Assembly (NCBI RefSeq): GCF_008629695.1
Contig: NZ_VWSH01000001.1
Span: 1,081,990-1,145,989, forward strand
Direction of reading: 5' to 3'
Length of the DNA: 64,000 nt
Origin: Taibaiella lutea
GTDB taxonomy: Bacteria > Bacteroidota > Bacteroidia > Chitinophagales > Chitinophagaceae
Shown: piece by piece, positions 1-64,000 of the stretch
Numbering within the stretch: the stretch's first letter is position 1
Layout of the letters: every line of letters begins with the position of its first letter
Program-made: the position numbers and the translations under genes
Notes under the pieces: generated by a model
The model's database searches: none
What the model was told of the DNA's origin: nothing
The model's input: the letters and a program-made list of their open reading frames with translations, nothing else

Positions 1-1457
1 TGTTGGATAAAGATCCTAAGCCCGAACAACAAAAGTACCTCAACGTCATTCGTCAATCTGCAGATAATTTGTTAGTGATTATTAATGACATATTGGATCT
101 TTCAAAGATTGAAGCAGGAAAAATCGTTATTGAACAAATTGATTTTTCATTAAATGATTTAATATTCAGCGTTAAAGAAATAATGGCTTTAAAAGCAGAG
201 CAGAAAGGCCTTTCGCTGAAAGTGGAAGTGGACAAGCAAATACCCGACCGCCTGATTGGCGATCCAAACCGCATTAACCAGATATTCCTGAATCTGATTG
301 GTAATGCTATTAAGTTTACTGATCACGGCTCGGTGGTTCTTAAATGCAACATCCAATCGCAGGATACAGAAAAAATAATGCTCAAATTTAAAGTAAGCGA
401 CACAGGTATCGGTATTTCAGAAGAATATGTCGGCAAAATCTTTGAAAGCTTTACGCAGGCAGGAACAGATACAGCCAGAAAATTTGGAGGAACGGGCCTT
501 GGGCTTACTATTTCAAAGCAATTGGTTGACCTGATGGAAGGTGAAATTTCTGTAGAAAGCAAAGAAGGCGAAGGCACTACATTTATGGTTCTTATTCCTC
601 TGACTATTGCCAAAGAACAGAATGTAACACCCAAAACAGATCATATCAACGAGGAAGTGATGGAACAGTTGAAACACATTTCATTATTGTTGGTAGAAGA
701 CAATGAATTCAACCGTTTGGTAGCAGAAGACACCTTAATGGAATTATTACCGGAAATAAAAATTGATATTGCTGAGAACGGACAGATAGCTGTAAATAAA
801 GTACGCAATAATGATTATGATTTAGTGCTGATGGATATTCAGATGCCTATTATGAATGGCGTAGATGCAACAAGAACGATAAGAACAAGCTTACCAAAAG
901 AAAAAAGGAATATCGGCATTATTGCCATGACGGCCAATGTGTTGCAGGAAGACGTACAACAATATCTGAATGCAGGCATGAATGCATTTGTCAGCAAGCC
1001 TTTCCAGACCGAAGACTTATTATTGAAAATGGCAATGGTGCTGGAAGGCAATCCGTCAGACGTTAAACACAAAGAAGAAGATGTTTCAAAAGGAATCGGC
1101 AATTTGCAAACCTTGCCGGAACGTGTGACAGACATGGCTTTCCTGAATCAATTTACCGGCGGAAACCCTGAAAAGAAACGAAAATATGTCGGTATGTTTT
1201 TAGACAATGCTCCAAAGCTTCTGGAAAAAATAAAATCGGGCATGGCTACATTTGATTATGAAACTGTTAAAGTTGCAGCGCATTCCATGAAGCCACAATT
1301 GTCTTACATGGGTGTAAAAGAAGAGACAAGCAATATATTTCTGATTGAGCAAACGGCCGGCCAGAGCGCACATCGTGAAAATCTGCCTCAGTTGATAACA
1401 CAACTTGAAAGACTTTGCAATAAGGCTTTTGAAGAGCTTCATGAAGTAATAGACTAA
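1..1457 (+). CDS. Hybrid sensor histidine kinase, C-terminal part (truncated by window edge)
   Basis: The reading frame is open to the left edge, so the sensor region and the phospho-accepting H-box lie outside the window. What remains (numbered from the first full codon) is the end of a HisKA dimerisation helix (DILDLSKIEAGK, ~29-40), a HATPase_c domain with N-box (~90-104), G1 box DTGIGI and G2 box GGTGLGL (~162-168), a receiver domain with acidic pair E232-D233, phospho-acceptor Asp278 and Lys332, and a C-terminal Hpt domain whose likely His is 427 (AAHSMK). The order kinase-REC-Hpt means a complete internal phosphorelay from a membrane or PAS sensor to a separate output. The next gene is a stand-alone receiver protein, a plausible partner (inference). 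Domain identity is secure; the signal sensed is unknown because the N-terminus is missing. Confidence 0.93.
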   Translation, partial: LDKDPKPEQQKYLNVIRQSADNLLVIINDILDLSKIEAGKIVIEQIDFSLNDLIFSVKEIMALKAEQKGLSLKVEVDKQIPDRLIGDPNRINQIFLNLIGNAIKFTDHGSVVLKCNIQSQDTEKIMLKFKVSDTGIGISEEYVGKIFESFTQAGTDTARKFGGTGLGLTISKQLVDLMEGEISVESKEGEGTTFMVLIPLTIAKEQNVTPKTDHINEEVMEQLKHISLLLVEDNEFNRLVAEDTLMELLPEIKIDIAENGQIAVNKVRNNDYDLVLMDIQMPIMNGVDATRTIRTSLPKEKRNIGIIAMTANVLQEDVQQYLNAGMNAFVSKPFQTEDLLLKMAMVLEGNPSDVKHKEEDVSKGIGNLQTLPERVTDMAFLNQFTGGNPEKKRKYVGMFLDNAPKLLEKIKSGMATFDYETVKVAAHSMKPQLSYMGVKEETSNIFLIEQTAGQSAHRENLPQLITQLERLCNKAFEELHEVID

Positions 1458-1462
1458 GTACC

Positions 1463-1493
1463 TTTGACAAATCGAAAACTATTATTATCTTTC
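1463..1493 (+). promoter_or_regulatory. Bacteroidota-type promoter for the receiver gene
   Basis: TTTG at 1463-1466, a 19-bp spacer, then TATCTTTC at 1486-1493, close to the Bacteroidota -33/-7 consensus (TTTG / TAnnTTTG). It sits in the 63-bp gap after the kinase and 27 bp before the receiver start codon, so the receiver gene can probably be transcribed on its own. Confidence 0.5.
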
Positions 1494-1520
1494 GCAATAA
1501 AAATTTAAAAAGAACAACAT

Positions 1521-2027
1521 ATGGCAAATGATAGCAAGCGTTATCTGTTTTTAGTAGATGACGAACCCATTCAAAACGAGATGTTGAAAGATTACCTCAA
1601 CGAACGGTTTCTGTATGAAATAAAAGTATTTGATAATGGTGAAGATGCTATGCAAAGCATGCACTTAAACCCTGAAATCGTGGTTTTGGATTATCATTTA
1701 AGTTCGCAACACAAAGATGCCAAAAATGGTGTTGAAATTTTAAAGGCAATGAAGGACAAACATCCTGAAACGCAGATTATCGTGCTTTCCGGTCAGGACA
1801 AAATTGACGTTGCCGTTGATACTATGAAATATGGCGCTTATGACTATGTAGTAAAAGGCGAAAGTGCGTTCTCCCGTATTGAGAATTTAATCAATAACGC
1901 GAGCGAACTACATAAGATGAAAGTGATAAATAAAGGACAAAAAAATACCATTACATTACTTTCTACTGTAATAGGCTTGATTATTTTAGCTGCAGTTTAT
2001 TTTTTGGTGATAAAGCCGAGAATGTAA
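1521..2027 (+). CDS. Receiver-domain protein with C-terminal membrane anchor
   Basis: This 168-residue protein has a complete response-regulator receiver domain in residues 1-125: acidic pair Asp13-Asp14, phospho-acceptor Asp57 (VVLDYH), Ser90 (LSG) and Lys112. There is no DNA-binding or enzymatic output domain. After a short linker it ends in one hydrophobic helix (~143-164, ending VIKPRM), so it looks tail-anchored with the receiver in the cytoplasm. It follows a hybrid kinase carrying an Hpt domain by 63 bp and is closed by a strong terminator. It could act as a membrane-localised phosphate sink or scaffold in that phosphorelay (inference). Single-domain receivers are common; the tail anchor is the unusual part. 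Confidence 0.85.
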   Translation: MANDSKRYLFLVDDEPIQNEMLKDYLNERFLYEIKVFDNGEDAMQSMHLNPEIVVLDYHLSSQHKDAKNGVEILKAMKDKHPETQIIVLSGQDKIDVAVDTMKYGAYDYVVKGESAFSRIENLINNASELHKMKVINKGQKNTITLLSTVIGLIILAAVYFLVIKPRM

Positions 2028-2054
2028 TCAAACTAAATATTGACTGCTGATAAA

Positions 2055-2089
2055 GCGGGCATGTTCAAAAGAATATGCCCGCTTTTTTT
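2055..2089 (+). terminator. Rho-independent terminator after the receiver gene
   Basis: A GC-rich hairpin with arms GCGGGCAT and ATGCCCGC (2055-2082) is followed by seven T (2083-2089). It lies 28 bp after the stop codon of the receiver gene. Confidence 0.9.
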
Positions 2090-2123
2090 GTAAAAGGAGG
2101 AAGTTTAACTCAATAGAGCAAAT

Positions 2124-2148
2124 AAAAAATCCTTATGAAATAAGGATT
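2124..2148 (-). terminator. Putative terminator after tRNA-Gln copy 1
   Basis: On the minus strand, AATCCTTA and TAAGGATT form an 8-bp stem with a 5-nt loop, followed by a run of six T. It begins 16 bp beyond the tRNA 3' end. A second TAAGGATT repeat sits at 2151-2158. Confidence 0.55.
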
Positions 2149-2163
2149 CATAAGGATTGAATG

Positions 2164-2234
2164 TAGTTCCACCAGGATTCGAACCTAGACAAACAGAACC
2201 AAAAACTGTTGTGCTACCATTACACCATGGAACT
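2164..2234 (-). tRNA. tRNA-Gln (anticodon TTG), copy 1
   Basis: Read on the minus strand, this 71-nt gene has a 7-bp acceptor stem (AGTTCCA / TGGAACT) with discriminator A, a D-arm containing TAATGGTA, an anticodon loop TTTTGGT giving anticodon TTG (glutamine), and a T-arm with the invariant GTTCGAATC. The 3' CCA is not encoded. It is identical over its length to the tRNA at 15327-15397. A promoter lies directly upstream and a terminator directly downstream, so it is a single-gene transcript. Confidence 0.95.
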
Positions 2235-2251
2235 ATCACCGTTTGGGGATG

Positions 2252-2284
2252 CAAATGTAATAACCATTTATTTTATTTTCAAAA
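2252..2284 (-). promoter_or_regulatory. Promoter of tRNA-Gln copy 1
   Basis: On the minus strand TTTTG (2280-2284) and TACATTTG (2252-2259) are separated by 20 bp. They match the Bacteroidota -33 and -7 elements and end 17 bp before the tRNA 5' end. Confidence 0.65.
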
Positions 2285-2349
2285 ATTACAAAGATTTTTT
2301 CTGAGGAAACTGATTGAAATTCACGAAAATACTGTTCTTCGCCAAAAAC

Positions 2350-2377
2350 AAAAAACCTGAAAGTGTTATCTTTCAAG
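2350..2377 (-). terminator. Terminator after the aldehyde dehydrogenase gene
   Basis: On the minus strand CTTGAAAG and CTTTCAGG form an 8-bp stem (one G-T pair) around a 6-nt loop and are followed by six T. It lies ~60 bp past the dehydrogenase stop codon and just before the promoter of tRNA-Gln copy 1. Confidence 0.6.
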
Positions 2378-2439
2378 CTAAAGTATCTCTTGCTTCCTGA
2401 CAGTTGATATTGTTTAAATTCAATTTGCGTGGAGAAATC

Positions 2440-3870
2440 CTAATAAACAATCAATCTTCCCTCCGTCATTTCTTCCATGGCGTACCTTAGCCCCTCGCGG
2501 CCTAAACCGGAATCTTTTATGCCGCCGTATGGCATATGGTCTATCCTAAAACCGGGAATGTTATTCATGATTACGCCTCCAACCTCTAATTCTTCTGTTG
2601 CCAACTTGTAATTTTTGAATGAATTGGTAAATACCCCTGCTTGTAATCCATATTTAGAATCATTGGTCATTTTTATAGCTCCCTCAAAACTTTTTACACT
2701 TTCTAATACGGCAACAGGCCCAAAAACTTCTTCACTTACCACTTTCATTGTGCCATTGGTATTGGTGATTAAAGTAGGTTCGTACAAATTATGTTTGTCG
2801 CTTTTTATCATCCCGCCCAACAATATTTTTGCACCTTTATCTTTTGCTTCTTTTACCCAATCGTTGATTCTGTTTAAATGGCCTTTATCAATTACCGGCC
2901 CCACCAACACCTCACTTTCTTGTGCATTGCCTACTTTTAATTTCTTTATGGATTGAATGAACGCAGATTGAAAACGCTCAAATACATTTTCGTGGACAAA
3001 AATCCGCTGGGTGGAAATACAGATTTGCCCTGCATACAAATAAGCGCCTTTTGCAATGGTATCGGTAATGCTTTCCACATCCACATCTTCATCAACAATT
3101 ACCGAGGCATTGCCGCCCAGTTCCAACGTCACTTTTTTCTTTCCGCTAATGCTTTTTAAGTACCAACCTACTTTGTCGCTTCCTGTAAAAGATAATTTTG
3201 CTACCCGATTATCTTTCACCAGTTTTTCGGCTACAGGTATATCACAAACCAATACATTTATAACTCCTGCCGGATATCCAACTTCTTCCATCAAGCCTGC
3301 AAATGCCAAACAAGTTAAGGGCGCTTGTGGAGCTGGTTTAATAACAGTAGTACAGCCAACCGCCAAAGCAGGAGCCACTTTGTGCATCACTAAGTTCAAT
3401 GGAAAATTAAAAGGTGTGATACATGCCACTACGCCAACAGGAAAACGTTTGGTAAAAGCAGTTTTGCCCTCACCACTTCCCCAATCCATAGGCACCACCT
3501 CGCCTTTAAAACGGGTTGCTTCCTCTATCGCTAACCTTAAGGTAGTCAGACTTCTATCTACTTCATTAATGGCATACGAGCGTGGTTTTCCTCCCTCATT
3601 GATAATCAAATTAATAAACTCTTCTTTTCGCTCCACGAGTTTATTATACAAGCTACTCATCATTGTTGCCCGTTTGCCTGCAGACCATTTTTTTGTAACC
3701 TCGAAAGCCTCCAAAGCAGCAACAATGGCATCTTCCATTTGATTTTCAGTGGCTTGAGGCACTTTAGCCATTTCTGTTCCTTGGTATTTATCCAATACGA
3801 TTTGGAATTTTCCTGTACCTGCCGTTTCCCATTTTCCGGCTACAAAATTAGCGGATTGATATTTTTTCAT
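2440..3870 (-). CDS. NAD(P)-dependent aldehyde dehydrogenase
   Basis: A full-length (476 aa) member of the aldehyde dehydrogenase superfamily. Visible active-site elements are the cofactor-side TPFNFP loop with Asn155, general base Glu250 in LELGGN, the SFTGS cofactor motif (~227-231) and nucleophile Cys284 in GQICIS. It should oxidise an aldehyde to the acid (or an acyl intermediate) in the cytoplasm. The sequence resembles the succinate-semialdehyde / lactaldehyde / glyceraldehyde-3-phosphate type subfamilies, and the substrate cannot be fixed by eye. It is the last gene of a minus-strand set (KilA-N, leader, SnoaL-like, cupin), 112 bp after the cupin. A GabT-like aminotransferase lies at the other end of the block, so oxidation of an omega-amino-acid semialdehyde is a reasonable guess. 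Confidence 0.9.
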   Translation of the reverse strand: MKKYQSANFVAGKWETAGTGKFQIVLDKYQGTEMAKVPQATENQMEDAIVAALEAFEVTKKWSAGKRATMMSSLYNKLVERKEEFINLIINEGGKPRSYAINEVDRSLTTLRLAIEEATRFKGEVVPMDWGSGEGKTAFTKRFPVGVVACITPFNFPLNLVMHKVAPALAVGCTTVIKPAPQAPLTCLAFAGLMEEVGYPAGVINVLVCDIPVAEKLVKDNRVAKLSFTGSDKVGWYLKSISGKKKVTLELGGNASVIVDEDVDVESITDTIAKGAYLYAGQICISTQRIFVHENVFERFQSAFIQSIKKLKVGNAQESEVLVGPVIDKGHLNRINDWVKEAKDKGAKILLGGMIKSDKHNLYEPTLITNTNGTMKVVSEEVFGPVAVLESVKSFEGAIKMTNDSKYGLQAGVFTNSFKNYKLATEELEVGGVIMNNIPGFRIDHMPYGGIKDSGLGREGLRYAMEEMTEGRLIVY

Positions 3871-3982
3871 TGAATTTATTAGTTTATTGAATCACTTTTC
3901 TTCTTAAAACCGGATTTATCATTCGAACATTTTTCTGTTTTGATAGGATAATTTGTTACATGTGCATTTCTGAGCAGCTTGT

Positions 3983-4318
3983 TCATTCTACCTCCGTATA
4001 ATTCTCAATAATATCTTTCCTTGCCGGTGTCCAACAAGTGATGATTTCACCGGTTGGCGTGAGGCATTCCAGATTGTGCGGAAGATTGGTATGTACGTGC
4101 ACAGATTCTCCTGCCGTTAAAATGGTTTTCTCGCTTCCATTGGTGGCTTCAAATTTTCCGGAAAGTACCGTATTGGTTTCTTGGTTGGTGTGATGATGCG
4201 TACCGCTAAAGCCTTTACCTGTAAACCATAAGCGGGCAATCATCATTTCCTCTGTGTAAGAAATTACCTGAAGCGTCACATCGTCGTTTAGTTTATATTT
4301 TTTGTATTGCTTCTTCAT
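3983..4318 (-). CDS. Small cupin-domain protein
   Basis: A 111-residue single-domain cupin. Motif 1 is visible as GTHHHTNQE...G (metal ligands among His41-43 and Glu47, Gly54) and motif 2 supplies His81 (LPHNLE). The length is typical of Cupin_2 proteins, which bind a divalent metal and serve as dioxygenases, isomerases or small-molecule sensors. The gene starts 12 bp after the stop of the SnoaL-like gene, so the two are very probably co-transcribed. No catalytic function can be assigned from sequence alone. Confidence 0.85.
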   Translation of the reverse strand: MKKQYKKYKLNDDVTLQVISYTEEMMIARLWFTGKGFSGTHHHTNQETNTVLSGKFEATNGSEKTILTAGESVHVHTNLPHNLECLTPTGEIITCWTPARKDIIENYTEVE

Positions 4319-4330
4319 TTTTATTAAATT

Positions 4331-5233
4331 TTATGCCATTTTTTTCACTACATTCAGAAATTCATCTTGGTTAGAAATGACAATAATGGATTTTATTTTT
4401 CCATCCGCAGCAACTTCAATATGCAATGCTTCTCTTATTTCAAAGTCTTTTTGTGTGGGCTGATAAACCTTGTCTTTATAGTTAAAAATACCATCGTGTT
4501 TGCCGTGCATGGTATAGCCGATTGATGAACGGTTGGCCTCCACAACACTTCTGTCAACTTGATAGGTAATATTGGAAAATGAAGCGACACGGCTTTTTAT
4601 TGCTCCCATAAATGCATCAGCACCGTTAATCATTTTTCCGTTCCAGTTTACTTTTACATCACCGGCCAAAAGCTTTTTAAAGCCCTCCCAATTGCGAAAA
4701 TTGAAATGCCTTATATACCAATCAGTCGTTTTCGCCGTAACTTCTTTTGGCACAGACTCATCAATGGGATAAAGCGTTACTTGCTGATGTTCTTCAACGG
4801 TTTCTTCGCCTTTTATTTGTGCTACCAATTTGTCCAATTGTGTAATGGTGAGTAAGTCTTTCATTAATCCGTTTTCGTCCATCACAAAAAATTCGGCGCT
4901 CATCGCTTCCACTTTATTTCCGGTTGGTGCTAAATCGCCATATTTGCCTTTTTGTTCGCCTTGTAACAAATAATGAACAGCAGCAACGTTGTCTTCAACA
5001 ATAACAATGCGGTCCTTGAGGCGCATTCCGGGAAATGGCCCGTCGTAACGCTTGATGCGGGTTACGAAATTGTCCCGCCCCACCAATATGGCATTGTTGG
5101 AGTTGACATAAATATCTTCAGTTACCAACAAACCGTTTTTATCAAAGTCGCCCGCACTGAAGTTTATGTGGAATGCCGCACCATTTTCCCTGACTAAATT
5201 GGTGTAATCTGATGTTGTGTTTTGTGTTTCCAT
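4331..5233 (-). CDS. Tandem SnoaL/NTF2-like protein
   Basis: A 300-residue protein built of two NTF2-like alpha+beta cones, roughly residues 13-135 and 165-298. The hallmark pattern is seen twice: an N-terminal helix, a GADAFMGAIKSR-type helix, then alternating beta strands. Such folds occur in polyketide cyclases, ketosteroid isomerases and many uncharacterised ester-cyclase-like proteins. As annotated it begins METQNT with no signal peptide. However, the 25-codon ORF immediately upstream encodes a lipoprotein signal and ends in a slippery A-tract; a -1 shift there would run in frame into this ATG, giving a lipoprotein (see the leader entry and findings). A cupin follows 12 bp downstream. 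Function unknown. Confidence 0.75.
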   Translation of the reverse strand: METQNTTSDYTNLVRENGAAFHINFSAGDFDKNGLLVTEDIYVNSNNAILVGRDNFVTRIKRYDGPFPGMRLKDRIVIVEDNVAAVHYLLQGEQKGKYGDLAPTGNKVEAMSAEFFVMDENGLMKDLLTITQLDKLVAQIKGEETVEEHQQVTLYPIDESVPKEVTAKTTDWYIRHFNFRNWEGFKKLLAGDVKVNWNGKMINGADAFMGAIKSRVASFSNITYQVDRSVVEANRSSIGYTMHGKHDGIFNYKDKVYQPTQKDFEIREALHIEVAADGKIKSIIVISNQDEFLNVVKKMA

Positions 5234-5235
5234 TA

Positions 5236-5313
5236 CTACTTCTTTTTTTCTTTTGACTGATTGCAGGATATTAAACCTATTGCGGCAACCATCACTATTA
5301 ATGTTGATTTCAT
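5236..5313 (-). CDS. 25-codon lipoprotein signal peptide ORF (leader of the SnoaL-like gene)
   Basis: Translation gives MKSTLIVMVAAIGLISC followed by NQSKEKKK and a TAG stop: a complete type II signal peptide with lipobox and Cys17, but no mature domain. The ATG overlaps the KilA-N stop codon (ATGA), so it is likely to be translationally coupled. The ORF ends 2 bp before the ATG of the SnoaL-like gene, in another frame. One extra A in the seven-A run (or a -1 ribosomal shift) joins the two proteins exactly. It may be a frameshifted start of the SnoaL-like lipoprotein, a programmed frameshift, or a sequencing error in the homopolymer. Confidence 0.6.
   Translation of the reverse strand: MKSTLIVMVAAIGLISCNQSKEKKK
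5242..5248 (-). promoter_or_regulatory. Candidate -1 frameshift (slippery) heptamer
   Basis: In the reading frame of the leader ORF the minus strand reads GA[A AAA AAG] AAG TAG. A AAA AAG is the heptamer used for -1 frameshifting in E. coli dnaX. After slippage the codons are GAA GTA GTA ATG, leading in frame into the SnoaL-like gene. No downstream stimulatory hairpin was identified by eye. Confidence 0.4.
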
Positions 5314-6125
5314 TTTATTTTGTTTAAAGATTTACTTTCAACCAATGATTTCATTTGGGTTATGGCCACTTTGTTGAGTTGAATAAGCCTGTCGCCTTGC
5401 GATAAACCTTGTGCGATAAGCAATGCGTTTATACTTTCCATATTACTTAATACTACCAGTTGTTCCAGTGTTGCAGAGTCTCTTAAGTTTCCTTTTTTAT
5501 CAATATTGTTTTCTCTCCATTCTTTTGCCGTAACGCCAAAAAGTGCAACATTTAGTAAGTCGGCCTCGCTGACATAAACAAAGCTTGCTTGTTGTTTGGT
5601 AATTTCTTTCGGAATGAGGTTTTCTTTTATAGCGTCTGTATGAATTTGATAGTTTACTTTGGCCAATGTTCTTTGCAGGTTCCATTCTAATTTCAGACGC
5701 TCGTTCTCTTCGTTTTTTAAACGTTGAAATTCCTTAACTAATAGGAGTTGAAATCTAGGACTAATCCACATCCCAAAATGAAAGGCAATATCCTTATGGG
5801 CATAAGTTCCACCGTATCTTCCTGCTTTTGCAGTAATACCGACGGCATTTGTGGCTTCAATCCAATTTTTAACGGATAGCACAAAATTATTGCTGCCTGC
5901 CATATTTTTAATTGTACCGAATTCGGTATAATTAAAATCGGGATTGTATAGAGCCTCCCATTCTCCAATATATTCGATGGTGCTTTTAAGTGTGAGCCAT
6001 TTTATGATTATGACTTCCTGCATTTGGCTTTTAGCCATGTCTGTAAGCGAAATATAATCATCTTTATTTTTCGAAATGACGCTTATATCTTTACCCTGGA
6101 CGCTAATCTTTGTATTTTTCTCCAT
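5310..6125 (-). CDS. KilA-N domain protein
   Basis: A 271-residue protein whose first ~135 residues match the KilA-N DNA-binding domain: the DDYISLTDMAK start, a central helix with NWIEATNAVGI, and the signature GRYGGTYAHKDIAFHFGMWISPRF (103-125, abbreviated) leading into a helical VKEFQRLKNEE segment. The C-terminal half is helical and has no recognised domain. KilA-N proteins are found in phages and in scattered, often mobile, bacterial loci; their role in bacteria is not settled. It is preceded by a 32-bp palindrome and overlaps the lipoprotein leader by the ATGA arrangement. It is a likely accessory gene and a possible local regulator (inference). Confidence 0.85.
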   Translation of the reverse strand: MEKNTKISVQGKDISVISKNKDDYISLTDMAKSQMQEVIIIKWLTLKSTIEYIGEWEALYNPDFNYTEFGTIKNMAGSNNFVLSVKNWIEATNAVGITAKAGRYGGTYAHKDIAFHFGMWISPRFQLLLVKEFQRLKNEENERLKLEWNLQRTLAKVNYQIHTDAIKENLIPKEITKQQASFVYVSEADLLNVALFGVTAKEWRENNIDKKGNLRDSATLEQLVVLSNMESINALLIAQGLSQGDRLIQLNKVAITQMKSLVESKSLNKIK

Positions 6126-6219
6126 TGTTATACCCGTTTAATGATACAATATAAAAAATCCACTTCAGCTACTATCTTAATTACCTCGAATTGAGGGCAA
6201 TTAAAATCAAAACAGGCTC

Positions 6220-6251
6220 TTTTAAACCCATCGAATTCGATGGGTTTAAAA
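6220..6251 (-). terminator. 32-bp perfect palindrome after the C45 gene
   Basis: The dyad is centred at 6235/6236, core ACCCATCGAATTCGATGGGT, with A/T arms. It starts 4 bp after the stop of the C45-family gene. The stem is perfect; the A/T ends can supply the U-tract in either direction. It probably separates the upstream four-gene transcript from the KilA-N transcript. A protein-binding operator is the alternative. Confidence 0.65.
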
Positions 6252-6255
6252 ATAT

Positions 6256-7251
6256 TTACCCCTTACCAAAATCCCTCTTGTTTAAATTGTTGATATTCAC
6301 ATGCACCCGTTCTTCCTTAAAATTGTCAAAACTTTGCTTTATACTTTTATAAGGCCAGAAATAGGTGGCTGACAATTCTTCAATATCGTACTGAACACCA
6401 TATAAGGTGGCAAAATTTTTGTATAAATCTTTGTTGTACAGGGGTGCATAGAGGAACTTGCTTTGCATCTGTTCCCTTGAAATACCGGGAACGGCAATCA
6501 TTTCATCTAAAAATTGCTTCCGTTCTCTTGTCAGGGTCATTTCTTCATAAGCCGACCATTCCATTTTTTGCTGGTGGTTAGTAGCCACTTTTTCAAAATC
6601 TACAAAGGGCGTTTTCCCCGGAAAGAGGTACACTGTTCTATATTCGCCTTGCTTATCTATAATGGTAATGTTATAGCTCATGTGCGAGGGAATCTTCAAT
6701 AAGCAAGCTACGGCATCGGCAGTGCTGGTGCAGGTTTCTAAAATATAGCGCATAATTAAAGGTATGCCAAAGCCATCGCCACTTATGGTCTTTCCGCCAA
6801 AGGTTAATGAAATTGCCAATCCATCACCGTTAATGCCATCTAACAAGCCCCAATTACAATCAGAAGTTCCCATTACGGGCTTTAGCCAGTTGGTACAGAA
6901 TACGTTGCCCTCAAACCATTTCGGGTTATAATCGTAATTGCGGATAAGCGAAAACGGAGGTTTATTCCAGGCTACTTGCGTACAGCCGCTCATAAATGCC
7001 GGTGGATTGTACATGCTCAAATAACGGGCAACCAAATCTCCGCCTCCCGCCAAACGCACCACTTCTTCATAAATAGGCAATAATTCAGGCATGTATTTTT
7101 CTAATTGCCCAACTGAGGTCAAATATCCGGGACGTGCCAATAAATTATCCTGTAAGTACCAGTTTTTATAATATGGCCATGATTTATGGAAACATTTCTG
7201 CCACTTCTCTCCTACTTTATCTTCTTTTACACATTGAAGTGAAACAAGCAT
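6256..7251 (-). CDS. C45-family autoproteolytic acyltransferase/hydrolase (Ntn fold)
   Basis: A 331-residue protein resembling the acyl-CoA:6-aminopenicillanate acyltransferase family (peptidase C45). The diagnostic feature is Gly89-Cys90 in MSGCTQVAW: in this family the precursor cleaves itself there and the new N-terminal Cys becomes the nucleophile. Downstream hallmarks are RNYDYNP (~104-110), the GLLDGINGDGLAISLTFGG region and NITIIDKQG. Members transfer or hydrolyse acyl groups on amines or amino acids; the substrate here is unknown. The gene starts 3 bp after the ATP-grasp gene, indicating tight co-expression. A ligase making an amide beside an enzyme that breaks or swaps amides suggests a conjugate pathway (inference). 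Confidence 0.8.
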   Translation of the reverse strand: MLVSLQCVKEDKVGEKWQKCFHKSWPYYKNWYLQDNLLARPGYLTSVGQLEKYMPELLPIYEEVVRLAGGGDLVARYLSMYNPPAFMSGCTQVAWNKPPFSLIRNYDYNPKWFEGNVFCTNWLKPVMGTSDCNWGLLDGINGDGLAISLTFGGKTISGDGFGIPLIMRYILETCTSTADAVACLLKIPSHMSYNITIIDKQGEYRTVYLFPGKTPFVDFEKVATNHQQKMEWSAYEEMTLTRERKQFLDEMIAVPGISREQMQSKFLYAPLYNKDLYKNFATLYGVQYDIEELSATYFWPYKSIKQSFDNFKEERVHVNINNLNKRDFGKG

Positions 7252-7254
7252 ATT

Positions 7255-8778
7255 TTACATCATTTTAAAACCACCTGTTTCCATTAATTCGGCTTCTACC
7301 AATTGTTTCTGTTGCACGCCCGGCTCTATCGAGGTGTATTTTCCTTTCATGGGGTCAATCCACATTTTGGCCCTGTCTTTCAGCTCAAAATCATCCGTCA
7401 TCAACCGGCCCCTAAGTACCAATATACCCATGTCGGCACCCTCGTACAAGTAATCGCCTTTTCTTGTTATCCGTAAAAAGAATGCTTCATCTTCATTTTC
7501 GATGGCACGCCTGTGCGTATCCATACGGTCATAAACAAATGCTCCGTTGTCGGCCAATCGCCAGATACCTGATTTGGGTGCTTCTGTAACCAGTTTAATG
7601 TCATCTTCGGTGTACTTAATCACCAGTTGGCACCAATCATCAATATTCTCTTTTTTTGCCCATCTTGCATTAATGGCATTCACGTTAATTTTGTAGGGCT
7701 GGTCCATCCATTCCAGTAAGTGGAACATAAACAAAGGCATATCGGCCAATGCAAAAACGGCATGGTTGGTAATAGAGCTGGCTCCCGTAATCCTTGGGTT
7801 CAACTCGCCCAAATAAATTTCATCGTTATCCTGGTCTATTAAAAAATCCAATTCAAAGTAGCCTTTATAGCCCTCTTTAATCAACTGGTCGCCAAACAAT
7901 CGGGTATATTTCCTTGCCTTATCGCGAATAGGTTTTGTAAAAGCATCGGCATATATTTCGTTGCCGCACCAACCGCCTTTATACGGCGTTAATTCTTTAA
8001 AGCCTACCAATTCGGTCATTAAGGGTGCAACAATTGTTCCGTGTTGCGTAACGCAGGCTTCGATAGCTGCGCCTCTGCAATTAATGCGTTTCATTACTTT
8101 CACTTCGGCCTCGCCCTCTATTTCATCAGCATATTTTTTATAGCTTGTTTCATCGTTTATAAAAAAGGTGGTGTGGCCCGAATCGCCGAAAGGCAATTGA
8201 ATTACTAAGTCGTTGCCAAGCGTTTTTGCTTTTTTTGTCAAATCTGCATACGAAGAAATTTTTGTCAGCACATACGGTACGCAAGGCACTCCGGCCTTTT
8301 CGGCAATGCGGTTGGTGTTCACCTTGTTGTCCATAAAGTTTCGCATTTTGGCCGATGGGAAACATACTTCCAGATTGTTCTTTTTGGCTAATGCTTCGGT
8401 GCGTTCATCAAACATCAGGAATAATGCTTTGCCGCCATCGCCCCTGCTTTTAATATAATCTACTACTTCTTTGTGCTCTAAAAGATAATTATTGATGTCT
8501 TCAATGCTGGTAAATTCTTCATGTGCCAACTCTTCCTGCGGCGAAAAAACATTTGGATGGTCGCCGTCAAAACATTCTATATAGCAGATAAATTTAAATT
8601 TCCGCACCCACTCATCGGCGCCCAAAAGATTGAAGTTGGTGGCGCTGATAAAATAAATTGGTTTTTCGTTCCGGTAAAAGAACCTGCGGATTTCGGGCAG
8701 TCCCTGTAAAACTTCTTTTTTCTCGGTTTTTGCAACCGGTTTTGTAATTGTTTTTGTATTGGATTTGTTTGCTATCAT
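7255..8778 (-). CDS. ATP-grasp ligase
   Basis: A 507-residue ATP-grasp enzyme. After a ~40-residue Lys/Thr-rich head, residues 40-140 form a Rossmann-like pre-ATP-grasp domain (IYFISATNFNLLGADEWV). The ATP-grasp core spans ~145-345, with the glycine-rich lid QLPFGDSGHTTF (194-205), the FELDFLID strand with Glu309, and the Mg-binding GELNPRITG (Glu325, Asn327). About 160 further residues follow that I do not recognise. Such enzymes couple ATP hydrolysis to ligation of a carboxylate with an amine via acyl phosphate. It lies between a PLP decarboxylase (156-bp gap) and a C45 acyltransferase (3-bp gap), so the amine product of the decarboxylase is a plausible acceptor (inference). Not a biotin carboxylase: no biotin-domain partners are present. 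Confidence 0.85.
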   Translation of the reverse strand: MIANKSNTKTITKPVAKTEKKEVLQGLPEIRRFFYRNEKPIYFISATNFNLLGADEWVRKFKFICYIECFDGDHPNVFSPQEELAHEEFTSIEDINNYLLEHKEVVDYIKSRGDGGKALFLMFDERTEALAKKNNLEVCFPSAKMRNFMDNKVNTNRIAEKAGVPCVPYVLTKISSYADLTKKAKTLGNDLVIQLPFGDSGHTTFFINDETSYKKYADEIEGEAEVKVMKRINCRGAAIEACVTQHGTIVAPLMTELVGFKELTPYKGGWCGNEIYADAFTKPIRDKARKYTRLFGDQLIKEGYKGYFELDFLIDQDNDEIYLGELNPRITGASSITNHAVFALADMPLFMFHLLEWMDQPYKINVNAINARWAKKENIDDWCQLVIKYTEDDIKLVTEAPKSGIWRLADNGAFVYDRMDTHRRAIENEDEAFFLRITRKGDYLYEGADMGILVLRGRLMTDDFELKDRAKMWIDPMKGKYTSIEPGVQQKQLVEAELMETGGFKMM

Positions 8779-8934
8779 ATTTGTGTTTTGTGAGTAATTA
8801 ATATATTGTAGTATTGTTTTATTGTTGAAAAGGCGCTAAACATCAAGCCCGTGCCCTTTACCCTACACTTTTCTGCTTTGGTAAACATCTATATCTTCCG
8901 ACTTTCCGACCTCGGACTCCAGACTTCTTTTGGC

Positions 8935-11676
8935 CTATCTTCCATTCATAGCACTCGCCCCCATCATAGCGGTTGCGGTTTTCTTTCTGTTAAGGGCATG
9001 TTGGGTAAATATCCTAAGTCCAAGTTCGTCCCTGTATCCATGAATTTCTTTTACATCGAGGTTGATAAAGAATTCGAGGATTTCGTGGCTTAATACCTGC
9101 CCGGGAACGAGTATTGGAAAACCGGGTGGATACGGAATTACAAAGGATGCTGAAACGATTTCCCTGCCGCTTTCCAAAGCTGCTTTACAATCTTCTCTTC
9201 TGATAAATTCGCATTTTGTTTCATCGTAAGATAAAAAGTACGCCTCGCGGATATTGCCGCCCGGAACACCGGGAACGGCCTGAAACGAGCTGTGGAAGTG
9301 GCTGAAATCGGGTAACGGGGGGAAATCTTCCGTTAATGATTTGATGTTTTTTTCAACAATTTTCAGCTCCACCCCGCTCATGGCCTCTCTTTGCTTTTCT
9401 AACTGGTCGGTTATCTTCAACAATACGCTAATAAGATAAGCTACAGAACTTCTGGTGGTGCCTATATTGGTCATAAACAATACCGAGTTTCTGGATGTTT
9501 TATTGATTTGAATACCGAATTGGTCCATCAGGAACTTGTTCTTAAAAGTATCGCCATCCACCCCGGTGCGCCCGATGTACAGGTTAATCTTTGTAGGGTC
9601 TAACACAAACTCGTCGTTTGCCCATGCTTCTTCCATACGCGTCCAGCCATCTTTAGGATTGAAATATTCTATAATGCCCGATTTCCGGTATTCTTCGGGA
9701 ATGTTGTTTTCTACGGTAAGCACATCAAAAAACTTTTTCAGCCGCGGATGGGTCACTATCTTTGAACGCAGCACCATGGCCATTTCAATGCTTTTCTCTA
9801 CCATTTCATACCCCTCAAACATCACTTGTCTCCGTCCTGCATCCAACGATGCCAGAATTTGGTACGATGGCGATGTGGAGGTGTGGGTTTTGTAGGCTTC
9901 GTGAAAGGAATCTTCTACTTTGCGCTTAAAGAGCTCATCATAAATATGTATCATGGAGCCCTGCCGCAGGGAGCTTAATGTTTTGTGTGTGGATTGGGTA
10001 GCGTAAACCCTTATTTTTACTAAATCGGGGTCGGGCATCGGTACCGGGTTTTCAGATTTTTTATTTGCCTCAAATTCTTCCCGATATGCTTGGCTCCTGT
10101 ATTTTTGTTGCAGCATCCTGGCCGAGAACATTGCGGTGCGTTGTTTGTAAATGGGCGTAAAACCGGCAAAGGCAAACCATGCTTCGTCCCAAAGAAAAAT
10201 CATGTCGGGCTTTATTGCCAGCACCTCGTGCATTACTTTCTGAACGTTGTAAACAATTCCATCGAATGTACAATTGGTAAGCAAAAGCATTTTTACATTA
10301 TCCAATCGTCTGGCACTCTTCAATTTCAGCAATCGGTGCTTTATCTCCTCCAATGGAACCGCCCCGTACATGCTGTATTTTTCTACCGGGTAAGAATCCA
10401 GATAAACGGGCAGAGCGCCTGAAAGTACCATGCCATAATGGTGCGATTTATGGCAATCGCGGTCAATCAAAACCACATCGTCGGGACGTACCAATGCCTG
10501 GAGCACAATTTTATTGGCTGTTGATGTACCGTTGGTTACAAAAAAAGTACTCATTGAGCCATATGCTTTTGAAGCAAGCTCTTGTGCTTTTTTTAATGGC
10601 CCGGTGGGCTGCAACAGGGAATCTAACCCACCTGTAGTGGCCGATGTTTCTGCCAGAAAAATATTCTTGCCATAGAAATTGCCGAAATCTTCGAGCCATG
10701 ATGACCTGAAGATTGAGTTTCCCCTCGAAATGGGCATGGCATGGAAAACGCCTGTAGGTTTTTTACTGTAATCTACCAAAGCCGAAAAGAAAGGGGTTTT
10801 GTACCGTTCTTTTATGGCATGCAATACACTCAAATGAATTTCCTGTAAATCTTCGGTACGATAAAATACACGATTGAAACAATTTAAAGTGCTGTCGCTT
10901 AGCTGCGATACCGAAATATCGGAGATGTAAAACAAGTCGATTTCAGGGCGCAATAATTTAATGATTTTCCCCAGGTTCAGCCCCAGGTCAAGGTTATCTG
11001 CTTCGCCTAACTTTATACTGTCCAGGCCTACAATAAACGACTGTATGGAAGTTAAATCAAGCGGTGATTTTTTATGGATGCCGGAGCGGATGATGGCTGT
11101 TTGAATGTTTGGATTAAACAACAGGGCGATGAGTGCATCTTCTAAATTGGAAAGGAAAATTACATCGTATGTAAACTGTTCATTATCGTTTTTCAGTTGC
11201 TCAAATTTCTCCCGCACTTTTGCCCGTTCATCATCGCCGAGGTCATCTACAACGATAACCTCAAAGTAGTTTTGCTTTTTGGGCCTGTGCAGTTTACCGT
11301 CGCCCAGCATTTTTTTTCTTTTCTCGTCAATTTCTGTAGCGCCCCTGTTTGTGCGGTAACTTTCGCTGATGAGTGAGCGGACTACTTCTGAAATGGAATT
11401 TGTAAAGGCTGCATATTGGCCTTTTTTATACATTTCTTCTAATGATTGAATGTATTTTACACCGGGATAGGCAAAATAATGCTCAATGGTTTTTAAGGCG
11501 GTAAAAGAACTTGATATGCGCCCCGAAAATGCGGCCGATGCTGATAGCTCAAAATTATTCTTGGAAAAATGATTGGCCATCAATTTCAGGTTATTCCATG
11601 AATCGCTGCGATATTGTGCGATATTAAAATAGTCTTTGGCTTTAAATTTTTTGTTATAGGTTACGTCTTCTATCAT
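8935..11676 (-). CDS. Orn/Lys/Arg-type PLP decarboxylase
   Basis: A 913-residue fold-type I PLP enzyme of the ornithine/lysine/arginine decarboxylase group, longer than the usual ~710-760. Residues ~137-300 form the receiver-like wing domain (FEVIVVDDLGDDE). The catalytic core has FVTNGTSTANK (379-389), His412-His413 for cofactor stacking, DEAW with Asp497 and the Schiff-base lysine Lys565 in STHKTLSSLRQG. About 135 extra N-terminal residues precede the wing domain and are of unknown role. It should decarboxylate a basic amino acid to a polyamine-type amine; ornithine, lysine and arginine cannot be told apart here. It starts 3 bp after the VOC gene and precedes the ATP-grasp and C45 genes on the same strand. 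Confidence 0.88.
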   Translation of the reverse strand: MIEDVTYNKKFKAKDYFNIAQYRSDSWNNLKLMANHFSKNNFELSASAAFSGRISSSFTALKTIEHYFAYPGVKYIQSLEEMYKKGQYAAFTNSISEVVRSLISESYRTNRGATEIDEKRKKMLGDGKLHRPKKQNYFEVIVVDDLGDDERAKVREKFEQLKNDNEQFTYDVIFLSNLEDALIALLFNPNIQTAIIRSGIHKKSPLDLTSIQSFIVGLDSIKLGEADNLDLGLNLGKIIKLLRPEIDLFYISDISVSQLSDSTLNCFNRVFYRTEDLQEIHLSVLHAIKERYKTPFFSALVDYSKKPTGVFHAMPISRGNSIFRSSWLEDFGNFYGKNIFLAETSATTGGLDSLLQPTGPLKKAQELASKAYGSMSTFFVTNGTSTANKIVLQALVRPDDVVLIDRDCHKSHHYGMVLSGALPVYLDSYPVEKYSMYGAVPLEEIKHRLLKLKSARRLDNVKMLLLTNCTFDGIVYNVQKVMHEVLAIKPDMIFLWDEAWFAFAGFTPIYKQRTAMFSARMLQQKYRSQAYREEFEANKKSENPVPMPDPDLVKIRVYATQSTHKTLSSLRQGSMIHIYDELFKRKVEDSFHEAYKTHTSTSPSYQILASLDAGRRQVMFEGYEMVEKSIEMAMVLRSKIVTHPRLKKFFDVLTVENNIPEEYRKSGIIEYFNPKDGWTRMEEAWANDEFVLDPTKINLYIGRTGVDGDTFKNKFLMDQFGIQINKTSRNSVLFMTNIGTTRSSVAYLISVLLKITDQLEKQREAMSGVELKIVEKNIKSLTEDFPPLPDFSHFHSSFQAVPGVPGGNIREAYFLSYDETKCEFIRREDCKAALESGREIVSASFVIPYPPGFPILVPGQVLSHEILEFFINLDVKEIHGYRDELGLRIFTQHALNRKKTATAMMGASAMNGR

Positions 11677-11679
11677 TAA

Positions 11680-12099
11680 TTAGTTTTTAGAATGAAGTGC
11701 CATTTTATTTCCCTCGCTGTCTATAAAGAGGGCGAAGTAACCGGCAGTTTCATTGATTATTTGTTTGGGCATTAGAATTCTTCCTCCTGCGGCCTCAATT
11801 CTGTTTAACACAAGGTCTAAATCGTCGCCGCCGTTCAAGTAAATCAGCAGCCCCTTGTCGCTTGGAATAGCACCCTCTCCGAAAATGATGGCGCCGCTTA
11901 TTTCGTGGTGGCCGGGAAAAAAGGCCATGGAATAGCCATTCATGAAATTGGTTTCCATATTTATCTGATAGATGTAATTGTAAAAGCCTACTGCTCTTTC
12001 AAAGTTCAGTGCCGGTATTTCAAACCAACTGATAAAGCTTCCGTTTATTTGTACTTCTTGTACTTCGTTTACCGGTGGACGCTTTGGTGGTGATTTCAT
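11680..12099 (-). CDS. VOC-superfamily (glyoxalase/dioxygenase fold) protein
   Basis: A 139-residue single VOC domain: FISWFEIPALNFERAVGFYNYI opening, FFPGHHEISGAI strand, DLDLVLNRIEAAGGRILMP and the closing YFALFIDSEGNKMALHS. This is the layout of glyoxalase/bleomycin-resistance-like proteins, which bind a metal and small ligands. It is the first gene of the VOC-decarboxylase-ATP-grasp-C45 transcript, with a 3-bp gap to the decarboxylase. Specific activity unknown. A 333-bp gap with several dyads lies upstream. Confidence 0.82.
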   Translation of the reverse strand: MKSPPKRPPVNEVQEVQINGSFISWFEIPALNFERAVGFYNYIYQINMETNFMNGYSMAFFPGHHEISGAIIFGEGAIPSDKGLLIYLNGGDDLDLVLNRIEAAGGRILMPKQIINETAGYFALFIDSEGNKMALHSKN

Positions 12100-12432
12100 A
12101 TGTTAATTTTTATTTTTTTTATAATCATAAAGCATTGAAATGTCAATTTCAAATTATTTTAAACACAAATAGATTATTTAACACGCTGTAACGTGTATTT
12201 TAATGTAATAGCTAAAACGCTGAATTGAATTATTTCAATGATTGCATATTAATTAATGCAATTTTGGGTAGGAATCTTTCGGAAGATACGATTTTTTTTC
12301 GTAAAAATCGCATAAATTATCAAAAAGGATGGTTTTGTAGCCTAATTCATAGCTAAAAAAGATAAGGTGCTTATCTTTTTAAAGTAAGCACCTAATGAAA
12401 ATCTAAAGAGTTATGGAGTATGTACCTTTTTA
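12100..12432 (-). promoter_or_regulatory. Control region upstream of the VOC-decarboxylase operon
   Basis: A 333-bp AT-rich gap with no ORF but many short dyads: TTGAAAT/ATTTCAA (12135-12152), ATTGAA/TTCAAT (12224-12239), ATTGCAT/ATGCAAT (12241-12262) and CGATTTTT/AAAAATCG (12289-12310). A TATCTTCC element resembling -7 boxes lies at 12281-12288 on the minus strand, without a convincing -33 box. The dyads are candidate operators, though AT-richness makes chance dyads common. Confidence 0.4.
12356..12392 (-). terminator. Terminator with an overlapping alternative hairpin after the nitrilase gene
   Basis: On the minus strand AAAAAGATAA and TTATCTTTTT (12371-12380 and 12356-12365) form a stem ending in a T-run, ~50 bp after the nitrilase stop. 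An 8-bp stem GGTGCTTA/TAAGCACC (12385-12392 with 12366-12373) overlaps it, so both cannot form together. This is the geometry of an attenuator; it could also be coincidence. Confidence 0.55.
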
Positions 12433-13332
12433 TTAAATGTTACTGACGGGATACTGGTCGGTAAGTGCCTTTTCTATTTCTTTCATTCTCGTTGGTTTCG
12501 CCAAAGGCCCCAGTTTGTCCAGTTCCGGATAAATCGCTCCCTTTTCATAAATATCGAAAGCTACTTGCCTGTCCCTGAAACTTTTAAGCGGCTGCCCCAA
12601 TCGTAACAAACCATCTTCACGGCTTTTTTTCACCCTTTCCAAATCAATTTCTATCGGAATTAATTCCGGTCCGGTGCTTGCTTTATACAAAACCCTGCCA
12701 TCCGGCCCGCAAACAATAGAACGGCCTGTTCCGCCCTCGGCCAATCCGTTAATATCAAAAACGTAGCACTGATTGGTAGCTGCAGTTGCCTGAACCAATG
12801 CCAGTTCGATATCTCTATCAATTGTGCCGGTTAATGTAGGGTGAATAATAACCTCTACGCCATTAACGGCCATAGTTCGGGAGGTTTCAGGAAACCACAT
12901 GTCGTAGCAAATGGAAATGCCAAACTTGCCTATTTCCGGAACATCCCACATTAAAAATTGGTTTCCTCCTGTAACCCCTACCTCATACGGATAGAAAGGG
13001 AACATCTTTTCGTATCTCCCAACAATTTCCCCCAAGGGATTAATCACTATCGCCGTATTAAATATTTGTCCGTCCCGCTTGTAAAACATACTTCCGGGAA
13101 CAAGCCAAATGCCGTACCGCTTTGCTATTTCCTGAAATTCCGCTTCATCGTTATTGGGAAAATCCTGAGCATAATATGTCAAAGGACCATATGCGCTAAG
13201 CTCGCTAAATACTACCATTTGTACCCATGGATAAACAGAGCACATTACGTCGATTTTGTGTTTCATTAACGGAATGTTTCTCTGGTTAGCCGATACATGC
13301 ATTTGGATGCCTCCTATTGAAAATGGTTTCAT
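12433..13332 (-). CDS. Carbon-nitrogen hydrolase (nitrilase superfamily amidase)
   Basis: A 299-residue nitrilase-superfamily enzyme with the full catalytic set: Glu44 (FSELSAYG), Lys109 (GRYEKMFPF) and Cys142 (ISICYDMWFPE). Members of this size hydrolyse amides or N-carbamoyl amines, e.g. aliphatic amidase, N-carbamoylputrescine amidase and 5-aminovaleramidase. It starts 36 bp after a GabT-like aminotransferase and is followed by a terminator. The pair resembles the amidase-plus-transaminase steps of lysine (aminovaleramide) or polyamine breakdown, but no amine oxidase or monooxygenase is nearby, so the pathway is only inferred. Confidence 0.85.
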   Translation of the reverse strand: MKPFSIGGIQMHVSANQRNIPLMKHKIDVMCSVYPWVQMVVFSELSAYGPLTYYAQDFPNNDEAEFQEIAKRYGIWLVPGSMFYKRDGQIFNTAIVINPLGEIVGRYEKMFPFYPYEVGVTGGNQFLMWDVPEIGKFGISICYDMWFPETSRTMAVNGVEVIIHPTLTGTIDRDIELALVQATAATNQCYVFDINGLAEGGTGRSIVCGPDGRVLYKASTGPELIPIEIDLERVKKSREDGLLRLGQPLKSFRDRQVAFDIYEKGAIYPELDKLGPLAKPTRMKEIEKALTDQYPVSNI

Positions 13333-13368
13333 TCTTTTTGTTTAAATTTTAATTTTGTTTGAATCTGC

Positions 13369-14673
13369 CTACGCAGATAATTTCTCTAATTCGCCGGCAA
13401 TAATATCCAAGCCTTTATTTAACAGCTCTTCAGAAATCACTAAAGGCACCAATATCCTGAGAACATTTTTATGAACGCCTGCAGCAATAACAATAAGTCC
13501 ACGTTCGGCGCAAGCTTTAATCAATTTGTTGCATAAGTCATAATCCGGTTGTTGAGGGTCGCTGTTTTTTACAAATTCCATAGCAATCATGGCACCCAAT
13601 CCCCTTACTTCTCCAATTGCTGCGTGTTTGGCTTTTAATATTTCGAACCGGTTTCGGACAATCTCGCCTACTTTTTTCGCCTTGTCATTCAGGTTAATGT
13701 CTTCCATATACTTAATGGTAGCCAACGATGCAGCACAGGCCAATGGATTGCCGATATAAGTTCCGCCAATAGTTCCGGCCCCTGCCGAATCCATTATTTC
13801 CTGTTTGCCTACTACCGCTCCGATGGGCAATCCGGAGCCCATAGATTTGGCCCATGTAGAAATATCGGGCTGAACATCAAAGTGTGCAGATGCACCCCAT
13901 GCGGCAGTTCTTCCGAAGCCTGTTTGCACTTCATCAAATATCAATACTATGCCGTATTTGTCACAAACCTCACGCAGTCCTTTTATATAGCTTTTAGGCG
14001 CTACGGTAAAGCCGCCCTCGCCTTGCACCAATTCAATGATTATTGCCGCAACATCCTGATGCCGGACATGTGTTTCAAAGTATTCCTCCAGCTTGTTTAA
14101 TTCGTTTATAACAAAAGCTTCTTGTGTTTTGCCTGCCCCGTTTTTGTAAAAATCCGGATAATCGACCCGATATACTTCAGGTGCAAAAGGGCCGCAACCA
14201 GCGCCATACGATGTTCTGGAAGTCAATGTCATGGCCATTAAAGTGCGGCCATGAAAAGCGCCGGAATAGCAGATTACGGCATTTCGTCCGGTAGCCTGCT
14301 TGGCAATTTTAATGGCATTTTCTACTGCTTCCGCACCCGTATTTACCAACATGGTTTTGGCTTTTCCGCCATGAGGAAAAAGACTGTTCAGCTTTTCGCA
14401 CAAAGCAATGTAGGGTTCATAAGTCACAACATTAAAGCTGGTATGGATATATTTTTGCGCCTGGTCTATAATGGCATCAATTACAGGTTGCGGGCAATGG
14501 CCAGCATTAATTACGCCAATTCCGCCCGTAAAATCGATGAGTTCATTCCCATCCACATCAATTATTGTTGCATCTTTTGCCAATTGCACCGTCGCAGTAT
14601 TAAAAACCCCGACCCCATTAGCTACAGCATCTTTTCTGCGAGCCAAAAGCGCTTCGCTTTTTGATTTATTCAT
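13369..14673 (-). CDS. Class III omega-aminotransferase (GABA aminotransferase-like)
   Basis: A class III PLP aminotransferase of about 434 residues. Visible motifs (numbered from an ATG 13 codons further upstream, at 14712) are NTGAEAVENAIK (124-135), CYSGAFHGRT, IFDEVQTGFGR with Asp260, and Lys289 in STWAKSMGSGLP, the PLP-binding lysine. I prefer the start at 14673 (MNKSKSEALLARR) because homologues such as E. coli GabT begin just before the ARR..A segment. It should move an omega-amino group (GABA, 5-aminovalerate or similar) to 2-oxoglutarate, yielding a semialdehyde that an aldehyde dehydrogenase such as the one at 2440-3870 could oxidise (inference). First gene of a two-gene operon with the nitrilase. 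Confidence 0.88.
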   Translation of the reverse strand: MNKSKSEALLARRKDAVANGVGVFNTATVQLAKDATIIDVDGNELIDFTGGIGVINAGHCPQPVIDAIIDQAQKYIHTSFNVVTYEPYIALCEKLNSLFPHGGKAKTMLVNTGAEAVENAIKIAKQATGRNAVICYSGAFHGRTLMAMTLTSRTSYGAGCGPFAPEVYRVDYPDFYKNGAGKTQEAFVINELNKLEEYFETHVRHQDVAAIIIELVQGEGGFTVAPKSYIKGLREVCDKYGIVLIFDEVQTGFGRTAAWGASAHFDVQPDISTWAKSMGSGLPIGAVVGKQEIMDSAGAGTIGGTYIGNPLACAASLATIKYMEDINLNDKAKKVGEIVRNRFEILKAKHAAIGEVRGLGAMIAMEFVKNSDPQQPDYDLCNKLIKACAERGLIVIAAGVHKNVLRILVPLVISEELLNKGLDIIAGELEKLSA

Positions 14674-14912
14674 AATGTGAAAATAATTAGCAATATTAAA
14701 CTTAGGTGACATTTACAGCCCTTTTCCTGAATGTTTTAAGTCCATTTCCGATAAGCGAAAAATTCTCTTTATGGAAAAAAGAATTCAAACATTAGTTTAG
14801 AAGATTCATAATAAACCTGCAGTATTGAAAGCTTAATATGGAAGGTGATTAGTTTTCAACCGGAATTATATTACGGATGAAAGTTACAGGAGGCAGCTTG
14901 AGTTAACTAAAG

Positions 14913-14930
14913 CTTTCACGTTTGTGAAAG
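14913..14930 (-). promoter_or_regulatory. Inverted repeat, candidate operator
   Basis: CTTTCAC and GTGAAAG separated by GTTT, a 7-bp perfect dyad. It lies ~50 bp downstream of the predicted -7 element and ~240 bp before the aminotransferase start codon, so it would be in the mRNA leader. Confidence 0.35.
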
Positions 14931-14979
14931 TCCGTCAATAAATCGGGATATTAAATTAACCTTCTTATTGGGCGCAAAA

Positions 14980-15009
14980 CGAAGATAAGCATATTTAGCT
15001 GAAAAACAA
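14980..15009 (-). promoter_or_regulatory. Candidate promoter of the aminotransferase-nitrilase operon
   Basis: On the minus strand TTG (15007-15009), 19 bp, then TATCTTCG (14980-14987). The same spacing and a TAnnTTCG -7 box are seen at the promoter of tRNA-Gln copy 2. It implies a leader of roughly 300 nt. Confidence 0.4.
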
Positions 15010-15281
15010 TAAGGTATAAGAGCAGATTTAACAATATTTGGCTTTCATCAAAGTTATACTATGCTTTAATATCAATAATTCCATTTGCTTAAGAGTCAGA
15101 AAAGGAATTAATTTAATTGTAGAAATAGTTTGCTGTATTTAAAGATGCAAGCTACAATCTGAGACAAGATTTTGAAAAATAAGCGAGGTATTCTTCGTTT
15201 ATTTTGGGCCTCTATATATAATTATTTGAGGGAAAGGTTGAATCGGGATTACCTTATTGAGTTAAAAAATGTACCATCAAA

Positions 15282-15327
15282 ACAAAAAAGAAAAAGTCCG
15301 TCTTAAGACGGACTTTTTCTTTTTTGT
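15282..15327 (-). terminator. 46-bp palindromic terminator of tRNA-Gln copy 2
   Basis: A perfect dyad centred at 15304/15305, with core GTCCGTCTTAAGACGGAC flanked by A-rich and T-rich arms. On the minus strand it begins at the discriminator base of the tRNA and ends in a T-run, so it is an ideal intrinsic terminator. Being symmetric, it would also work on the plus strand. Confidence 0.85.
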
Positions 15328-15397
15328 AGTTCCACCAGGATTCGAACCTAGACAAACAGAACCAAAAACTGTTGTGCTACCATTACACCATGGAACT
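15327..15397 (-). tRNA. tRNA-Gln (anticodon TTG), copy 2
   Basis: Identical in all 71 positions to the tRNA at 2164-2234: acceptor stem AGTTCCA/TGGAACT, anticodon loop TTTTGGT with anticodon TTG, T-arm GTTCGAATC, no encoded CCA. Promoter elements lie upstream at 15418-15450 and a strong palindromic terminator directly abuts the 3' end. Confidence 0.95.
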
Positions 15398-15417
15398 TCC
15401 TTTTCCCTTTGGGGTGG

Positions 15418-15450
15418 CGAAGGTAGGAAACCTTTTCTTTTCAGCAAAAA
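15418..15450 (-). promoter_or_regulatory. Promoter of tRNA-Gln copy 2
   Basis: On the minus strand TTTTTG (15445-15450), a 19-bp spacer, then TACCTTCG (15418-15425). The -7 box differs from copy 1 (TACATTTG), while a CCCC-containing stretch between -7 and the tRNA (CCCCAAA) is shared. Confidence 0.6.
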
Positions 15451-15477
15451 TATTTAGCCAAAAAAATCAGATTTATT

Positions 15478-15840
15478 TTAGCTCCATACAAATCTGTACA
15501 TTACAAACAGTAAGAAAAACAATACCATACTTATCAATATCCCTCTTACGGCCAGGTATTGCTTCTTATTCAGAAAGTAATAAAAGGGTACCAGGTTTGC
15601 AATCATAGAAAGCGATAATACTTTGGATGCTTTGTTCATCTCATAAGCATTATTAAAGCTTACAAACGAATGCAGGTAATCGCCGAAGGTCCCTGATGTG
15701 GACCATAAAAAATATAACACTACAATGCCCAAAATAGGGAAAGCAATGCCTATAAGTAAACCGAGCGCCGCTACATCGGTACCGGACTTACCTTTTTTAG
15801 GCCTGCCGTAATTTGGAATCTGAACCGGATCATTTGCCAT
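15478..15840 (-). CDS. Small integral membrane protein
   Basis: A 120-residue protein of unknown function. A polar N-terminus (MANDPVQIPNYGRPKKGKSG) is followed by three hydrophobic segments at ~26-45, ~77-90 and ~99-117. No known domain is recognised. It lies 34 bp upstream of the Xaa-Pro aminopeptidase stop on the same strand, i.e. it follows that gene in transcription, and may be co-transcribed with it. It could be a DUF4190-like membrane protein, but the match is not clear. Confidence 0.7.
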   Translation of the reverse strand: MANDPVQIPNYGRPKKGKSGTDVAALGLLIGIAFPILGIVVLYFLWSTSGTFGDYLHSFVSFNNAYEMNKASKVLSLSMIANLVPFYYFLNKKQYLAVRGILISMVLFFLLFVMYRFVWS

Positions 15841-15873
15841 TATTTCCTTGAAATTAATTTTTTGATTTTATAA

Positions 15874-17166
15874 TTATTTTTTACGCTTCATTGCGGTTTC
15901 AATCTCTTCAACCGTAATCGGAATGCCTTTAAACAAATCTTTGCTGCCCGTCTTTGTAAGCCAGTAATTGTTCTCAATACGGATTCCCATTTGTTCTTCT
16001 TCTATATAAATACCAGGCTCAATGGTAAATAACATACCTTCTTTAACAGGCGTATTTCTGCTGCCCAGATCATGCACATCTAATCCTAAATGGTGACCGA
16101 TACCATGATAGAAATATTTGCGGTAAGCCGGATTTGCAGGGTCCTGGTTCTTCACATCAGATTTTGATATTAAACCTATCGACATCAACTGCTTTTCCAT
16201 TTCCTTGTTTACCAGGTCAATGTATTCGGCATAATTAATAGACGGTTTCAGAATAGATTTACAAAAATTGTGCACATTCAAACAAGCGTTGTAAACTTCT
16301 TTCTGGCGTTTTGTAAATTTACCGTTCACTGGAACTGTTCTTGTCAAATCGGCGCAATAATTCCCATACTCTGCTCCAAAGTCCATTAACAGTAAATCGC
16401 CGTCTTTACATTCACGATTATTGTCCACATAATGCAAAGTTCTTGCACTGTCGCCGCTTGCTATGATATTGCCATAAGCATTTCTTGTTGCCCTGTTACG
16501 CAAAAATTCATGCATGATCTCCGCTTCAACTTCATACTCCATCACGCCCGGCTTTATAAACTGACAAACTCTTGCAAAAGCTTTATGGGTGATATCAACA
16601 GCAATCTGCGTAACCTCAACTTCTTCTTTTGTTTTGATGGCACGCACTTCTTTCATTATCCTGGCTGCACGCTCATAATGGTGCAACGGAAATTGTTTCA
16701 TAAAATCATGAACAAACAGCAAATCTGTACGCAATACTTCTCCCCTGCGGTCATTTTCATTCGTATCAAGATAAACAGAATCTGCATGATGCATCCAAAG
16801 TTGAATCTGTGCATCAATGCTATCCACATATTGCACATTCTGAATGCCACTAATTGCGGTAGCTTCCTCTTTACGCAATAAGTGGCCATTCCATTTTTCC
16901 ATCATCTCATCCGGACGCTGGATCACCAAAATTTCCCTTGAATTTTTATCCGCATTATCAGGATATAAAATCACCATTGTCTTCTCCTGCGTAACGCCTG
17001 AAAGCCATGTTATATTTGAATTAGCTTTGTACAAATAAACAGCATCGCCGTTTTCAGCCACAACGGGATTAGCAGCAAAAATCGCAATGGCATTCGGTTT
17101 CATTTGTTTTACAAACCGTTCCCTGTTTTGCTTATATAACTTTGAATCTATTGCTAAATATTTCAT
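15874..17166 (-). CDS. Xaa-Pro aminopeptidase (M24B)
   Basis: A metallopeptidase of about 430 residues that removes an N-terminal residue preceding proline. The N-terminal AMP_N domain (~1-140) is followed by the pita-bread M24 domain. Metal ligands are visible as Asp in LLLMDFGAEY and CADLTRTVPV, His in GIGHHLGLDVHD, Glu in IEPGIYI and Glu in IRIENNYWL. I place the start at the ATG at 17166 (MKYLAIDS), because the ten residues upstream look unlike the family. It is divergent from hemW and followed by a small membrane-protein gene. Confidence 0.92.
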   Translation of the reverse strand: MKYLAIDSKLYKQNRERFVKQMKPNAIAIFAANPVVAENGDAVYLYKANSNITWLSGVTQEKTMVILYPDNADKNSREILVIQRPDEMMEKWNGHLLRKEEATAISGIQNVQYVDSIDAQIQLWMHHADSVYLDTNENDRRGEVLRTDLLFVHDFMKQFPLHHYERAARIMKEVRAIKTKEEVEVTQIAVDITHKAFARVCQFIKPGVMEYEVEAEIMHEFLRNRATRNAYGNIIASGDSARTLHYVDNNRECKDGDLLLMDFGAEYGNYCADLTRTVPVNGKFTKRQKEVYNACLNVHNFCKSILKPSINYAEYIDLVNKEMEKQLMSIGLISKSDVKNQDPANPAYRKYFYHGIGHHLGLDVHDLGSRNTPVKEGMLFTIEPGIYIEEEQMGIRIENNYWLTKTGSKDLFKGIPITVEEIETAMKRKK

Positions 17167-17286
17167 TTTATTTTCTTTTTGAAAAATGCAAAGCAAAGTA
17201 AAGAAAAATTTAAGGGAATAATCAGCCTGTTGGCGATATCACCCTTTTAAGGTTAAAAATAATCACTGCAATCCTCGTTTATAAAA

Positions 17287-17294
17287 TAACTTTG
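17287..17294 (+). promoter_or_regulatory. -7 element upstream of hemW
   Basis: TAACTTTG matches TAnnTTTG and ends only 4 bp before the ATG. No clear -33 box is seen. If used, the transcript would be nearly leaderless. Confidence 0.4.
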
Positions 17295-17298
17295 CAAC

Positions 17299-18426
17299 AT
17301 GGCCGGCATTTACCTTCACATACCTTTTTGCAAACAAGCTTGTAATTATTGCAATTTTCATTTCTCCACTTCTTTACGTTTGAAGAATGAATTACTCGAG
17401 GCATTGAAAGCAGAAATAGTCTTGCAAAAACACTATCTGGATGGTCAGACTATTGAAACCGTTTACTTTGGCGGCGGCACTCCTTCTTTATTAAGTTCAG
17501 AAGAGATTATGGAGATTTGGGATGTTATTGAATCCTCTTTTCCCAATCAGGATTTAAAAGAAATTACATTGGAAGCTAATCCTGATGATCTTAATAAAGA
17601 TTATCTGAAAGCACTGAAATATACGCCCATCAACCGTTTGAGCATAGGTATCCAATCTTTTCATGATAAGGACCTGCAATACATGAATCGGGCGCATAAT
17701 GCCGGAGAAGCGGAATATGCCGTAAAAGCCGCTCAGGATGCAGGCCTCGATAACATCAGCATTGATTTGATTTACGGAACGCCTACCATGACTGATAAAG
17801 AATGGCTGCAGAATATACAAACAGCTCTGGGCTTAAATGTCACCCATATTTCTTCTTATGCATTAACGGTTGAGCCTAAAACAGCATTAGCGCATGCCAT
17901 TGAAAAAGGAAAAACAAAAGAACCGGATAACAGCCAAACAGCTTACCAATTTGAACAATTGATGCAAAGCCTTACAACAGCAGGCTTCGAGCATTATGAA
18001 ATTTCAAATTTTGCATTGCCGGGCAAATACGCCATTCATAATACCAATTACTGGAAGGGCAAACATTATTTAGGCTTAGGCCCTTCTGCGCACTCCTATA
18101 ATAATAAAAGCCGCCAATGGAATGTGGCCAACAATGCCGCCTATATAAAAAGTATTCTGGCTGAGCGGAAGATACCTTTTGAAATAGAACAGCTTTCTTT
18201 TGAAAACCGGTTCAATGAATATGTCATGATTTCATTAAGAACGATGTGGGGAGCGGATTTGAATTATATGACCTCCCATTTCGGAACCGATGTAACGGAG
18301 GAATTCCTGAATAACTGCAAGGAGTTTATAGAAGAAGGGAAAATGGAAATAAAAGGCCAAAACGTTGTACTTACTCCGAAAGGGAAATTATTGGCTGACG
18401 GCATTGCTTCCGAATTGTTTATCTAA
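17299..18426 (+). CDS. hemW: Radical SAM heme chaperone HemW
   Basis: A 375-residue radical SAM protein of the HemN/HemW group. The iron-sulfur site is Cys11-x3-Cys15-x2-Cys18 (IPFCKQACNYCNF). Then come FGGGTPSLL (SAM-binding GGGTP), LEANPDD, RLSIGIQSF and ISIDLIYGTP, and the HemN C-terminal domain ~300-370. The N-terminus starts directly at AGIYLHIPFC without the extension present in true coproporphyrinogen dehydrogenase HemN, which favours HemW, a heme-binding chaperone thought to load haem into haemoproteins. It ends in a bidirectional terminator. Confidence 0.92.
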   Translation: MAGIYLHIPFCKQACNYCNFHFSTSLRLKNELLEALKAEIVLQKHYLDGQTIETVYFGGGTPSLLSSEEIMEIWDVIESSFPNQDLKEITLEANPDDLNKDYLKALKYTPINRLSIGIQSFHDKDLQYMNRAHNAGEAEYAVKAAQDAGLDNISIDLIYGTPTMTDKEWLQNIQTALGLNVTHISSYALTVEPKTALAHAIEKGKTKEPDNSQTAYQFEQLMQSLTTAGFEHYEISNFALPGKYAIHNTNYWKGKHYLGLGPSAHSYNNKSRQWNVANNAAYIKSILAERKIPFEIEQLSFENRFNEYVMISLRTMWGADLNYMTSHFGTDVTEEFLNNCKEFIEEGKMEIKGQNVVLTPKGKLLADGIASELFI

Positions 18427-18430
18427 AACA

Positions 18431-18464
18431 AAAAAAATGGGCCGAATCAGATTCAGCCCATTTT
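18431..18464. terminator. Bidirectional terminator between hemW and a convergent lipoprotein gene
   Basis: ATGGGC and GCCCAT arms with inner GAA/TTC pairing, flanked by an A-run on the left and TTTT on the right, lie between the stop codons of two convergent genes. Confidence 0.75.
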
Positions 18465-18481
18465 CTTCGCAATAATTAATC

Positions 18482-18733
18482 TTAAAACAAATCACATTCT
18501 TCCACGGTGTGAATGCCATCTCTGTCATATTCCCCTGAATCTCCCTGACATTTACTTTCAGCACCGCTTTTAGTATCTTTTATTTTATATTCCCTTACTT
18601 CTCCTTCCGGCAATCCGGGTGCGCCAGTGTAAGTAAATTTACATTGGCAGGTATATTCTCTTGTACATGATGTTGCAAAAAGCAATACCATAGCCGAAAG
18701 TGCAAATAAGAAAGAAGTAAATCGTTTTTTCAT
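18482..18733 (-). CDS. Small Cys-rich lipoprotein
   Basis: An 83-residue protein with a type II signal peptide (MKKRFTSFLF...LLFATSC) and a mature part of ~61 residues. That part has four further cysteines (TCQC near the start, SKCQG in the middle, EECDLF at the end), which suggests two disulfides in the periplasm or at the outer membrane. No domain is recognised. It sits 80 bp downstream of a membrane-protein gene on the same strand. Function unknown. Confidence 0.75.
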   Translation of the reverse strand: MKKRFTSFLFALSAMVLLFATSCTREYTCQCKFTYTGAPGLPEGEVREYKIKDTKSGAESKCQGDSGEYDRDGIHTVEECDLF

Positions 18734-18813
18734 TTTTAATTATTTTTCAGATAAGTTTTCCAAAGATATAGAACGAAGTTTGAAATTCCAATCAAAATAA
18801 TAGAAATGCCAAT

Positions 18814-19878
18814 CTAATTTTCTCCGGCCTGCAAATCTTTCTTTGTTTCAATAATAGCAGGCTTTCTCCACTTTTCAACCGTTTTTGCAACCCACCAAAA
18901 CGAAACGGCTAGAATAGCAAAGAATAAACCTTTATTGGTTCTATCCCAGAAATATTCGAAATAACGGGTGTATATATTGACAAGCAAAAACACAAGACCC
19001 AAATCTCTCAACATAGCATCTTTTTTCCTGAAACCATATAAAGCCACTGCAATTACCAGCAAAGAATAACTAACCGCCCAATACCAGAAATAGCCCTGAC
19101 GTGTTTGCGACCATGTTTCAATATTATTGCTGTTACCCAAAACAGAAAGCGTCCAGGAAGCAGTAAGGAAATAAAGCCAGGCCGCTCCCCTGCTGATGCT
19201 TCTGAAAGGTCTAAGCAGTTTAATCTGCCTGATAAGCAATACGGAAAGCAGCAAAAGAAAACCAAATACCGTATATCGTAACGGATAATTCATTCCAAGA
19301 AAATAATCGGCTCCGTGACTCCAGAAATAAGTCTGGGCGCCCCACCAACCAATAAGCCCAATCATAACCGTAATCCAAAGCAAGCCTGACTTCAAATAAA
19401 CAGCGACACACGCATAAGCAATAATTGCCAGTAAGAGTATGATGGCATAATTACCGTTCTGATAACCCAGGCCACGACCTGTATAAGCAAAGGCAATGGC
19501 AATACTCATTACAATTGTAATGTTAAATGCTTCATTGGCTGTTTCTAAATGCGGCGCTTTAAGATGTCGTTTCCTGCTTATATACACCAGAAAAATGCTT
19601 ACTGCAAAAAACAAAACACCTACAATCCATTCGGAAATACCATATTTCCTGCGCATTAATTCAATCCATTTCTCATCCATTATCAAAGCACCGAAGGCCA
19701 ACAGGCCACATGATACGGATGCTACAATGGCAAAGGTTATCAGCACATTTTTATTGTTATCAACCAATTCAATGCTTTCTTTCATTTTAATACTCGTCGC
19801 CTCATCCACAATGCCTTCATTAAGCCAGTGCTTCACAGCTTTGTTGATTACTTCTTCTTCCTGGGGTTCAAATTTCAT
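18814..19878 (-). CDS. Polytopic membrane protein (DUF2157-like)
   Basis: A 354-residue integral membrane protein. A cytoplasmic N-terminal ~45 residues (KHWLNEGIVDEATSIKM) resembles the short helical head of DUF2157 proteins, followed by about ten hydrophobic helices. The sequence contains repeated Trp/Tyr-rich loops (WGAQTYFWSHG, YWAVSYS, RYFEYFWDR). I start it at the ATG at 19878; the TTG two codons upstream is less likely. Function unknown; transport has not been shown for this group. Confidence 0.7.
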   Translation of the reverse strand: MKFEPQEEEVINKAVKHWLNEGIVDEATSIKMKESIELVDNNKNVLITFAIVASVSCGLLAFGALIMDEKWIELMRRKYGISEWIVGVLFFAVSIFLVYISRKRHLKAPHLETANEAFNITIVMSIAIAFAYTGRGLGYQNGNYAIILLLAIIAYACVAVYLKSGLLWITVMIGLIGWWGAQTYFWSHGADYFLGMNYPLRYTVFGFLLLLSVLLIRQIKLLRPFRSISRGAAWLYFLTASWTLSVLGNSNNIETWSQTRQGYFWYWAVSYSLLVIAVALYGFRKKDAMLRDLGLVFLLVNIYTRYFEYFWDRTNKGLFFAILAVSFWWVAKTVEKWRKPAIIETKKDLQAGEN

Positions 19879-19993
19879 ATTCAAAAGTTAGGGTTTCACC
19901 AATTCAAACAATCGCCAAAGTTCTTTTATTTTTTCATGCGTTTCTATAAAATTGTACTTTTACGCTTCCAACAATTATACAAAAAATCAAACA

Positions 19994-20770
19994 ATGAGCG
20001 TACTGATAGCTACTTACGAAAATAACATTGCTTACCTGACACTGAACAGACCTGAAAAGTTTAATAGCTTCAACAAAGAAATGGCTATTGCATTGCAGCA
20101 AGAGCTGGACAAATGCATGAATGACGATGATGTGCGTGCTATTTATTTAACAGGAAGCGGCAAAGCATTTTGTGCAGGACAGGATTTGGCAGAAGCTGTG
20201 GATCCTGATGGACCTGAATTGCAATCTATCGTACATGATCATTACAATCCGATTATTGAAAGATTAAGAAGAATTGAGAAGCCTGTAATTGCAGCCGTAA
20301 ACGGCGTTGCAGCCGGTGCCGGTGCTAACATAGCTTTAGCTTGCGACATCGTTGTAGCAAAGGAGAGCGCAAGCTTTATCCAGGCTTTCAGTAAAATCGG
20401 CCTGATTCCCGATAGCGGCGGTACTTTCTTTTTGCCAAGGTTAATAGGCTTTCAGAAAGCTTCGGCATTGATGATGCTGGGCGATAAAGTGTCTGCTGCG
20501 GAAGCTTCTCAAATGGGCATGATTTACAAATACTTTTCCGACGATGCTTTTGAAGCGGAAAGCAAAAAGATAGCGGAAACGTTAGCAAAGCTACCCACAA
20601 AAGCTTTAGGCTATACTAAAGTGGCGTTGAACCAAAGTTTGCATAATAACCTCACTCAGCAATTGCAGATTGAAGAAGATTATCAGACGCTTTCCGGAAA
20701 AACAGCTGATTTTAATGAAGGTATTGCGGCATTCCTGGAGAAACGTCCTGCAGTTTTTAAAGGGAAATAG
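19994..20770 (+). CDS. Enoyl-CoA hydratase/isomerase family protein (PaaG-like)
   Basis: A 258-residue crotonase-fold enzyme. The oxyanion-hole segments are GKAFCAGQDL and VNGVAAGAGANIALACD; the second is followed by FSKIGLIPDSGGTFFLPRLIG, whose Asp is typical of PaaG-type isomerases acting on ring-epoxide or 2,3/3,4-enoyl-CoA substrates. The start at 19994 (MSVLIATYE) is chosen because the 14 residues upstream are unlike the family. No other phenylacetate-degradation genes are present, so a general fatty-acid or aromatic-CoA isomerase role is equally possible. Three tandem palindromic repeats follow. Confidence 0.87.
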   Translation: MSVLIATYENNIAYLTLNRPEKFNSFNKEMAIALQQELDKCMNDDDVRAIYLTGSGKAFCAGQDLAEAVDPDGPELQSIVHDHYNPIIERLRRIEKPVIAAVNGVAAGAGANIALACDIVVAKESASFIQAFSKIGLIPDSGGTFFLPRLIGFQKASALMMLGDKVSAAEASQMGMIYKYFSDDAFEAESKKIAETLAKLPTKALGYTKVALNQSLHNNLTQQLQIEEDYQTLSGKTADFNEGIAAFLEKRPAVFKGK

Positions 20771-20775
20771 AATGA

Positions 20776-20904
20776 AATAAGCCAGAATGTATAATTATTA
20801 GACATTTTGGCTATAACTAATAAGTCAAAATGCATAATTATTATACATTTTAACTATAATGAATAAGCCTGAATGTATGATTATCAGGCATTTTGGCTAT
20901 AGTA
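20776..20904. repeat. Three tandem 43-bp palindromic repeats
   Basis: Units start at 20776, 20819 and 20862, each exactly 43 bp and opening with AATAAG. Each unit is itself an imperfect inverted repeat (for example GCCAGAATGTA with GACATTTTGGC), so the transcript would form a chain of three similar hairpins. Copies differ at ~10 positions, some of them in paired bases. They lie just after the enoyl-CoA hydratase stop codon. Confidence 0.85.
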
Positions 20905-20925
20905 AATTGCTTCAGCATAGTAATA

Positions 20926-20998
20926 AGATTGACAACTTTTTAAAAGTTGTCAATCTATAAAAGAAAGGTTCCGCTTGTAAGATTGTCAAATCTTACAA
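20926..20998. terminator. Two strong hairpins between convergent genes
   Basis: First, AGATTGACAACTTTT and AAAAGTTGTCAATCT (20926-20940 and 20942-20956), 15-bp arms around one base. Second, TTGTAAGATT and AATCTTACAA (20975-20984 and 20989-20998). Both contain a GATTGACAA/GATTGTCAA-like motif. They lie between the convergent enoyl-CoA hydratase and lipoprotein genes, so terminator activity is likely. Confidence 0.6.
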
Positions 20999-21013
20999 AA
21001 AGATATTAATCCG

Positions 21014-21478
21014 TTATTTAACACCATAATAATATCTGGTCTGCTTCAGCTTTATATTCTTATTGTCAACCGATACAAGATATAATTCCCTGAACACACC
21101 ATCGCCTTCATCAAAGCCCAGAATACATTCGTATTTCTTTTCGCCTTTTTTCAAGACAGGTTTCAGTATGGTTCCTCTGTTTAGCTTCGGCAAATCGATG
21201 GTTGTTTCATTTTTATTGGCGCCATATTCCAGTTTAAGGTCAAAATGCCCTATATCACTGATTTCAGTTGCAATCACAATTACTTTAAAGAAAGCATTGT
21301 TCAGTTTATCTTCGGGAATGGCTTCTTTGCATTCATCAACTACAACACCTGCAGCGGGCGGATTCCACAGCTGAAGTTTGCTTGCAGATGAAGGCTGTTC
21401 CTTAGTTGTTTCGTTTGTGCTATTCACACAACTTGCCGCCGGGAACACTAAAAAAAACAATAAATAAATCCGATTCAT
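21014..21478 (-). CDS. Lipoprotein of unknown function
   Basis: About 154 residues from the ATG at 21478 (MNRIYLLFFL), with a type II signal peptide ending VFPAASC. The mature part begins with a Ser/Thr/Glu-rich linker, then a compact beta-rich region (FKVIVIATEISDIGHFDLKLEYG, then GTILKPVLKKGEKKYECILGF) ending YYYGVK. Two cysteines in the mature domain (DECKEA and YECILG) could pair. No family recognised. Confidence 0.72.
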   Translation of the reverse strand: MNRIYLLFFLVFPAASCVNSTNETTKEQPSSASKLQLWNPPAAGVVVDECKEAIPEDKLNNAFFKVIVIATEISDIGHFDLKLEYGANKNETTIDLPKLNRGTILKPVLKKGEKKYECILGFDEGDGVFRELYLVSVDNKNIKLKQTRYYYGVK

Positions 21479-21549
21479 GATAACTAAGTGGTTATTGTGC
21501 AAAAGAAAATTATTTTTACCAAAAAAACAGGCCTGCTCTATTTTTTAAT

Positions 21550-22467
21550 ATGCAACCAATAATTGTTCCACCTGATTTACGCAAAGGCGATACCATCGGC
21601 ATTACTTGCCCATCCGGTCATTTGCCGATAGAGCGCACCATTTTTGCAAAACAAACGCTGGAATCATGGGGCTTTAATGTAGTTATGGGAAGTACGGTTG
21701 GCAGCGGTCATTTTTATTTTTCCGAAACGGATGAAAGAAGATTATACGATCTGCAATCGATGTTGGACAATGAAAATATACATGCCATTTTAATGGGGCG
21801 CGGTGGTTATGGATTGAGCCGTATTATTGACAAGCTTGATTTTACAAAATTTAAAGCACGCCCTAAATGGATTTGCGGCTTTAGCGATATCACCGTTTTA
21901 CATAGCCATATTCAAAGTCAGTTTGGGATTGCAACCTTGCATAGCCCGATGTGTGCTGCATTTAAAGCGGAAAATGACAGCAGCGCACCTATTCTTTCTT
22001 TACTGAATTCATGGAAGGGAGCACCTTCGGAATATAATTTTCCTGCTAATGAACATAACAGGGCCGGTAAAGGTGAGGGCATTCTGGCAGGTGGCAATCT
22101 TGCCATTCTTGCACATTTATCAGGTTCTGTTTCACAAATAAATACCGACGGAAAAATACTTTTCATTGAAGACATAGGCGAATATCTTTATAATATCGAC
22201 AGGCTGTTATTGAATCTGAAGCGGGCGGGAACACTTAGTAATCTGCAAGGTCTGGTGTGTGGCGGTTTCAGCGATATGAAAGATACGGAGCGCCCATTCG
22301 GTCAGGATATTTTTGAAATTATTAAGGATAAAGTGGCGGAATATGATTATCCGGTATGTTTCGATTTTCCGGCAGGGCATATTGAAGAAAACTTCACACT
22401 TCAGCTGGGGAAATTGCATTATCTTAATGTCGGAGCAAAGAATGTTTCATTATATGCTTCTGTTTAA
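21550..22467 (+). CDS. LD-carboxypeptidase (S66 family)
   Basis: A 305-residue serine peptidase of the LdcA family, which trims the terminal D-Ala from muropeptide tetrapeptides during cell-wall recycling. The S66 catalytic triad is visible: Ser112 (CGFSDITVLH), Glu207 (FIEDIGEY) and His277 (PAGHIEEN). The N-terminal motif PPDLRKGDTIGITCPSG and MGRGGYG are also typical. No signal peptide is seen, as expected for the cytoplasmic enzyme. The gene stands alone between a divergent lipoprotein gene and yceI. Confidence 0.92.
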   Translation: MQPIIVPPDLRKGDTIGITCPSGHLPIERTIFAKQTLESWGFNVVMGSTVGSGHFYFSETDERRLYDLQSMLDNENIHAILMGRGGYGLSRIIDKLDFTKFKARPKWICGFSDITVLHSHIQSQFGIATLHSPMCAAFKAENDSSAPILSLLNSWKGAPSEYNFPANEHNRAGKGEGILAGGNLAILAHLSGSVSQINTDGKILFIEDIGEYLYNIDRLLLNLKRAGTLSNLQGLVCGGFSDMKDTERPFGQDIFEIIKDKVAEYDYPVCFDFPAGHIEENFTLQLGKLHYLNVGAKNVSLYASV

Positions 22468-22533
22468 TGCCATTTTACATCGAAAATCAATTTTCTTTAT
22501 TTGTCCATCAAATATTTAAGGAAGTATTAATTA

Positions 22534-22562
22534 TTGTATATACAATCAACTAACTATTTTTG
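22534..22562 (+). promoter_or_regulatory. Candidate promoter of the YceI-like gene
   Basis: TTG (22534-22536), an 18-bp spacer and TATTTTTG (22555-22562), matching the Bacteroidota -33/-7 pattern, 41 bp before the start codon. Confidence 0.5.
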
Positions 22563-22603
22563 TCACCTCAAATTAAAACATCAAACACAAAAACAAATAT
22601 AAA

Positions 22604-23290
22604 ATGAGAAAACTAACATTGACCGCAGCAGCAGCTGCATTACTATTTGCAGCATCCTGCAACAACTCATCGTCTGACCAGGCTGCAACAAGCGCTGCAC
22701 AAACTGCAGCGGCTACTACAGGTAAAGAATACACTGCTGATGCTACAGCAAGCAGCATTCACTGGCAAGCAACTCATAAAGGCGGCGCTATGCCTCGTTA
22801 TGGTACTATCAACATTACAGGCGGTACAATTGCTGCTGAAAATGGCGCGGTGACCGGCGGTTCTTTTGATGTAGATATGAATACGATAAAAGTTGATTCT
22901 GCATCGGTTCCTGAACCTGCAGACAAAGGACACAAAGCTATCGATTTGGAAAATCACCTGAAATCAGCTGATTTCTTTGATGTTGCAAACCACAAGACTG
23001 CTAAATTCGTAATTACCGGTGTTACTCCTTTTGATGTTACTAAAGATAAAAGCATGCTGGAAGGCGCTACAAATATTGTAAGCGGTAATCTTACAATTAA
23101 GGATAGCACAGTTAATGTTACTTTCCCTGCAAAAATTACAGTAAGTGATGCAAGCGTTGATGTACAAGCTAAATTCACAGTTGACAGAACATCATGGGGT
23201 TTAAGATTGGGTGCTGAAGGTAATCCTGCAAACTGGATGATCAGCAAGGATCTTGAATTGGAAATCAATTTAAAAGCTGTTTCAAAATAA
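22604..23290 (+). CDS. YceI-family lipoprotein
   Basis: A 228-residue protein: a type II signal peptide (LLFAASC), an Ala/Thr/Gln-rich linker to ~residue 45, then a YceI lipocalin-like beta barrel. The barrel is recognised by IHWQATHKG, GTINITGGTI, GGSFDVDMNTIKVDS, HLKSADFFDVANHKTAKFVIT and DRTSWGLRLG. YceI proteins bind long isoprenoids or fatty-acid-like ligands in the periplasm; the ligand here is unknown. The gene is monocistronic, with its own promoter and terminator. Confidence 0.92.
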   Translation: MRKLTLTAAAAALLFAASCNNSSSDQAATSAAQTAAATTGKEYTADATASSIHWQATHKGGAMPRYGTINITGGTIAAENGAVTGGSFDVDMNTIKVDSASVPEPADKGHKAIDLENHLKSADFFDVANHKTAKFVITGVTPFDVTKDKSMLEGATNIVSGNLTIKDSTVNVTFPAKITVSDASVDVQAKFTVDRTSWGLRLGAEGNPANWMISKDLELEINLKAVSK

Positions 23291-23320
23291 GTTTTTCATA
23301 GTTGTAAATTTTAGATAGAT

Positions 23321-23350
23321 AGCCCGCTGTTCTCAGTGGGCTGTTCTTTT
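23321..23350 (+). terminator. Terminator after the YceI-like gene
   Basis: AGCCCGCTG and CAGTGGGCT form a 9-bp stem (one G-T pair) with a TTCT loop, followed by a TTCTTTT tract, 30 bp past the stop codon. Confidence 0.75.
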
Positions 23351-23457
23351 ATCCGGCCCGAAAATATTCAGGACAGAATTATGCGGATAAGTATATTTTC
23401 AGCCTGATTAAAACTAAAATTTGAGCTTATAACTCGTGCCATTCAGCTAAACAGCCG

Positions 23458-23465
23458 TACATTTG
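23458..23465 (+). promoter_or_regulatory. -7 element upstream of mqnE
   Basis: TACATTTG is an exact TAnnTTTG match 56 bp before the mqnE start codon. No -33 box at normal spacing was found. Confidence 0.35.
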
Positions 23466-23521
23466 CAAATGTTTTGACATTGAATTTTCAGGTCTGTGTC
23501 ATTTAATTAAAAGCCAAGATT

Positions 23522-24673
23522 ATGGAATCCCAAACAAGTTTTGTGAATGGTTTGCTTTCATTGCAACATTATGACAGCGACCTTAAAAATATTGCAGAAA
23601 AAGTTTATCGCCAGGAAAGAATTACGGAAGCGGAAGGTTTATTATTATTTGAAAAGGCCGATTTGAATTTCGTTGGTGCGCTGGCAAATCATGTAAGAGA
23701 AAGACTGCATGGTAATAAAACCTATTTCAACAGAAATTTTCATATCGAACCCACCAATGTCTGCATCTTCACCTGTGGTTTTTGTTCTTATTCGCGTACT
23801 TATAAAAATAAGGAAGATGGTTGGGAACTGAGCCTGGAGCAGATGATGGATATCGTAAGAAAATATGATGGAGAGCCTGTAACAGAAGTGCATATCGTAG
23901 GTGGCGTGCATCCTAAAATGAATCTCGATTTCTTTTGCGATTTGTTGACGAGAATTAAAGAACATCGCCCCGATTTGCATCGTAAAGGTTTTACAGCCGT
24001 CGAGTTGGATTATATGATTCGCAAGGCGAAACTTTCTATTGAAGATGGCATGAGGAAATTAAGAGACGCTGGACTTCAATCATTGCCAGGTGGCGGCGCA
24101 GAGATTTTTGCGCAGGAAGTAAGAGATGAAATCTGCCCGGATAAAGTAGATGGTGAAGGTTGGCTTCATATCCATGAAACGGCACACAATTTAGGCATGC
24201 ATACCAATGCTACTATGCTTTACGGACATGTGGAAACATATGCGCACCGTATTGACCATATGAGCCAGTTAAGAAACCTGCAGGATAAAACTGGCGGCTT
24301 CAACTGCTTCATTCCTTTGAAATTCCGAAACAGGGACAATGATATGTCGTATCTTACGGAAAGTACAATAGTGGAAGATTTGAAATTATACTCCATAGCA
24401 AGAATCTTCCTTGATAATTTCAAAAACATAAAGGCATACTGGCCTATGCTTGGCCGCCAGACGGCACAATTAACATTGGATTACGGTGTAAACGATTTGG
24501 ACGGAACTATTGATGACACAACCAAAATATACACAATGGCCGGCAGTGAAGAGCAAACGCCTTCTATGACAACGGAACAGCTATGCGACCTGATTCATGC
24601 GGCCAAACGTCTTCCTGTGGAAAGAGATACTTTATACAATGAAATTCATGTGTATGAAGAAACGCAAGCTTAA
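23522..24673 (+). CDS. mqnE: Aminofutalosine synthase (radical SAM), menaquinone biosynthesis
   Basis: A 383-residue radical SAM enzyme with cluster ligands Cys81-x3-Cys85-x2-Cys88 in EPTNVCIFTCGFCSYS. Other family marks are EVHIVGGVHP, SLPGGGAEIF, HTNATMLYGHVE, FIPLKFRN and YWPMLGRQTAQLTLDYGVNDLDGTI (abbreviated across ~300-325). MqnE adds a carbon radical to 3-[(1-carboxyvinyl)oxy]benzoate in the futalosine pathway. The closely related MqnC (dehypoxanthine futalosine cyclase) is the main alternative; the DLDGTIDD and HxAGS-like C-terminus favours MqnE. No other mqn gene is in the window. Confidence 0.85.
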   Translation: MESQTSFVNGLLSLQHYDSDLKNIAEKVYRQERITEAEGLLLFEKADLNFVGALANHVRERLHGNKTYFNRNFHIEPTNVCIFTCGFCSYSRTYKNKEDGWELSLEQMMDIVRKYDGEPVTEVHIVGGVHPKMNLDFFCDLLTRIKEHRPDLHRKGFTAVELDYMIRKAKLSIEDGMRKLRDAGLQSLPGGGAEIFAQEVRDEICPDKVDGEGWLHIHETAHNLGMHTNATMLYGHVETYAHRIDHMSQLRNLQDKTGGFNCFIPLKFRNRDNDMSYLTESTIVEDLKLYSIARIFLDNFKNIKAYWPMLGRQTAQLTLDYGVNDLDGTIDDTTKIYTMAGSEEQTPSMTTEQLCDLIHAAKRLPVERDTLYNEIHVYEETQA

Positions 24674-24690
24674 AAATTCTTAAAAAACAT

Positions 24691-24727
24691 AAGCGGTATT
24701 AATAAGATTAATACCGCTTTTCTATTT
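24691..24727 (+). terminator. Terminator after mqnE
   Basis: A 13-bp perfect stem (AAGCGGTATTAAT / ATTAATACCGCTT, loop AAG) at 24691-24719, followed by a T-rich tract. Confidence 0.88.
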
Positions 24728-24793
24728 ATAGGAAACAAAATGAATCATCTTATCGTGGCCATCCGATAAAGACAAGACATCATTTTGGGATTT

Positions 24794-25423
24794 TTAGTTA
24801 AACCTGAATGAGACACCGATGTTTACATCACTCATTTTATCATAACCACCTTCGCCATAAACTCCGAATACATGCGTGAAGTAATAACGTGCCCCGACTT
24901 TAATTACAGGATAGACATCGAAATTACCGCGGTCATCGTTTTGATTAGAAAAATCATCATCATAAGAGTAAGATAATTGTCTGAAACCAAGCCCTGCACC
25001 TGCATACACGTCGAGATTGCGGACAGGTATCAACTTATTAAAGTGATAATAAGCCAGGAATCCGCCACTGAAAGCAAATATCCGGTCTGTATACCGACGA
25101 TTGGGGCCATATTCATATTTAGCACCTGCCATTGAAAGGTAACCGCCAAGTCCTAATTCTGTAATAATACCATGTTCGTATTTTACATATAAGGGACCGT
25201 AACCAAACCTGTGGTCATTGCCACCCCAATAATCAATACCGGTTCCTGATTTATTGGGAAAACCGACTCCCAAACTTAGAATGCCGGTGTTCTTACTGAA
25301 TGAACCTATATTACGTGACCTATAAGGAGTATTATAAAACCCTTTAGCAGACTGCGCTTCAGATGAATAATGTGACAACAATAAAGGCAGAGCCAGGCAT
25401 AAAATCCATAATAACTTTTTCAT
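24794..25423 (-). CDS. Outer-membrane beta-barrel protein
   Basis: About 209 residues from the ATG at 25423 (MKKLLWILCLALPLLLSHYSSEAQ), a type I signal peptide ending in SEAQ. The mature part has alternating beta strands rich in Tyr and Gly (LSLGVGFPNKSG, GYGPLYVKYEHG, GGYLSMAGAKYEYG, VIKVGARYYFTH) and ends VGVSFRFN, with the C-terminal aromatic-x-aromatic pattern expected of an outer-membrane barrel. Probably an 8-strand OmpA-like barrel without a periplasmic domain. Function unknown. Confidence 0.8.
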   Translation of the reverse strand: MKKLLWILCLALPLLLSHYSSEAQSAKGFYNTPYRSRNIGSFSKNTGILSLGVGFPNKSGTGIDYWGGNDHRFGYGPLYVKYEHGIITELGLGGYLSMAGAKYEYGPNRRYTDRIFAFSGGFLAYYHFNKLIPVRNLDVYAGAGLGFRQLSYSYDDDFSNQNDDRGNFDVYPVIKVGARYYFTHVFGVYGEGGYDKMSDVNIGVSFRFN

Positions 25424-25577
25424 AAAATCTGTGTTTTGTTTCAGCAACGAGAACAACAAATGACATAGAAGGTTTGCCTGTGAAATCAAAAATTATCATA
25501 AAACCTTGTGAAAACATTTATTAAGATTTGCATTAATTTGCTTGTTCCATTTAAATTAAATATAAAAGAAATAGACA

Positions 25578-26096
25578 ATGAACCTTCGGGAAGCCATATT
25601 GGAAGAACATTCCAAAGCTCAGACAAAAAAGATTACGGACTGGATTGGTGCAGATGTAAAAAGGCTGGATGCTTTGATGAATTTGTTTATGAATGATGAA
25701 TACAGAGTGGTGCAGAGAAGTGCGTGGATGATAAGCGAGATAGCTAAAATGCATCCGGAAATGTTTGAAAAATATTTACCTGCATTAGTGCAAAAGCTGG
25801 AAGACAAAGGTGCGCACAACGCAGTAAAAAGGAATATTCTCAGAATTTTCGATACAATAGATTTACCGGAGCCGCTTCATGGCCCTATTATGCATCATTG
25901 CTTCGAAACATTGGAAAATGTAAATGAAACGTTGGCTGCGCGTGCTTTTTCCATTGGCATTCTTTCCAGATTGACGAAAATATATCCTGAAATAAGCAAT
26001 GAATTTAAAATGATTCTGGAAGATTACCTGCAACATGAATCAGCGCCAAGCTTTAAAAGCAGGGCGAATAAGGCTTTGAAACAAATGAAACCATAG
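25578..26096 (+). CDS. HEAT-repeat-like helical protein
   Basis: A 172-residue, wholly alpha-helical protein with repeated ~35-residue helix pairs (VQRSAWMISEIAKMHPEMFEKYLPAL, then AVKRNILRIFDTIDLPE, then ARAFSIGILSRLTKIYPEI), the pattern of HEAT/ARM repeats used for protein binding. No signal peptide. The gene lies 87 bp before lutB on the same strand and could be co-transcribed. No specific function can be given. Confidence 0.75.
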   Translation: MNLREAILEEHSKAQTKKITDWIGADVKRLDALMNLFMNDEYRVVQRSAWMISEIAKMHPEMFEKYLPALVQKLEDKGAHNAVKRNILRIFDTIDLPEPLHGPIMHHCFETLENVNETLAARAFSIGILSRLTKIYPEISNEFKMILEDYLQHESAPSFKSRANKALKQMKP

Positions 26097-26183
26097 CTTT
26101 AACTCTAAATTGGAATTTAGAGGATTTGATTTCAGGTTTTTCATTTTTCATTTTTATACCTTTACCGCACAGAAATTAAACCG

Positions 26184-27569
26184 ATGAATTCCGCTACAGA
26201 TATCAAAAGTACCTTTATTGCAAAAAGTGATGTAAAAGCGCATGACCTTGAACATAAACGCAAAATCAATTTCAATATTGACAAGTATAATGCGGCGGTT
26301 ATAAAAGGCAAGCATCAGTTTGCGCAACTGGATACAGCACGTAAACTGGCCAAGAATACCAAATGGCAGGCTATTGAACATCTGGATCTTCACCTGGAAC
26401 AATTTGAAAAGCACTTTTCGGACAGAGGGGGTAAAGTAATCTGGGCAGAGGATGCGGACGAGGCATTGGAGGCCATTCTTGCAATTTGCAAGCAGCATAA
26501 TGCCAAAACCATTGTGAAGTCAAAATCAATGGTTACGGAAGAGATTCACCTGAATGACTTCCTCGAAAAAAATGGCATGGAATCTGTAGAAACAGATTTA
26601 GGGGAATATATTCAGCAACTGGATGGCGAACCGCCCTATCATATTGTTACACCGGCAATGCACAAAAGTAAAGAGGACATTGCGGCATTGTTTCATGATA
26701 AGCTTGGCGTGCCTTCGGGGCTTTCTCCTACAGAGCTTACTTTGATAGCACGCGAAAAATTGCGTGCAAAATATACGGAAGCAGAAATAGGCATTACAGG
26801 CGGCAATTTTTTAATAGCAGATACGGGCTCTGTTTGCCTGACTGAAAATGAAGGAAACGGGAGGTTGACCACTGCTTTTCCACCGGTACATATAGCTATT
26901 GTAGGCATTGAAAAGGTATTGCCTTCCATGAAAGACCTGGCTTTATTCTGGCCACTGCTTTCCACTTACGGAACAGGTCAGAACCTAACTGTTTATAATA
27001 CTATTTTCAACGGGCCAAAGCAAGCAGGAGAAACAGATGGACCAAAAGAAATGTATGTTATTCTGCTTGACAACGGAAGAACCAATTTATTGCGGAAAGA
27101 GGTAAGGGAATCTATGTATTGCATACGCTGTGGTTCCTGCCTGAATGCTTGTCCGGTTTATAAAAATATTGGTGGCCATGCTTATGGCACCACTTATAGC
27201 GGACCGATAGGCTCGGTTATTTCGCCACATTTGAACGGAATGGAAGAAGCCGGACATTTGAGTTTTGCATCAAGCCTTTGCGGCAACTGCACAGAAGTGT
27301 GTCCGGTTAAAATCAACATTCATGAAATGCTGTTGGAAAACCGTCATATTTACATAGAAGAAAAGATGGAAGGCATCAGTGAAAAGCTTGCCTGGCGTTT
27401 GTTTAAACGCGGCGTCCTGCACCGTGGCCTGATGAACAGCGCTAACGGAAAGGTTAAAAACATCGTTTTTGAAAAAGCGTTTAAATCAGCCTGGGGCGAC
27501 AGAAGGGCTAAATTGAATTTCGCACCGAAATCGTTCAATCAATTGTGGAAAGAAAGGCAAAAAGGCTGA
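26184..27569 (+). CDS. lutB: LutB-like iron-sulfur protein (lactate utilisation, LUD domain)
   Basis: A 461-residue protein with an N-terminal LUD domain (~60-300) and a ferredoxin-like region with two cluster motifs: Cys313-x2-Cys316-x2-Cys319-x3-Cys323-Pro and Cys366-x2-Cys369-x3-Cys373-Pro. The C-terminal DUF3390-like tail ends FNQLWKERQKG. LutB is a subunit of the LutABC L-lactate oxidation complex. The lutA and lutC partners are not adjacent here; an ExbD-like gene follows 55 bp downstream. They may lie elsewhere in the genome, or this LutB may work with other partners. Confidence 0.88.
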   Translation: MNSATDIKSTFIAKSDVKAHDLEHKRKINFNIDKYNAAVIKGKHQFAQLDTARKLAKNTKWQAIEHLDLHLEQFEKHFSDRGGKVIWAEDADEALEAILAICKQHNAKTIVKSKSMVTEEIHLNDFLEKNGMESVETDLGEYIQQLDGEPPYHIVTPAMHKSKEDIAALFHDKLGVPSGLSPTELTLIAREKLRAKYTEAEIGITGGNFLIADTGSVCLTENEGNGRLTTAFPPVHIAIVGIEKVLPSMKDLALFWPLLSTYGTGQNLTVYNTIFNGPKQAGETDGPKEMYVILLDNGRTNLLRKEVRESMYCIRCGSCLNACPVYKNIGGHAYGTTYSGPIGSVISPHLNGMEEAGHLSFASSLCGNCTEVCPVKINIHEMLLENRHIYIEEKMEGISEKLAWRLFKRGVLHRGLMNSANGKVKNIVFEKAFKSAWGDRRAKLNFAPKSFNQLWKERQKG

Positions 27570-27624
27570 TAACCGCAATTCGTTCAAAAAAATTATCTTT
27601 ACAGCGAAGCAAATATGCTAATAA

Positions 27625-28023
27625 ATGAATCTAAGACCAACACTACGCGATAAAAGCGAACCGCATACTTCTGCATTAAACGATATATTGTTTATCCTGT
27701 TGTTTTTCTTTTTAATAGTAGCGACATTGGCTAATCCTAATGTCATTAAACTAACTGTCCCAAAAGCAAAAAGCGACACGAAGTCAAAGCAGACCGTAGT
27801 TGTTTCAATTAATGAAAAGCAAGAGTTTTTTGTCGGCACCACAATGATACCTGCAGCTAATCTGGAACAAGCCATAGCAGAAGTTGCAAACAAAAGCCAG
27901 GATGCGGAAAAAACGATTGTTATAAATGCAGATAAACTTGCTACAGCTGATAATATTGTTGCCGTAATGCGTGCCGCACAGATATTAAAGATAAGAACGG
28001 TTCTGGCAGTTGATAAGAATTAG
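27625..28023 (+). CDS. ExbD/TolR-family protein
   Basis: A 132-residue protein with a short cytoplasmic head, one membrane helix (~18-38, LNDILFILLFFFLIVAT) carrying the conserved Asp20, and a periplasmic ExbD/TolR domain (VVVSINEKQEFFVG, KTIVINADKLATADNIVAVMRAAQ). ExbD/TolR uses proton flow with ExbB/TolQ to energise outer-membrane processes. No exbB/tolQ partner is next to it, which is unusual. A tonB-independent or orphan role, or a partner elsewhere, is possible. Confidence 0.85.
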   Translation: MNLRPTLRDKSEPHTSALNDILFILLFFFLIVATLANPNVIKLTVPKAKSDTKSKQTVVVSINEKQEFFVGTTMIPAANLEQAIAEVANKSQDAEKTIVINADKLATADNIVAVMRAAQILKIRTVLAVDKN

Positions 28024-28091
28024 ACATTAGAAGTCAGATATCAGACATTGAATATTGATGCCGGATAACTAATTGTGTTGCTAATATTGAA

Positions 28092-28718
28092 TTATAATTC
28101 TGCAAGCATGGTTTCCAGTTCTGAAAGAATCATGGCTGTTGCACCCCAGATGAATTTCCCTTCATCTAACATATAAGCAATGGTCCGGATATTGAGATTC
28201 CCTCCGGAAGCCAGCACCTGCACCATTTCCTTTTTACTGAAAATCTTATAGATGGAAAGTCGCAGGATGTTGGCTACTTCATAATCAGATGCTACCAATA
28301 CCGGCTCCTCATCACAAATTGCCATAACCGGATTTACAACAAAATTACTGACAGGAATATATAACGAAGACAACCGTCCTAAAACAGTTACTGTTCCTGG
28401 CTTTAGAGAGATTTCTTCATTGGCTTCCCTTAAGGCTGTTGCAATAATATCATTATCTGTTTCTTCTTTTTTCCCTCCCGGAAATGCAAGCTGACCGCTG
28501 TGTACGCCTCCGTCATTACTTCGTTCAATCAATACCAGCTTTATATCTTCTGATGTTGGATAAAGCAATAGCAACACTCCACTCTGTCTTGCATTCTCCG
28601 GAGCTTGTGAAGCGTCAGGACGTAACACACTCATCATTTTTCTTTGAGCTTCATAGCCGGGTAGCGGTTGCTGTATTTTTTCCTGTAATTCCTTTTTAAA
28701 TTCAATCCATTGGTTCAT
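28092..28718 (-). CDS. NUDIX hydrolase (CoA pyrophosphatase, NudL-like)
   Basis: About 208 residues from the ATG at 28718 (MNQWIEFKKELQEK). It carries the NUDIX box with GGKKEETDND leading to ALREANEEISL, preceded by GQLAFPGG as in the NudL/PCD1 subgroup that hydrolyses coenzyme A to phosphopantetheine and 3',5'-ADP. The reading frame continues 31 residues upstream with a hydrophobic stretch; this is probably not translated because the ATG at 28718 precedes the family's usual N-terminus. Gene stands alone between exbD-like (convergent) and recQ. Confidence 0.85.
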   Translation of the reverse strand: MNQWIEFKKELQEKIQQPLPGYEAQRKMMSVLRPDASQAPENARQSGVLLLLYPTSEDIKLVLIERSNDGGVHSGQLAFPGGKKEETDNDIIATALREANEEISLKPGTVTVLGRLSSLYIPVSNFVVNPVMAICDEEPVLVASDYEVANILRLSIYKIFSKKEMVQVLASGGNLNIRTIAYMLDEGKFIWGATAMILSELETMLAEL

Positions 28719-28791
28719 AACTCTAAGGTATAATAAAGTCAAAAAAATGAGGGTGGTTAAAACAATTATTTTCAAAAACGATATCAGTATA

Positions 28792-28831
28792 ATTAAGAAT
28801 GGCTGCAACAAAAGTTGCAGCCATTCTTAAT
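28792..28831 (-). terminator. Long hairpin after recQ
   Basis: Arms of 18 bp (28792-28809 and 28814-28831, core GGCTGCAAC/GTTGCAGCC) around AAAA. It begins 19 bp past the recQ stop codon. The trailing U-tract is weak. Confidence 0.7.
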
Positions 28832-28849
28832 ATTATAACTCTAAAAAAA

Positions 28850-31078
28850 TTAATTACCGTATTCACTAAGAAATTTAATACGCATCAATTGCAATTGTTC
28901 GATGCTAACGTCCCTGTCTTTAAATTCATCATAAGCTTCATCCAGGTTATCGTCGGTAGCCTCCTTGAAGAAGTCGAAAATTTCCTCTTGCTCTTCTTCA
29001 TCCAGTTCTTCGTCAATGCAATAATTAAGATTCAGTTTCGTACCACTTGCAACAATGCCTTCCATTGCCTGCAACAATTCTGCTACGGACAAATCCTTAT
29101 TGCTTGCAATGGCTTCCAAAGGTATTTTCTTGTCGATATTCTGAATGATATAAACTTTCAAAGCACCTTTGTTTGCAACTGTCCTGATTAAAAAATCATC
29201 CGGTTTTTCAATGTCGTTTTCAGCTACATACTTGGCAATCAATTCCACAAATTTCTTACCGAACTTCATCGCCTTACCTTTACTTACACCCTGAATTTTC
29301 TCCAACTCAGCCATCGTGGTAGGATAGCTTAAAGCCATGTCTTCCAGGGAATTTTCAAGGAAAATAACGAATGGAGGAAGATTCTTTTCAGTAGCAACCT
29401 GCTTCCTTAATTTTACCAGCATCTCCAATAATACAGGATCTGCCGATGCGCTTCCGCCGTCTGTTTTTTCTTCTTCGTCCTCGCCGGTGTCCAGATCTCT
29501 GTATTGGTGGTTCATGGCCACTTTGATGGAATAAATCTTCTTCAGGAATTTATGCCCGGGTTCGTTTATTTTCAGCAAACCATATTCTTCAATATCTTTC
29601 CTGATGAAATCTTCCAGCATCATCTGACGAATTAATGATTGCCAGAATGTATCATCCATTTCCATTATCAAGCCTGCACCAAAAGATTTCAGCTTATCGT
29701 GTTTGAAGGTTTTTATTTGAGGATTGTTTTTTCCTAAAACAAAATCAACTACATAGTTGATTCCAAAACGTTCATCCAGTTCGGTAATGGCATCAAGAAT
29801 AATTTTCACACTGTCTTTTACATCCAGCAATTCTTTCGGATGACAGCAGTTGTCACAATTTCCACAGTTTTCTATACGGTCAATTTCACCAAAATAGTGC
29901 AGCAATAAACGACGGCGGCAGGCGCCGCTTTCAACGTATGCAACGGTTTCCGTAATCAATTGGGCACCCATTTCACGCTCGCTCAATGGCTTGTCACGCA
30001 TTAGGTGTTCGAGCTTCTGAACATCTTTATAAGAATAGTACAAAATACAGGTGCTCTGACCGCCATCTCTACCGGCACGGCCTGTTTCCTGGTAGTAATT
30101 CTCCAGCGATTTCGGAATATTATAGTGCATCACGAAACGCACATCAGGCTTATCAATACCCATTCCAAAAGCAATGGTAGCAACAATTACTTCTACATCA
30201 TCTTTCAGGAACTGATCCTGACGCTGCGCTCTTGTTACCGCATCCAGACCGGCATGGTAAGCAACTGCTTTTATTCCATTCGCCCCCAGCATTCCGGCAA
30301 GCTCTTCCGTGGTTTTACGGTTCAAAGTATAGATGATGCCGCTCTTTCCTTTTACGGAAGTGATGTAACGCACCATGTGCTTTATAACCTGTGCCTTGGA
30401 AGTTTTAGGTATTACTTCATAATAAAGGTTGGGCCTGTTAAACGATGCAATATAAATTTCGGGAGATTTAAGTTCCAGATTTTTTACAATATCATCCTGA
30501 ACTTTCGGCGTTGCCGTAGCAGTCAATGCAATGATAGGCAAATCAGGATTGATTTCTGTAATCATATCACGCAGCTTGCGATACTCCGGACGGAAATCAT
30601 GGCCCCATTCGGAAATACAGTGCGCTTCATCAACAGCTACGAAAGAAATATTTATATCGGAGAAAAAATCGATATTCTCCTTTTTAGTCAATGTTTCCGG
30701 AGCAACATACAGCATTTTGGTTTTACCTTCTGTAAGGTCTGCTTTTACTTTGCGTTGCTGTACGCGGCTCAGACTTGAATTCAGAAAATGGGCAACATTA
30801 TCGTCATCGCTGTAACCTCTGATTAAATCAACCTGATTTTTCATCAGGGCTATCAATGGAGACACGATAAGCGCCACACCTTCGCTGATAAGTGCGGGTA
30901 ATTGGTAGCAAAGAGATTTACCACCACCCGTCGGCATAATAACGAAAGTATCCTTTCCAGCTAAAATGCTCTTAATAATTTGCTCCTGCTCACCTTTAAA
31001 ACCATCAAAGCCAAAATACTTTTGCAATTCCTTCTTTAGATTCGGCCCACTCTTGGTCTTTGTTTTGGTTGCTTCCAT
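28850..31078 (-). CDS. recQ: ATP-dependent DNA helicase RecQ
   Basis: A 742-residue superfamily 2 helicase. It has Walker A MPTGGGKS (Lys54), the DEAH box in VAVDEAHCISEWGHDFR, motif V/VI segments VIVATIAFGMGIDKPDVRFV and YQETGRAGRDG, then the RecQ-specific zinc site (CRRRLLLHYFGE...CGNCDNCC, ~380-405), a winged-helix RQC domain, and an HRDC-like domain (~555-640, LRKQVATEKNLPPFVIF). The ~100 C-terminal residues are acidic (DEELDEEEQEE) and extend past the E. coli protein (609 aa). It unwinds branched DNA in repair and recombination. Monocistronic. Confidence 0.95.
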   Translation of the reverse strand: MEATKTKTKSGPNLKKELQKYFGFDGFKGEQEQIIKSILAGKDTFVIMPTGGGKSLCYQLPALISEGVALIVSPLIALMKNQVDLIRGYSDDDNVAHFLNSSLSRVQQRKVKADLTEGKTKMLYVAPETLTKKENIDFFSDINISFVAVDEAHCISEWGHDFRPEYRKLRDMITEINPDLPIIALTATATPKVQDDIVKNLELKSPEIYIASFNRPNLYYEVIPKTSKAQVIKHMVRYITSVKGKSGIIYTLNRKTTEELAGMLGANGIKAVAYHAGLDAVTRAQRQDQFLKDDVEVIVATIAFGMGIDKPDVRFVMHYNIPKSLENYYQETGRAGRDGGQSTCILYYSYKDVQKLEHLMRDKPLSEREMGAQLITETVAYVESGACRRRLLLHYFGEIDRIENCGNCDNCCHPKELLDVKDSVKIILDAITELDERFGINYVVDFVLGKNNPQIKTFKHDKLKSFGAGLIMEMDDTFWQSLIRQMMLEDFIRKDIEEYGLLKINEPGHKFLKKIYSIKVAMNHQYRDLDTGEDEEEKTDGGSASADPVLLEMLVKLRKQVATEKNLPPFVIFLENSLEDMALSYPTTMAELEKIQGVSKGKAMKFGKKFVELIAKYVAENDIEKPDDFLIRTVANKGALKVYIIQNIDKKIPLEAIASNKDLSVAELLQAMEGIVASGTKLNLNYCIDEELDEEEQEEIFDFFKEATDDNLDEAYDEFKDRDVSIEQLQLMRIKFLSEYGN

Positions 31079-31413
31079 GTTTGTTTTTTATTTCGAGATA
31101 AATTACAATAAATTTAAATCGCACCTGCTATTTCAGCGTGAATTTTTTTTGAAATGGGTGCGAAATTACAAAGGAAATGTTACATAAAATGCGTTTAATA
31201 TACACGTAGAACCTATATCCAATCTGCATTGTGTAATATATAGATTTTTATCAACAAAAGAGAAGGATTATCCGGAACCGGATAACTTATTATTTTCTTT
31301 CATAAACAGGAATATACCAGTAAAATAAATCATTTTAAAAACCGGGGCAAAAAAAAATGACAACCTTAAAAGTTGTCATTTTCATATTTTAAGAAATCAA
31401 ATCCTACATAGCG
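31079..31413. other. 335-bp gap between recQ and gcvT with inverted repeats
   Basis: No ORF. A long interrupted hairpin sits in the recQ leader: TCGCACC (31119-31125) with GGTGCGA (31157-31163), plus inner ATTTC/GAAAT. A -7-like TAATTTCG (31161-31168, minus strand) overlaps its right arm. A second dyad, TTATCCGGAACCGGATAA, is at 31268-31285. The gcvT terminator is at 31351-31382. Confidence 0.5.
31351..31382 (-). terminator. Terminator after gcvT
   Basis: AAAATGACAAC and GTTGTCATTTT form an 11-bp stem; on the minus strand it ends in a T-run. It begins 31 bp past the gcvT stop codon. Confidence 0.8.
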
Positions 31414-32502
31414 TTATTTCAAAAATGGCATTTTTACCACTACGGCTTTTAAAGCTTTATCTCTCACAGAAACAAAAACTTCTGTGCCTTCACCCGCAAA
31501 TGCTTTATCTACATAAGCCATAGCAATAGCCTTTCCTAAGCTTGGTGATTGCGTACCTGATGTTACATATCCTATTTCGTTACCATCTGCATCCTGAATC
31601 TTGTAATGATGACGTGGAATGCCTTTATCAATCATTTCCAATCCTACCAATTTGCGTGTAACACCTTCTGCTTTTTGTTTTTCAAAAATAGCTCTTGAAG
31701 TAAAATCTTTGGTAAATTTGGTAATCCAGCCCAGACCTGCTTCCATAGGAGAAGTAGTATCGTCAATATCGTTTCCATAAAGGCAAAAACCTTTCTCCAA
31801 ACGAAGCGTATCACGTGCACCAAGGCCGATTGGCTTCATACCTTTAGGGTCGCCAACTGCGAAAATAGCATCCCAGATTTTATCGGCTGCGCCGTCTTTA
31901 TCTTCAAAATAAATTTCAACGCCACCACTTCCTGTATAGCCCGTTGCACTGAAAATCACATTATCAACACCCGCCATAGAACCTTTGGCAAAAGTGTAAT
32001 ATTTCAGATTAACCAGATCAACATCTGTCAATTCCTGCATATATTCCACAGCTTTTGGCCCTTGAATTGCCAACAAAGCAGTTTTATCTGAAATATTATG
32101 CATTTCAACACCATCTGTATTTTTTGAAGAAATCCAATTCCAGTCTTTCTCAATGTTCGAAGCATTTACAACCAACATGTACACCGCATTCTCTTCTATA
32201 CAATACACAATCAAATCGTCCACAATACCACCTTCTTCATTAGGCAGACAGGAATATTGCGCTTTTCCTGCAGTTAATTTTGAAGCGTCATTTGTGGTAA
32301 CTTTTTGAATCAAATCAAGCGCTTTGGGGCCTTTCAACATAAATTCGCCCATGTGGCTTACGTCAAATACACCGGCATTGTTACGGACAGTAGCGTGTTC
32401 GTCATTGATACCTGTGTAAGAAATAGGCATATTGTAGCCGGCAAATTCTGCCATTTTAGCGCCAAGCGCAATGTGTTTGTCTGTGAATGGTGTATTTTTC
32501 AT
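31414..32502 (-). CDS. gcvT: Aminomethyltransferase (glycine cleavage T-protein)
   Basis: About 362 residues from the ATG at 32502 ([10 protein letters not shown]); an ATG five codons upstream is also possible. Folate-binding GcvT hallmarks are [47 protein letters not shown], the RTGYTG-equivalent [16 protein letters not shown], and the C-terminal barrel with GIPRHHYKI and [21 protein letters not shown]. It moves the methylene unit of glycine to tetrahydrofolate with release of ammonia. The other glycine-cleavage genes (gcvH, gcvP) are not adjacent. TATTTTTG at 32542-32549 (minus) may be its -7 box. Confidence 0.94.
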
Positions 32503-32677
32503 TTGTAAGTTTTTCATTTGTCCAAATCAGGAAAATGCGCACAAAAATAGCAATATTCAGCTTATTATTATGCCTCGTTAAAAAATGCACAATAACTTTT
32601 TATTGATTTTCGTTTATTTTACTTACCTTATTTTTGTTAATTCGAGTAAATAGCTAAAAGCAGATTTAGTTTTCAAT

Positions 32678-33691
32678 ATGTTTCGATTTCAGAATTTCGA
32701 GTATTTGTCTATGCTCCTGCTTATTCCGGTTATAATTGTTTTGTACGTTATTTATTTAAGATGGCGCAAAACAAAAATCAATAAGCTGGCTGACCCCGCA
32801 CTTATAAAACATTTGGTAAAAGGCCGTATTGCAGGTCGCAGTACCACCAGAATTGTTTTATTGATAATAGCGCTGTTTTTCAGTATTGTCGGATTGGCAA
32901 ATCTGCAAAAAGGTGCCCAAACCGAAAAAGCGGAACGCAAAGGGGTGGATGTATTTTTTGCATTGGATGTGAGTAAAAGCATGCTGGCAAAGGATGTGCA
33001 GCCGGACAGGCTTACGCGTGCCAAACAGCTTATTGAAACCATGATTAATCAAATGGTGAATGACAGAGTTGGATTGGTGGTGTTTGCAGGCAAAGCTTAT
33101 TTACAAGTGCCATTGACTATTGATTATAGTGCTTCCAAAATGTTATTGGGAACAGTGAACCCTGACATGATACCAACACAGGGAACCGTTTTGGGTGATG
33201 CCGTTGATTTAGCAAATACATCTTTCAGCCAAAAAGAGAGAAAATACAAATCCATTATTCTTATTTCCGACGGGGAAGACCATGATGAACGTGCTTTGGA
33301 TGCTGCGAAAGAAGCAGCGAAAGAGGGGGTTATAATTCATACAATAGGGATAGGCTCACCGCAAGGTTCTACTATTTTCGATCCGGAAACGGGCGCTCCG
33401 AAACTGGATGAGAACGGGCAACCTGTTATCACTAAACTCAATGAAGAGGCATTGAAATCCATAGCAGCTTCCACGGGCGGCACATACACTTACCTTACCA
33501 ATACCAAGCAGACTGCAGACAAATTGATTTCATTGGTGGATAGTATGGAAGGTAAGAGTTTCGGAAGTGTTTTGTTTACTGACTATAACAGTTATTTCCA
33601 ATACTTCATAGCTGCAGCGTTATTACTGATTATTGCAGAATGGATTATTCCGGCTGCATCATTACTAAAAAAACAATCGGTTTCTATTTAA
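32678..33691 (+). CDS. batB: BatB-like VWA-domain membrane protein
   Basis: A 337-residue protein with two N-terminal membrane helices (~8-27 and ~58-76), a von Willebrand A domain (~88-290) with intact MIDAS Asp97-x-Ser99-x-Ser101 (ALDVSKSM), then a C-terminal helix (~309-328). This TM-TM-VWA-TM layout is that of BatA/BatB from the Bacteroides aerotolerance locus. I call it BatB because a TPR protein (BatC) overlaps its stop codon. The usual moxR, DUF58, batA, batD and batE genes are absent here: gcvT and a carbonic anhydrase flank the pair on the opposite strand. Role in envelope-stress resistance is inferred from the family. Confidence 0.85.
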   Translation: MFRFQNFEYLSMLLLIPVIIVLYVIYLRWRKTKINKLADPALIKHLVKGRIAGRSTTRIVLLIIALFFSIVGLANLQKGAQTEKAERKGVDVFFALDVSKSMLAKDVQPDRLTRAKQLIETMINQMVNDRVGLVVFAGKAYLQVPLTIDYSASKMLLGTVNPDMIPTQGTVLGDAVDLANTSFSQKERKYKSIILISDGEDHDERALDAAKEAAKEGVIIHTIGIGSPQGSTIFDPETGAPKLDENGQPVITKLNEEALKSIAASTGGTYTYLTNTKQTADKLISLVDSMEGKSFGSVLFTDYNSYFQYFIAAALLLIIAEWIIPAASLLKKQSVSI

Positions 33692-34452
33692 TGGTTATAA
33701 AAGTGAGAAATATAATTACTCTGTTATTTGTGTTGAATTACTGTCAGGTGTCAGCTCAAACGGCGCCTGCACCAAAACCTCAGAATGTAAATCCTGAATT
33801 GCGCAAAGGCAACGAATTATATAAGGACAAAAAGTATAAAGACGCGCAACGTGTTTATACAACAGCATTACAGAAAAATCCTTTATCAAGGACGGGCATG
33901 TTTAACCTGGGAGATGCTTTGTACAAAAGCAAAGATTATGAAAATAGCAGAAAGGTTCTGGAAGCAAGCATTAAGAATACAAAAGACAAAAAAGAACAGG
34001 CAAGGGCTTATCATAACATCGGCAATACTTATCTCGAAGAAAAAAAATGGGAAGATGCTATCAATGCTTATAAAGAATCTTTAAGACGCGACCCTACAGA
34101 TGCCGATACTAAATATAATCTGGCTTATGCCAATGCCATGCTAAAAAAAGATGGTGGAGGAGGTAAAAACAACAAAGACAAAAAAGACAATAAGGATAAT
34201 AAAGACAAGCAAAATCAGGATAAGAAGGAGCAGGATAAAAAGGATCAGGATAAAAAAGATGGTGACAAAAAAGACCAGCAGGACAAAAAAGACGAGAACA
34301 AACAGGAACAAAAGCCTCAGGGCCAGCCAAGTAAACTGACTAAAGAACAAGCTGACAACCTTCTGAATGCATTACAGCAAGAAGAAAAAAAGCTACAGGA
34401 CAAGAAAGAAAAAGGCAAAGCCGTTCCTGTTAAAATGGAAAAAGACTGGTAG
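33691..34452 (+). CDS. BatC-like TPR protein with low-complexity tail
   Basis: About 253 residues from the ATG at 33691, which overlaps the batB stop codon (TAATG), so translation is coupled. A type I signal peptide (IITLLFVLNYCQVSAQ) precedes three tetratricopeptide repeats (~35-140: NELYKDKKYKDAQRVYTTAL, FNLGDALYKSKDYENSRKVLE, HNIGNTYLEEKKWEDAINAYKES). Then come ~55 residues almost only of Lys, Asp, Gln and Asn, with KDKKD/QDKKD units, and an LTKEQADNLLNALQQEEKK...EKDW end typical of BatC. Probably a periplasmic adaptor for BatB (inference). A strong terminator follows. Confidence 0.85.
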   Translation: MVIKVRNIITLLFVLNYCQVSAQTAPAPKPQNVNPELRKGNELYKDKKYKDAQRVYTTALQKNPLSRTGMFNLGDALYKSKDYENSRKVLEASIKNTKDKKEQARAYHNIGNTYLEEKKWEDAINAYKESLRRDPTDADTKYNLAYANAMLKKDGGGGKNNKDKKDNKDNKDKQNQDKKEQDKKDQDKKDGDKKDQQDKKDENKQEQKPQGQPSKLTKEQADNLLNALQQEEKKLQDKKEKGKAVPVKMEKDW

Positions 34453-34497
34453 TATTCAGATATTAGATATTAGATAACACAAATGTTGAAATATCAA

Positions 34498-34532
34498 AAA
34501 AGAGGCTGCAATGTAATATTGCAGCCTCTTTT
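34498..34532 (+). terminator. Terminator after batC
   Basis: Perfect 15-bp arms (AAAAGAGGCTGCAAT / ATTGCAGCCTCTTTT, loop GTAAT) lie between convergent batC and carbonic anhydrase genes. It can work on both strands. Confidence 0.88.
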
Positions 34533-34554
34533 CGATTGGATTTAGAAATTTTCT

Positions 34555-35190
34555 TTAAGCTGTTTGCAACTCATGCTGAAAAGAAACAATCCCTGTTGAA
34601 ACATCATACATTGCAGGAATTATTTTAATGGTACCATTTTCTACATAAGATCTGATGACTTCACTTTGAGCCATCATTTGCTCTACAGAATGCAATACAT
34701 TTAACATGGAAACCTTGTTTACAAATATGCTGTTTGTACCTGTTCTGTTTTCTGTTTCAGTGATTTCATTGGTAACAGAATCTTTGATTTGGGCTAACAG
34801 ATCAGTAAGGTTCCCTAATTTAACATCGTCACACGCACCTTTTATGGCGCCGCAACCTGTATGCCCCATTACCAAAATCAATTTGGAACCGGCAACCGCA
34901 ACTGCATATTCCAGAGAACCCAGAACATAAGGCGATATTACATTTCCGGCTACACGGATATTAAAAATATCTCCGATTCCCTGATCGAAAATCAGTTCTG
35001 CAGGAGCACGGGAATCCATACAGCTTAATATAGCAGCGAATGGTTTCTGGCCATCTTTTGTTTCTTTTACTTTTTGTAATAAATCGCGGTTGGCGCTCAA
35101 GCCAGATGTAAAGCGCTCATTACCATCTTTCAATAATTGTAATGCCAAATCAGCGGTCATAGCTGAAGGATCAATATTTACAGGTGCCAT
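34555..35190 (-). CDS. Beta-class carbonic anhydrase
   Basis: A 211-residue beta-carbonic anhydrase with zinc ligands Cys57 (SCMDSR, with Asp59-Arg61 dyad), His110 and Cys113 (MGHTGCGAI). It interconverts CO2 and bicarbonate in the cytoplasm. It is transcribed after a SulP-family transporter with only a 46-bp gap. The pairing of a carbonic anhydrase with SulP is a known arrangement for bicarbonate transporters, so the two probably work together on bicarbonate supply. Confidence 0.94.
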   Translation of the reverse strand: MAPVNIDPSAMTADLALQLLKDGNERFTSGLSANRDLLQKVKETKDGQKPFAAILSCMDSRAPAELIFDQGIGDIFNIRVAGNVISPYVLGSLEYAVAVAGSKLILVMGHTGCGAIKGACDDVKLGNLTDLLAQIKDSVTNEITETENRTGTNSIFVNKVSMLNVLHSVEQMMAQSEVIRSYVENGTIKIIPAMYDVSTGIVSFQHELQTA

Positions 35191-35236
35191 TTGTTCAGTT
35201 TTTTGTTTTAAATATTATTTATTTCAATTATCAGCA

Positions 35237-36886
35237 TTAAGATTCCAGTTCTTTTAGCAATTTGCTATACTTACCGGACCATTTTTTTGCTTCTTCGTTT
35301 GCCTCTAATTTATCCATAGAAAGATGTACACTCGATCCCTTCGGGATTTTATATTCATTCCTGAATCCGACAAGGGAGACTGTAATATTTTTGGATGGGG
35401 CTTTTGCTATATAAAACTCCCTGATTTCTTCAAGGATATCATAATCTATATATTCTGAAAGTGTTGCGTCTATCACAACTGTTATATCTTCAGGGAAGCT
35501 GTCTAATGTTTGTTTGATACTCCCTTTATTTAAGAACGATACCTCTTGTGCTAATTCCAATGTAATTACATCCTGATTTTCCAATTTGATACGTTTGTAA
35601 TAATATGGGATCCTTATATTGGCACGTAACAAATAGAAAATACTCATAATCATTCCTAAACCAACTCCTTTTAACAAACCCAAAAAAGGCAGGGCTACAG
35701 CGATGGCAGTTATAACAAACGGAACAAATTCTGTCCTTCCTACTTTATACATGTGAACAAAAACCGAAGGCTTAGCCAGGCGATACCCTGTAAATATCAG
35801 AATCGCAGCCAAAGCAGACTTAGGAATCATGTTTAAAACGGTAGGAATAGCGGCCACACACGCAAACAGCAAAATTCCGTGTATAATAGTTGAAAGTTTT
35901 GATTTGGCCCCGGCATTGATGTTGGCACTGGAGCGAACAATTACGGATGTAATGGGAAGGCCGCCTAAAAGACCACTTACAACATTACCAACGCCTTGCG
36001 CTATGAGCTCACTATTGCCCGAAGTGTTCCTTTTCAATGGATCCAGTTTATCTGTCGCTTCGATACACAATAGTGTTTCGATGGAGGCAACAATCGCAAT
36101 GATTAAACCATATTTCCATACCTCGGGATTCTTAAATCCGGACAAGTCAGGCCTTGCAAACTGGGCAAAAAAATCGGCTGCAGATTCCGGTACTTTCAAT
36201 TGTACCAGATAGTTTTCGCTTAAACGAAGTGTATCACTGGATTGTTGAAATAGCAAAGCAAGTAAAGTCCCTATTATAACAACTACCAATCCTGCAGGAA
36301 TCATCTGCACTTTCTTAAAAGGCTTGGTATTCCATAAAATCAAAAGTCCCAGACATACTATCGTTATCAGAACCGCCCCCCAGTGTATATTATCGGATAT
36401 ACCTGTAAGAATGTTTACATCCATTCCGCGTTCTCCGTCAAGCATACCAACGCGGTTTTTAGAATATCCCACCGCATCAGGTAATTGCTTAAATATAATC
36501 GTTAGCCCGATACCAGCTAACATTCCTTCAATAACGCTGGTCGGGAAAAAATTGGCAAATGTTCCGGCTTTTATAATACCTAACAGCATTTGCAAAGCGC
36601 CTGCGACAATTACAGCACAAAGAAAAATTTCGAATGTTTTCAATTCTGAAATTGCTCCTACAACAATAGCAACAAGCCCTGCAGCAGGACCACTTACACT
36701 AAAAGTGCTTTTACTTAAAAAACCTATTATTATACCGCCGATAACACCAGCTACAATTCCAGAAAATAAAGGCGCATTGGATGCTTGTGCAATCCCAAGA
36801 CATAAAGGCAAGGCGATTAAAAATACGATAAGGCCTGAAACAAGGTCATTTTTCGCCGTTGCGAAAAAAGATTTTTTGTGTGACAT
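35237..36886 (-). CDS. SulP-family anion transporter (probable bicarbonate or sulfate)
   Basis: A 549-residue membrane protein with ~12-14 helices (first ~425 residues, family marks LPLCLGIAQASNAPLFSGIVAGVIGG and STFSVSGPAAGLVAIV) and a C-terminal STAS domain (~440-535, SFPEDITVVIDATLSEYIDYD). The STAS Asp/Ser region is present. SulP carriers move sulfate, bicarbonate or dicarboxylates. The adjacent beta-carbonic anhydrase gene, probably in the same transcript, argues for bicarbonate (inference); sulfate cannot be excluded because no sulfur genes are nearby to test it. Confidence 0.9.
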   Translation of the reverse strand: MSHKKSFFATAKNDLVSGLIVFLIALPLCLGIAQASNAPLFSGIVAGVIGGIIIGFLSKSTFSVSGPAAGLVAIVVGAISELKTFEIFLCAVIVAGALQMLLGIIKAGTFANFFPTSVIEGMLAGIGLTIIFKQLPDAVGYSKNRVGMLDGERGMDVNILTGISDNIHWGAVLITIVCLGLLILWNTKPFKKVQMIPAGLVVVIIGTLLALLFQQSSDTLRLSENYLVQLKVPESAADFFAQFARPDLSGFKNPEVWKYGLIIAIVASIETLLCIEATDKLDPLKRNTSGNSELIAQGVGNVVSGLLGGLPITSVIVRSSANINAGAKSKLSTIIHGILLFACVAAIPTVLNMIPKSALAAILIFTGYRLAKPSVFVHMYKVGRTEFVPFVITAIAVALPFLGLLKGVGLGMIMSIFYLLRANIRIPYYYKRIKLENQDVITLELAQEVSFLNKGSIKQTLDSFPEDITVVIDATLSEYIDYDILEEIREFYIAKAPSKNITVSLVGFRNEYKIPKGSSVHLSMDKLEANEEAKKWSGKYSKLLKELES

Positions 36887-37112
36887 ATAAAAATGTGAGT
36901 TACAAAATCAATAAGATTACAAGAAGTCATAACAATATTGAAACCCGCATCCCAAGGACTCAGAAATTACATTCGAGTTATAAAGATTTTGTGGTTTTGA
37001 CAAGCTGAGGCACCACACAATTATTGAACTATCAGACCTTTTCAACAAAGTCAGATGATAAAACAATAAATTCACGGAATACTCGCTTCAATATTGAGGA
37101 CGTTAAAAAATC

Positions 37113-37406
37113 TTATTGAATGTTCGGAGGTTGCAGGAGCACTTCCAGATGCAAACATTTTATTAATGCTTCGTCGCGCAAAGCATGGAGATAACAAGGA
37201 GCATTTTCAGCAATGGTTTTGGAAGCAGAGAAATCAAGATACCAAAACTTATCATGATCAGAAGTATTCATTTTTTTTTGAAGCGGCACATGATCATGCA
37301 CTTCTTCTGTCATCTGATTATTCCATAACATTTTTCCAATTGCTTTTAACGGAAGCAACTGGATACTGAAAATGGTTAAAAATATGACTGCAATAAACTT
37401 CTTCAT
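37113..37406 (-). CDS. Small secreted protein of unknown function
   Basis: A 97-residue protein with a signal peptide (MKKFIAVIFLTIFSIQLLPLKA) and no lipobox. The mature part contains HDHVPLQKK, SDHDKFWYLDF and two cysteines (APCYLH, LIKCLHLE). Similar short proteins are seen in Bacteroidota beside metal-efflux genes (from memory, low weight), but no such genes are here. A -7-like TATCTTCG lies at 37413-37420 on the minus strand, 6 bp from the start codon. Coding status is likely but not certain. Confidence 0.6.
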   Translation of the reverse strand: MKKFIAVIFLTIFSIQLLPLKAIGKMLWNNQMTEEVHDHVPLQKKMNTSDHDKFWYLDFSASKTIAENAPCYLHALRDEALIKCLHLEVLLQPPNIQ

Positions 37407-37535
37407 GGACGGCGAAGATAAAGAAATGCTATCAAATTATTGTACAATAATCAATTAAGAAATTTTGAAGAGTCAATTAAAAAACTTTATAGCTGCACTT
37501 TTCGGACATTATTTAATAAAACCTAACAGCCCGAA

Positions 37536-40500
37536 TTATTTCACTTCCACCCGGATACCTTCGGTATGGCTGCTAAATTCAGGGGCATACATACACTGAA
37601 TACTGGTAATGCCATTTGTGTAATTGCCTTTTGCGCTTACCCAAACAGGATATTCAAAAACATAGGTGCCTTTCGAAAGATGGTCGAAGAAAAAATTGGT
37701 TGAAATATCCTTAGTACTTTGAAAATAACCGATGCCGCTTTGATAATGATATTGGCTTAAAACATCAACAGGCTCAAAGCAAGCAGCGCGCATATCTTTC
37801 AATTGAACATATTCCATATCTCTATCCACTTTTACAACAATCCTGATTTTAACTTTATCGCCTACCTGCAACTTATTTCCTTCTGTCAGGGCTACCAAAA
37901 CAGGTCCGTTATCACTATTCGTTTCCTTATACAATTGTTTTTCCAACTGAACGGGTGTTGAAGTAACCGTCGGAATTTTATCCATCTGATCGAAATACTG
38001 CCAATAAACGGCACCCCAGCTTACCTGATTTTGCGAACCTGAATTTTCAACAATGACTTTAATATTACCCATGTCCTTGGTTATATCTTTACCTGCAATA
38101 CGTTTTTTGAAATATCCTGTTCCTGCTTGTTCAGGTAAATCAGAAGATTTAATTTTTTCATTCCCTAATTGAATTACGACATCGGGCTCGTTAACTAACC
38201 AGTCATTTCCGCTTAGCAATAGCGCATAACATGCATCTGCTGTAGCTTTGGTAGTATTCCAGTTTTGGGTTTGCTTATTTTTCAATAACCACAATTTCAT
38301 TGCTTCAACAGAAGGTATATCTTTTGTGATTTCAGTAAATGCTTCAATTAATAAAGACTGGCTTTCAATCGGAGCCTCCGACCAACTATAACCTCTTGGC
38401 ATGTCTTTCCAGTACATACCTGATTCCTCATTCTGAATGGCCGTTTCTTTCAGGGATTGCATAATTTGCAAAGCCGTCTTCGCATCACCCGTTCTGTACA
38501 AAGCCAATGCTATCTGACCTTTCATATAGGGATTGAATTTCGACCAATATTTCCCTGCCTGCTGTTTATAATAGTCAAATGCTTTCTTGTTTTCTGCACT
38601 TAATGAACTCCCAACGTAAAAACTGCGCATATACAAATATTGAACCTGATAATTGCTGATATGCTGCAAGTTCATATCAGCTTTGTTTTTCAGCAATTCC
38701 TTGTATTCGTCATTCATTTGCGCATCAGTATAATGTAAAGCCTTTGAATAGATTTGTTTCAAATCATTGTTGTCTGAATTCTTTACATTCAGTTTTTGCA
38801 ATCTCCCCATTCCGGTCAGGATATATTGCGTAATAAACCTATCGCCGTACATACCTTTAAACCACGGAAAACTACCATCCTGCGACTGCATTTGCTCAAG
38901 TTTTTCAAGCGTTTTCTTAAATTCCTTTGAAAGCTTATTTGCCTGAAAAAGCAATGCTACTCTGTGTTTTTGGGCTGTTTCGTTTTGAGCTTCCATTACC
39001 CACGGTGTCTCTTCCAATAAAGCTGTTTTAAGCTCCTCATTTTTTTCAAGATTGGATATTAAAGCTGCACTGTCTTTTCCCTGCCATTGGTTAAAAATCT
39101 GTTGTATTTTAGGTGATTGTGCAACTATATGCTGCGCCAGAGCATTGGCATAAAATCTGTTGAAAGTCTGCTCTGCACATTCATAAGGATACTCCATCAG
39201 ATAAGGCAAAGACTGCACCGCATACCATGCAGGATTGCCTGTAAATTCAACAGTCAGGCTATGCGGCAATAAAGTGTTACTGGTATTGTTTACAAGGTTG
39301 TTTAATGTGTAGGTTTTGCTTTCATTACCGTTAATAGAAACAGGCAACGTTTCTGTAACCAACATACGATTTGTAATGACAGGCAATGTATTTTCTTCAC
39401 CATCACTAAAGTTACCCGACTTTGCTGTAATCCTTACGATTACCGGCGTGTAGCGGCTTTCCGGAACATGAAGATTCCAACTGGCAACCGTACTCTGACC
39501 TTTGTTTACAGTAAATGGTTTTGAATCGTGTTCATCTGACGACCATGTTAATGACATGAATTGCGCGAACGGAACAGGTTGTAATGTTTGTGCATCAAGT
39601 AATTCAATAGTAGCGTTTCCTTTTAAAACATTCTCACTAAGGTTGACAATTTTTGTACTGAACTGAATGTTGTCGCCCTGACGTAAAAACCTTGGCATGT
39701 TGGGCATCACCATCAAATCCTTCTGTGTTTTTACTTTGCCTTGCAGATAGCCTGTTTTCCAATCTTGGGTATGCGCAAAAGCCATCATCTTCCATTCTGT
39801 CAAAGCTTCCGGCATAGTGAACGTAAAACTTACATTGCCCGACGAATCTGTTTTTAATTGCGGAAAAAAGAAAGCTGTTTCCTGTAGGTTTTTGCGTATT
39901 GGAATATTGCTTATCTGCTCGTTGGGTGTAGTAGCTTCCGGCAACATCATATGTCTTGGTTCTTCTTCTATATCTTCTTTGTAATCCATTGAATTAGCAA
40001 ACAATACTTTGGATTTCCTTTCATTTACTTTAGCTGTAGCTCCTGGAGTACCATCAAAAGCCGGAGCTGCAAAGGACATAACTCTGCCGCCGTATGCTGA
40101 CTCAGTAACATAATTATTTTCGAAACTTATAAGCTCGTCGTATCTTTTTTCAAAATATCCATATTTCGGTGACAAGCCATAAATCAATTGCCTTGAACTG
40201 TTTAAGCCAAATCCAAGATTATCGTTCCAGGCTTGCATGCTATAAACATCCGGAAATAATTTCTGCCAATTCCAGTCATGAGGCTTGAATGCATCGAGGG
40301 AAGCATCATACATACCTGCCAATAGTTCAGACGTAACTCTTTCCTTTTTATTACCTTTTATGGTTAATGTCCATTGTTCTTTCGTTCCCGGCTGTAATTT
40401 GTCCCTGTGTGTTCTCCATTCAATCTGCAAATCTTTATTGCTCCAGGGAACATTTATAGTTTTATCAATAGTATAAACGCGGTTGTCATAAACATATAAC

Positions 40501-43500
40501 CAGGAGAAAGTCATACCGCCTCTATCCTTTTCCTGAATATCGATACGAATTGGATTGGTGCTTTTATATTGAACGGAAGAAGTGTGCACCAAATAAGGAT
40601 TATCAATACCGGTTCCAAGCCACAATTCCATTTTTTCACCGGGCTCGTAACTTTCTTTTTCTGTAAAAGCAATCAATGGTTGTTGATTCGGTTCTTTTTT
40701 TCCCGGAGCCCAAACATGCGTGTATTTTTTCTCTACAATTTCATGACCTTGTGCATCTTTGGTTTTAATTTCTATTACATACCATCCATTCTGGTTCCAT
40801 GTTTCCGATGGAACTTCCAGTTTTCCATTTGCAACGGTTGTCCAGTTTTTTTCAAAAAGTACTTTTTCAATTTCCCAGTTCAGGTAATTATTTTCTTCCT
40901 TATATTCATCGTTTGGAAAAGCTTTGTGAAATTCATTTTCAGTCATTACAAACTGATCAGGAACAGACCATATTCTTTTACGGAAGAACCCTGGAAATTT
41001 TAATCTTGAAATAGCAATATGAACGTTTGCCGATGTAAATATATTATTCAGATTTTCTGTTGTAATACTAAGTTGCTGCAGATCTTTTGGCTTTGATATT
41101 TCCGGAATAGATGCAACTATCTGAAGGGATGTATATCCGCTGACAAGCTGTTGCGTTCCGCTCCTTGTTTCACCATTGATGTCTGTAACATCAGCATATA
41201 CTTCATAGTAAAACAATGGCATGGATTTTGGTTCAATGCTTAAATCCGGCATTGTTTTAAACGGAATTTCAAAAGAACCATCAACAGCGGTTACAATGTT
41301 TCCATTGGCAACTTCTGTTTCCGTTGCCTGCGGCATTCCCCAATAATAATAACACCAATAATATGGAAAGCGTGTCTTCCGGACTACTCTGTATTTTACA
41401 GAAGCTCCATCCACATTATTGCCAGCATAGGCCTTTGCAAAACCTTTTACAGTAACATCTTCATTCAAAGCATAGCTTCCTTTTAATGTGTCAAATTCCA
41501 CATAGAATTTAGGGCGCTTATATTCTTCTACTGAAAAAGATTCACTACCATTTTCATTGCTGATGCGCATCATTCCATTCATCAAACCATCGGGCAATTG
41601 AAATGTACCGGAGAAGGAGCCGAACTCATTTGTTTTTAGCTGAAGGGAAGCCTGCTTCTGATTATTGGCATCATATAATGTAACAGTTGTGTTTTCATTT
41701 GCAACTACGTCGTTTTTCCTGTTGCCATTACTGCTCTTCACCATTATTCCTTTGAAATATAATGTTTGTCCCGGACGATAAATGGATCTGTCGGTAAAGA
41801 AAAAAGTCTGTGTATGAACGTTATCAGATTGTTCATTCGCATAACTGTTAATATTACCTCCGATATAAACCGAGTCAATTCCTTTTACAAGCAATATATT
41901 TCTGATAGCCTTGGTGTAATCATAGTTTTTATAAACCGGCAAATGCACCATTCCGTTTTCATCACTCACGCCATCGCCTAATAGTTTATAATTTGTTCTT
42001 GAATTTTGATAGCTGTCATTATAGTAAAATAGCTTTACGCCTGATAACGGATAACCGGTTTTACGATTCAAAACGTAACCTTGCTTTTCATTATTCTGCT
42101 GTGCAACAAAACTAATGCCGGAAACCTGAAATGAGCTGTAAGTAACGATTTGATCTTTGTCAGCAATATTTTCCTTACTGCTTGCTATCAATGCATAACT
42201 ACCCATGGGCAAGGCATCTATTTTAATTTCGGCACTATGCTGCTCTAAGTCAGCAATACCGGGCAATAATTGCTGCCATGTGCGGAGCGGCTGTAATTTC
42301 TGAATATTATTCAACAGAGAATCTTCTGAAGTATATTCATACATATTAGTTTTAAAAGGCACTTTGTATAGCTTCAGAAAAACCGTGGGGACATTCTTAT
42401 AAATTACCAATGCCTTTATGTTTTCGTCGGGAATATTGACTTGCTCTGCCTGTAAAGACAAAGAAACCTCATTGATTTGATTTAATAAGTTTTGAGCATT
42501 TACAGCGCCTTCTGATTTAGGAAATTTTGAAATAATCGATACTAATTGTTGTTGTATTGCAGGTAAATTTCTATTGCTTTTCTTCTTTGGCATTTTACGA
42601 TAAACAGGAACATAATTTTCGCCTTCATTCATCTGCTGTTGTGCTATTAAAAATAATGCCTGTGCACTTGAGGGGCTTGCAGGAAATTTATCGATAATCT
42701 TTTGCAAAGCCATTACATAAAGACTGTCTTTTTGAGCATTGACACTATTTGCATGCACAAATTCCAATCGCTGCAAATCCGCATCTATCAAAGCTTCGGG
42801 CTTAGTATCATTTAAATGGAAGGCTATCAAATCCTGAAATAATCTCAGAGTTCTGAACTTAAAAGAAGAGCCATCTTTTACTTTTACACGAACAGCGCTG
42901 AATTTATTCGCAGGTTCAAACCACAGACTGCCATCTATCTGAAACGCATCTGCTACTTTCGTAACAGTTGCTTCTTCATCCTGGAAGAAATCAATCGCCT
43001 TAAATGCAAGCAAGTCATACAATGTAGGCCGCAATGCTTTTGTATTAATTCCTTTCGAAATGATGGGTTCATACTGTCCGACCGGAGTTGATTGTAAGAG
43101 TGTTTTGTCTTCAATAGATGCTTCGTATAATTCTGCAATGCGGTTTATTAAAGCAACTGCATCCCAGGTTTCTATATCATCGGAAGTAGTTTGTTCCAAT
43201 TTCGTCCTGTTGTACAATTCATATCTGTTTTGCTCGTAGTAGTTCCAGTACAGGCCGGCTGTAAGATTTTGCCATATTGCTTTTTCAACACCTGAACTTT
43301 TACCTGCTAAAGATTCCGATGCCTTTATCTGTTGCTGTAAGGCATGCTCTTCATTTTCATATTTCAAATTGATCAGATAAACCTGAGCCTTTATTTTATC
43401 CGGAATATCATTCTTCGTCATAGCATCATTGAGTATCTTTTCAACCATAGGCCGGGCTGATTTGGGCAATCCTTTTTCAAGCAATGAATCAATCTTTACC

Positions 43501-43601
43501 CACTCAATGGCATAATGGCTGTCTCCTGCTTTATTCTGTGCAAAAGACCAAACAGGCAGATAAATAAAAAACAATAGAATAGTTATGACTTGCTTTAGCA
43601 T
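37536..43601 (-). CDS. Alpha-2-macroglobulin-like protein
   Basis: A 2021-residue exported protein with a type I signal peptide (IYLPVWSFAQ). The N-terminal ~380 residues are helical, then a series of macroglobulin beta domains, including FFFTDRSIYRPGQTLYFKG (MG/bait-like entry) and GSFSGTFQLPDGLMNG. The A2M domain is marked by FFFPQLKTDSSGNVSFTFTMPEALTEWK (abbreviated), and the thioester-type motif Cys1475-Ala-Glu-Gln sits in YPYECAEQTFNRFY, followed by an alpha-alpha barrel (~1480-1790) and a receptor-like C-terminal domain. Bacterial A2Ms trap proteases. Absence of a lipobox Cys suggests it is periplasmic or secreted rather than lipid-anchored. No penicillin-binding protein gene (common partner pbpC) is adjacent. 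Confidence 0.9.
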   Translation of the reverse strand: MLKQVITILLFFIYLPVWSFAQNKAGDSHYAIEWVKIDSLLEKGLPKSARPMVEKILNDAMTKNDIPDKIKAQVYLINLKYENEEHALQQQIKASESLAGKSSGVEKAIWQNLTAGLYWNYYEQNRYELYNRTKLEQTTSDDIETWDAVALINRIAELYEASIEDKTLLQSTPVGQYEPIISKGINTKALRPTLYDLLAFKAIDFFQDEEATVTKVADAFQIDGSLWFEPANKFSAVRVKVKDGSSFKFRTLRLFQDLIAFHLNDTKPEALIDADLQRLEFVHANSVNAQKDSLYVMALQKIIDKFPASPSSAQALFLIAQQQMNEGENYVPVYRKMPKKKSNRNLPAIQQQLVSIISKFPKSEGAVNAQNLLNQINEVSLSLQAEQVNIPDENIKALVIYKNVPTVFLKLYKVPFKTNMYEYTSEDSLLNNIQKLQPLRTWQQLLPGIADLEQHSAEIKIDALPMGSYALIASSKENIADKDQIVTYSSFQVSGISFVAQQNNEKQGYVLNRKTGYPLSGVKLFYYNDSYQNSRTNYKLLGDGVSDENGMVHLPVYKNYDYTKAIRNILLVKGIDSVYIGGNINSYANEQSDNVHTQTFFFTDRSIYRPGQTLYFKGIMVKSSNGNRKNDVVANENTTVTLYDANNQKQASLQLKTNEFGSFSGTFQLPDGLMNGMMRISNENGSESFSVEEYKRPKFYVEFDTLKGSYALNEDVTVKGFAKAYAGNNVDGASVKYRVVRKTRFPYYWCYYYWGMPQATETEVANGNIVTAVDGSFEIPFKTMPDLSIEPKSMPLFYYEVYADVTDINGETRSGTQQLVSGYTSLQIVASIPEISKPKDLQQLSITTENLNNIFTSANVHIAISRLKFPGFFRKRIWSVPDQFVMTENEFHKAFPNDEYKEENNYLNWEIEKVLFEKNWTTVANGKLEVPSETWNQNGWYVIEIKTKDAQGHEIVEKKYTHVWAPGKKEPNQQPLIAFTEKESYEPGEKMELWLGTGIDNPYLVHTSSVQYKSTNPIRIDIQEKDRGGMTFSWLYVYDNRVYTIDKTINVPWSNKDLQIEWRTHRDKLQPGTKEQWTLTIKGNKKERVTSELLAGMYDASLDAFKPHDWNWQKLFPDVYSMQAWNDNLGFGLNSSRQLIYGLSPKYGYFEKRYDELISFENNYVTESAYGGRVMSFAAPAFDGTPGATAKVNERKSKVLFANSMDYKEDIEEEPRHMMLPEATTPNEQISNIPIRKNLQETAFFFPQLKTDSSGNVSFTFTMPEALTEWKMMAFAHTQDWKTGYLQGKVKTQKDLMVMPNMPRFLRQGDNIQFSTKIVNLSENVLKGNATIELLDAQTLQPVPFAQFMSLTWSSDEHDSKPFTVNKGQSTVASWNLHVPESRYTPVIVRITAKSGNFSDGEENTLPVITNRMLVTETLPVSINGNESKTYTLNNLVNNTSNTLLPHSLTVEFTGNPAWYAVQSLPYLMEYPYECAEQTFNRFYANALAQHIVAQSPKIQQIFNQWQGKDSAALISNLEKNEELKTALLEETPWVMEAQNETAQKHRVALLFQANKLSKEFKKTLEKLEQMQSQDGSFPWFKGMYGDRFITQYILTGMGRLQKLNVKNSDNNDLKQIYSKALHYTDAQMNDEYKELLKNKADMNLQHISNYQVQYLYMRSFYVGSSLSAENKKAFDYYKQQAGKYWSKFNPYMKGQIALALYRTGDAKTALQIMQSLKETAIQNEESGMYWKDMPRGYSWSEAPIESQSLLIEAFTEITKDIPSVEAMKLWLLKNKQTQNWNTTKATADACYALLLSGNDWLVNEPDVVIQLGNEKIKSSDLPEQAGTGYFKKRIAGKDITKDMGNIKVIVENSGSQNQVSWGAVYWQYFDQMDKIPTVTSTPVQLEKQLYKETNSDNGPVLVALTEGNKLQVGDKVKIRIVVKVDRDMEYVQLKDMRAACFEPVDVLSQYHYQSGIGYFQSTKDISTNFFFDHLSKGTYVFEYPVWVSAKGNYTNGITSIQCMYAPEFSSHTEGIRVEVK

Positions 43602-43794
43602 AGCATATTTTTAAAAGAAGAATGAAGAATACAAATAAAGTCAAAATACAGATGCACTTCGTACCCAAATTGCATAATGTTGTTATAAATTTAATATCTT
43701 TATTTTTGAAAAGAAAAGACACCATCCATTACGCACTATCAAAGGGTTCAATCTTGTTCTTCAAAGGTTGATTCATTTTATATAATGATTACCC

Positions 43795-44502
43795 ATGATA
43801 ATTTCTATATTAAAAAACACGGCTGAAAGCCTACTGCATTTATTTTATCCGCAGCTTTGTGCCTCCTGCAATCGCCCGCTTCACCGCGATGAAAACAGCC
43901 TTTGCTTACATTGCATCTTAAAACTGCCACGAACCGGGTTTCACAATCATCAGGAAAATAAAGCTGCAAATATTTTCATTGGGCGCGCACCCATTGAACA
44001 CGCAACATCGTTCGTCTATTTCACCAAAGATGGCATAGTACAGGACCTACTTCATACGTTCAAATACGAAGGCAAGAAAGATATAGGCCGGTTGTTAGGA
44101 ATGCTTTTTGCTTCAGAACTCAAATCAACTGACTGGATAAATAAAATCGACTATATTATTGCCATTCCTCTGCATAAAAGAAAGGAGCGGCAAAGAGGAT
44201 TCAATCAGGCTGAGATTTTTGCCGAAAGCATAGCAAAGGAATTAAACATATCTCTGCTAAAAAATTCAGTTATACGAACAAAGTTTACACATTCTCAAAC
44301 TACTAAAAACAGATTGGAAAGAATAGAAAATGTGTCGGGTATTTTTTCTGTATTAAAAAAACAAGACTTAAAGAACAAACACATTTTGCTTATTGATGAT
44401 GTACTTACAACAGGCGCCACGCTTGAGTCCTGCGCATTAGAATTATTAAAAACAAAAAGTGTGAAAGTTAGTATTGCAACTATTGCATTGGCAATGGATT
44501 AA
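43795..44502 (+). CDS. comF: ComF-family phosphoribosyltransferase-like protein
   Basis: A 235-residue ComF protein: an N-terminal double zinc-ribbon (PQLCASCNRPLHRDENSLCLHC, two Cys pairs) and a phosphoribosyltransferase-type domain with the PRPP loop LLIDDVLTTGATLESC (~196-211). ComF takes part in DNA uptake in transformable bacteria, where it links to PriA; in Bacteroidota it is widespread and its role is less clear. The gene ends at a bidirectional terminator facing smc. Confidence 0.9.
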   Translation: MIISILKNTAESLLHLFYPQLCASCNRPLHRDENSLCLHCILKLPRTGFHNHQENKAANIFIGRAPIEHATSFVYFTKDGIVQDLLHTFKYEGKKDIGRLLGMLFASELKSTDWINKIDYIIAIPLHKRKERQRGFNQAEIFAESIAKELNISLLKNSVIRTKFTHSQTTKNRLERIENVSGIFSVLKKQDLKNKHILLIDDVLTTGATLESCALELLKTKSVKVSIATIALAMD

Positions 44503-44575
44503 TAAACAAAATTTAAGCTTTACTCTATGCAACTAAATCTACATTATTGAAAAAATAAAAGATTACAACAAAAAC

Positions 44576-44610
44576 AAAGCTGCCTCAAAAAAAGAGGCAG
44601 CTTTATTTTT
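44576..44610. terminator. Bidirectional terminator between comF and smc
   Basis: AAAGCTGCCTC and GAGGCAGCTTT, an 11-bp stem with an A7 loop, followed by ATTTTT on the plus strand and T-rich sequence on the minus strand. It lies between two convergent stop codons. Confidence 0.85.
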
Positions 44611-44627
44611 ATAAAGAATTGATTATT

Positions 44628-47600
44628 CTAATTCAAGCTTCTGAAATCAACCGGAACCAATTTACTCACACCGGCCTCCTGCATGGTTACACCGTAAATA
44701 ACATCCACAGCAGCCATAGTTTGTTTATTATGGGTTACAATAATGAACTGCGAATTATCGCTGAACCTACGAATCATCTGTGTAAACTTACCGACATTCG
44801 CATCATCCAATGGCGCATCTACTTCATCCAAAATACAGAAGGGTGCAGGTTTGATAAGATAAATAGCAAACAAAAACGCCGTAGAAGTCAAAGTCTTTTC
44901 GCCACCCGATAGTTGCGTCAATGTACTCGGACGTTTACCTTTTGGCTGTGCATAAATCTCAATGCCGCTGTCAGCAACGTTATCAGGATCTGTCAATTTC
45001 AAATCCGCAGTATCTTCTTCGGTAAACAAAGCCTTGAATACCTGTTGAAAATTAGTGCGTACGGCATCAAAGGTTTCCCTGAACTTAGCATTGGCAGTAT
45101 TTTCAACTTCTTCAATGGTTGCCATCAACATGTCATGGGCTTCCATTAAATCGGCTTTCTGATCTACAATGAAATCATGTCTTACTTTAATCTCACCATA
45201 AGCCTCAATAGCTGTAGGATTCACTTCACCCATGTTATCAAGACGCTTCTTCATACGATCGGCTTCAGCATTCAATTCCTCAACCGTCATATCATTCTTA
45301 CGTTCTTCTTCCAATATTTCGTCCAGGTCAACTTTAAATTCCACACTCAATCTTTCTTTCATGCCTGCCACCTGCAGCTTCATTTCATTGAGCTTCTCTT
45401 TAATGGAATTCAATAAAGTTTCTGCTTGTTCCTTTTCTCTCCGTTGACGGCTGATTTTACTTTCATGTTCACTGATAGCATTACGCATTTCATAATAAAC
45501 ACGGTCTTTTTCACTCAAACCTTTTTCATCCGCTTCTTTTTTCTGCAATAGTTCATACAACTCATTATCGCCAAAGTGGAGCTTGCCACTTGTTTCAGAG
45601 ATTTGTAATGCTGTTTCCTTCAGTTGCTCTTTATTATTGGCAATCTGTTGCTGTAAATCAGTCAATTGATTGTTCCTGAAACTTAATTCCTGCTTCAGAT
45701 TTTCAATCTTGCTCTGCTGGCGTGTATATTGTATGTTTTGATTATTGTATTGTTGCTGCGCCATATTGAAGTCCTGCTCCACCGTGGCAAATTCTTCCGA
45801 AGCCTTCTGTATAGCGCCTTGCAGCGATTGCAACTCTATTGTAATCTCATCCAGTTCACCTCTCGTACCGCTGATATTATCCTGCGTATCTGCCAGTTGT
45901 TCTTCCAAATCCTGCAAACGCTTTTCAGCAGTCTGATTCAGGTGTTCAAAGTTTTCGATACGATGCGCAAGATTGATTACCTGATTATTCAAGCGGTTAA
46001 TTTCATTCCTGTTTTGCTCAATCGCTTTATCATTCAAAGCCTGATTATAGCCCGTAATACGCGTTTGAGTTTCGGCAATCTGTTGCTTTAAATCGGTTGT
46101 TGAAGATGTCAGTCCGGCAATTTCCTGTGTAAGTTTTTCCAGATTTTTGGCACGGCCTATTTTATTGCCCTCGAACAAACCAATACTGCCGCCGCCTAAT
46201 GTATATTTACCTCTTACTGATTTTCCTGATTTTTCAATCAAAACATTCCCATCCTCAACATCGGTTGTAGCAATGCTTTCAGATGAGATATAAACATGTC
46301 CCAACAGATATTCCGCTAATGCCTGATATTGTTCATCGACATTTACAACACTTAATGCAGGAATCAGATCTTCATTTGAATCCCCGACTTTGGGTTTTGG
46401 ATTCTGAACGGAATCAAATTGATTCAACAGGAAAAAATTTGCTTTCCCTTTTTTATTATTGTCCAGCAAACGCACGGCCTGTGCCGCTTCTTCTACATTC
46501 TCTACAACATAATAATTCAGGTAATTGTCCAGTACGTTTTCCAACGCTGTGCGATATTCATCCTGCACCACAAAAACATCGGAAAGCAACGGCGCATTGC
46601 TGTTCCAGTCTTTATTTTTCTTCAGGAACTTAATACTATCCGGATAACCTTCCAGACTATCAACCAATGATTTCAACAAGTCATGTTCATTGCGGCGCGC
46701 ATCCAGTTTCCTGTTTTGTTCTACTAATTGTGCACGCAAAGTTTCCAGCTGCTCCTGCCCTTCTAATATTTGTACTTTGGTTTCGTCCTGCTTCGTAATT
46801 AAATTTTGCAAGGTTTCCTGGCTGTCTTGCGCAAGCGCTTCCGATTCCTGCTTCTCAGTATTCAAACTACTTATTTGCGAAGTGCGTTGCGCTTTTTCAT
46901 CCTGAATCTGTTGCATGGATCTTTGCAGATTCATTACAGAAGTATCTGCCACAGCCACTTTTTTCTCTGCATCAAATTGTTTGCGCTGGAATTGCTGAAG
47001 ATTATTTCTTTGATGTTCCAGGGTTTGTTTCTTTGCATCAAACAGCTCTCTTTTCTCGTCTAAGGTATCGCGTAAAGTTTCCAATGCATCACGTAAATCC
47101 TCCGTTGCATCCAGTTCCGTTTTAATTTGCTGGTCCGCAAAAGCGATAGATTCGTTTAATTGCTTTAATTGGTTATCGGCATTCGTAAGAAAAAGGTTCA
47201 GACTTTTTTCTCTGTCCTGTAAATGGTCCAGACGTTGCGCAGCAAGCTTTTTATCGCTTTCCAATGAACGTATGCGATTTACAAGCTCATTGAATTGTTT
47301 TTGCAAACCATTCAATTCCTGTTCCTTCTGAACCAATTTCACTTTATTGGCTTCAATCTCTGCTTCATCTCCTGCAATCTCCGTTTCAATCTTTAGCTTC
47401 TTGTCATGCTCAATATCATGCTGCGTATTAAGGTCCTGATACTTATCGTTGAATTCCTCCAGAGAAGCTTTCGCCAATTCAATGCTTACTTCTTTATATT
47501 CACCCTTTATCTGAAAATAACGTTCTGCTTTTTTAGCCTGGCTTTCAAGCGTTCTTAAGTTATTGCCGATTTCAAAAAGCAAATCATCAATTCTCGAAAT

Positions 47601-48161
47601 ATCCTGTAATGTGGCTTCCAGCTTCGATTTGGCTTCTTTCTTCCTCGTTTTGTAAATAGAAATACCGGCGGCTTGTTCCAACATTCTGCGGCGGCTGCCT
47701 TCTTTATCTTTAATGATATCGTCCACCATGCCCAATTCAATGATAGCATAAGAATCGTTGCTGACACCGGTATCAAGAAACAGATTATGAATGTCTTTTA
47801 AACGGCAGCTAACATCGTTCAGGCGATATTCACTTTCACCACTCTTATAAAATTTACGTGTAATGGTAACCGTTGTAAATTCGGTGGGAAGAAGGTTACG
47901 GGTATTTTCAAATGTAAGCGACACTTCCGCCATGCCGGACGCAGAGCGGCTCCTCGAACCATTAAATACCAAATCATCCAGATTGTCCGAACGAAGGGAT
48001 TTAATTTTATGTTCACCAATTACCCAGCGAATGGCATCAATGATATTGGATTTACCACAACCATTCGGGCCTACAATTCCGGTTATCGGGTTGTCGAGCA
48101 ATATTTGTGTTTTATCCGCAAAGGATTTGAATCCTTTTATTTCAAGCGATTTTAAGCGCAA
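44628..48161 (-). CDS. smc: Chromosome partition protein SMC
   Basis: A 1177-residue SMC ATPase: N-terminal head with Walker A GPNGCGKSN (31-39, Lys37), two long coiled coils (~170-500 and ~660-1000) around a hinge (~520-650, including ALENVLDNYLNYYVVENVEEA), and a C-terminal head with signature LSGGEKTLTSTAF and Walker B CILDEVDAPLDDAN. It compacts and segregates the chromosome with ScpAB. The start codon is TTG, giving MRLKSLEIKGFKSF, which aligns with the canonical SMC N-terminus, so the non-ATG start is supported. Confidence 0.95.
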   Translation of the reverse strand: MRLKSLEIKGFKSFADKTQILLDNPITGIVGPNGCGKSNIIDAIRWVIGEHKIKSLRSDNLDDLVFNGSRSRSASGMAEVSLTFENTRNLLPTEFTTVTITRKFYKSGESEYRLNDVSCRLKDIHNLFLDTGVSNDSYAIIELGMVDDIIKDKEGSRRRMLEQAAGISIYKTRKKEAKSKLEATLQDISRIDDLLFEIGNNLRTLESQAKKAERYFQIKGEYKEVSIELAKASLEEFNDKYQDLNTQHDIEHDKKLKIETEIAGDEAEIEANKVKLVQKEQELNGLQKQFNELVNRIRSLESDKKLAAQRLDHLQDREKSLNLFLTNADNQLKQLNESIAFADQQIKTELDATEDLRDALETLRDTLDEKRELFDAKKQTLEHQRNNLQQFQRKQFDAEKKVAVADTSVMNLQRSMQQIQDEKAQRTSQISSLNTEKQESEALAQDSQETLQNLITKQDETKVQILEGQEQLETLRAQLVEQNRKLDARRNEHDLLKSLVDSLEGYPDSIKFLKKNKDWNSNAPLLSDVFVVQDEYRTALENVLDNYLNYYVVENVEEAAQAVRLLDNNKKGKANFFLLNQFDSVQNPKPKVGDSNEDLIPALSVVNVDEQYQALAEYLLGHVYISSESIATTDVEDGNVLIEKSGKSVRGKYTLGGGSIGLFEGNKIGRAKNLEKLTQEIAGLTSSTTDLKQQIAETQTRITGYNQALNDKAIEQNRNEINRLNNQVINLAHRIENFEHLNQTAEKRLQDLEEQLADTQDNISGTRGELDEITIELQSLQGAIQKASEEFATVEQDFNMAQQQYNNQNIQYTRQQSKIENLKQELSFRNNQLTDLQQQIANNKEQLKETALQISETSGKLHFGDNELYELLQKKEADEKGLSEKDRVYYEMRNAISEHESKISRQRREKEQAETLLNSIKEKLNEMKLQVAGMKERLSVEFKVDLDEILEEERKNDMTVEELNAEADRMKKRLDNMGEVNPTAIEAYGEIKVRHDFIVDQKADLMEAHDMLMATIEEVENTANAKFRETFDAVRTNFQQVFKALFTEEDTADLKLTDPDNVADSGIEIYAQPKGKRPSTLTQLSGGEKTLTSTAFLFAIYLIKPAPFCILDEVDAPLDDANVGKFTQMIRRFSDNSQFIIVTHNKQTMAAVDVIYGVTMQEAGVSKLVPVDFRSLN

Positions 48162-48284
48162 TGTGTTTAGTTTATTTTTTTGAAGACAATATTTTTTGAA
48201 AATAGTATTTTTCCAAGAAATGTTTTTAAAAATGTTGACAAATGTACGAAATCAGCGATGTATTGCGATGTTTACGCGTAAAAC

Positions 48285-48317
48285 ACAACAGGCAACCTGA
48301 ATCAGATTGCCTGTTGT
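48285..48317 (-). terminator. Hairpin after the 51-residue lipoprotein gene
   Basis: ACAACAGGCAA and TTGCCTGTTGT form an 11-bp stem with inner CTGA/TCAG pairing. It starts 23 bp past the small ORF's stop codon on the minus strand, between recA and smc. The trailing T-tract is short. Confidence 0.65.
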
Positions 48318-48339
48318 CGGTTTTCAAACTTAAACCCAA

Positions 48340-48495
48340 TTACCTGTAACCACCTCCGTGATATCCGCCATGATGATGATGCGGACGCCCACCATAACCC
48401 CTACGCGGCCCGTAATAACCAACATAACAAGAACTCAATGCGAATGATAAAATCAATGCCAATGCTACCAATGAAAACCAGTTTTTCCTTTTCAT
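48340..48495 (-). CDS. 51-residue Gly/His-rich lipoprotein
   Basis: A short ORF: signal peptide MKRKNWFSLVALALILSFAL, lipobox LSSC (Cys23), then a 28-residue mature part composed mostly of Gly, Tyr, Arg and His, including four consecutive His (YVGYYGPRRGYGG, then RPHHHHGGYHGGGYR). A hairpin follows the stop codon. The clean signal-peptide design and hairpin argue that it is a real gene. The tail could bind metal ions or lie at the cell surface; no family is assigned. Confidence 0.75.
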   Translation of the reverse strand: MKRKNWFSLVALALILSFALSSCYVGYYGPRRGYGGRPHHHHGGYHGGGYR

Positions 48496-48623
48496 AATTT
48501 CTCTTTTTATGGTCTTTTGACGAATTATATAATAAATGGTTTAGCTGCGATTGCCTGAATTAACAGTTGTAACATTATTTTTACAACTATACTTTTTTGA
48601 TTTTAAAAATCCAATCAAATAAA

Positions 48624-48655
48624 AAACGGTTGTAACTTTTGAGTAACAACCGTTT
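48624..48655 (-). terminator. Terminator after recA
   Basis: AAACGGTTGT and ACAACCGTTT form a 10-bp stem, followed on the minus strand by a T-run, 21 bp past the recA stop codon. Confidence 0.82.
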
Positions 48656-48676
48656 AAAGACTATTCTATTAATTTA

Positions 48677-49675
48677 TTATGCGTCAGCTTTAGCTTTCAA
48701 TGCTTCCCTGATTTTACCTTCGATTTCTGCAGCAAATTCAGGATTGTCAATCAAAAAGTTTTTCACCGCATCACGACCCTGACCAATTTTGGTATCACCG
48801 GAGCTAAACCAGGAACCGCTTTTAGTCAGAAAACCCATTTCGACACCCATATCAATTATTTCACCAATCTTGCTGATACCTTCACCAAAAATGATGTCAA
48901 ATTCTACCTGACGGAAAGGCGGCGCTACTTTATTTTTTACAACCTTCACACGTGTACGGTTACCTGTAGCAACATCACCGTCTTTAATCTGAGCAATACG
49001 ACGGATATCCAAACGTACGGATGCATAGAATTTTAATGCGTTACCACCGGTTGTCGTTTCAGGATTACCAAACATTACACCGATTTTCTCACGCAATTGG
49101 TTGATAAAAATACAAGTACAGTTGGTACGTGCAATAGTGGCCGTCAATTTACGCATTGCCTGACTCATCAAACGCGCCTGCAAGCCCATTTTGCTGTCGC
49201 CCATTTCACCTTCCAATTCGCTTTTGGGAACCAATGCAGCAACCGAGTCGATTACAACAACATCCAAAGCTCCGGACAGAATAAGGCGCTCAGCAATTTC
49301 CAAAGCCTGCTCACCATAATCGGGCTGGGAGATTAAAAGGTTATCGACATCCACTCCTAATTTTCTTGCATAACCCGAATCGAAAGCATGCTCCGCATCT
49401 ACTATAGCGCAAATACCACCTTTCTTCTGTGCTTCTGCAATAGTGTGGATAGCAATCGTTGTTTTACCTGAAGATTCCGGACCGTATATTTCAATGATTC
49501 TGCCACGAGGAAAACCACCCACACCTAAAGCCACGTCCAATCCTAATGAACCGGTTGAAACAACTTCCATTTCGGTTGTTTGTTTCTCTCCCAATTTCAT
49601 TACAGAACCTTTACCGAAATCCTTATCTATTTTGTCAAGCGTCATTTTGAGCGCCTTCAGTTTTTCCTCTGACAT
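48677..49675 (-). CDS. recA: Recombinase RecA
   Basis: A 332-residue RecA with Walker [10 protein letters not shown] (65-73), Walker [13 protein letters not shown], the L1/L2 DNA-binding loops ([14 protein letters not shown] and the [20 protein letters not shown] segment) and a short acidic/Ala-rich C-terminus. It forms filaments on single-stranded DNA for strand exchange and SOS induction. A TACTTTTG -7-like element is at 49764-49771 on the minus strand, ~90 bp upstream. No SOS-box palindrome was recognised. Confidence 0.97.
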
Positions 49676-49852
49676 GTTGATTTGATTTTTATATTGTTAA
49701 TTTTATTTTTCTATTTTCTGTTTCTGATATAACACTAACAACGGCCGGATTAATATTATAAAGCAAAAGTACCTACCATGTACGCCAAAACGTGGCACAG
49801 TCTAATTTCTTTATAATTCTTTTTCAAAAAAAGAAAACTCCGGTTCTGATCA

Positions 49853-50704
49853 TTACCCTATAAACCACTCAATAGCATCACTCAGCTTACGTTTCAGGTC
49901 TTTCCTGTTTACAACATAATCCAGAAAACCTTTTTCAACCAAAAATTCGCTTCGTTGGAAACCTGCAGGCAAATCTTTTTTGATGGTTTCTTTAATAATA
50001 CGCGGACCTGCAAAACCTATCAGGGCATTGGGCTCAGCAATATTAATATCTCCCAACATTGCAAATGATGCCGTAACACCGCCTGTTGTAGGGTCTGTCA
50101 TTAATGATATATAGGGCAGTTTAGCATTTGCAAGCTGTGTAAGCTTTGCAGATGTTTTTGCCATTTGCATCAACGAAAAAGCACTTTCCATCATACGCGC
50201 ACCGCCTGATTTTGAAATAATCATAAATGGCAGTTTATGCTTGATGCTGTAATCAATACCGCGTGCAATCTTCTCACCGACAACCGACCCCATTGAACCA
50301 CCAATAAAATTAAAGTTCATGCAGGCAATTACCAATGGTTTTCCATCAATATCCCCTACCCCAACGGTCATTGCATCCAATAATCCGGTAGTTTTTTGAG
50401 CGCTTTTCAATCTTGCTTCGTAAGGCTTTACATCCACGAATTTAAGATTGTCTTTTGGTGCGATATTGCCAAAAAGTTCTTCAAACTGCCCGTTATCAAA
50501 TAATATATCAAAATATTCTTCGGCGTTGATACGGTTGTGAAAATTACAATTCGGACATAGATAAAGGTTTTCCTTTAATGCAGTCTGAGTAATGGTTGTC
50601 CTGCATTCAGGACATTTGTGCCAAAGTCCATCAGGCGCTTCTTTCTTTTCTTTCGTTTCGGTAGAAATACCTTTTTTAATACGACGAAACCAGGTTGACG
50701 ACAT
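49853..50704 (-). CDS. accD: Acetyl-CoA carboxylase carboxyltransferase subunit beta
   Basis: A 283-residue AccD with the N-terminal zinc ribbon Cys31-x2-Cys34...Cys50-x2-Cys53 and a crotonase-fold carboxyltransferase domain: [61 protein letters not shown] and [13 protein letters not shown]. With AccA it transfers carboxyl from biotin to acetyl-CoA, the first step of fatty-acid synthesis. The gene is alone; accA is not in the window. Confidence 0.96.
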
Positions 50705-50933
50705 TTCTATTGTTTTATATTAATTCAAAAGTAAAAAGTCAGGGAATCTAACTTATTACTGTTTTAAAAATTCAGGGCGAAGAGGGCGACAAAAATAGCT
50801 AATTAAGCTTAGGAAATTTCAAATAACAAAATTTTGCCTGATAAGAGAGAAGTCCAGGCTCAAATAACAAATTCCAAATACAGTCAGCTTAATAAATTCA
50901 ATTCTCCTCCCAATAATTATTCAAATGCAGGAA

Positions 50934-51233
50934 CTATAAAAATCCTAATTCCAGTTTTGCTTCCTCACTCATCATATCTTTGCTCCAGGGCGGGTCGAAA
51001 GTTAACTGTACATGCACATCTTTCACCCCTTCAATAGCTTCGATTTTACTTTGAACATCAAAAATAATATCTCCGGCGGCAGGACAGGCGGGCGCTGTAA
51101 GCGTCATAAGCACATTTACTTTTCCATCCTCCACCTTCACTTCATACACTAAACCCAATTCATAAATATTTACCGGAATTTCCGGGTCATGGACGGTGTG
51201 CAAAACTTCGATAACGCTATCGTATAAATTCAT
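50934..51233 (-). CDS. MIP18/DUF59-family iron-sulfur assembly protein
   Basis: A 99-residue protein of the DUF59/MIP18 family (SufT/PaaD-like): VLHTVHDPEIPVNIYELGLVYEV, then VLMTLTAPACPAAGDI with the conserved Cys, and VQLTFDPPWSKDMMSEEAKLELG. These proteins help mature iron-sulfur proteins. It directly follows sufE (46-bp gap) on the same strand, which supports that role. The rest of the suf operon (sufBCDS) is not in the window. Confidence 0.9.
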   Translation of the reverse strand: MNLYDSVIEVLHTVHDPEIPVNIYELGLVYEVKVEDGKVNVLMTLTAPACPAAGDIIFDVQSKIEAIEGVKDVHVQLTFDPPWSKDMMSEEAKLELGFL

Positions 51234-51279
51234 TACTTATTAAATTCCAAAAATTAAAAATTCCAAATCCCAATTATTC

Positions 51280-51705
51280 TTATGACGGATGAACGGCATT
51301 CAATGCCACTGCATACATTTTCATCTGCTTCAACATAGCTAATAATCCATTGCTTCTGGTTGGCGACAAATGGCTCTTTAACCCTATTTTGTCAATGAAA
51401 TAAATATCAGCATTTGCAATATCTTTAGGAGATTGTCCGCTTAATACGCTAATCATCAAACCAACTAATCCTTTTGTAATGATGGCATCGCTATCTGCAG
51501 TAAAATATACAATCCCGTCTTTATAATCAGCGTGCAACCAAACCCTTGACTGACAGCCTTTAATGAGATTTTCTTCAGTTTTATATTGCTCTTCGATTAA
51601 AGGTAATTCTTTTCCTAATGAGATAATATGCTCATATTTCTCCATCCAGTCTTCATAATAGGAAAAATCTTCTATGATTTGTTCCTGAATTTCGTTTATC
51701 GTCAT
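51280..51705 (-). CDS. sufE: SufE-family sulfur acceptor protein
   Basis: About 141 residues from the ATG at 51705 (MTINEIQEQI); an ATG four codons upstream is possible. Family marks are YYEDWMEKYEHIISLGKELP and the active-site Cys51 in LIKGCQSRVWLHA. SufE takes the persulfide from the cysteine desulfurase SufS and passes it to the SufBCD scaffold. It is followed by a DUF59 assembly-factor gene, forming a small iron-sulfur-assembly operon. Confidence 0.92.
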   Translation of the reverse strand: MTINEIQEQIIEDFSYYEDWMEKYEHIISLGKELPLIEEQYKTEENLIKGCQSRVWLHADYKDGIVYFTADSDAIITKGLVGLMISVLSGQSPKDIANADIYFIDKIGLKSHLSPTRSNGLLAMLKQMKMYAVALNAVHPS

Positions 51706-51842
51706 TTTTACATTCAATGTTTCGAGCCGTCAAAGGTACGAAATATGTTTTGAGGCCTGTTTAAATTAAATCTATACCATTAATGCATTATTTTCGTTTC
51801 TTTCCAAACAGGCAGTCCCGGAAACACCGTAAAAATAACCTT

Positions 51843-53030
51843 ATGAAATACAGATTTCCAACATTTATACTGATTCTAATTTTGAGTTTTGGCTTGTCTT
51901 TGCAATCATCAGCCCAAACATCATCGGCAGATATATTAACAGGTGCAGACAGAACCAAGGAATATCTTCCTTTATTAAAAGGGAAAAGAGTTGTTTTGAT
52001 TGTCAATCAGACTTCTGAAATAAATGGTACGTTATTGCCTGATACTTTATTGAAATTGGGTATAAATGTTGTAAAAATCTTTTCACCTGAACACGGTTTC
52101 AGAGGCAATGCAGATGCGGGTGCTCATGTAAAAAACGGCATCGATGCACAAACCGGCCTGCAGGTCATTTCCTTATATGGCGACAATAAAAAGCCAAAAG
52201 CAGAGCAATTAAAAGACATAGACATCTTAGTATATGATTTGCAGGATGTCGGCGCAAGATTTTATACTTACATCTCAACTTTACAGTATGCAATGGAAGC
52301 CTGTGGGGAACAGGGAAAACCAATTATTGTACTTGACAGACCTAATCCCTTAGGTTTTATAATAGATGGCCCTGTACTGGAAAAAAGTAATCAGTCATTT
52401 GTAGGTATGCAATCCATTCCTGTAGTTTATGGCATGACAGCAGGCGAGTATGCAAAAATGTTGATTGGCGAAAAGCGGCTTTCTTCCAAAGCACCGAAAC
52501 TAACTGTAATTCCATGTGATAATTACACACATAAAAGCTTGTATGAACTGCCGGTATCTCCTTCGCCCAATTTAAAAAACATGACGGCCATTTACTTATA
52601 TCCTTCTTTGTGCTTTTTTGAAGGAACGGTAGTAAGCATAGGGCGCGGTACAACTATGCCGTTTCAGCAATTTGGCAATCCGATGTTAAAATCCTACTCT
52701 TATAAATTCATGCCACAAAGCATGACAGGAGCTACTGATCCGCCACTGAAAAACCAGGATTGTTATGGAAAATTAATTGCTGACAATACAAAAGATGCAT
52801 TAAGTGCAATTGACGGTAAAATACAGATAAAGTGGTTGTTGGAGGCTTATAATAATTATCCTGATAAGGAGAAGTTCTTCAACAATTTCTTTATAAAACT
52901 CGCAGGTACAGATAAGCTTCAAAAACAGATACAACAAGGCTTTTCCGAAGATGAAATCCGTAAAGGCTGGGAACCTGATTTAACTAAATTCAAGGTAATC
53001 AGGAAGAAATACTTATTGTACAAAGAATAA
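51843..53030 (+). CDS. Exo-beta-N-acetylmuramidase NamZ-like (DUF1343)
   Basis: About 395 residues from the ATG at 51843 (MKYRFPTFILI), a signal peptide ending SSAQ; the 20 residues upstream are unlikely to be translated. The DUF1343 domain shows VNQTSEINGT, KIFSPEHGFRG, DLQDVGARFYTYISTL, VLDRPNPLG, and SPSPNLKNM with YPSLCFFEGTVVSIGRGTT. NamZ removes N-acetylmuramic acid from the non-reducing end of peptidoglycan fragments during cell-wall recycling. It belongs to the same recycling theme as the LD-carboxypeptidase at 21550, but is not linked to it. Confidence 0.88.
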   Translation: MKYRFPTFILILILSFGLSLQSSAQTSSADILTGADRTKEYLPLLKGKRVVLIVNQTSEINGTLLPDTLLKLGINVVKIFSPEHGFRGNADAGAHVKNGIDAQTGLQVISLYGDNKKPKAEQLKDIDILVYDLQDVGARFYTYISTLQYAMEACGEQGKPIIVLDRPNPLGFIIDGPVLEKSNQSFVGMQSIPVVYGMTAGEYAKMLIGEKRLSSKAPKLTVIPCDNYTHKSLYELPVSPSPNLKNMTAIYLYPSLCFFEGTVVSIGRGTTMPFQQFGNPMLKSYSYKFMPQSMTGATDPPLKNQDCYGKLIADNTKDALSAIDGKIQIKWLLEAYNNYPDKEKFFNNFFIKLAGTDKLQKQIQQGFSEDEIRKGWEPDLTKFKVIRKKYLLYKE

Positions 53031-53041
53031 TATTGCTTCAA

Positions 53042-53710
53042 TTATTCTTGTAACAATGCATCTATATCTTCAATTGCCCTTTCAGCATCTAATGCAATGG
53101 TACCATTATACAAACCCCTGATATGGCCATCTTTGTCAACTAACACTATATTTTCTGTATGCAGGAATTCCGTTGAATCTTTACTTAATCCGTTTGCCTC
53201 CTCCACAAAATAACTTTTACGTGCAAGGTTATAAATCTCTGTGGCTTTTCCTGTAAGCAATTCCCATTGCGGCGTATGGATATCATTGGCATCTGCATAC
53301 GCTTTCAGCTTAGCAACACTATCTATTTCAGGCGTTACGCTATGAGACAAAAATAATACACGGGGATTGCCTTCAAAATGCTGATAAATTTTCTTAATAT
53401 TATTTGTCATTTTGGGACAAATACCTTTGCATGTCGTAAAGAAAAAATTAGCCAGGTAAATCTTTCCTTTTAGATCTTCCGATGAAAAAGTCCGGCCGTA
53501 CTGATTTGTAAAACGAAAAGGAGCAATATGGTTTAAATTATTTTTTGCCTGCGCATCTATTTTCCAGATAGGTGTATAACTCGCATCTGTGTAGAATGGA
53601 ACTTTGTATTCCGCAGTATTACTGCATGCCAACAACAAACTACTTAGCAGGCTTAGCATAAGCATCTTCCCGCCATACTGAAGCACAGTTTTTTTTACCG
53701 ATGTTACCAT
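53042..53710 (-). CDS. SCO1/SenC-family copper/thioredoxin-like lipoprotein
   Basis: About 222 residues from the ATG at 53710 (MVTSVKK); starts at 53734 and 53665 are also possible because the frame overlaps the preceding gene. A lipobox LLLAC is followed by an SCO thioredoxin fold: the copper-binding pair in FFFTTCKGICPKM (Cys-x3-Cys) and the His in EFLHTENIVLVDKDG. SCO proteins deliver copper to cytochrome oxidase or act in redox defence. Last gene of the ECF-sigma operon; a 12-bp gap separates it from convergent namZ. Confidence 0.88.
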   Translation of the reverse strand: MVTSVKKTVLQYGGKMLMLSLLSSLLLACSNTAEYKVPFYTDASYTPIWKIDAQAKNNLNHIAPFRFTNQYGRTFSSEDLKGKIYLANFFFTTCKGICPKMTNNIKKIYQHFEGNPRVLFLSHSVTPEIDSVAKLKAYADANDIHTPQWELLTGKATEIYNLARKSYFVEEANGLSKDSTEFLHTENIVLVDKDGHIRGLYNGTIALDAERAIEDIDALLQE

Positions 53711-54230
53711 ATTGTCTTCCGTTATGTGTTTCATAGTTGATCATTAAATTACCGGAATCATTCCATTCACGTTGCAGGCCTTCTTCCTGGCCGTTTTTAT
53801 AAGTTTTATCCTGAAATAACCTGCCCGATTCAAACCATCGTTTCTGGATGCCTTCGTAGTTTCCATTTACAAAATGATACATGAACTTCCGGTTTCCATC
53901 AAGCCAAAAACCGCTGTGTACACCGGTTTTAAAGTTTTCTTTGTAAAAACGTTTTTCCATAATGCGGCCATTCTCATACCATTTTATAACAGCGCCATCT
54001 TGTTTACCATCTTTATAGAATCCTGAAAATAAGCTGTCATGGCTATTTACAGCCAAAGTGTACAAATGCCCGCTAAACGCCTTATCGTCTTTAAAAACAA
54101 TGCCATTTTTGGTTTCAAGTCTTACGCTATCCGTATTATAGCTCAAAGTTGGCGCAGTGAAATTGCAACTTTGAGCTATAATAAATAACAGAACAAAAAG
54201 GCTATTGTGTAACCGTACCCGGTGTTCCAT
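53640..54230 (-). CDS. MORN/YwqK-like repeat lipoprotein
   Basis: About 196 residues from the ATG at 54230 (MEHRVRLHNS); an ATG five codons earlier is possible. A type II signal peptide (LFIIAQSC) leads to a series of MORN-type repeats built on G-x-W/F-x-DG (GFYKDGKQDGAVIKWYENGRIM, GVHSGFWLDGNRKF, GNYEGIQKRWFESGRLF, GQEEGLQREWNDSGNLM), as in toxin-antitoxin YwqK-like proteins. The C-terminus overlaps the start of the SCO1-like gene and the N-terminus overlaps the YHYH gene, indicating coupled translation. Role unknown. Confidence 0.8.
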   Translation of the reverse strand: MEHRVRLHNSLFVLLFIIAQSCNFTAPTLSYNTDSVRLETKNGIVFKDDKAFSGHLYTLAVNSHDSLFSGFYKDGKQDGAVIKWYENGRIMEKRFYKENFKTGVHSGFWLDGNRKFMYHFVNGNYEGIQKRWFESGRLFQDKTYKNGQEEGLQREWNDSGNLMINYETHNGRQYGNIGKKNCASVWREDAYAKPAK

Positions 54231-54972
54231 AAAATCCATTTCCATTTAAATAAGGATCGGCCGCAGTAATATGATAGTGGTAAATACCATTTGGGTAATC
54301 TGCTGTAACGCTGGTGTGGCCATGATATTCATCCAGGTTATCATTGGTGATAGTTGTTCCGTTTTCAGTCGGGCCATACACAGGAAAACCATCTAATAAA
54401 AAGCCCAATAAAGCATCTTTTCCCTTATTAGCAGTAAGCCAGGTAGGTTCAACATGATAATGATATTGTCCTTCCTGTTGCGGGTGGCCGCCGTATTGGT
54501 CAAAACCATTTACTTCATTGGTCAGTGGCGCTCTTTGTGCGGCATACTGATTGAAGAAAGGAACACCATTCAGGGCAATACCAATGGGGCCAAGCGGTGT
54601 TGCAGTTTTGGAACTTGCTTCTGCAGGATGCATCGGTATGCGGAAAGTAAGGTCGCTTTCTGCAATCTTATTAGGGTTTTGGCTCCAGTTTGAATTACTG
54701 CCGTTATAGGCTTCCCACAAAGTGGATTCCCATTGGGTTCCTTTGTAATAGGGCGATTTATGATCAGGCAAGTCTTTTGTAGTGATTACCACATAATCGC
54801 CATCTTTCGTTACGCTGGTAGCGCCATAAATGCGCTTATAGATTGCCAGTTCATCAGTGGGATCAGTGTTTGGATCCGGATCTTTTTTGTCCTTATGGCA
54901 TGCCGAAAGTGTAAAGATACTACTGCAAAAACTCAGTAGCATAAAGGATTTAAGCGTTTTCTGAATAATCAT
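54202..54972 (-). CDS. YHYH-domain lipoprotein
   Basis: A 256-residue lipoprotein (SIFTLSAC signal) with an Asp/Pro-rich linker and a YHYH domain. The motif occurs twice (QYHYHVEP and IYHYHITA), with GIALNGVPFFNQYAA and GFLLDGFPVYGP, typical of this family of unknown function, whose histidine clusters suggest metal binding. It sits between the Spy-like gene and the MORN-like gene in the ECF-sigma operon. The metal idea agrees with the SCO1-like neighbour (inference). Confidence 0.85.
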   Translation of the reverse strand: MIIQKTLKSFMLLSFCSSIFTLSACHKDKKDPDPNTDPTDELAIYKRIYGATSVTKDGDYVVITTKDLPDHKSPYYKGTQWESTLWEAYNGSNSNWSQNPNKIAESDLTFRIPMHPAEASSKTATPLGPIGIALNGVPFFNQYAAQRAPLTNEVNGFDQYGGHPQQEGQYHYHVEPTWLTANKGKDALLGFLLDGFPVYGPTENGTTITNDNLDEYHGHTSVTADYPNGIYHYHITAADPYLNGNGFYGTPGTVTQ

Positions 54973-55002
54973 TTTGTGTTTTTTATTTTGTTGAGAATTG
55001 AA

Positions 55003-55488
55003 TTAAGGTCGGTCTTCCGGTGGCGGCATTCTGTTTGGCGGCGGTTGCATTACCTGCATTAACTGCGGAACAAGAATGCTGAATTTACTTTTTTGCTCAG
55101 GGCTGCAGATTGATTTTAGCTGTTCAAAATGCTGATAGGTATATTTTATCTTCAAACGAAAAAGGCTGTCTATTCTGCTTTCAAGCATTTGCTGAGTATC
55201 AATATTGTTACCTTCTTTTGTCAGATAACTAAAATATTCGCTGAACGGCGCTTTCATAGCTTCATCCAAATCCATCATTTGCTGATGATGCCGGGATTTT
55301 AACTGATTAAAGGTTTGAATCTGGTCAGGCGTTAATTGTAAAGTCTTTATAACGTTTTCGTCAAATGCAGGCCTGCCGTGATGTCTGTCATGAGTATCTC
55401 CTTTTGTAAATAACAGCAAGCCCAAAGTGACAATATTCATCAGGAATAGCAATGCCAGGACACACCACAATAATGTCTGCTTTTTCAT
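55003..55488 (-). CDS. Spy/CnrR-like periplasmic stress or metal-sensor protein
   Basis: A 161-residue protein with an N-terminal membrane anchor (~8-30) and an alpha-helical periplasmic part: HDRHHGRPAFDENVIKTLQLTPDQIQTFNQLKSRHHQQMMDLDEAMKAP (abbreviated), with the LTxxQ-like LTPDQIQ motif typical of Spy/CpxP and the heavy-metal resistance protein CnrR/periplasmic sensor group. The His-rich start (HDRHHGR) could bind metal. A Pro-rich tail (PPPNRMPPPEDRP) ends it. It starts 1 bp after the putative anti-sigma gene, so it may be a third component of the sigma-factor switch. Confidence 0.8.
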   Translation of the reverse strand: MKKQTLLWCVLALLFLMNIVTLGLLLFTKGDTHDRHHGRPAFDENVIKTLQLTPDQIQTFNQLKSRHHQQMMDLDEAMKAPFSEYFSYLTKEGNNIDTQQMLESRIDSLFRLKIKYTYQHFEQLKSICSPEQKSKFSILVPQLMQVMQPPPNRMPPPEDRP

Positions 55489-55489
55489 A

Positions 55490-55765
55490 TCAGTATATGC
55501 TTAGATTAAATGATTGCAGGTATGCATTATTGGGAACATTGTTTACTTCAGCATTGTTTTTATGCAAACTCCAAAAGACAACGGATGCGTTTATTAAAAC
55601 AAGCGCAGCAACGGCAGCAGCTACCTTTTTCAGTTGATTAAAATGAATAACAGGCATTTGGGGCATTAAAGCTTTACGCAAAACCGAATCATACAAGGAT
55701 GTTGTATCACTTTGCGGTACCTGGTTCCGGAGCTGTTTTAACCTATGTTCAAGATTGTCCATCAT
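55490..55765 (-). CDS. Small membrane protein, probable anti-sigma factor
   Basis: A 91-residue protein: ~45 cytoplasmic residues (LEHRLKQLRNQVPQSDTTSLYDSVLRKAL), one membrane helix (~46-65, KKVAAAVAALVLINASVVFW) and a short periplasmic tail. This topology and its place between an ECF sigma gene (55-bp gap) and a Spy/CnrR-like gene (1-bp gap) suggest an anti-sigma factor. The zinc-binding anti-sigma motif (HxxxCxxC) is absent, so the call rests on topology and context only. Confidence 0.6.
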   Translation of the reverse strand: MMDNLEHRLKQLRNQVPQSDTTSLYDSVLRKALMPQMPVIHFNQLKKVAAAVAALVLINASVVFWSLHKNNAEVNNVPNNAYLQSFNLSIY

Positions 55766-55820
55766 TCTGCGTTTTGAGATTAGACGAACCTGTTTTAATT
55801 TTCCTTCGGGTCAGGACAAA

Positions 55821-56345
55821 TTATTTTTTCATTTTTTTTCTGAGGTTGGCTTTCGCGCGTTGTGTAAGCGATTCGACGGCTTTGGAAGAGAGATTCATTA
55901 TCGCAGCTGTCTCATTTATACTTAATTCCTGAATTTGTGTAAGTATCAGTGCTGTCTTTTGTTGAGGCAAAAGTTTGTCGATAGTATTATGAAGGAGATT
56001 CAGGTCTTCGTCTGAATAAGGAGCATTATCAGAAGTACCGGCCGGATGAAAAAAATGAGTAAACAAAGCAAGGCGTTTTCTTGCTTTTAAATATTTCAAT
56101 TTATCCAGGCATTTATTAACGGCTATGCGATAGAGCCAGGTAGAAAATGAGGAATTGGATTTAAATGTAGATGCACGTTTATAGACTGTTACAAATATCT
56201 CCTGTAAAACATCTTCTGCGTCTTCCTTATTCTGAAGATAATAAAATGAAAGCTTATAAATATCGTCTTTGAATTTGTGGTACAATTCATTAAAGGCTCG
56301 TTCATCGCCTTTTGCAACAAGACCGATTAATGTTTCGTTATTCAC
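55821..56345 (-). CDS. ECF-family RNA polymerase sigma factor
   Basis: A 174-residue sigma factor with region 2 (~10-85: FNELYHKFKDDIYKLSFYYLQNKEDAEDVLQEIFV, ending STWLYRIAVNKCLDKLK) and region 4 (~115-170: LLPQQKTALILTQIQELSINETAAIMNLSSKAVESLTQRAKANLRKKM, abbreviated). The start codon is GTG. It heads an apparent operon of sigma, membrane protein, Spy-like, YHYH, MORN-like and SCO1-like genes, so it probably directs its own operon in response to an envelope or metal signal (inference). Confidence 0.94.
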   Translation of the reverse strand: MNNETLIGLVAKGDERAFNELYHKFKDDIYKLSFYYLQNKEDAEDVLQEIFVTVYKRASTFKSNSSFSTWLYRIAVNKCLDKLKYLKARKRLALFTHFFHPAGTSDNAPYSDEDLNLLHNTIDKLLPQQKTALILTQIQELSINETAAIMNLSSKAVESLTQRAKANLRKKMKK

Positions 56346-56430
56346 AGAAATGAAGGTGTATTTATTTCAATTTCCGTGTCAAGATATTAATTTGTTTTGA
56401 AGAAAATAATTTTAGCCTTCGCACCACAAA

Positions 56431-56796
56431 TTAATATTGCCCTGTACTTAATAACACAAGCGTGCATGCCTCCATCGTTTCAATCCCTTCTCCTTCGGCT
56501 ATCCTCTCTAATTCTATATTTTCCGTACCCGGATTGAAGATGATACGTTTGGGCTTTAAAGAAAGAATATAATCATAATACGCTTCCTGCCTTGATGGGT
56601 TAATATATAAAGTCACTGTATCAACATTTTCAAATGCTTCCATCTTTTTATCGAAGTTCACATCCATAACTTTTCCTGACGTTTTTCCTATTGCCACTAC
56701 GTCATGTTCATGTTTACGCAAGGATTTAATGGCCATATTCGCATAGCGTGAAGGCTCTTCAGATGCGCCAATCACAAGTGTTTTCTTATTTGTCAT
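56431..56796 (-). CDS. CoA-binding domain protein
   Basis: A 121-residue protein with a Rossmann fold of the CoA-binding (succinyl-CoA-synthetase alpha-like) type: KTLVIGASEEPSRYANMAIKSLRKHEHDVVAIG (abbreviated), ending IFNPGTENIELERIAEGEGIETMEACTLVLL. Members bind CoA and often act as small regulators or remnants of acyl-CoA ligases. It is 31 bp upstream of the Kef antiporter stop codon; they share a strand, and it follows the Kef gene. Confidence 0.85.
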   Translation of the reverse strand: MTNKKTLVIGASEEPSRYANMAIKSLRKHEHDVVAIGKTSGKVMDVNFDKKMEAFENVDTVTLYINPSRQEAYYDYILSLKPKRIIFNPGTENIELERIAEGEGIETMEACTLVLLSTGQY

Positions 56797-56827
56797 TTTA
56801 TTAGGTATTTACTTCCCTGAAAACCGC

Positions 56828-58720
56828 CTACACCTCTTCTTCTTCTGTTTCATCTTTCAGACGCAACGTTGTCATGTCTTTTCCTGTATGGGTGTGAATC
56901 GGCTTTTCGTGAATGTCATTTTGTATAATGGTTTCCAATTCCTGAATCCTTTTGCGAAGCACATTGATATATTTCTTTTTATCATGACGCGCTGCTGCCA
57001 TTTTCTTCAATGATTTTTCATCGTGCTCCAAAAACAAATCATGCGCGCGTTGCGCAGTATAGGCCCTCACTCCCATAATTTTCAGCGCTTCCGTTCCTGC
57101 TCTTAATGAAGAATCGACCGTTTCCCTGAAAACATGCAACACACCGGCGTCCATTAATTCATAGGTATCATTCAAACCATGCGCCCTTGTTATAATGTGC
57201 ATGTTTGGAAAATGCTTTTTGACAATATTCACCAATTTCAAAACCTGTGCACTATCATCCAGCGCAATGACAATAAGCTTGGCTTTATCAGCACCGGCAG
57301 CCTTCAAAAGATCTATTCTAAGCGCATCTCCATAATAAACTTTAATGCCTATTTTACGAAGTGAATCAACACGGTCGCTATTGGCATCCAGTACGGTTGT
57401 TTCAATTCCGTTTGCTTTTAAAAAGCGACCCGTTACGCTTCCAAAACGTCCGTAACCTGCAATAATTACAGCATTGTTCTCCTCAATGGTATCATGTTCT
57501 CTTGTTCTTTTGGGAAGTTTTTTTACAACCCTTGGCAATAGAAATTTCTCCATTATCAGCATCAATATAGGCGACATGGCCATACTCGCTGCTACTACAA
57601 CATTCAGGATATTAAAAAGTTCTTGATTGAAGATGTAAAGGTCTTTGGCAAAGGAAAAAAGTACGAATGCGAATTCACCGACCTGCGCCAGTGCAAATGC
57701 AAATATCATAAACTGGTCCACGCGCAACTTGAATATTCTGCTGAGCAAAGCGAGTATTGCCAGTTTACATAACATCACGCCGATTACGATTTCCGCAATC
57801 AGAAAAGGTTTTTTAGCTATTAAATCAAAATCGATGGACGCACCTACCGCAATAAAAAACAGGCCCAGTAACAATCCTTTGAACGGCTCAATATCACTTT
57901 CCAATTCATGCCGGTATTCACTATTTGCAAGAACAACACCGGCCAAAAAAGCGCCCAATGCCGGACTCAATCCCACCAATGTCATCAATACCGTGATGGC
58001 AACGATAAGCAATAAAGCTGCCGCACTGAATAATTCCCGCAGGTTTGTTGCCGCTACCATTTGAAAAATGGGCCGGCTTAAATATTTACCGCCGACAATA
58101 ATACTTACTACGGCACCCAATACCACTAATGTTTTACCCCATTGCGGCAAATGCTCTGTTAATGTTGCATGCGTCTGATGCACGTTTACAGCTACTTTGT
58201 CCGGGCTTAACAAAGGCAGCAATGCCAATATGGGTATTACTGCAATATCCTGAAAAAGCAAGACAGAAAATGCATTTCGACCGGCGGAAGTCTGAAGCCA
58301 GTTTCTTTCCGTCATGGTTTGCAATACGATAGCTGTTGAAGACATGGAAAAAATCAGCCCTATAGATAGTGACTGGTTAAAGTCTAAACCGACAATTTTA
58401 TACGCTATAAATCCGACAATCAATGTTGTGATAATAACCTGTAATCCTCCAAGACCCAATATAGAACTGCGCCATCGCCAAAGCAATTGTGGTTCTACCT
58501 CCAGGCCGATAAGAAAAAGCATCATCACTACGCCAAATTCAGCAAAGTGCATAATGTCGGCGCTTTGCTCTCCTATTAAAGCCAGTGCAGACGGGCCGAT
58601 TATCATACCCGCAAGCAAATAACCCAAAACGCTTCCTAAACCCAATCGTTTGGATATAGGAACAAGTATAACTGCAGAGCCGAGATAAATTAATGCATGA
58701 AAGAAAAATTGTGAATCCAT
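56828..58720 (-). CDS. Kef-type potassium/proton antiporter with RCK domain
   Basis: A 630-residue CPA2 transporter: ~12-13 membrane helices (1-400, LGSVLGYLLAGMIIGPSAL, LFLIGLEVEPQLLWRW, GLSPALGAFLAGVVLAN, LAQVGEFAFVLF) followed by a TrkA-N/RCK NAD-binding domain (~415-530, IIAGYGRFGSVTGRFLKANG) and a charged helical tail. It matches KefB/KefC. Kef proteins release potassium with proton uptake when electrophiles deplete glutathione. An adjacent KefF-like oxidoreductase gene (8-bp gap) strengthens the assignment; whether glutathione gates it in this organism is unknown. Confidence 0.93.
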   Translation of the reverse strand: MDSQFFFHALIYLGSAVILVPISKRLGLGSVLGYLLAGMIIGPSALALIGEQSADIMHFAEFGVVMMLFLIGLEVEPQLLWRWRSSILGLGGLQVIITTLIVGFIAYKIVGLDFNQSLSIGLIFSMSSTAIVLQTMTERNWLQTSAGRNAFSVLLFQDIAVIPILALLPLLSPDKVAVNVHQTHATLTEHLPQWGKTLVVLGAVVSIIVGGKYLSRPIFQMVAATNLRELFSAAALLLIVAITVLMTLVGLSPALGAFLAGVVLANSEYRHELESDIEPFKGLLLGLFFIAVGASIDFDLIAKKPFLIAEIVIGVMLCKLAILALLSRIFKLRVDQFMIFAFALAQVGEFAFVLFSFAKDLYIFNQELFNILNVVVAASMAMSPILMLIMEKFLLPRVVKKLPKRTREHDTIEENNAVIIAGYGRFGSVTGRFLKANGIETTVLDANSDRVDSLRKIGIKVYYGDALRIDLLKAAGADKAKLIVIALDDSAQVLKLVNIVKKHFPNMHIITRAHGLNDTYELMDAGVLHVFRETVDSSLRAGTEALKIMGVRAYTAQRAHDLFLEHDEKSLKKMAAARHDKKKYINVLRKRIQELETIIQNDIHEKPIHTHTGKDMTTLRLKDETEEEEV

Positions 58721-58728
58721 AAGTACAG

Positions 58729-59340
58729 TTATTGATTTAATGCAGGCATTTCCATTTCTAAGAAATCATTCAGGTATTCCAGTCGTTTCAGTTTTTCAAT
58801 ATCGCAATCATCTTTTACAATCATCTGCAATAATGCTTTGAATTTTTTGGCATGCCTGATGGATTCTGTAGCAAAGGCTTTTCCCGATTCATGCAGCACA
58901 TAAGGCGGCAAATAATGCATTCCGCAAACATGAGCCAACTGATTGAATGGTACCAGATACGATGATAACGGATACCTGTTATGTTCATTAGCATGATAAC
59001 TCTCGCGGGTTCCGCTCGTAGTCAGTGAATTGAAAATAATTTTACCTTTTAATTTATTGCCCTCTTTTCCGTAAGCCCAGCCATGTGTAAATACCATGTC
59101 CAGATACTGCTTCATAAGCGCCGGCGTGCTATACCAATAAAAAGGATGTTGCAAGACGATTACATCACTCTCCTCCAGATAATGCTGCTCTGTTTTCGTA
59201 TTTATATGAAACCTCGGGTACAATTCATAAAGGTCCCGTACTGTAACTTTGTCCAGTTCATTTGCCACACGAAGCATCCTTACGTTATTTCTCGACTTTT
59301 CTAATGCAGGATGTGCTGTTACCAGAAGTATTTTACCCAT
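58729..59340 (-). CDS. KefF-like NAD(P)H oxidoreductase (flavodoxin fold)
   Basis: About 203 residues from the ATG at 59340 (MGKILLVTAHPALEKSRNN); a TTG two codons upstream is less likely. Flavodoxin-like quinone reductase fold with LLVTAHPALEKS (FMN phosphate loop), DVIVLQHPFYWYSTPALMKQYLDMVF and GKIIFNSLTTSGTRESYH. It belongs to the KefF/NQO group, whose members bind the Kef channel as an ancillary subunit and reduce quinones. Transcribed 8 bp ahead of the Kef antiporter gene, as in E. coli kefFC. Confidence 0.9.
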   Translation of the reverse strand: MGKILLVTAHPALEKSRNNVRMLRVANELDKVTVRDLYELYPRFHINTKTEQHYLEESDVIVLQHPFYWYSTPALMKQYLDMVFTHGWAYGKEGNKLKGKIIFNSLTTSGTRESYHANEHNRYPLSSYLVPFNQLAHVCGMHYLPPYVLHESGKAFATESIRHAKKFKALLQMIVKDDCDIEKLKRLEYLNDFLEMEMPALNQ

Positions 59341-59394
59341 ACTCAAAAGATTTGGCGTTTATTGGAATTAAACAATACCGATCCTTTCAAAAAT

Positions 59395-59422
59395 AAAATA
59401 GTTAATCGAGAATAACTATTTT
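59395..59422. terminator. Inverted repeat upstream of the KefF-like gene
   Basis: AAAATAGTTA and TAACTATTTT form a 10-bp AT-rich stem with an 8-nt loop, in the 271-bp gap between folP and the KefF-like gene. It may be a weak terminator or an operator ~55 bp upstream of the start codon. Confidence 0.4.
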
Positions 59423-59567
59423 AATCCTTTATTGATGCTTTAAATAAAAGATAAATGATTTTGCTTTGTTTTACAATGAACAGGAGATTTTGTTCACCCG
59501 GTTTTCATTAAAATGAATGAAGCAATTAAAAGCAAAAGAAAGTAATAAATTTTATGATAACCAGAAG

Positions 59568-59590
59568 AAAAAAGGTTCCTGAAACTTTTT
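59568..59590 (-). terminator. Putative terminator after folP
   Basis: On the minus strand an AAAAAGTTTC / GGAACCTTTTTT stem with a bulged C ends in a T-run, 22 bp past the folP stop codon. Confidence 0.45.
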
Positions 59591-59611
59591 GAAATCATAC
59601 GGTTTTCAAGC

Positions 59612-60442
59612 TTACACCTCTTTGTAATAAGTAAACAACCGGATGCATTCCATTGCTTCTTTCACATCGTGCACCCGTAAAATTTCTGCACCTTGTTGCA
59701 ATGCCAGCATGTGCAAAGCAGTCGTACCGTTTAATGCATTTTCAGCATTTGTTTTTAATAACTTATAAATCATCGATTTCCTTGAAACACCTGCCAGTAC
59801 CGGCAGCTCAAGTATCTTAAGTGTATGAAGCTCTTTTAACAGGCGAAAGTTATGCTCTGATGTTTTTGCAAAACCAAACCCGGGATCCAGAATAATGTCT
59901 TTAATGCCGGCTTCTTTACAGGCTTTTATTTTCTCAATAAAATACTCCAGTACTTCAAATGTTACATTATCATAATTCGCATTTTGTTGCATTGTCCGGG
60001 GCGTTCCTTTCATATGCATTGCGATATACGGAACATTTAATGAACCGACTGTTGAAAGCATCTGACCGTCCAGATTACCGGCACTGATATCATTTACAAT
60101 ATCGGCTCCGGCCTGCACCGCTTCCGCTGCAACCATAGACCTGTAAGTATCAATAGAAAGAAAACATCCGGGGAAGCTTTTTTTGATGGATTCAATAACA
60201 GGTAAAACCCGGTCTGATTCTTCTGTTTCAGAAATTTCGATGGCACCGGGGCGCGTGCTCAAACCGCCAATATCAATTATTGCCGCACCTGCCTCCATCA
60301 TTTTATCTGCATTATCAACATGTTCAGCGACGCTGTTTTCCCGGCCTTTTGTATAAAACGAATCAGGCGTTATGTTAAGAATACCCATCACAACAGGTTG
60401 TGCGGAAACTAATAACCGGCCTTTACAGTTCAGGTTAAGCAT
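59612..60442 (-). CDS. folP: Dihydropteroate synthase
   Basis: A 276-residue TIM-barrel enzyme with the two pterin-binding signatures, MGILNITPDSFYTKGREN and AAIIDIGGLSTRPGA, then SIDTYRSMVAAEAVQAGADIVNDISAG, LDPGFGFAKTSEHNFRLLKEL and GVSRKSMI. It joins dihydropterin diphosphate and p-aminobenzoate in folate synthesis and is the target of sulfonamides. It follows a malate/lactate-type dehydrogenase gene by 3 bp, an unusual partner. Confidence 0.96.
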   Translation of the reverse strand: MLNLNCKGRLLVSAQPVVMGILNITPDSFYTKGRENSVAEHVDNADKMMEAGAAIIDIGGLSTRPGAIEISETEESDRVLPVIESIKKSFPGCFLSIDTYRSMVAAEAVQAGADIVNDISAGNLDGQMLSTVGSLNVPYIAMHMKGTPRTMQQNANYDNVTFEVLEYFIEKIKACKEAGIKDIILDPGFGFAKTSEHNFRLLKELHTLKILELPVLAGVSRKSMIYKLLKTNAENALNGTTALHMLALQQGAEILRVHDVKEAMECIRLFTYYKEV

Positions 60443-60445
60443 GCT

Positions 60446-61534
60446 CTAAAACGGATGTGTTGATATGTGTAACTTTTCGGCAAGAATTCTCAAATCTTCA
60501 ATAACGGATGGGAACAAAGGAATACCTTCTTTACGTCTTATTGCTTCCGTCTCCCGCTCGGGGTCTCCGGGAATAAGCACATGCTGATTCTTATTTTTCG
60601 GGCTGGCATTCCTGAATCTCGTAATCCAGTTATCCATATGTTCTTTAAATTCGTCGGCCTTTCTGAACGCATCAATGCGCATTGCGCCGAAAAAATGACC
60701 TAAACCCTTACCCGGCATATTTTCCGGCATTGGCACATAAGCCGGGAAAGGCGGAGCCCAGGGACCGTATGAACCGCCGCTCAATACGGCGGAAAAAATA
60801 TCTACCACACTTCCTAACGCATAACCCTTATGGCTGCCATGTTCCCTGTCGCTACCCAGTGGCAATAAAGCCCCGTTATCCTTCAACTCTGCAGCATTTT
60901 GCGAATTTTCTCCGTATTTATCCTGAATCCAGCCAACAGGCGCATCTTTATTTTCCCTTTGCAATAATTCCAGTTTGCCATTTGCCGCCGTTGTAGTAGC
61001 CATATCCATTACAAAGGCCGGTTGTTTCCCTGCGGGAATAGCTATAGCAATCGGGTTGGTTCCCAACATTCTTTCAACCGAAAAGGTAGGTGCAACCAAT
61101 GCGCTTGCATTGGTCATTGCAATACCAATCATATCTTCTTCCAAAGCCATCATGGCATGATAACCTGCAATGCCGAAATGGTTACTGTTGCCTACACTCA
61201 CCCAACCCGTACCTACATTCCGTGCCTTTGCTATGGCAACTTTCATTGCGTTGGGCGCTACCACCAGTCCCAAACCTGCATCACCGTCAATTACGGCAGT
61301 AGAAGGGGTTTCATGTGTAATTTTTATCTGAGGGTTTGCATTTACTCTTTTATTTTCCCACAACCTTACGTAACCTGTCAAACGGGCAATTCCGTGGCTA
61401 TCGATACCGCGCAGGTCTGCAGAAAGCAATACATCGGTTGCCGTTTTGCTTTCTGCTTCAGAACATCCTATTTTCAAAAAAATTTCTTTGGTAAAAATTT
61501 CTAATTGCCGGTAAGAAAAAGTCGTTTTGTTCAT
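60446..61534 (-). CDS. Malate/L-lactate/ureidoglycolate-type dehydrogenase (Ldh family)
   Basis: A 362-residue NAD(P)-dependent oxidoreductase of the malate/L-sulfolactate/ureidoglycolate family, distinct from the Rossmann lactate dehydrogenases. Motifs are LLSADLRGIDSHGIARL (substrate-side His), VGTGWVSVGNSNHFGIAGYHAM and TNPIAIAIPAGKQPAFVMDMATTTAANGKLE (abbreviated), and HGSHKGYALGSVVDIFSAVLSGG. It oxidises or reduces a 2-hydroxy acid; the exact substrate cannot be read from sequence. It lies 3 bp before folP on the same strand. Confidence 0.88.
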   Translation of the reverse strand: MNKTTFSYRQLEIFTKEIFLKIGCSEAESKTATDVLLSADLRGIDSHGIARLTGYVRLWENKRVNANPQIKITHETPSTAVIDGDAGLGLVVAPNAMKVAIAKARNVGTGWVSVGNSNHFGIAGYHAMMALEEDMIGIAMTNASALVAPTFSVERMLGTNPIAIAIPAGKQPAFVMDMATTTAANGKLELLQRENKDAPVGWIQDKYGENSQNAAELKDNGALLPLGSDREHGSHKGYALGSVVDIFSAVLSGGSYGPWAPPFPAYVPMPENMPGKGLGHFFGAMRIDAFRKADEFKEHMDNWITRFRNASPKNKNQHVLIPGDPERETEAIRRKEGIPLFPSVIEDLRILAEKLHISTHPF

Positions 61535-61917
61535 TTATTTTTAATTACAAACAGGTAAGCGCGCAATTGAAAATTAACTTCCACACAAAAATAATATTCG
61601 CAAAATCATATATTTGCATGTAGGTACAATTGTGGTAGTTGTTTAAGGTTGCAAATTAGCGCTTTCTTTAAATTCTCAGTTAAAATGGATAAAAATAAAC
61701 GTGCGTTGTTTAAAATATCAGCATTTTGTGTAAAAAATCAACTAAATATATATAACTTAAATACAACTATATATAATTTAAAAATGATTAAAGCATACTA
61801 AATATAGTTTTTAAATATGCGTCTTCTTGAATTAACTTTGTTATTATGTATTTTTAGCATTTAATTATAATTGTTCGTACAATTTTTAATTAAGTTTGCA
61901 GCTTATCAATTGCCTCC
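61535..61917. other. 383-bp AT-rich gap with promoter elements
   Basis: No ORF. Two TAnnTTTG elements point rightward: TAACTTTG (61833-61840) and TAAGTTTG (61891-61898), the latter with TTG 17 bp upstream (61871-61873) and only 19 bp before the TlpA-like start codon. The central part has repeated TATATA/TAAATATA tracts without a clear period. Confidence 0.45.
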
Positions 61918-63090
61918 ATGAAAAACAAATACTGGATCCTTTTTATTTCTTTATCATTCGGTCTTTTATCGTGTTCTCACGACGAGAAACACTTTAAATT
62001 AGAGGCTGAAATTAAAGCGATGCCTAAGGAATCCATTATTCTGGAAGAAGTGGGTTATAACGAAACACAGCGCATTGATTCTACCCGTTCTGATGAGAAA
62101 GGACATTTTGTGCTTTCCGGAATTTACAAAGAACCTGCACTTTGCCGTGTAAGGATTGGAGATCAGTTTATTCTGGTTGTTATTGACGGCGAGCAAATCG
62201 ATATAAAAGGCAACTGGAACGATTTACAAGGCTACACATCCAATAATTCCCCCGGAAGTACCAGCTTAGCCAATTTCTACAAAAATTATATTGTTGCGAT
62301 AAAAGACATACTGGCCCTGCAAATGGTAACAGACAGTATGAATAATTCCAATGCAGCTGACAGTGTATTGACGCCCGTTAAAAAAGAACTGGAAGCTAAG
62401 ACTGTTGTACTGAATACATTTATAAAAAACTACGCAGATACTACCAAAAGTTTACCCGTTGCCCTTTTCGCAGCAAGCAAATTCTTGTCTGAAGCAGGAG
62501 AAATAGACTATCTGCAAAAATTTGCAGCTAATCTGCCGCAGCGGTTTCAAAAGACAAACCTGTCCATAGAATTTCAGGAAAAAGTAAAAAAAGCTGCTGC
62601 CAATGAACCTAAACTGATAGCTCCAAGCATTGGTTCCATCGCACCTGATTTTACATTGACATCACTTGATAATAAAAGTATTTCTTTAAAAGATTTCAGA
62701 GGCAAGTATGTCCTGGTTGATTTTTGGGCATCATGGTGTGTTCCCTGCAGAGGCGAAAACCCTAATGTAGTAGCAGCCTACAAGGAATTTAAAGATAAAA
62801 ACTTCACTGTTCTCGGCATTTCACTGGACAGCGAAAAAGACAAATGGCAACAGGCTGTAATGAAAGATAGTTTGACCTGGCAACATGTCAGCGAATTAAA
62901 AGGCTGGGAATCGACAGTAGCAATGGTGTATGGTGTCCGTTCTATTCCATCCAACTTTCTTATAGATCCTGCCGGTAAAATCGTTGCAATGAATCTGCGT
63001 GGCGATGATTTAAAGAGAACGCTATCAGACAAACTCAATCCACCTCTGGCTACCAATAACAAAACGGAGAAACCGGTTACAGCAAAATAG
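61918..63090 (+). CDS. DUF4369-TlpA-like thiol-disulfide lipoprotein
   Basis: A 390-residue lipoprotein (LLSCSHDE signal) with an N-terminal DUF4369 beta domain (~25-130, FKLEAEIKAMPKESIILEE, GHFVLSGIYKEPALCRVRIGDQ), a helical linker and a C-terminal thioredoxin fold (~237-375) with Cys274-Val-Pro-Cys277 in FWASWCVPCRGENPNV. This architecture is common in Bacteroidota, where it reduces disulfides in the periplasm, for example during cytochrome c maturation. It is convergent with the lipid kinase gene (12-bp gap). Confidence 0.92.
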   Translation: MKNKYWILFISLSFGLLSCSHDEKHFKLEAEIKAMPKESIILEEVGYNETQRIDSTRSDEKGHFVLSGIYKEPALCRVRIGDQFILVVIDGEQIDIKGNWNDLQGYTSNNSPGSTSLANFYKNYIVAIKDILALQMVTDSMNNSNAADSVLTPVKKELEAKTVVLNTFIKNYADTTKSLPVALFAASKFLSEAGEIDYLQKFAANLPQRFQKTNLSIEFQEKVKKAAANEPKLIAPSIGSIAPDFTLTSLDNKSISLKDFRGKYVLVDFWASWCVPCRGENPNVVAAYKEFKDKNFTVLGISLDSEKDKWQQAVMKDSLTWQHVSELKGWESTVAMVYGVRSIPSNFLIDPAGKIVAMNLRGDDLKRTLSDKLNPPLATNNKTEKPVTAK

Positions 63091-63102
63091 GTCTCAGTCC
63101 TC

Positions 63103-63975
63103 TTAGGGAATTATTACATGAAGGCTTGCGGGCTGCATTTCAATTTTCACCTCAGTACCACATTTATAAACATCGCCATCCATTTGCAAAAGGCTTAGTT
63201 CCGGATGGCGGATGGTAATGCTTCGCCCCTTAAAATGAAGCACATATTTGCTTTTCAGAATAGAACCGTTAAATGCACGTATGGCGATAACAGCGCCTAA
63301 AATTTTCGGATATTTCTTTATAATTACAATATCAAACAACCCATCCTGCAGATCTGCATGTGGCGCAATCTTGAAATTATAGCCGAATTGCGCCGCATTT
63401 GCGACCGTAAGTATAAATGCTTTCTCCTTTATGGGCGTACCGTCCACTTCTATTTGCCAGACCTTCTCTTTGTACATCCATAAATATTTGGTTACAATCC
63501 AGCTATAAATAGCCATGCCGCGCCGGTTGCTTTTGGCAAATTTACGTGCCACCAATGCATCAAAACCAACGCCCGCATTACTTACAAATATTTTCCCGTC
63601 TGCTTTACCTAAATCAATGGTAATTTTCTTCTCTTTATTTATCAACTGGATGGCTTTCGCGCTGTCCAACGGAATCTTCATGCTTCTTGCAAGACCATTT
63701 CCTGAACCCTTGGGAATGATAGCCAATGCAGCATTTGTATTGTGCAAACCCGCAATCACATCGTTAACCGAACCATCGCCACCTACTGCAACGATGATAT
63801 GAAATCCATCGGCAGCACCTTGCCTGGCAATTTCAGTGCCATGCTTTGCATATTCGGTATGCGCTATCTTATATTCAAATATGGAATGGTCCAGATTCTG
63901 GTCTATCAGGCTTTTTAATGCTTTCACCCTATCCATGCCCGACTTGGGATTGATGATAAAAAGTATTTTCTTCAT
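63103..63975 (-). CDS. Diacylglycerol-kinase-family lipid kinase (YegS/BmrU-like)
   Basis: A 290-residue lipid kinase with the N-terminal catalytic fold: FIINPKSGMDRV (ATP-side loop), IVAVGGDGSVNDVIAGL (GGDG catalytic motif), AIIPKGSGNGLARSM, and the C-terminal beta sandwich starting IDLGKADGKIFVSNAGVGFDALV. Members phosphorylate diacylglycerol, phosphatidylglycerol or sphingoid bases; the substrate here is unknown. The gene is complete, its start codon lying 25 bp from the window end. Confidence 0.92.
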   Translation of the reverse strand: MKKILFIINPKSGMDRVKALKSLIDQNLDHSIFEYKIAHTEYAKHGTEIARQGAADGFHIIVAVGGDGSVNDVIAGLHNTNAALAIIPKGSGNGLARSMKIPLDSAKAIQLINKEKKITIDLGKADGKIFVSNAGVGFDALVARKFAKSNRRGMAIYSWIVTKYLWMYKEKVWQIEVDGTPIKEKAFILTVANAAQFGYNFKIAPHADLQDGLFDIVIIKKYPKILGAVIAIRAFNGSILKSKYVLHFKGRSITIRHPELSLLQMDGDVYKCGTEVKIEMQPASLHVIIP

Positions 63976-64000
63976 TCAGTAAAATCAGGAATTAAAGGTT

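Follow-up and report, generated by a model that had tools for sequence, protein, structure and literature searches.

On the minus strand of a 64,000-nucleotide stretch of the Taibaiella lutea genome (hereafter the window), a short open reading frame (ORF) encoding a lipoprotein leader ends immediately ahead of a SnoaL-like gene that lies in another frame, and a slippery heptamer precedes its stop codon. Is this a device by which one locus yields two forms of a protein, or a single gene whose frame has been broken? An earlier note on this DNA proposed that a dnaX-type ribosomal slip joins the leader to the SnoaL-like protein, and named a one-base deletion or a sequencing error as the main rival. 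We find that this rival fits the data best. With a probability of roughly four in five, the leader and the SnoaL-like ORF would be the two halves of one ordinary lipoprotein gene, split by a one-base change in the length of an A-run, either through mutation or through an assembly error. All kinds of slippage together are left with about one chance in six.

Layout of the locus

The features of the locus are collected in Table 1. The leader ORF encodes MKSTLIVMVAAIGLISCNQSKEKKK, and its stop codon is followed by the dinucleotide TA and then by the ATG of the SnoaL-like ORF. The heptamer is placed in the zero-frame phase, as the X_XXY_YYZ pattern demands, and the -1 frame entered at this site reads EVVMETQNTTSDYTNL, contains no stop codon, and continues into the SnoaL-like ORF. 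The leader, the 2-bp spacing, the heptamer ahead of the stop, and the stop-free -1 frame had all been described correctly in the earlier note.

Table 1. Positions of the features in the window
Feature	Position	Strand	Remarks
KilA-N-domain gene, upstream	5310..6125	-	stop overlaps leader ATG (ATGA)
Lipoprotein leader ORF, probable 5' part of the gene	5236..5313	-	25 codons; lipobox LISC; stop TAG
A_AAA_AAG heptamer	5242..5248	-	ends the A7 run 5249-5243; 1-base gap relative to the homologue here
SnoaL-like ORF, probable 3' part of the gene	4331..5233	-	300 codons; two SnoaL-like stretches; ATG possible restart
Cupin_2 gene, downstream	3983..4318	-	starts 12 nt past the SnoaL stop

Lipoproteins of the signal peptidase II type are characterized by the lipobox motif [LVI][ASTVI][GAS]C. 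Judged by eye against this motif, the leader carries the features of such a signal in MKSTLIVMVAAIGLIS-C, namely a basic n-region, a hydrophobic stretch, and the lipobox. The SnoaL-like ORF scores 70.9 bits with the Pfam model SnoaL_2 (cut-off 27) and 69.8 bits with SnoaL (cut-off 28.4), with two stretches per model. The C-terminal end of the upstream KilA-N protein aligns with that of a relative from Niabella. A Bacteroidota-type promoter (TTG...TANNTTTG) was found upstream of the leader neither in the window nor in either of the two Niabella copies described below, which makes the promoter search uninformative. Two tRNA-Gln(TTG) genes on the minus strand (window 2164-2234 and 15327-15397), about 13 kb apart, flank the KilA-N, SnoaL and cupin stretch, which is possibly an island.

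Homologues and the one-base difference at the junction

The tandem SnoaL protein is rare within the genomes searched. Counting the window's own genome each time, matches were obtained in 1 of 59 genomes of relatives, 6 of 395 of the class, 3 of 395 of the phylum and, with a profile, 13 of 394 of the family (these four sets overlap partly); apart from the window's own genome, the matches were weak and partial, with a best E of 7e-7. The three genomes of the same genus gave no match, and neither the plasmid collection nor the viral contigs held further homologues. Short exact peptide patterns, which reach close relatives only, were scanned against a collection of 84,980 species and hit one locus, in Niabella ginsengisoli. 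Full-length relatives were found in this genome only: it holds two copies lying close together, one of them in two pieces.

The nearer copy (L009) is 81% identical. It opens with MRKSLLSAILAGSLLAACNQPTENQQATSTTDSSTSDYAQL and stays in a single frame through the start of the domain: MRKSLLSAILAGSLLAAC, a linker and the SnoaL start are all read in this frame. An unbroken single-ORF lipoprotein of 329 amino acids, 57-59% identical in the aligned part, is encoded by the second copy (L060:4099-5088). The homologue comparison at the A-run, which the earlier note had suggested as a check, thus goes against a conserved slippery site: where the window has its heptamer, both copies (from one genome) lack an A-run, and each of them has leader and SnoaL-like part in one frame. 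A wider view of this Niabella region (L060:1935-5960) shows two SnoaL lipoproteins alternating with two cupin-like lipoproteins, and a RidA-type-looking protein after them (names given by eye), which is possibly an envelope pathway with SnoaL and cupin partners.

That the leader might be a chance ORF was also considered, and this candidate was rejected. Aligned in its own frame with the two Niabella N-termini, the leader scored 39 (shuffles 16.2 +- 3.5) and 35 (14.9 +- 3.3), and none of 1000 shuffles reached the score against either of them. In its other two frames, by contrast, between 451 and 806 of 1000 shuffles equaled the alignment scores. Counted by eye, the distance from the lipobox Cys to a conserved Tyr is 20 residues in L009, as in the -1 reading of the window, and the second copy has 19. 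When the window and L009 are aligned globally as DNA, the junction region contains a single 1-nt gap, located right behind A7G (5242/5241), and a MAFFT alignment places the same 1-nt gap at the junction; a further gap, of 3 bases, lies beside the start codon. The match in the leader's own frame, the single gap, and the Cys-Tyr spacing together indicate that the leader is the true N-terminus and that the window's gene is frame-shifted. As in other genes disrupted by an indel, the homologues are single-frame and co-linear with the window except for one indel at the junction. It has also been proposed that singleton frame-shifted genes are likely to be indel mutations or sequencing errors (PMC3711429).

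Of the joining claim itself, one part therefore stands: the locus corresponds to one lipoprotein, and the -1 reading equals the ancestral co-linear product. The slippery site as the joiner does not, since the two homologues are joined at the DNA level without an A-run, the search for stimulators was negative, and a tRNA-Lys(CUU) is encoded in the genome.

Between the window and Niabella, the SnoaL-like part is under purifying selection (188 codons of the C-terminal part; NG86 dN 0.12, dS 1.06). At the position of the window's SnoaL ATG, which falls in a variable linker, both homologues lack a Met, and this ATG was therefore probably not a start in the ancestor. The events at this locus may be pictured as follows. 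DNA-polymerase slippage in the A-run just past the lipobox would have deleted one base, probably recently, and translation begun at the leader ATG would now halt after 25 codons. Reinitiation at the SnoaL ATG, 2 bp further on, could then still yield the SnoaL part, as a soluble cytoplasmic protein. A recent origin is suggested by the intact leader; an undecayed leader would fit a recent event, and would fit a tolerated slip too. The conservation argument rests on two homologues from one genome, and L009 belongs to an error-rich assembly; the intact second copy concurs with it.

Within this one-base reading, the cell itself may have an intact in-frame lipoprotein gene whose run was merely miscounted by one in the assembly. 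Such a sub-case is possible, though doubtful. The site is a homopolymer run, the gene is intact in one relative, the leader has not decayed, and the Niabella assembly demonstrates errors of just this kind: its L009 is broken twice, downstream of the junction and at or beside homopolymers, and these breaks are most likely assembly errors. On the other hand, the window's genome (G000) showed no frame breaks in the stretches checked. In a homology-based test with two query sets, 0 breaks were found there in 26,452 bp and 0 in 30,690 bp, although this covers only about 26-31 kb per query set and a break as close as 25 codons to a start would escape detection. The control genome (G006) had 0 in 28,960 bp and 0 in 66,650 bp, and the Niabella ginsengisoli assembly (G780) had 10 in 32,274 bp and 22 in 66,987 bp. 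A stricter run gave 0 in 15,223 bp and 0 in 13,988 bp for the window's genome, 0 in 11,899 bp and 0 in 36,573 bp for the control, and 9 in 18,510 bp and 8 in 37,915 bp for Niabella.

The spectrum of run lengths points the same way. Per 100 kb, A/T runs of length 8 versus length 7 numbered 10.6 versus 51.3 in the window's genome, which resembles the control (13.6 versus 61.9), while the values for Niabella were 5.0 versus 78.4. The absence of frame breaks and the undepleted 8-base runs lower the probability that the window holds an assembly error. Further arguments against it are the completeness of the genome (99.64%) and the fact that no other split gene was seen among the 57 window ORFs listed, 15 of which were scanned with Pfam. 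Only one genome of the species is available, which makes deletion and assembly error inseparable here; we think that a real deletion is favored, being about twice as likely. The Niabella assembly has about one frame break in every 3 kb that homology covers and few 8-base A/T runs, and its gene calls need care.

Possible slippage of ribosome and polymerase at the A-run

A programmed -1 frameshift on A_AAA_AAG would make a minor lipid-anchored form beside the terminated leader and a cytoplasmic SnoaL protein. We regard this as very unlikely, even though the exact heptamer is present in the right phase and the -1 product equals the ancestral protein, since the heptamer occurs in neither of the two homologues and stimulators were not detected. 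None of five Shine-Dalgarno (SD)-like motifs was found within 30 nt upstream of the heptamer, and pseudoknot-free folds of 63, 103 and 143 nt downstream were no more stable than shuffles (z 0.39, 0.99 and 0.11). In E. coli, shift-prone heptamers without stimulators reached 2.1-10 times a background of 0.055% (PMC4066793). The slip in E. coli is attributed to a sole tRNA-Lys that pairs weakly with AAG (PMC5009743). In the window's genome, one tRNA-Lys(CUU) gene (L022) and two tRNA-Lys(UUU) genes (L017, L018) were found among the matches listed (150 of 280 first-look candidates were scored, and all 48 tRNA matches listed were scanned). With tRNA-Lys(CUU) present, slipping on A_AAA_AAG is expected to be weaker (PMC5009743). 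The same source suggests that two lysine tRNAs may be the reason why Thermus thermophilus relies on RNA-polymerase slippage.

The heptamer alone is unremarkable. AAAAAAG occurs 58 times on both strands of the window, and the 367 ORFs with 100 aa or more in a 464-kb part of the genome (window included) have 21 in-frame A_AAA_AAG sites, spread over 20 ORFs. These 21 sites compare with 35.7 +- 5.9 in codon shuffles, and such rarity could hint that the site is shifty in this genome. In the control genome (45 versus 25.7 +- 5.0) and in Niabella (37 versus 29.9 +- 4.7) the heptamer is not rarer than in shuffles. A_AAA_AAA is equally avoided in the window's genome (56 versus 102.7 +- 10.6), which means that the heptamer is not singled out. 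Under-representation as a sign of shiftiness was therefore set aside.

The dnaX gene of the same genome (L129, G000:C3:123397-124467, minus strand) offers a further point against programmed frameshifting, as it has no in-frame A_AAA_AAG. It carries A10 at codon 395 of 630, and each of the other frames is closed soon afterwards, one after 2 codons and one after about 7. A total of 30 dnaX loci of the order (L133-L161 and the window genome's own L129) were fetched from 39 genomes. In 29 of them, a run of 9-11 (A or T counted) is located at codons 373-476, in varying phase; the sole locus without a run is a 406-codon open frame at a contig end. An in-frame A_AAA_AAG is present somewhere in 10 of the 30 loci and stands at the end of the run in five, which makes a ribosomal contribution in relatives possible. 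In a sample from the phylum, such a run is present in 16 of 30 dnaX loci (the order set shares two of these 30). In eight loci of this sample (L172, L175, L176, L177, L181, L185, L186 and L189), the dnaX frame closes soon past A9-A11, at 373-442 codons. These are of the two-ORF dnaX type, which has been described in kind (PMC3711429), and a long product would need slippage.

The order-wide run is, as far as the sequences tell, a candidate for a tau/gamma switch by transcription slippage. These runs resemble the poly-A dnaX type (PMC3711429) and the T. thermophilus case, and the pattern is therefore partly known; in the literature, PMC3711429 was the only source found on dnaX transcriptional slippage in Bacteroidetes. 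The dnaX runs of the order are more interesting than the split SnoaL gene, and they are partly in print.

Could the polymerases slip at the window's run as well? RNA polymerase might slip and give some mRNA in the joined frame (savior slippage), or replication slippage might alternate a lipid-anchored state with a cytoplasmic or silent one (phase variation). Both are unlikely. Runs of 9-11 seem to be retained in the dnaX of this order (29 of 30 loci), where poly-A slippage may be used; poly-A phase variation of a mycoplasma p78 gene has been published, and a frame-shifted dnaX with just seven A's is reported from Chlorobium phaeobacteroides (both PMC3711429). However, the run is missing in the two homologues, and A7 is below the lengths reported for transcription slippage, which are above 7 (PMC3711429), 9 (PMC5009743) and 11 (PMC4256274) A's; a gene of the transcription-slippage kind would be expected to have an A/T run of about 8-9 or more and heterogeneous mRNA. 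It is quite improbable that the A7 tract past the lipobox, by slippage in transcription, translation or replication, serves as a leaky or switchable junction through which one gene yields the tandem SnoaL protein in both a lipid-anchored and a cytoplasmic form. If it did, the locus would be a very small device that puts one protein into two compartments.

Meaning of the locus and comparison with known systems

The split gene is an ordinary case. It illustrates how chance can place an exact slippery heptamer at an indel, and how such sites can be tested quickly by looking at homologue co-linearity, at tRNA content, and for stimulators. In annotations the protein is best classed as a lipoprotein, and a short cytoplasmic gene model at this place would probably be the product of a broken frame.

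Several known systems resemble the window in part. No frameshift that joins a lipoprotein signal to a protein was met among the titles and abstract openings of the literature searched. The -1 frameshift of E. coli dnaX uses A_AAA_AAG in the same phase, with a stop shortly after, as in the window; there, in contrast to E. coli, the upstream SD-like motif and the downstream hairpin were not found, a second kind of tRNA-Lys (CUU) exists, and the site is present in neither of the two homologues. The transcriptional frameshift of Citrobacter rodentium tssM1 likewise has a poly-A tract before a premature stop, where added A's would restore the full-length protein; it involves 11 A's and was shown by experiment, whereas the window has 7 and is known from sequence alone (PMC4256274). 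In Mycoplasma fermentans p78, a surface lipoprotein according to the title of a cited reference, the A-run also lies within a lipoprotein gene (PMC3711429), while the window's locus is known from a single genome with one run length. Closest are the Niabella lipoproteins (L009 and L060:4099-5088): although their leader and domains share one frame across a junction without an A-run, they have the same signal peptide, lipobox Cys, short linker, and SnoaL-like tandem as the window.
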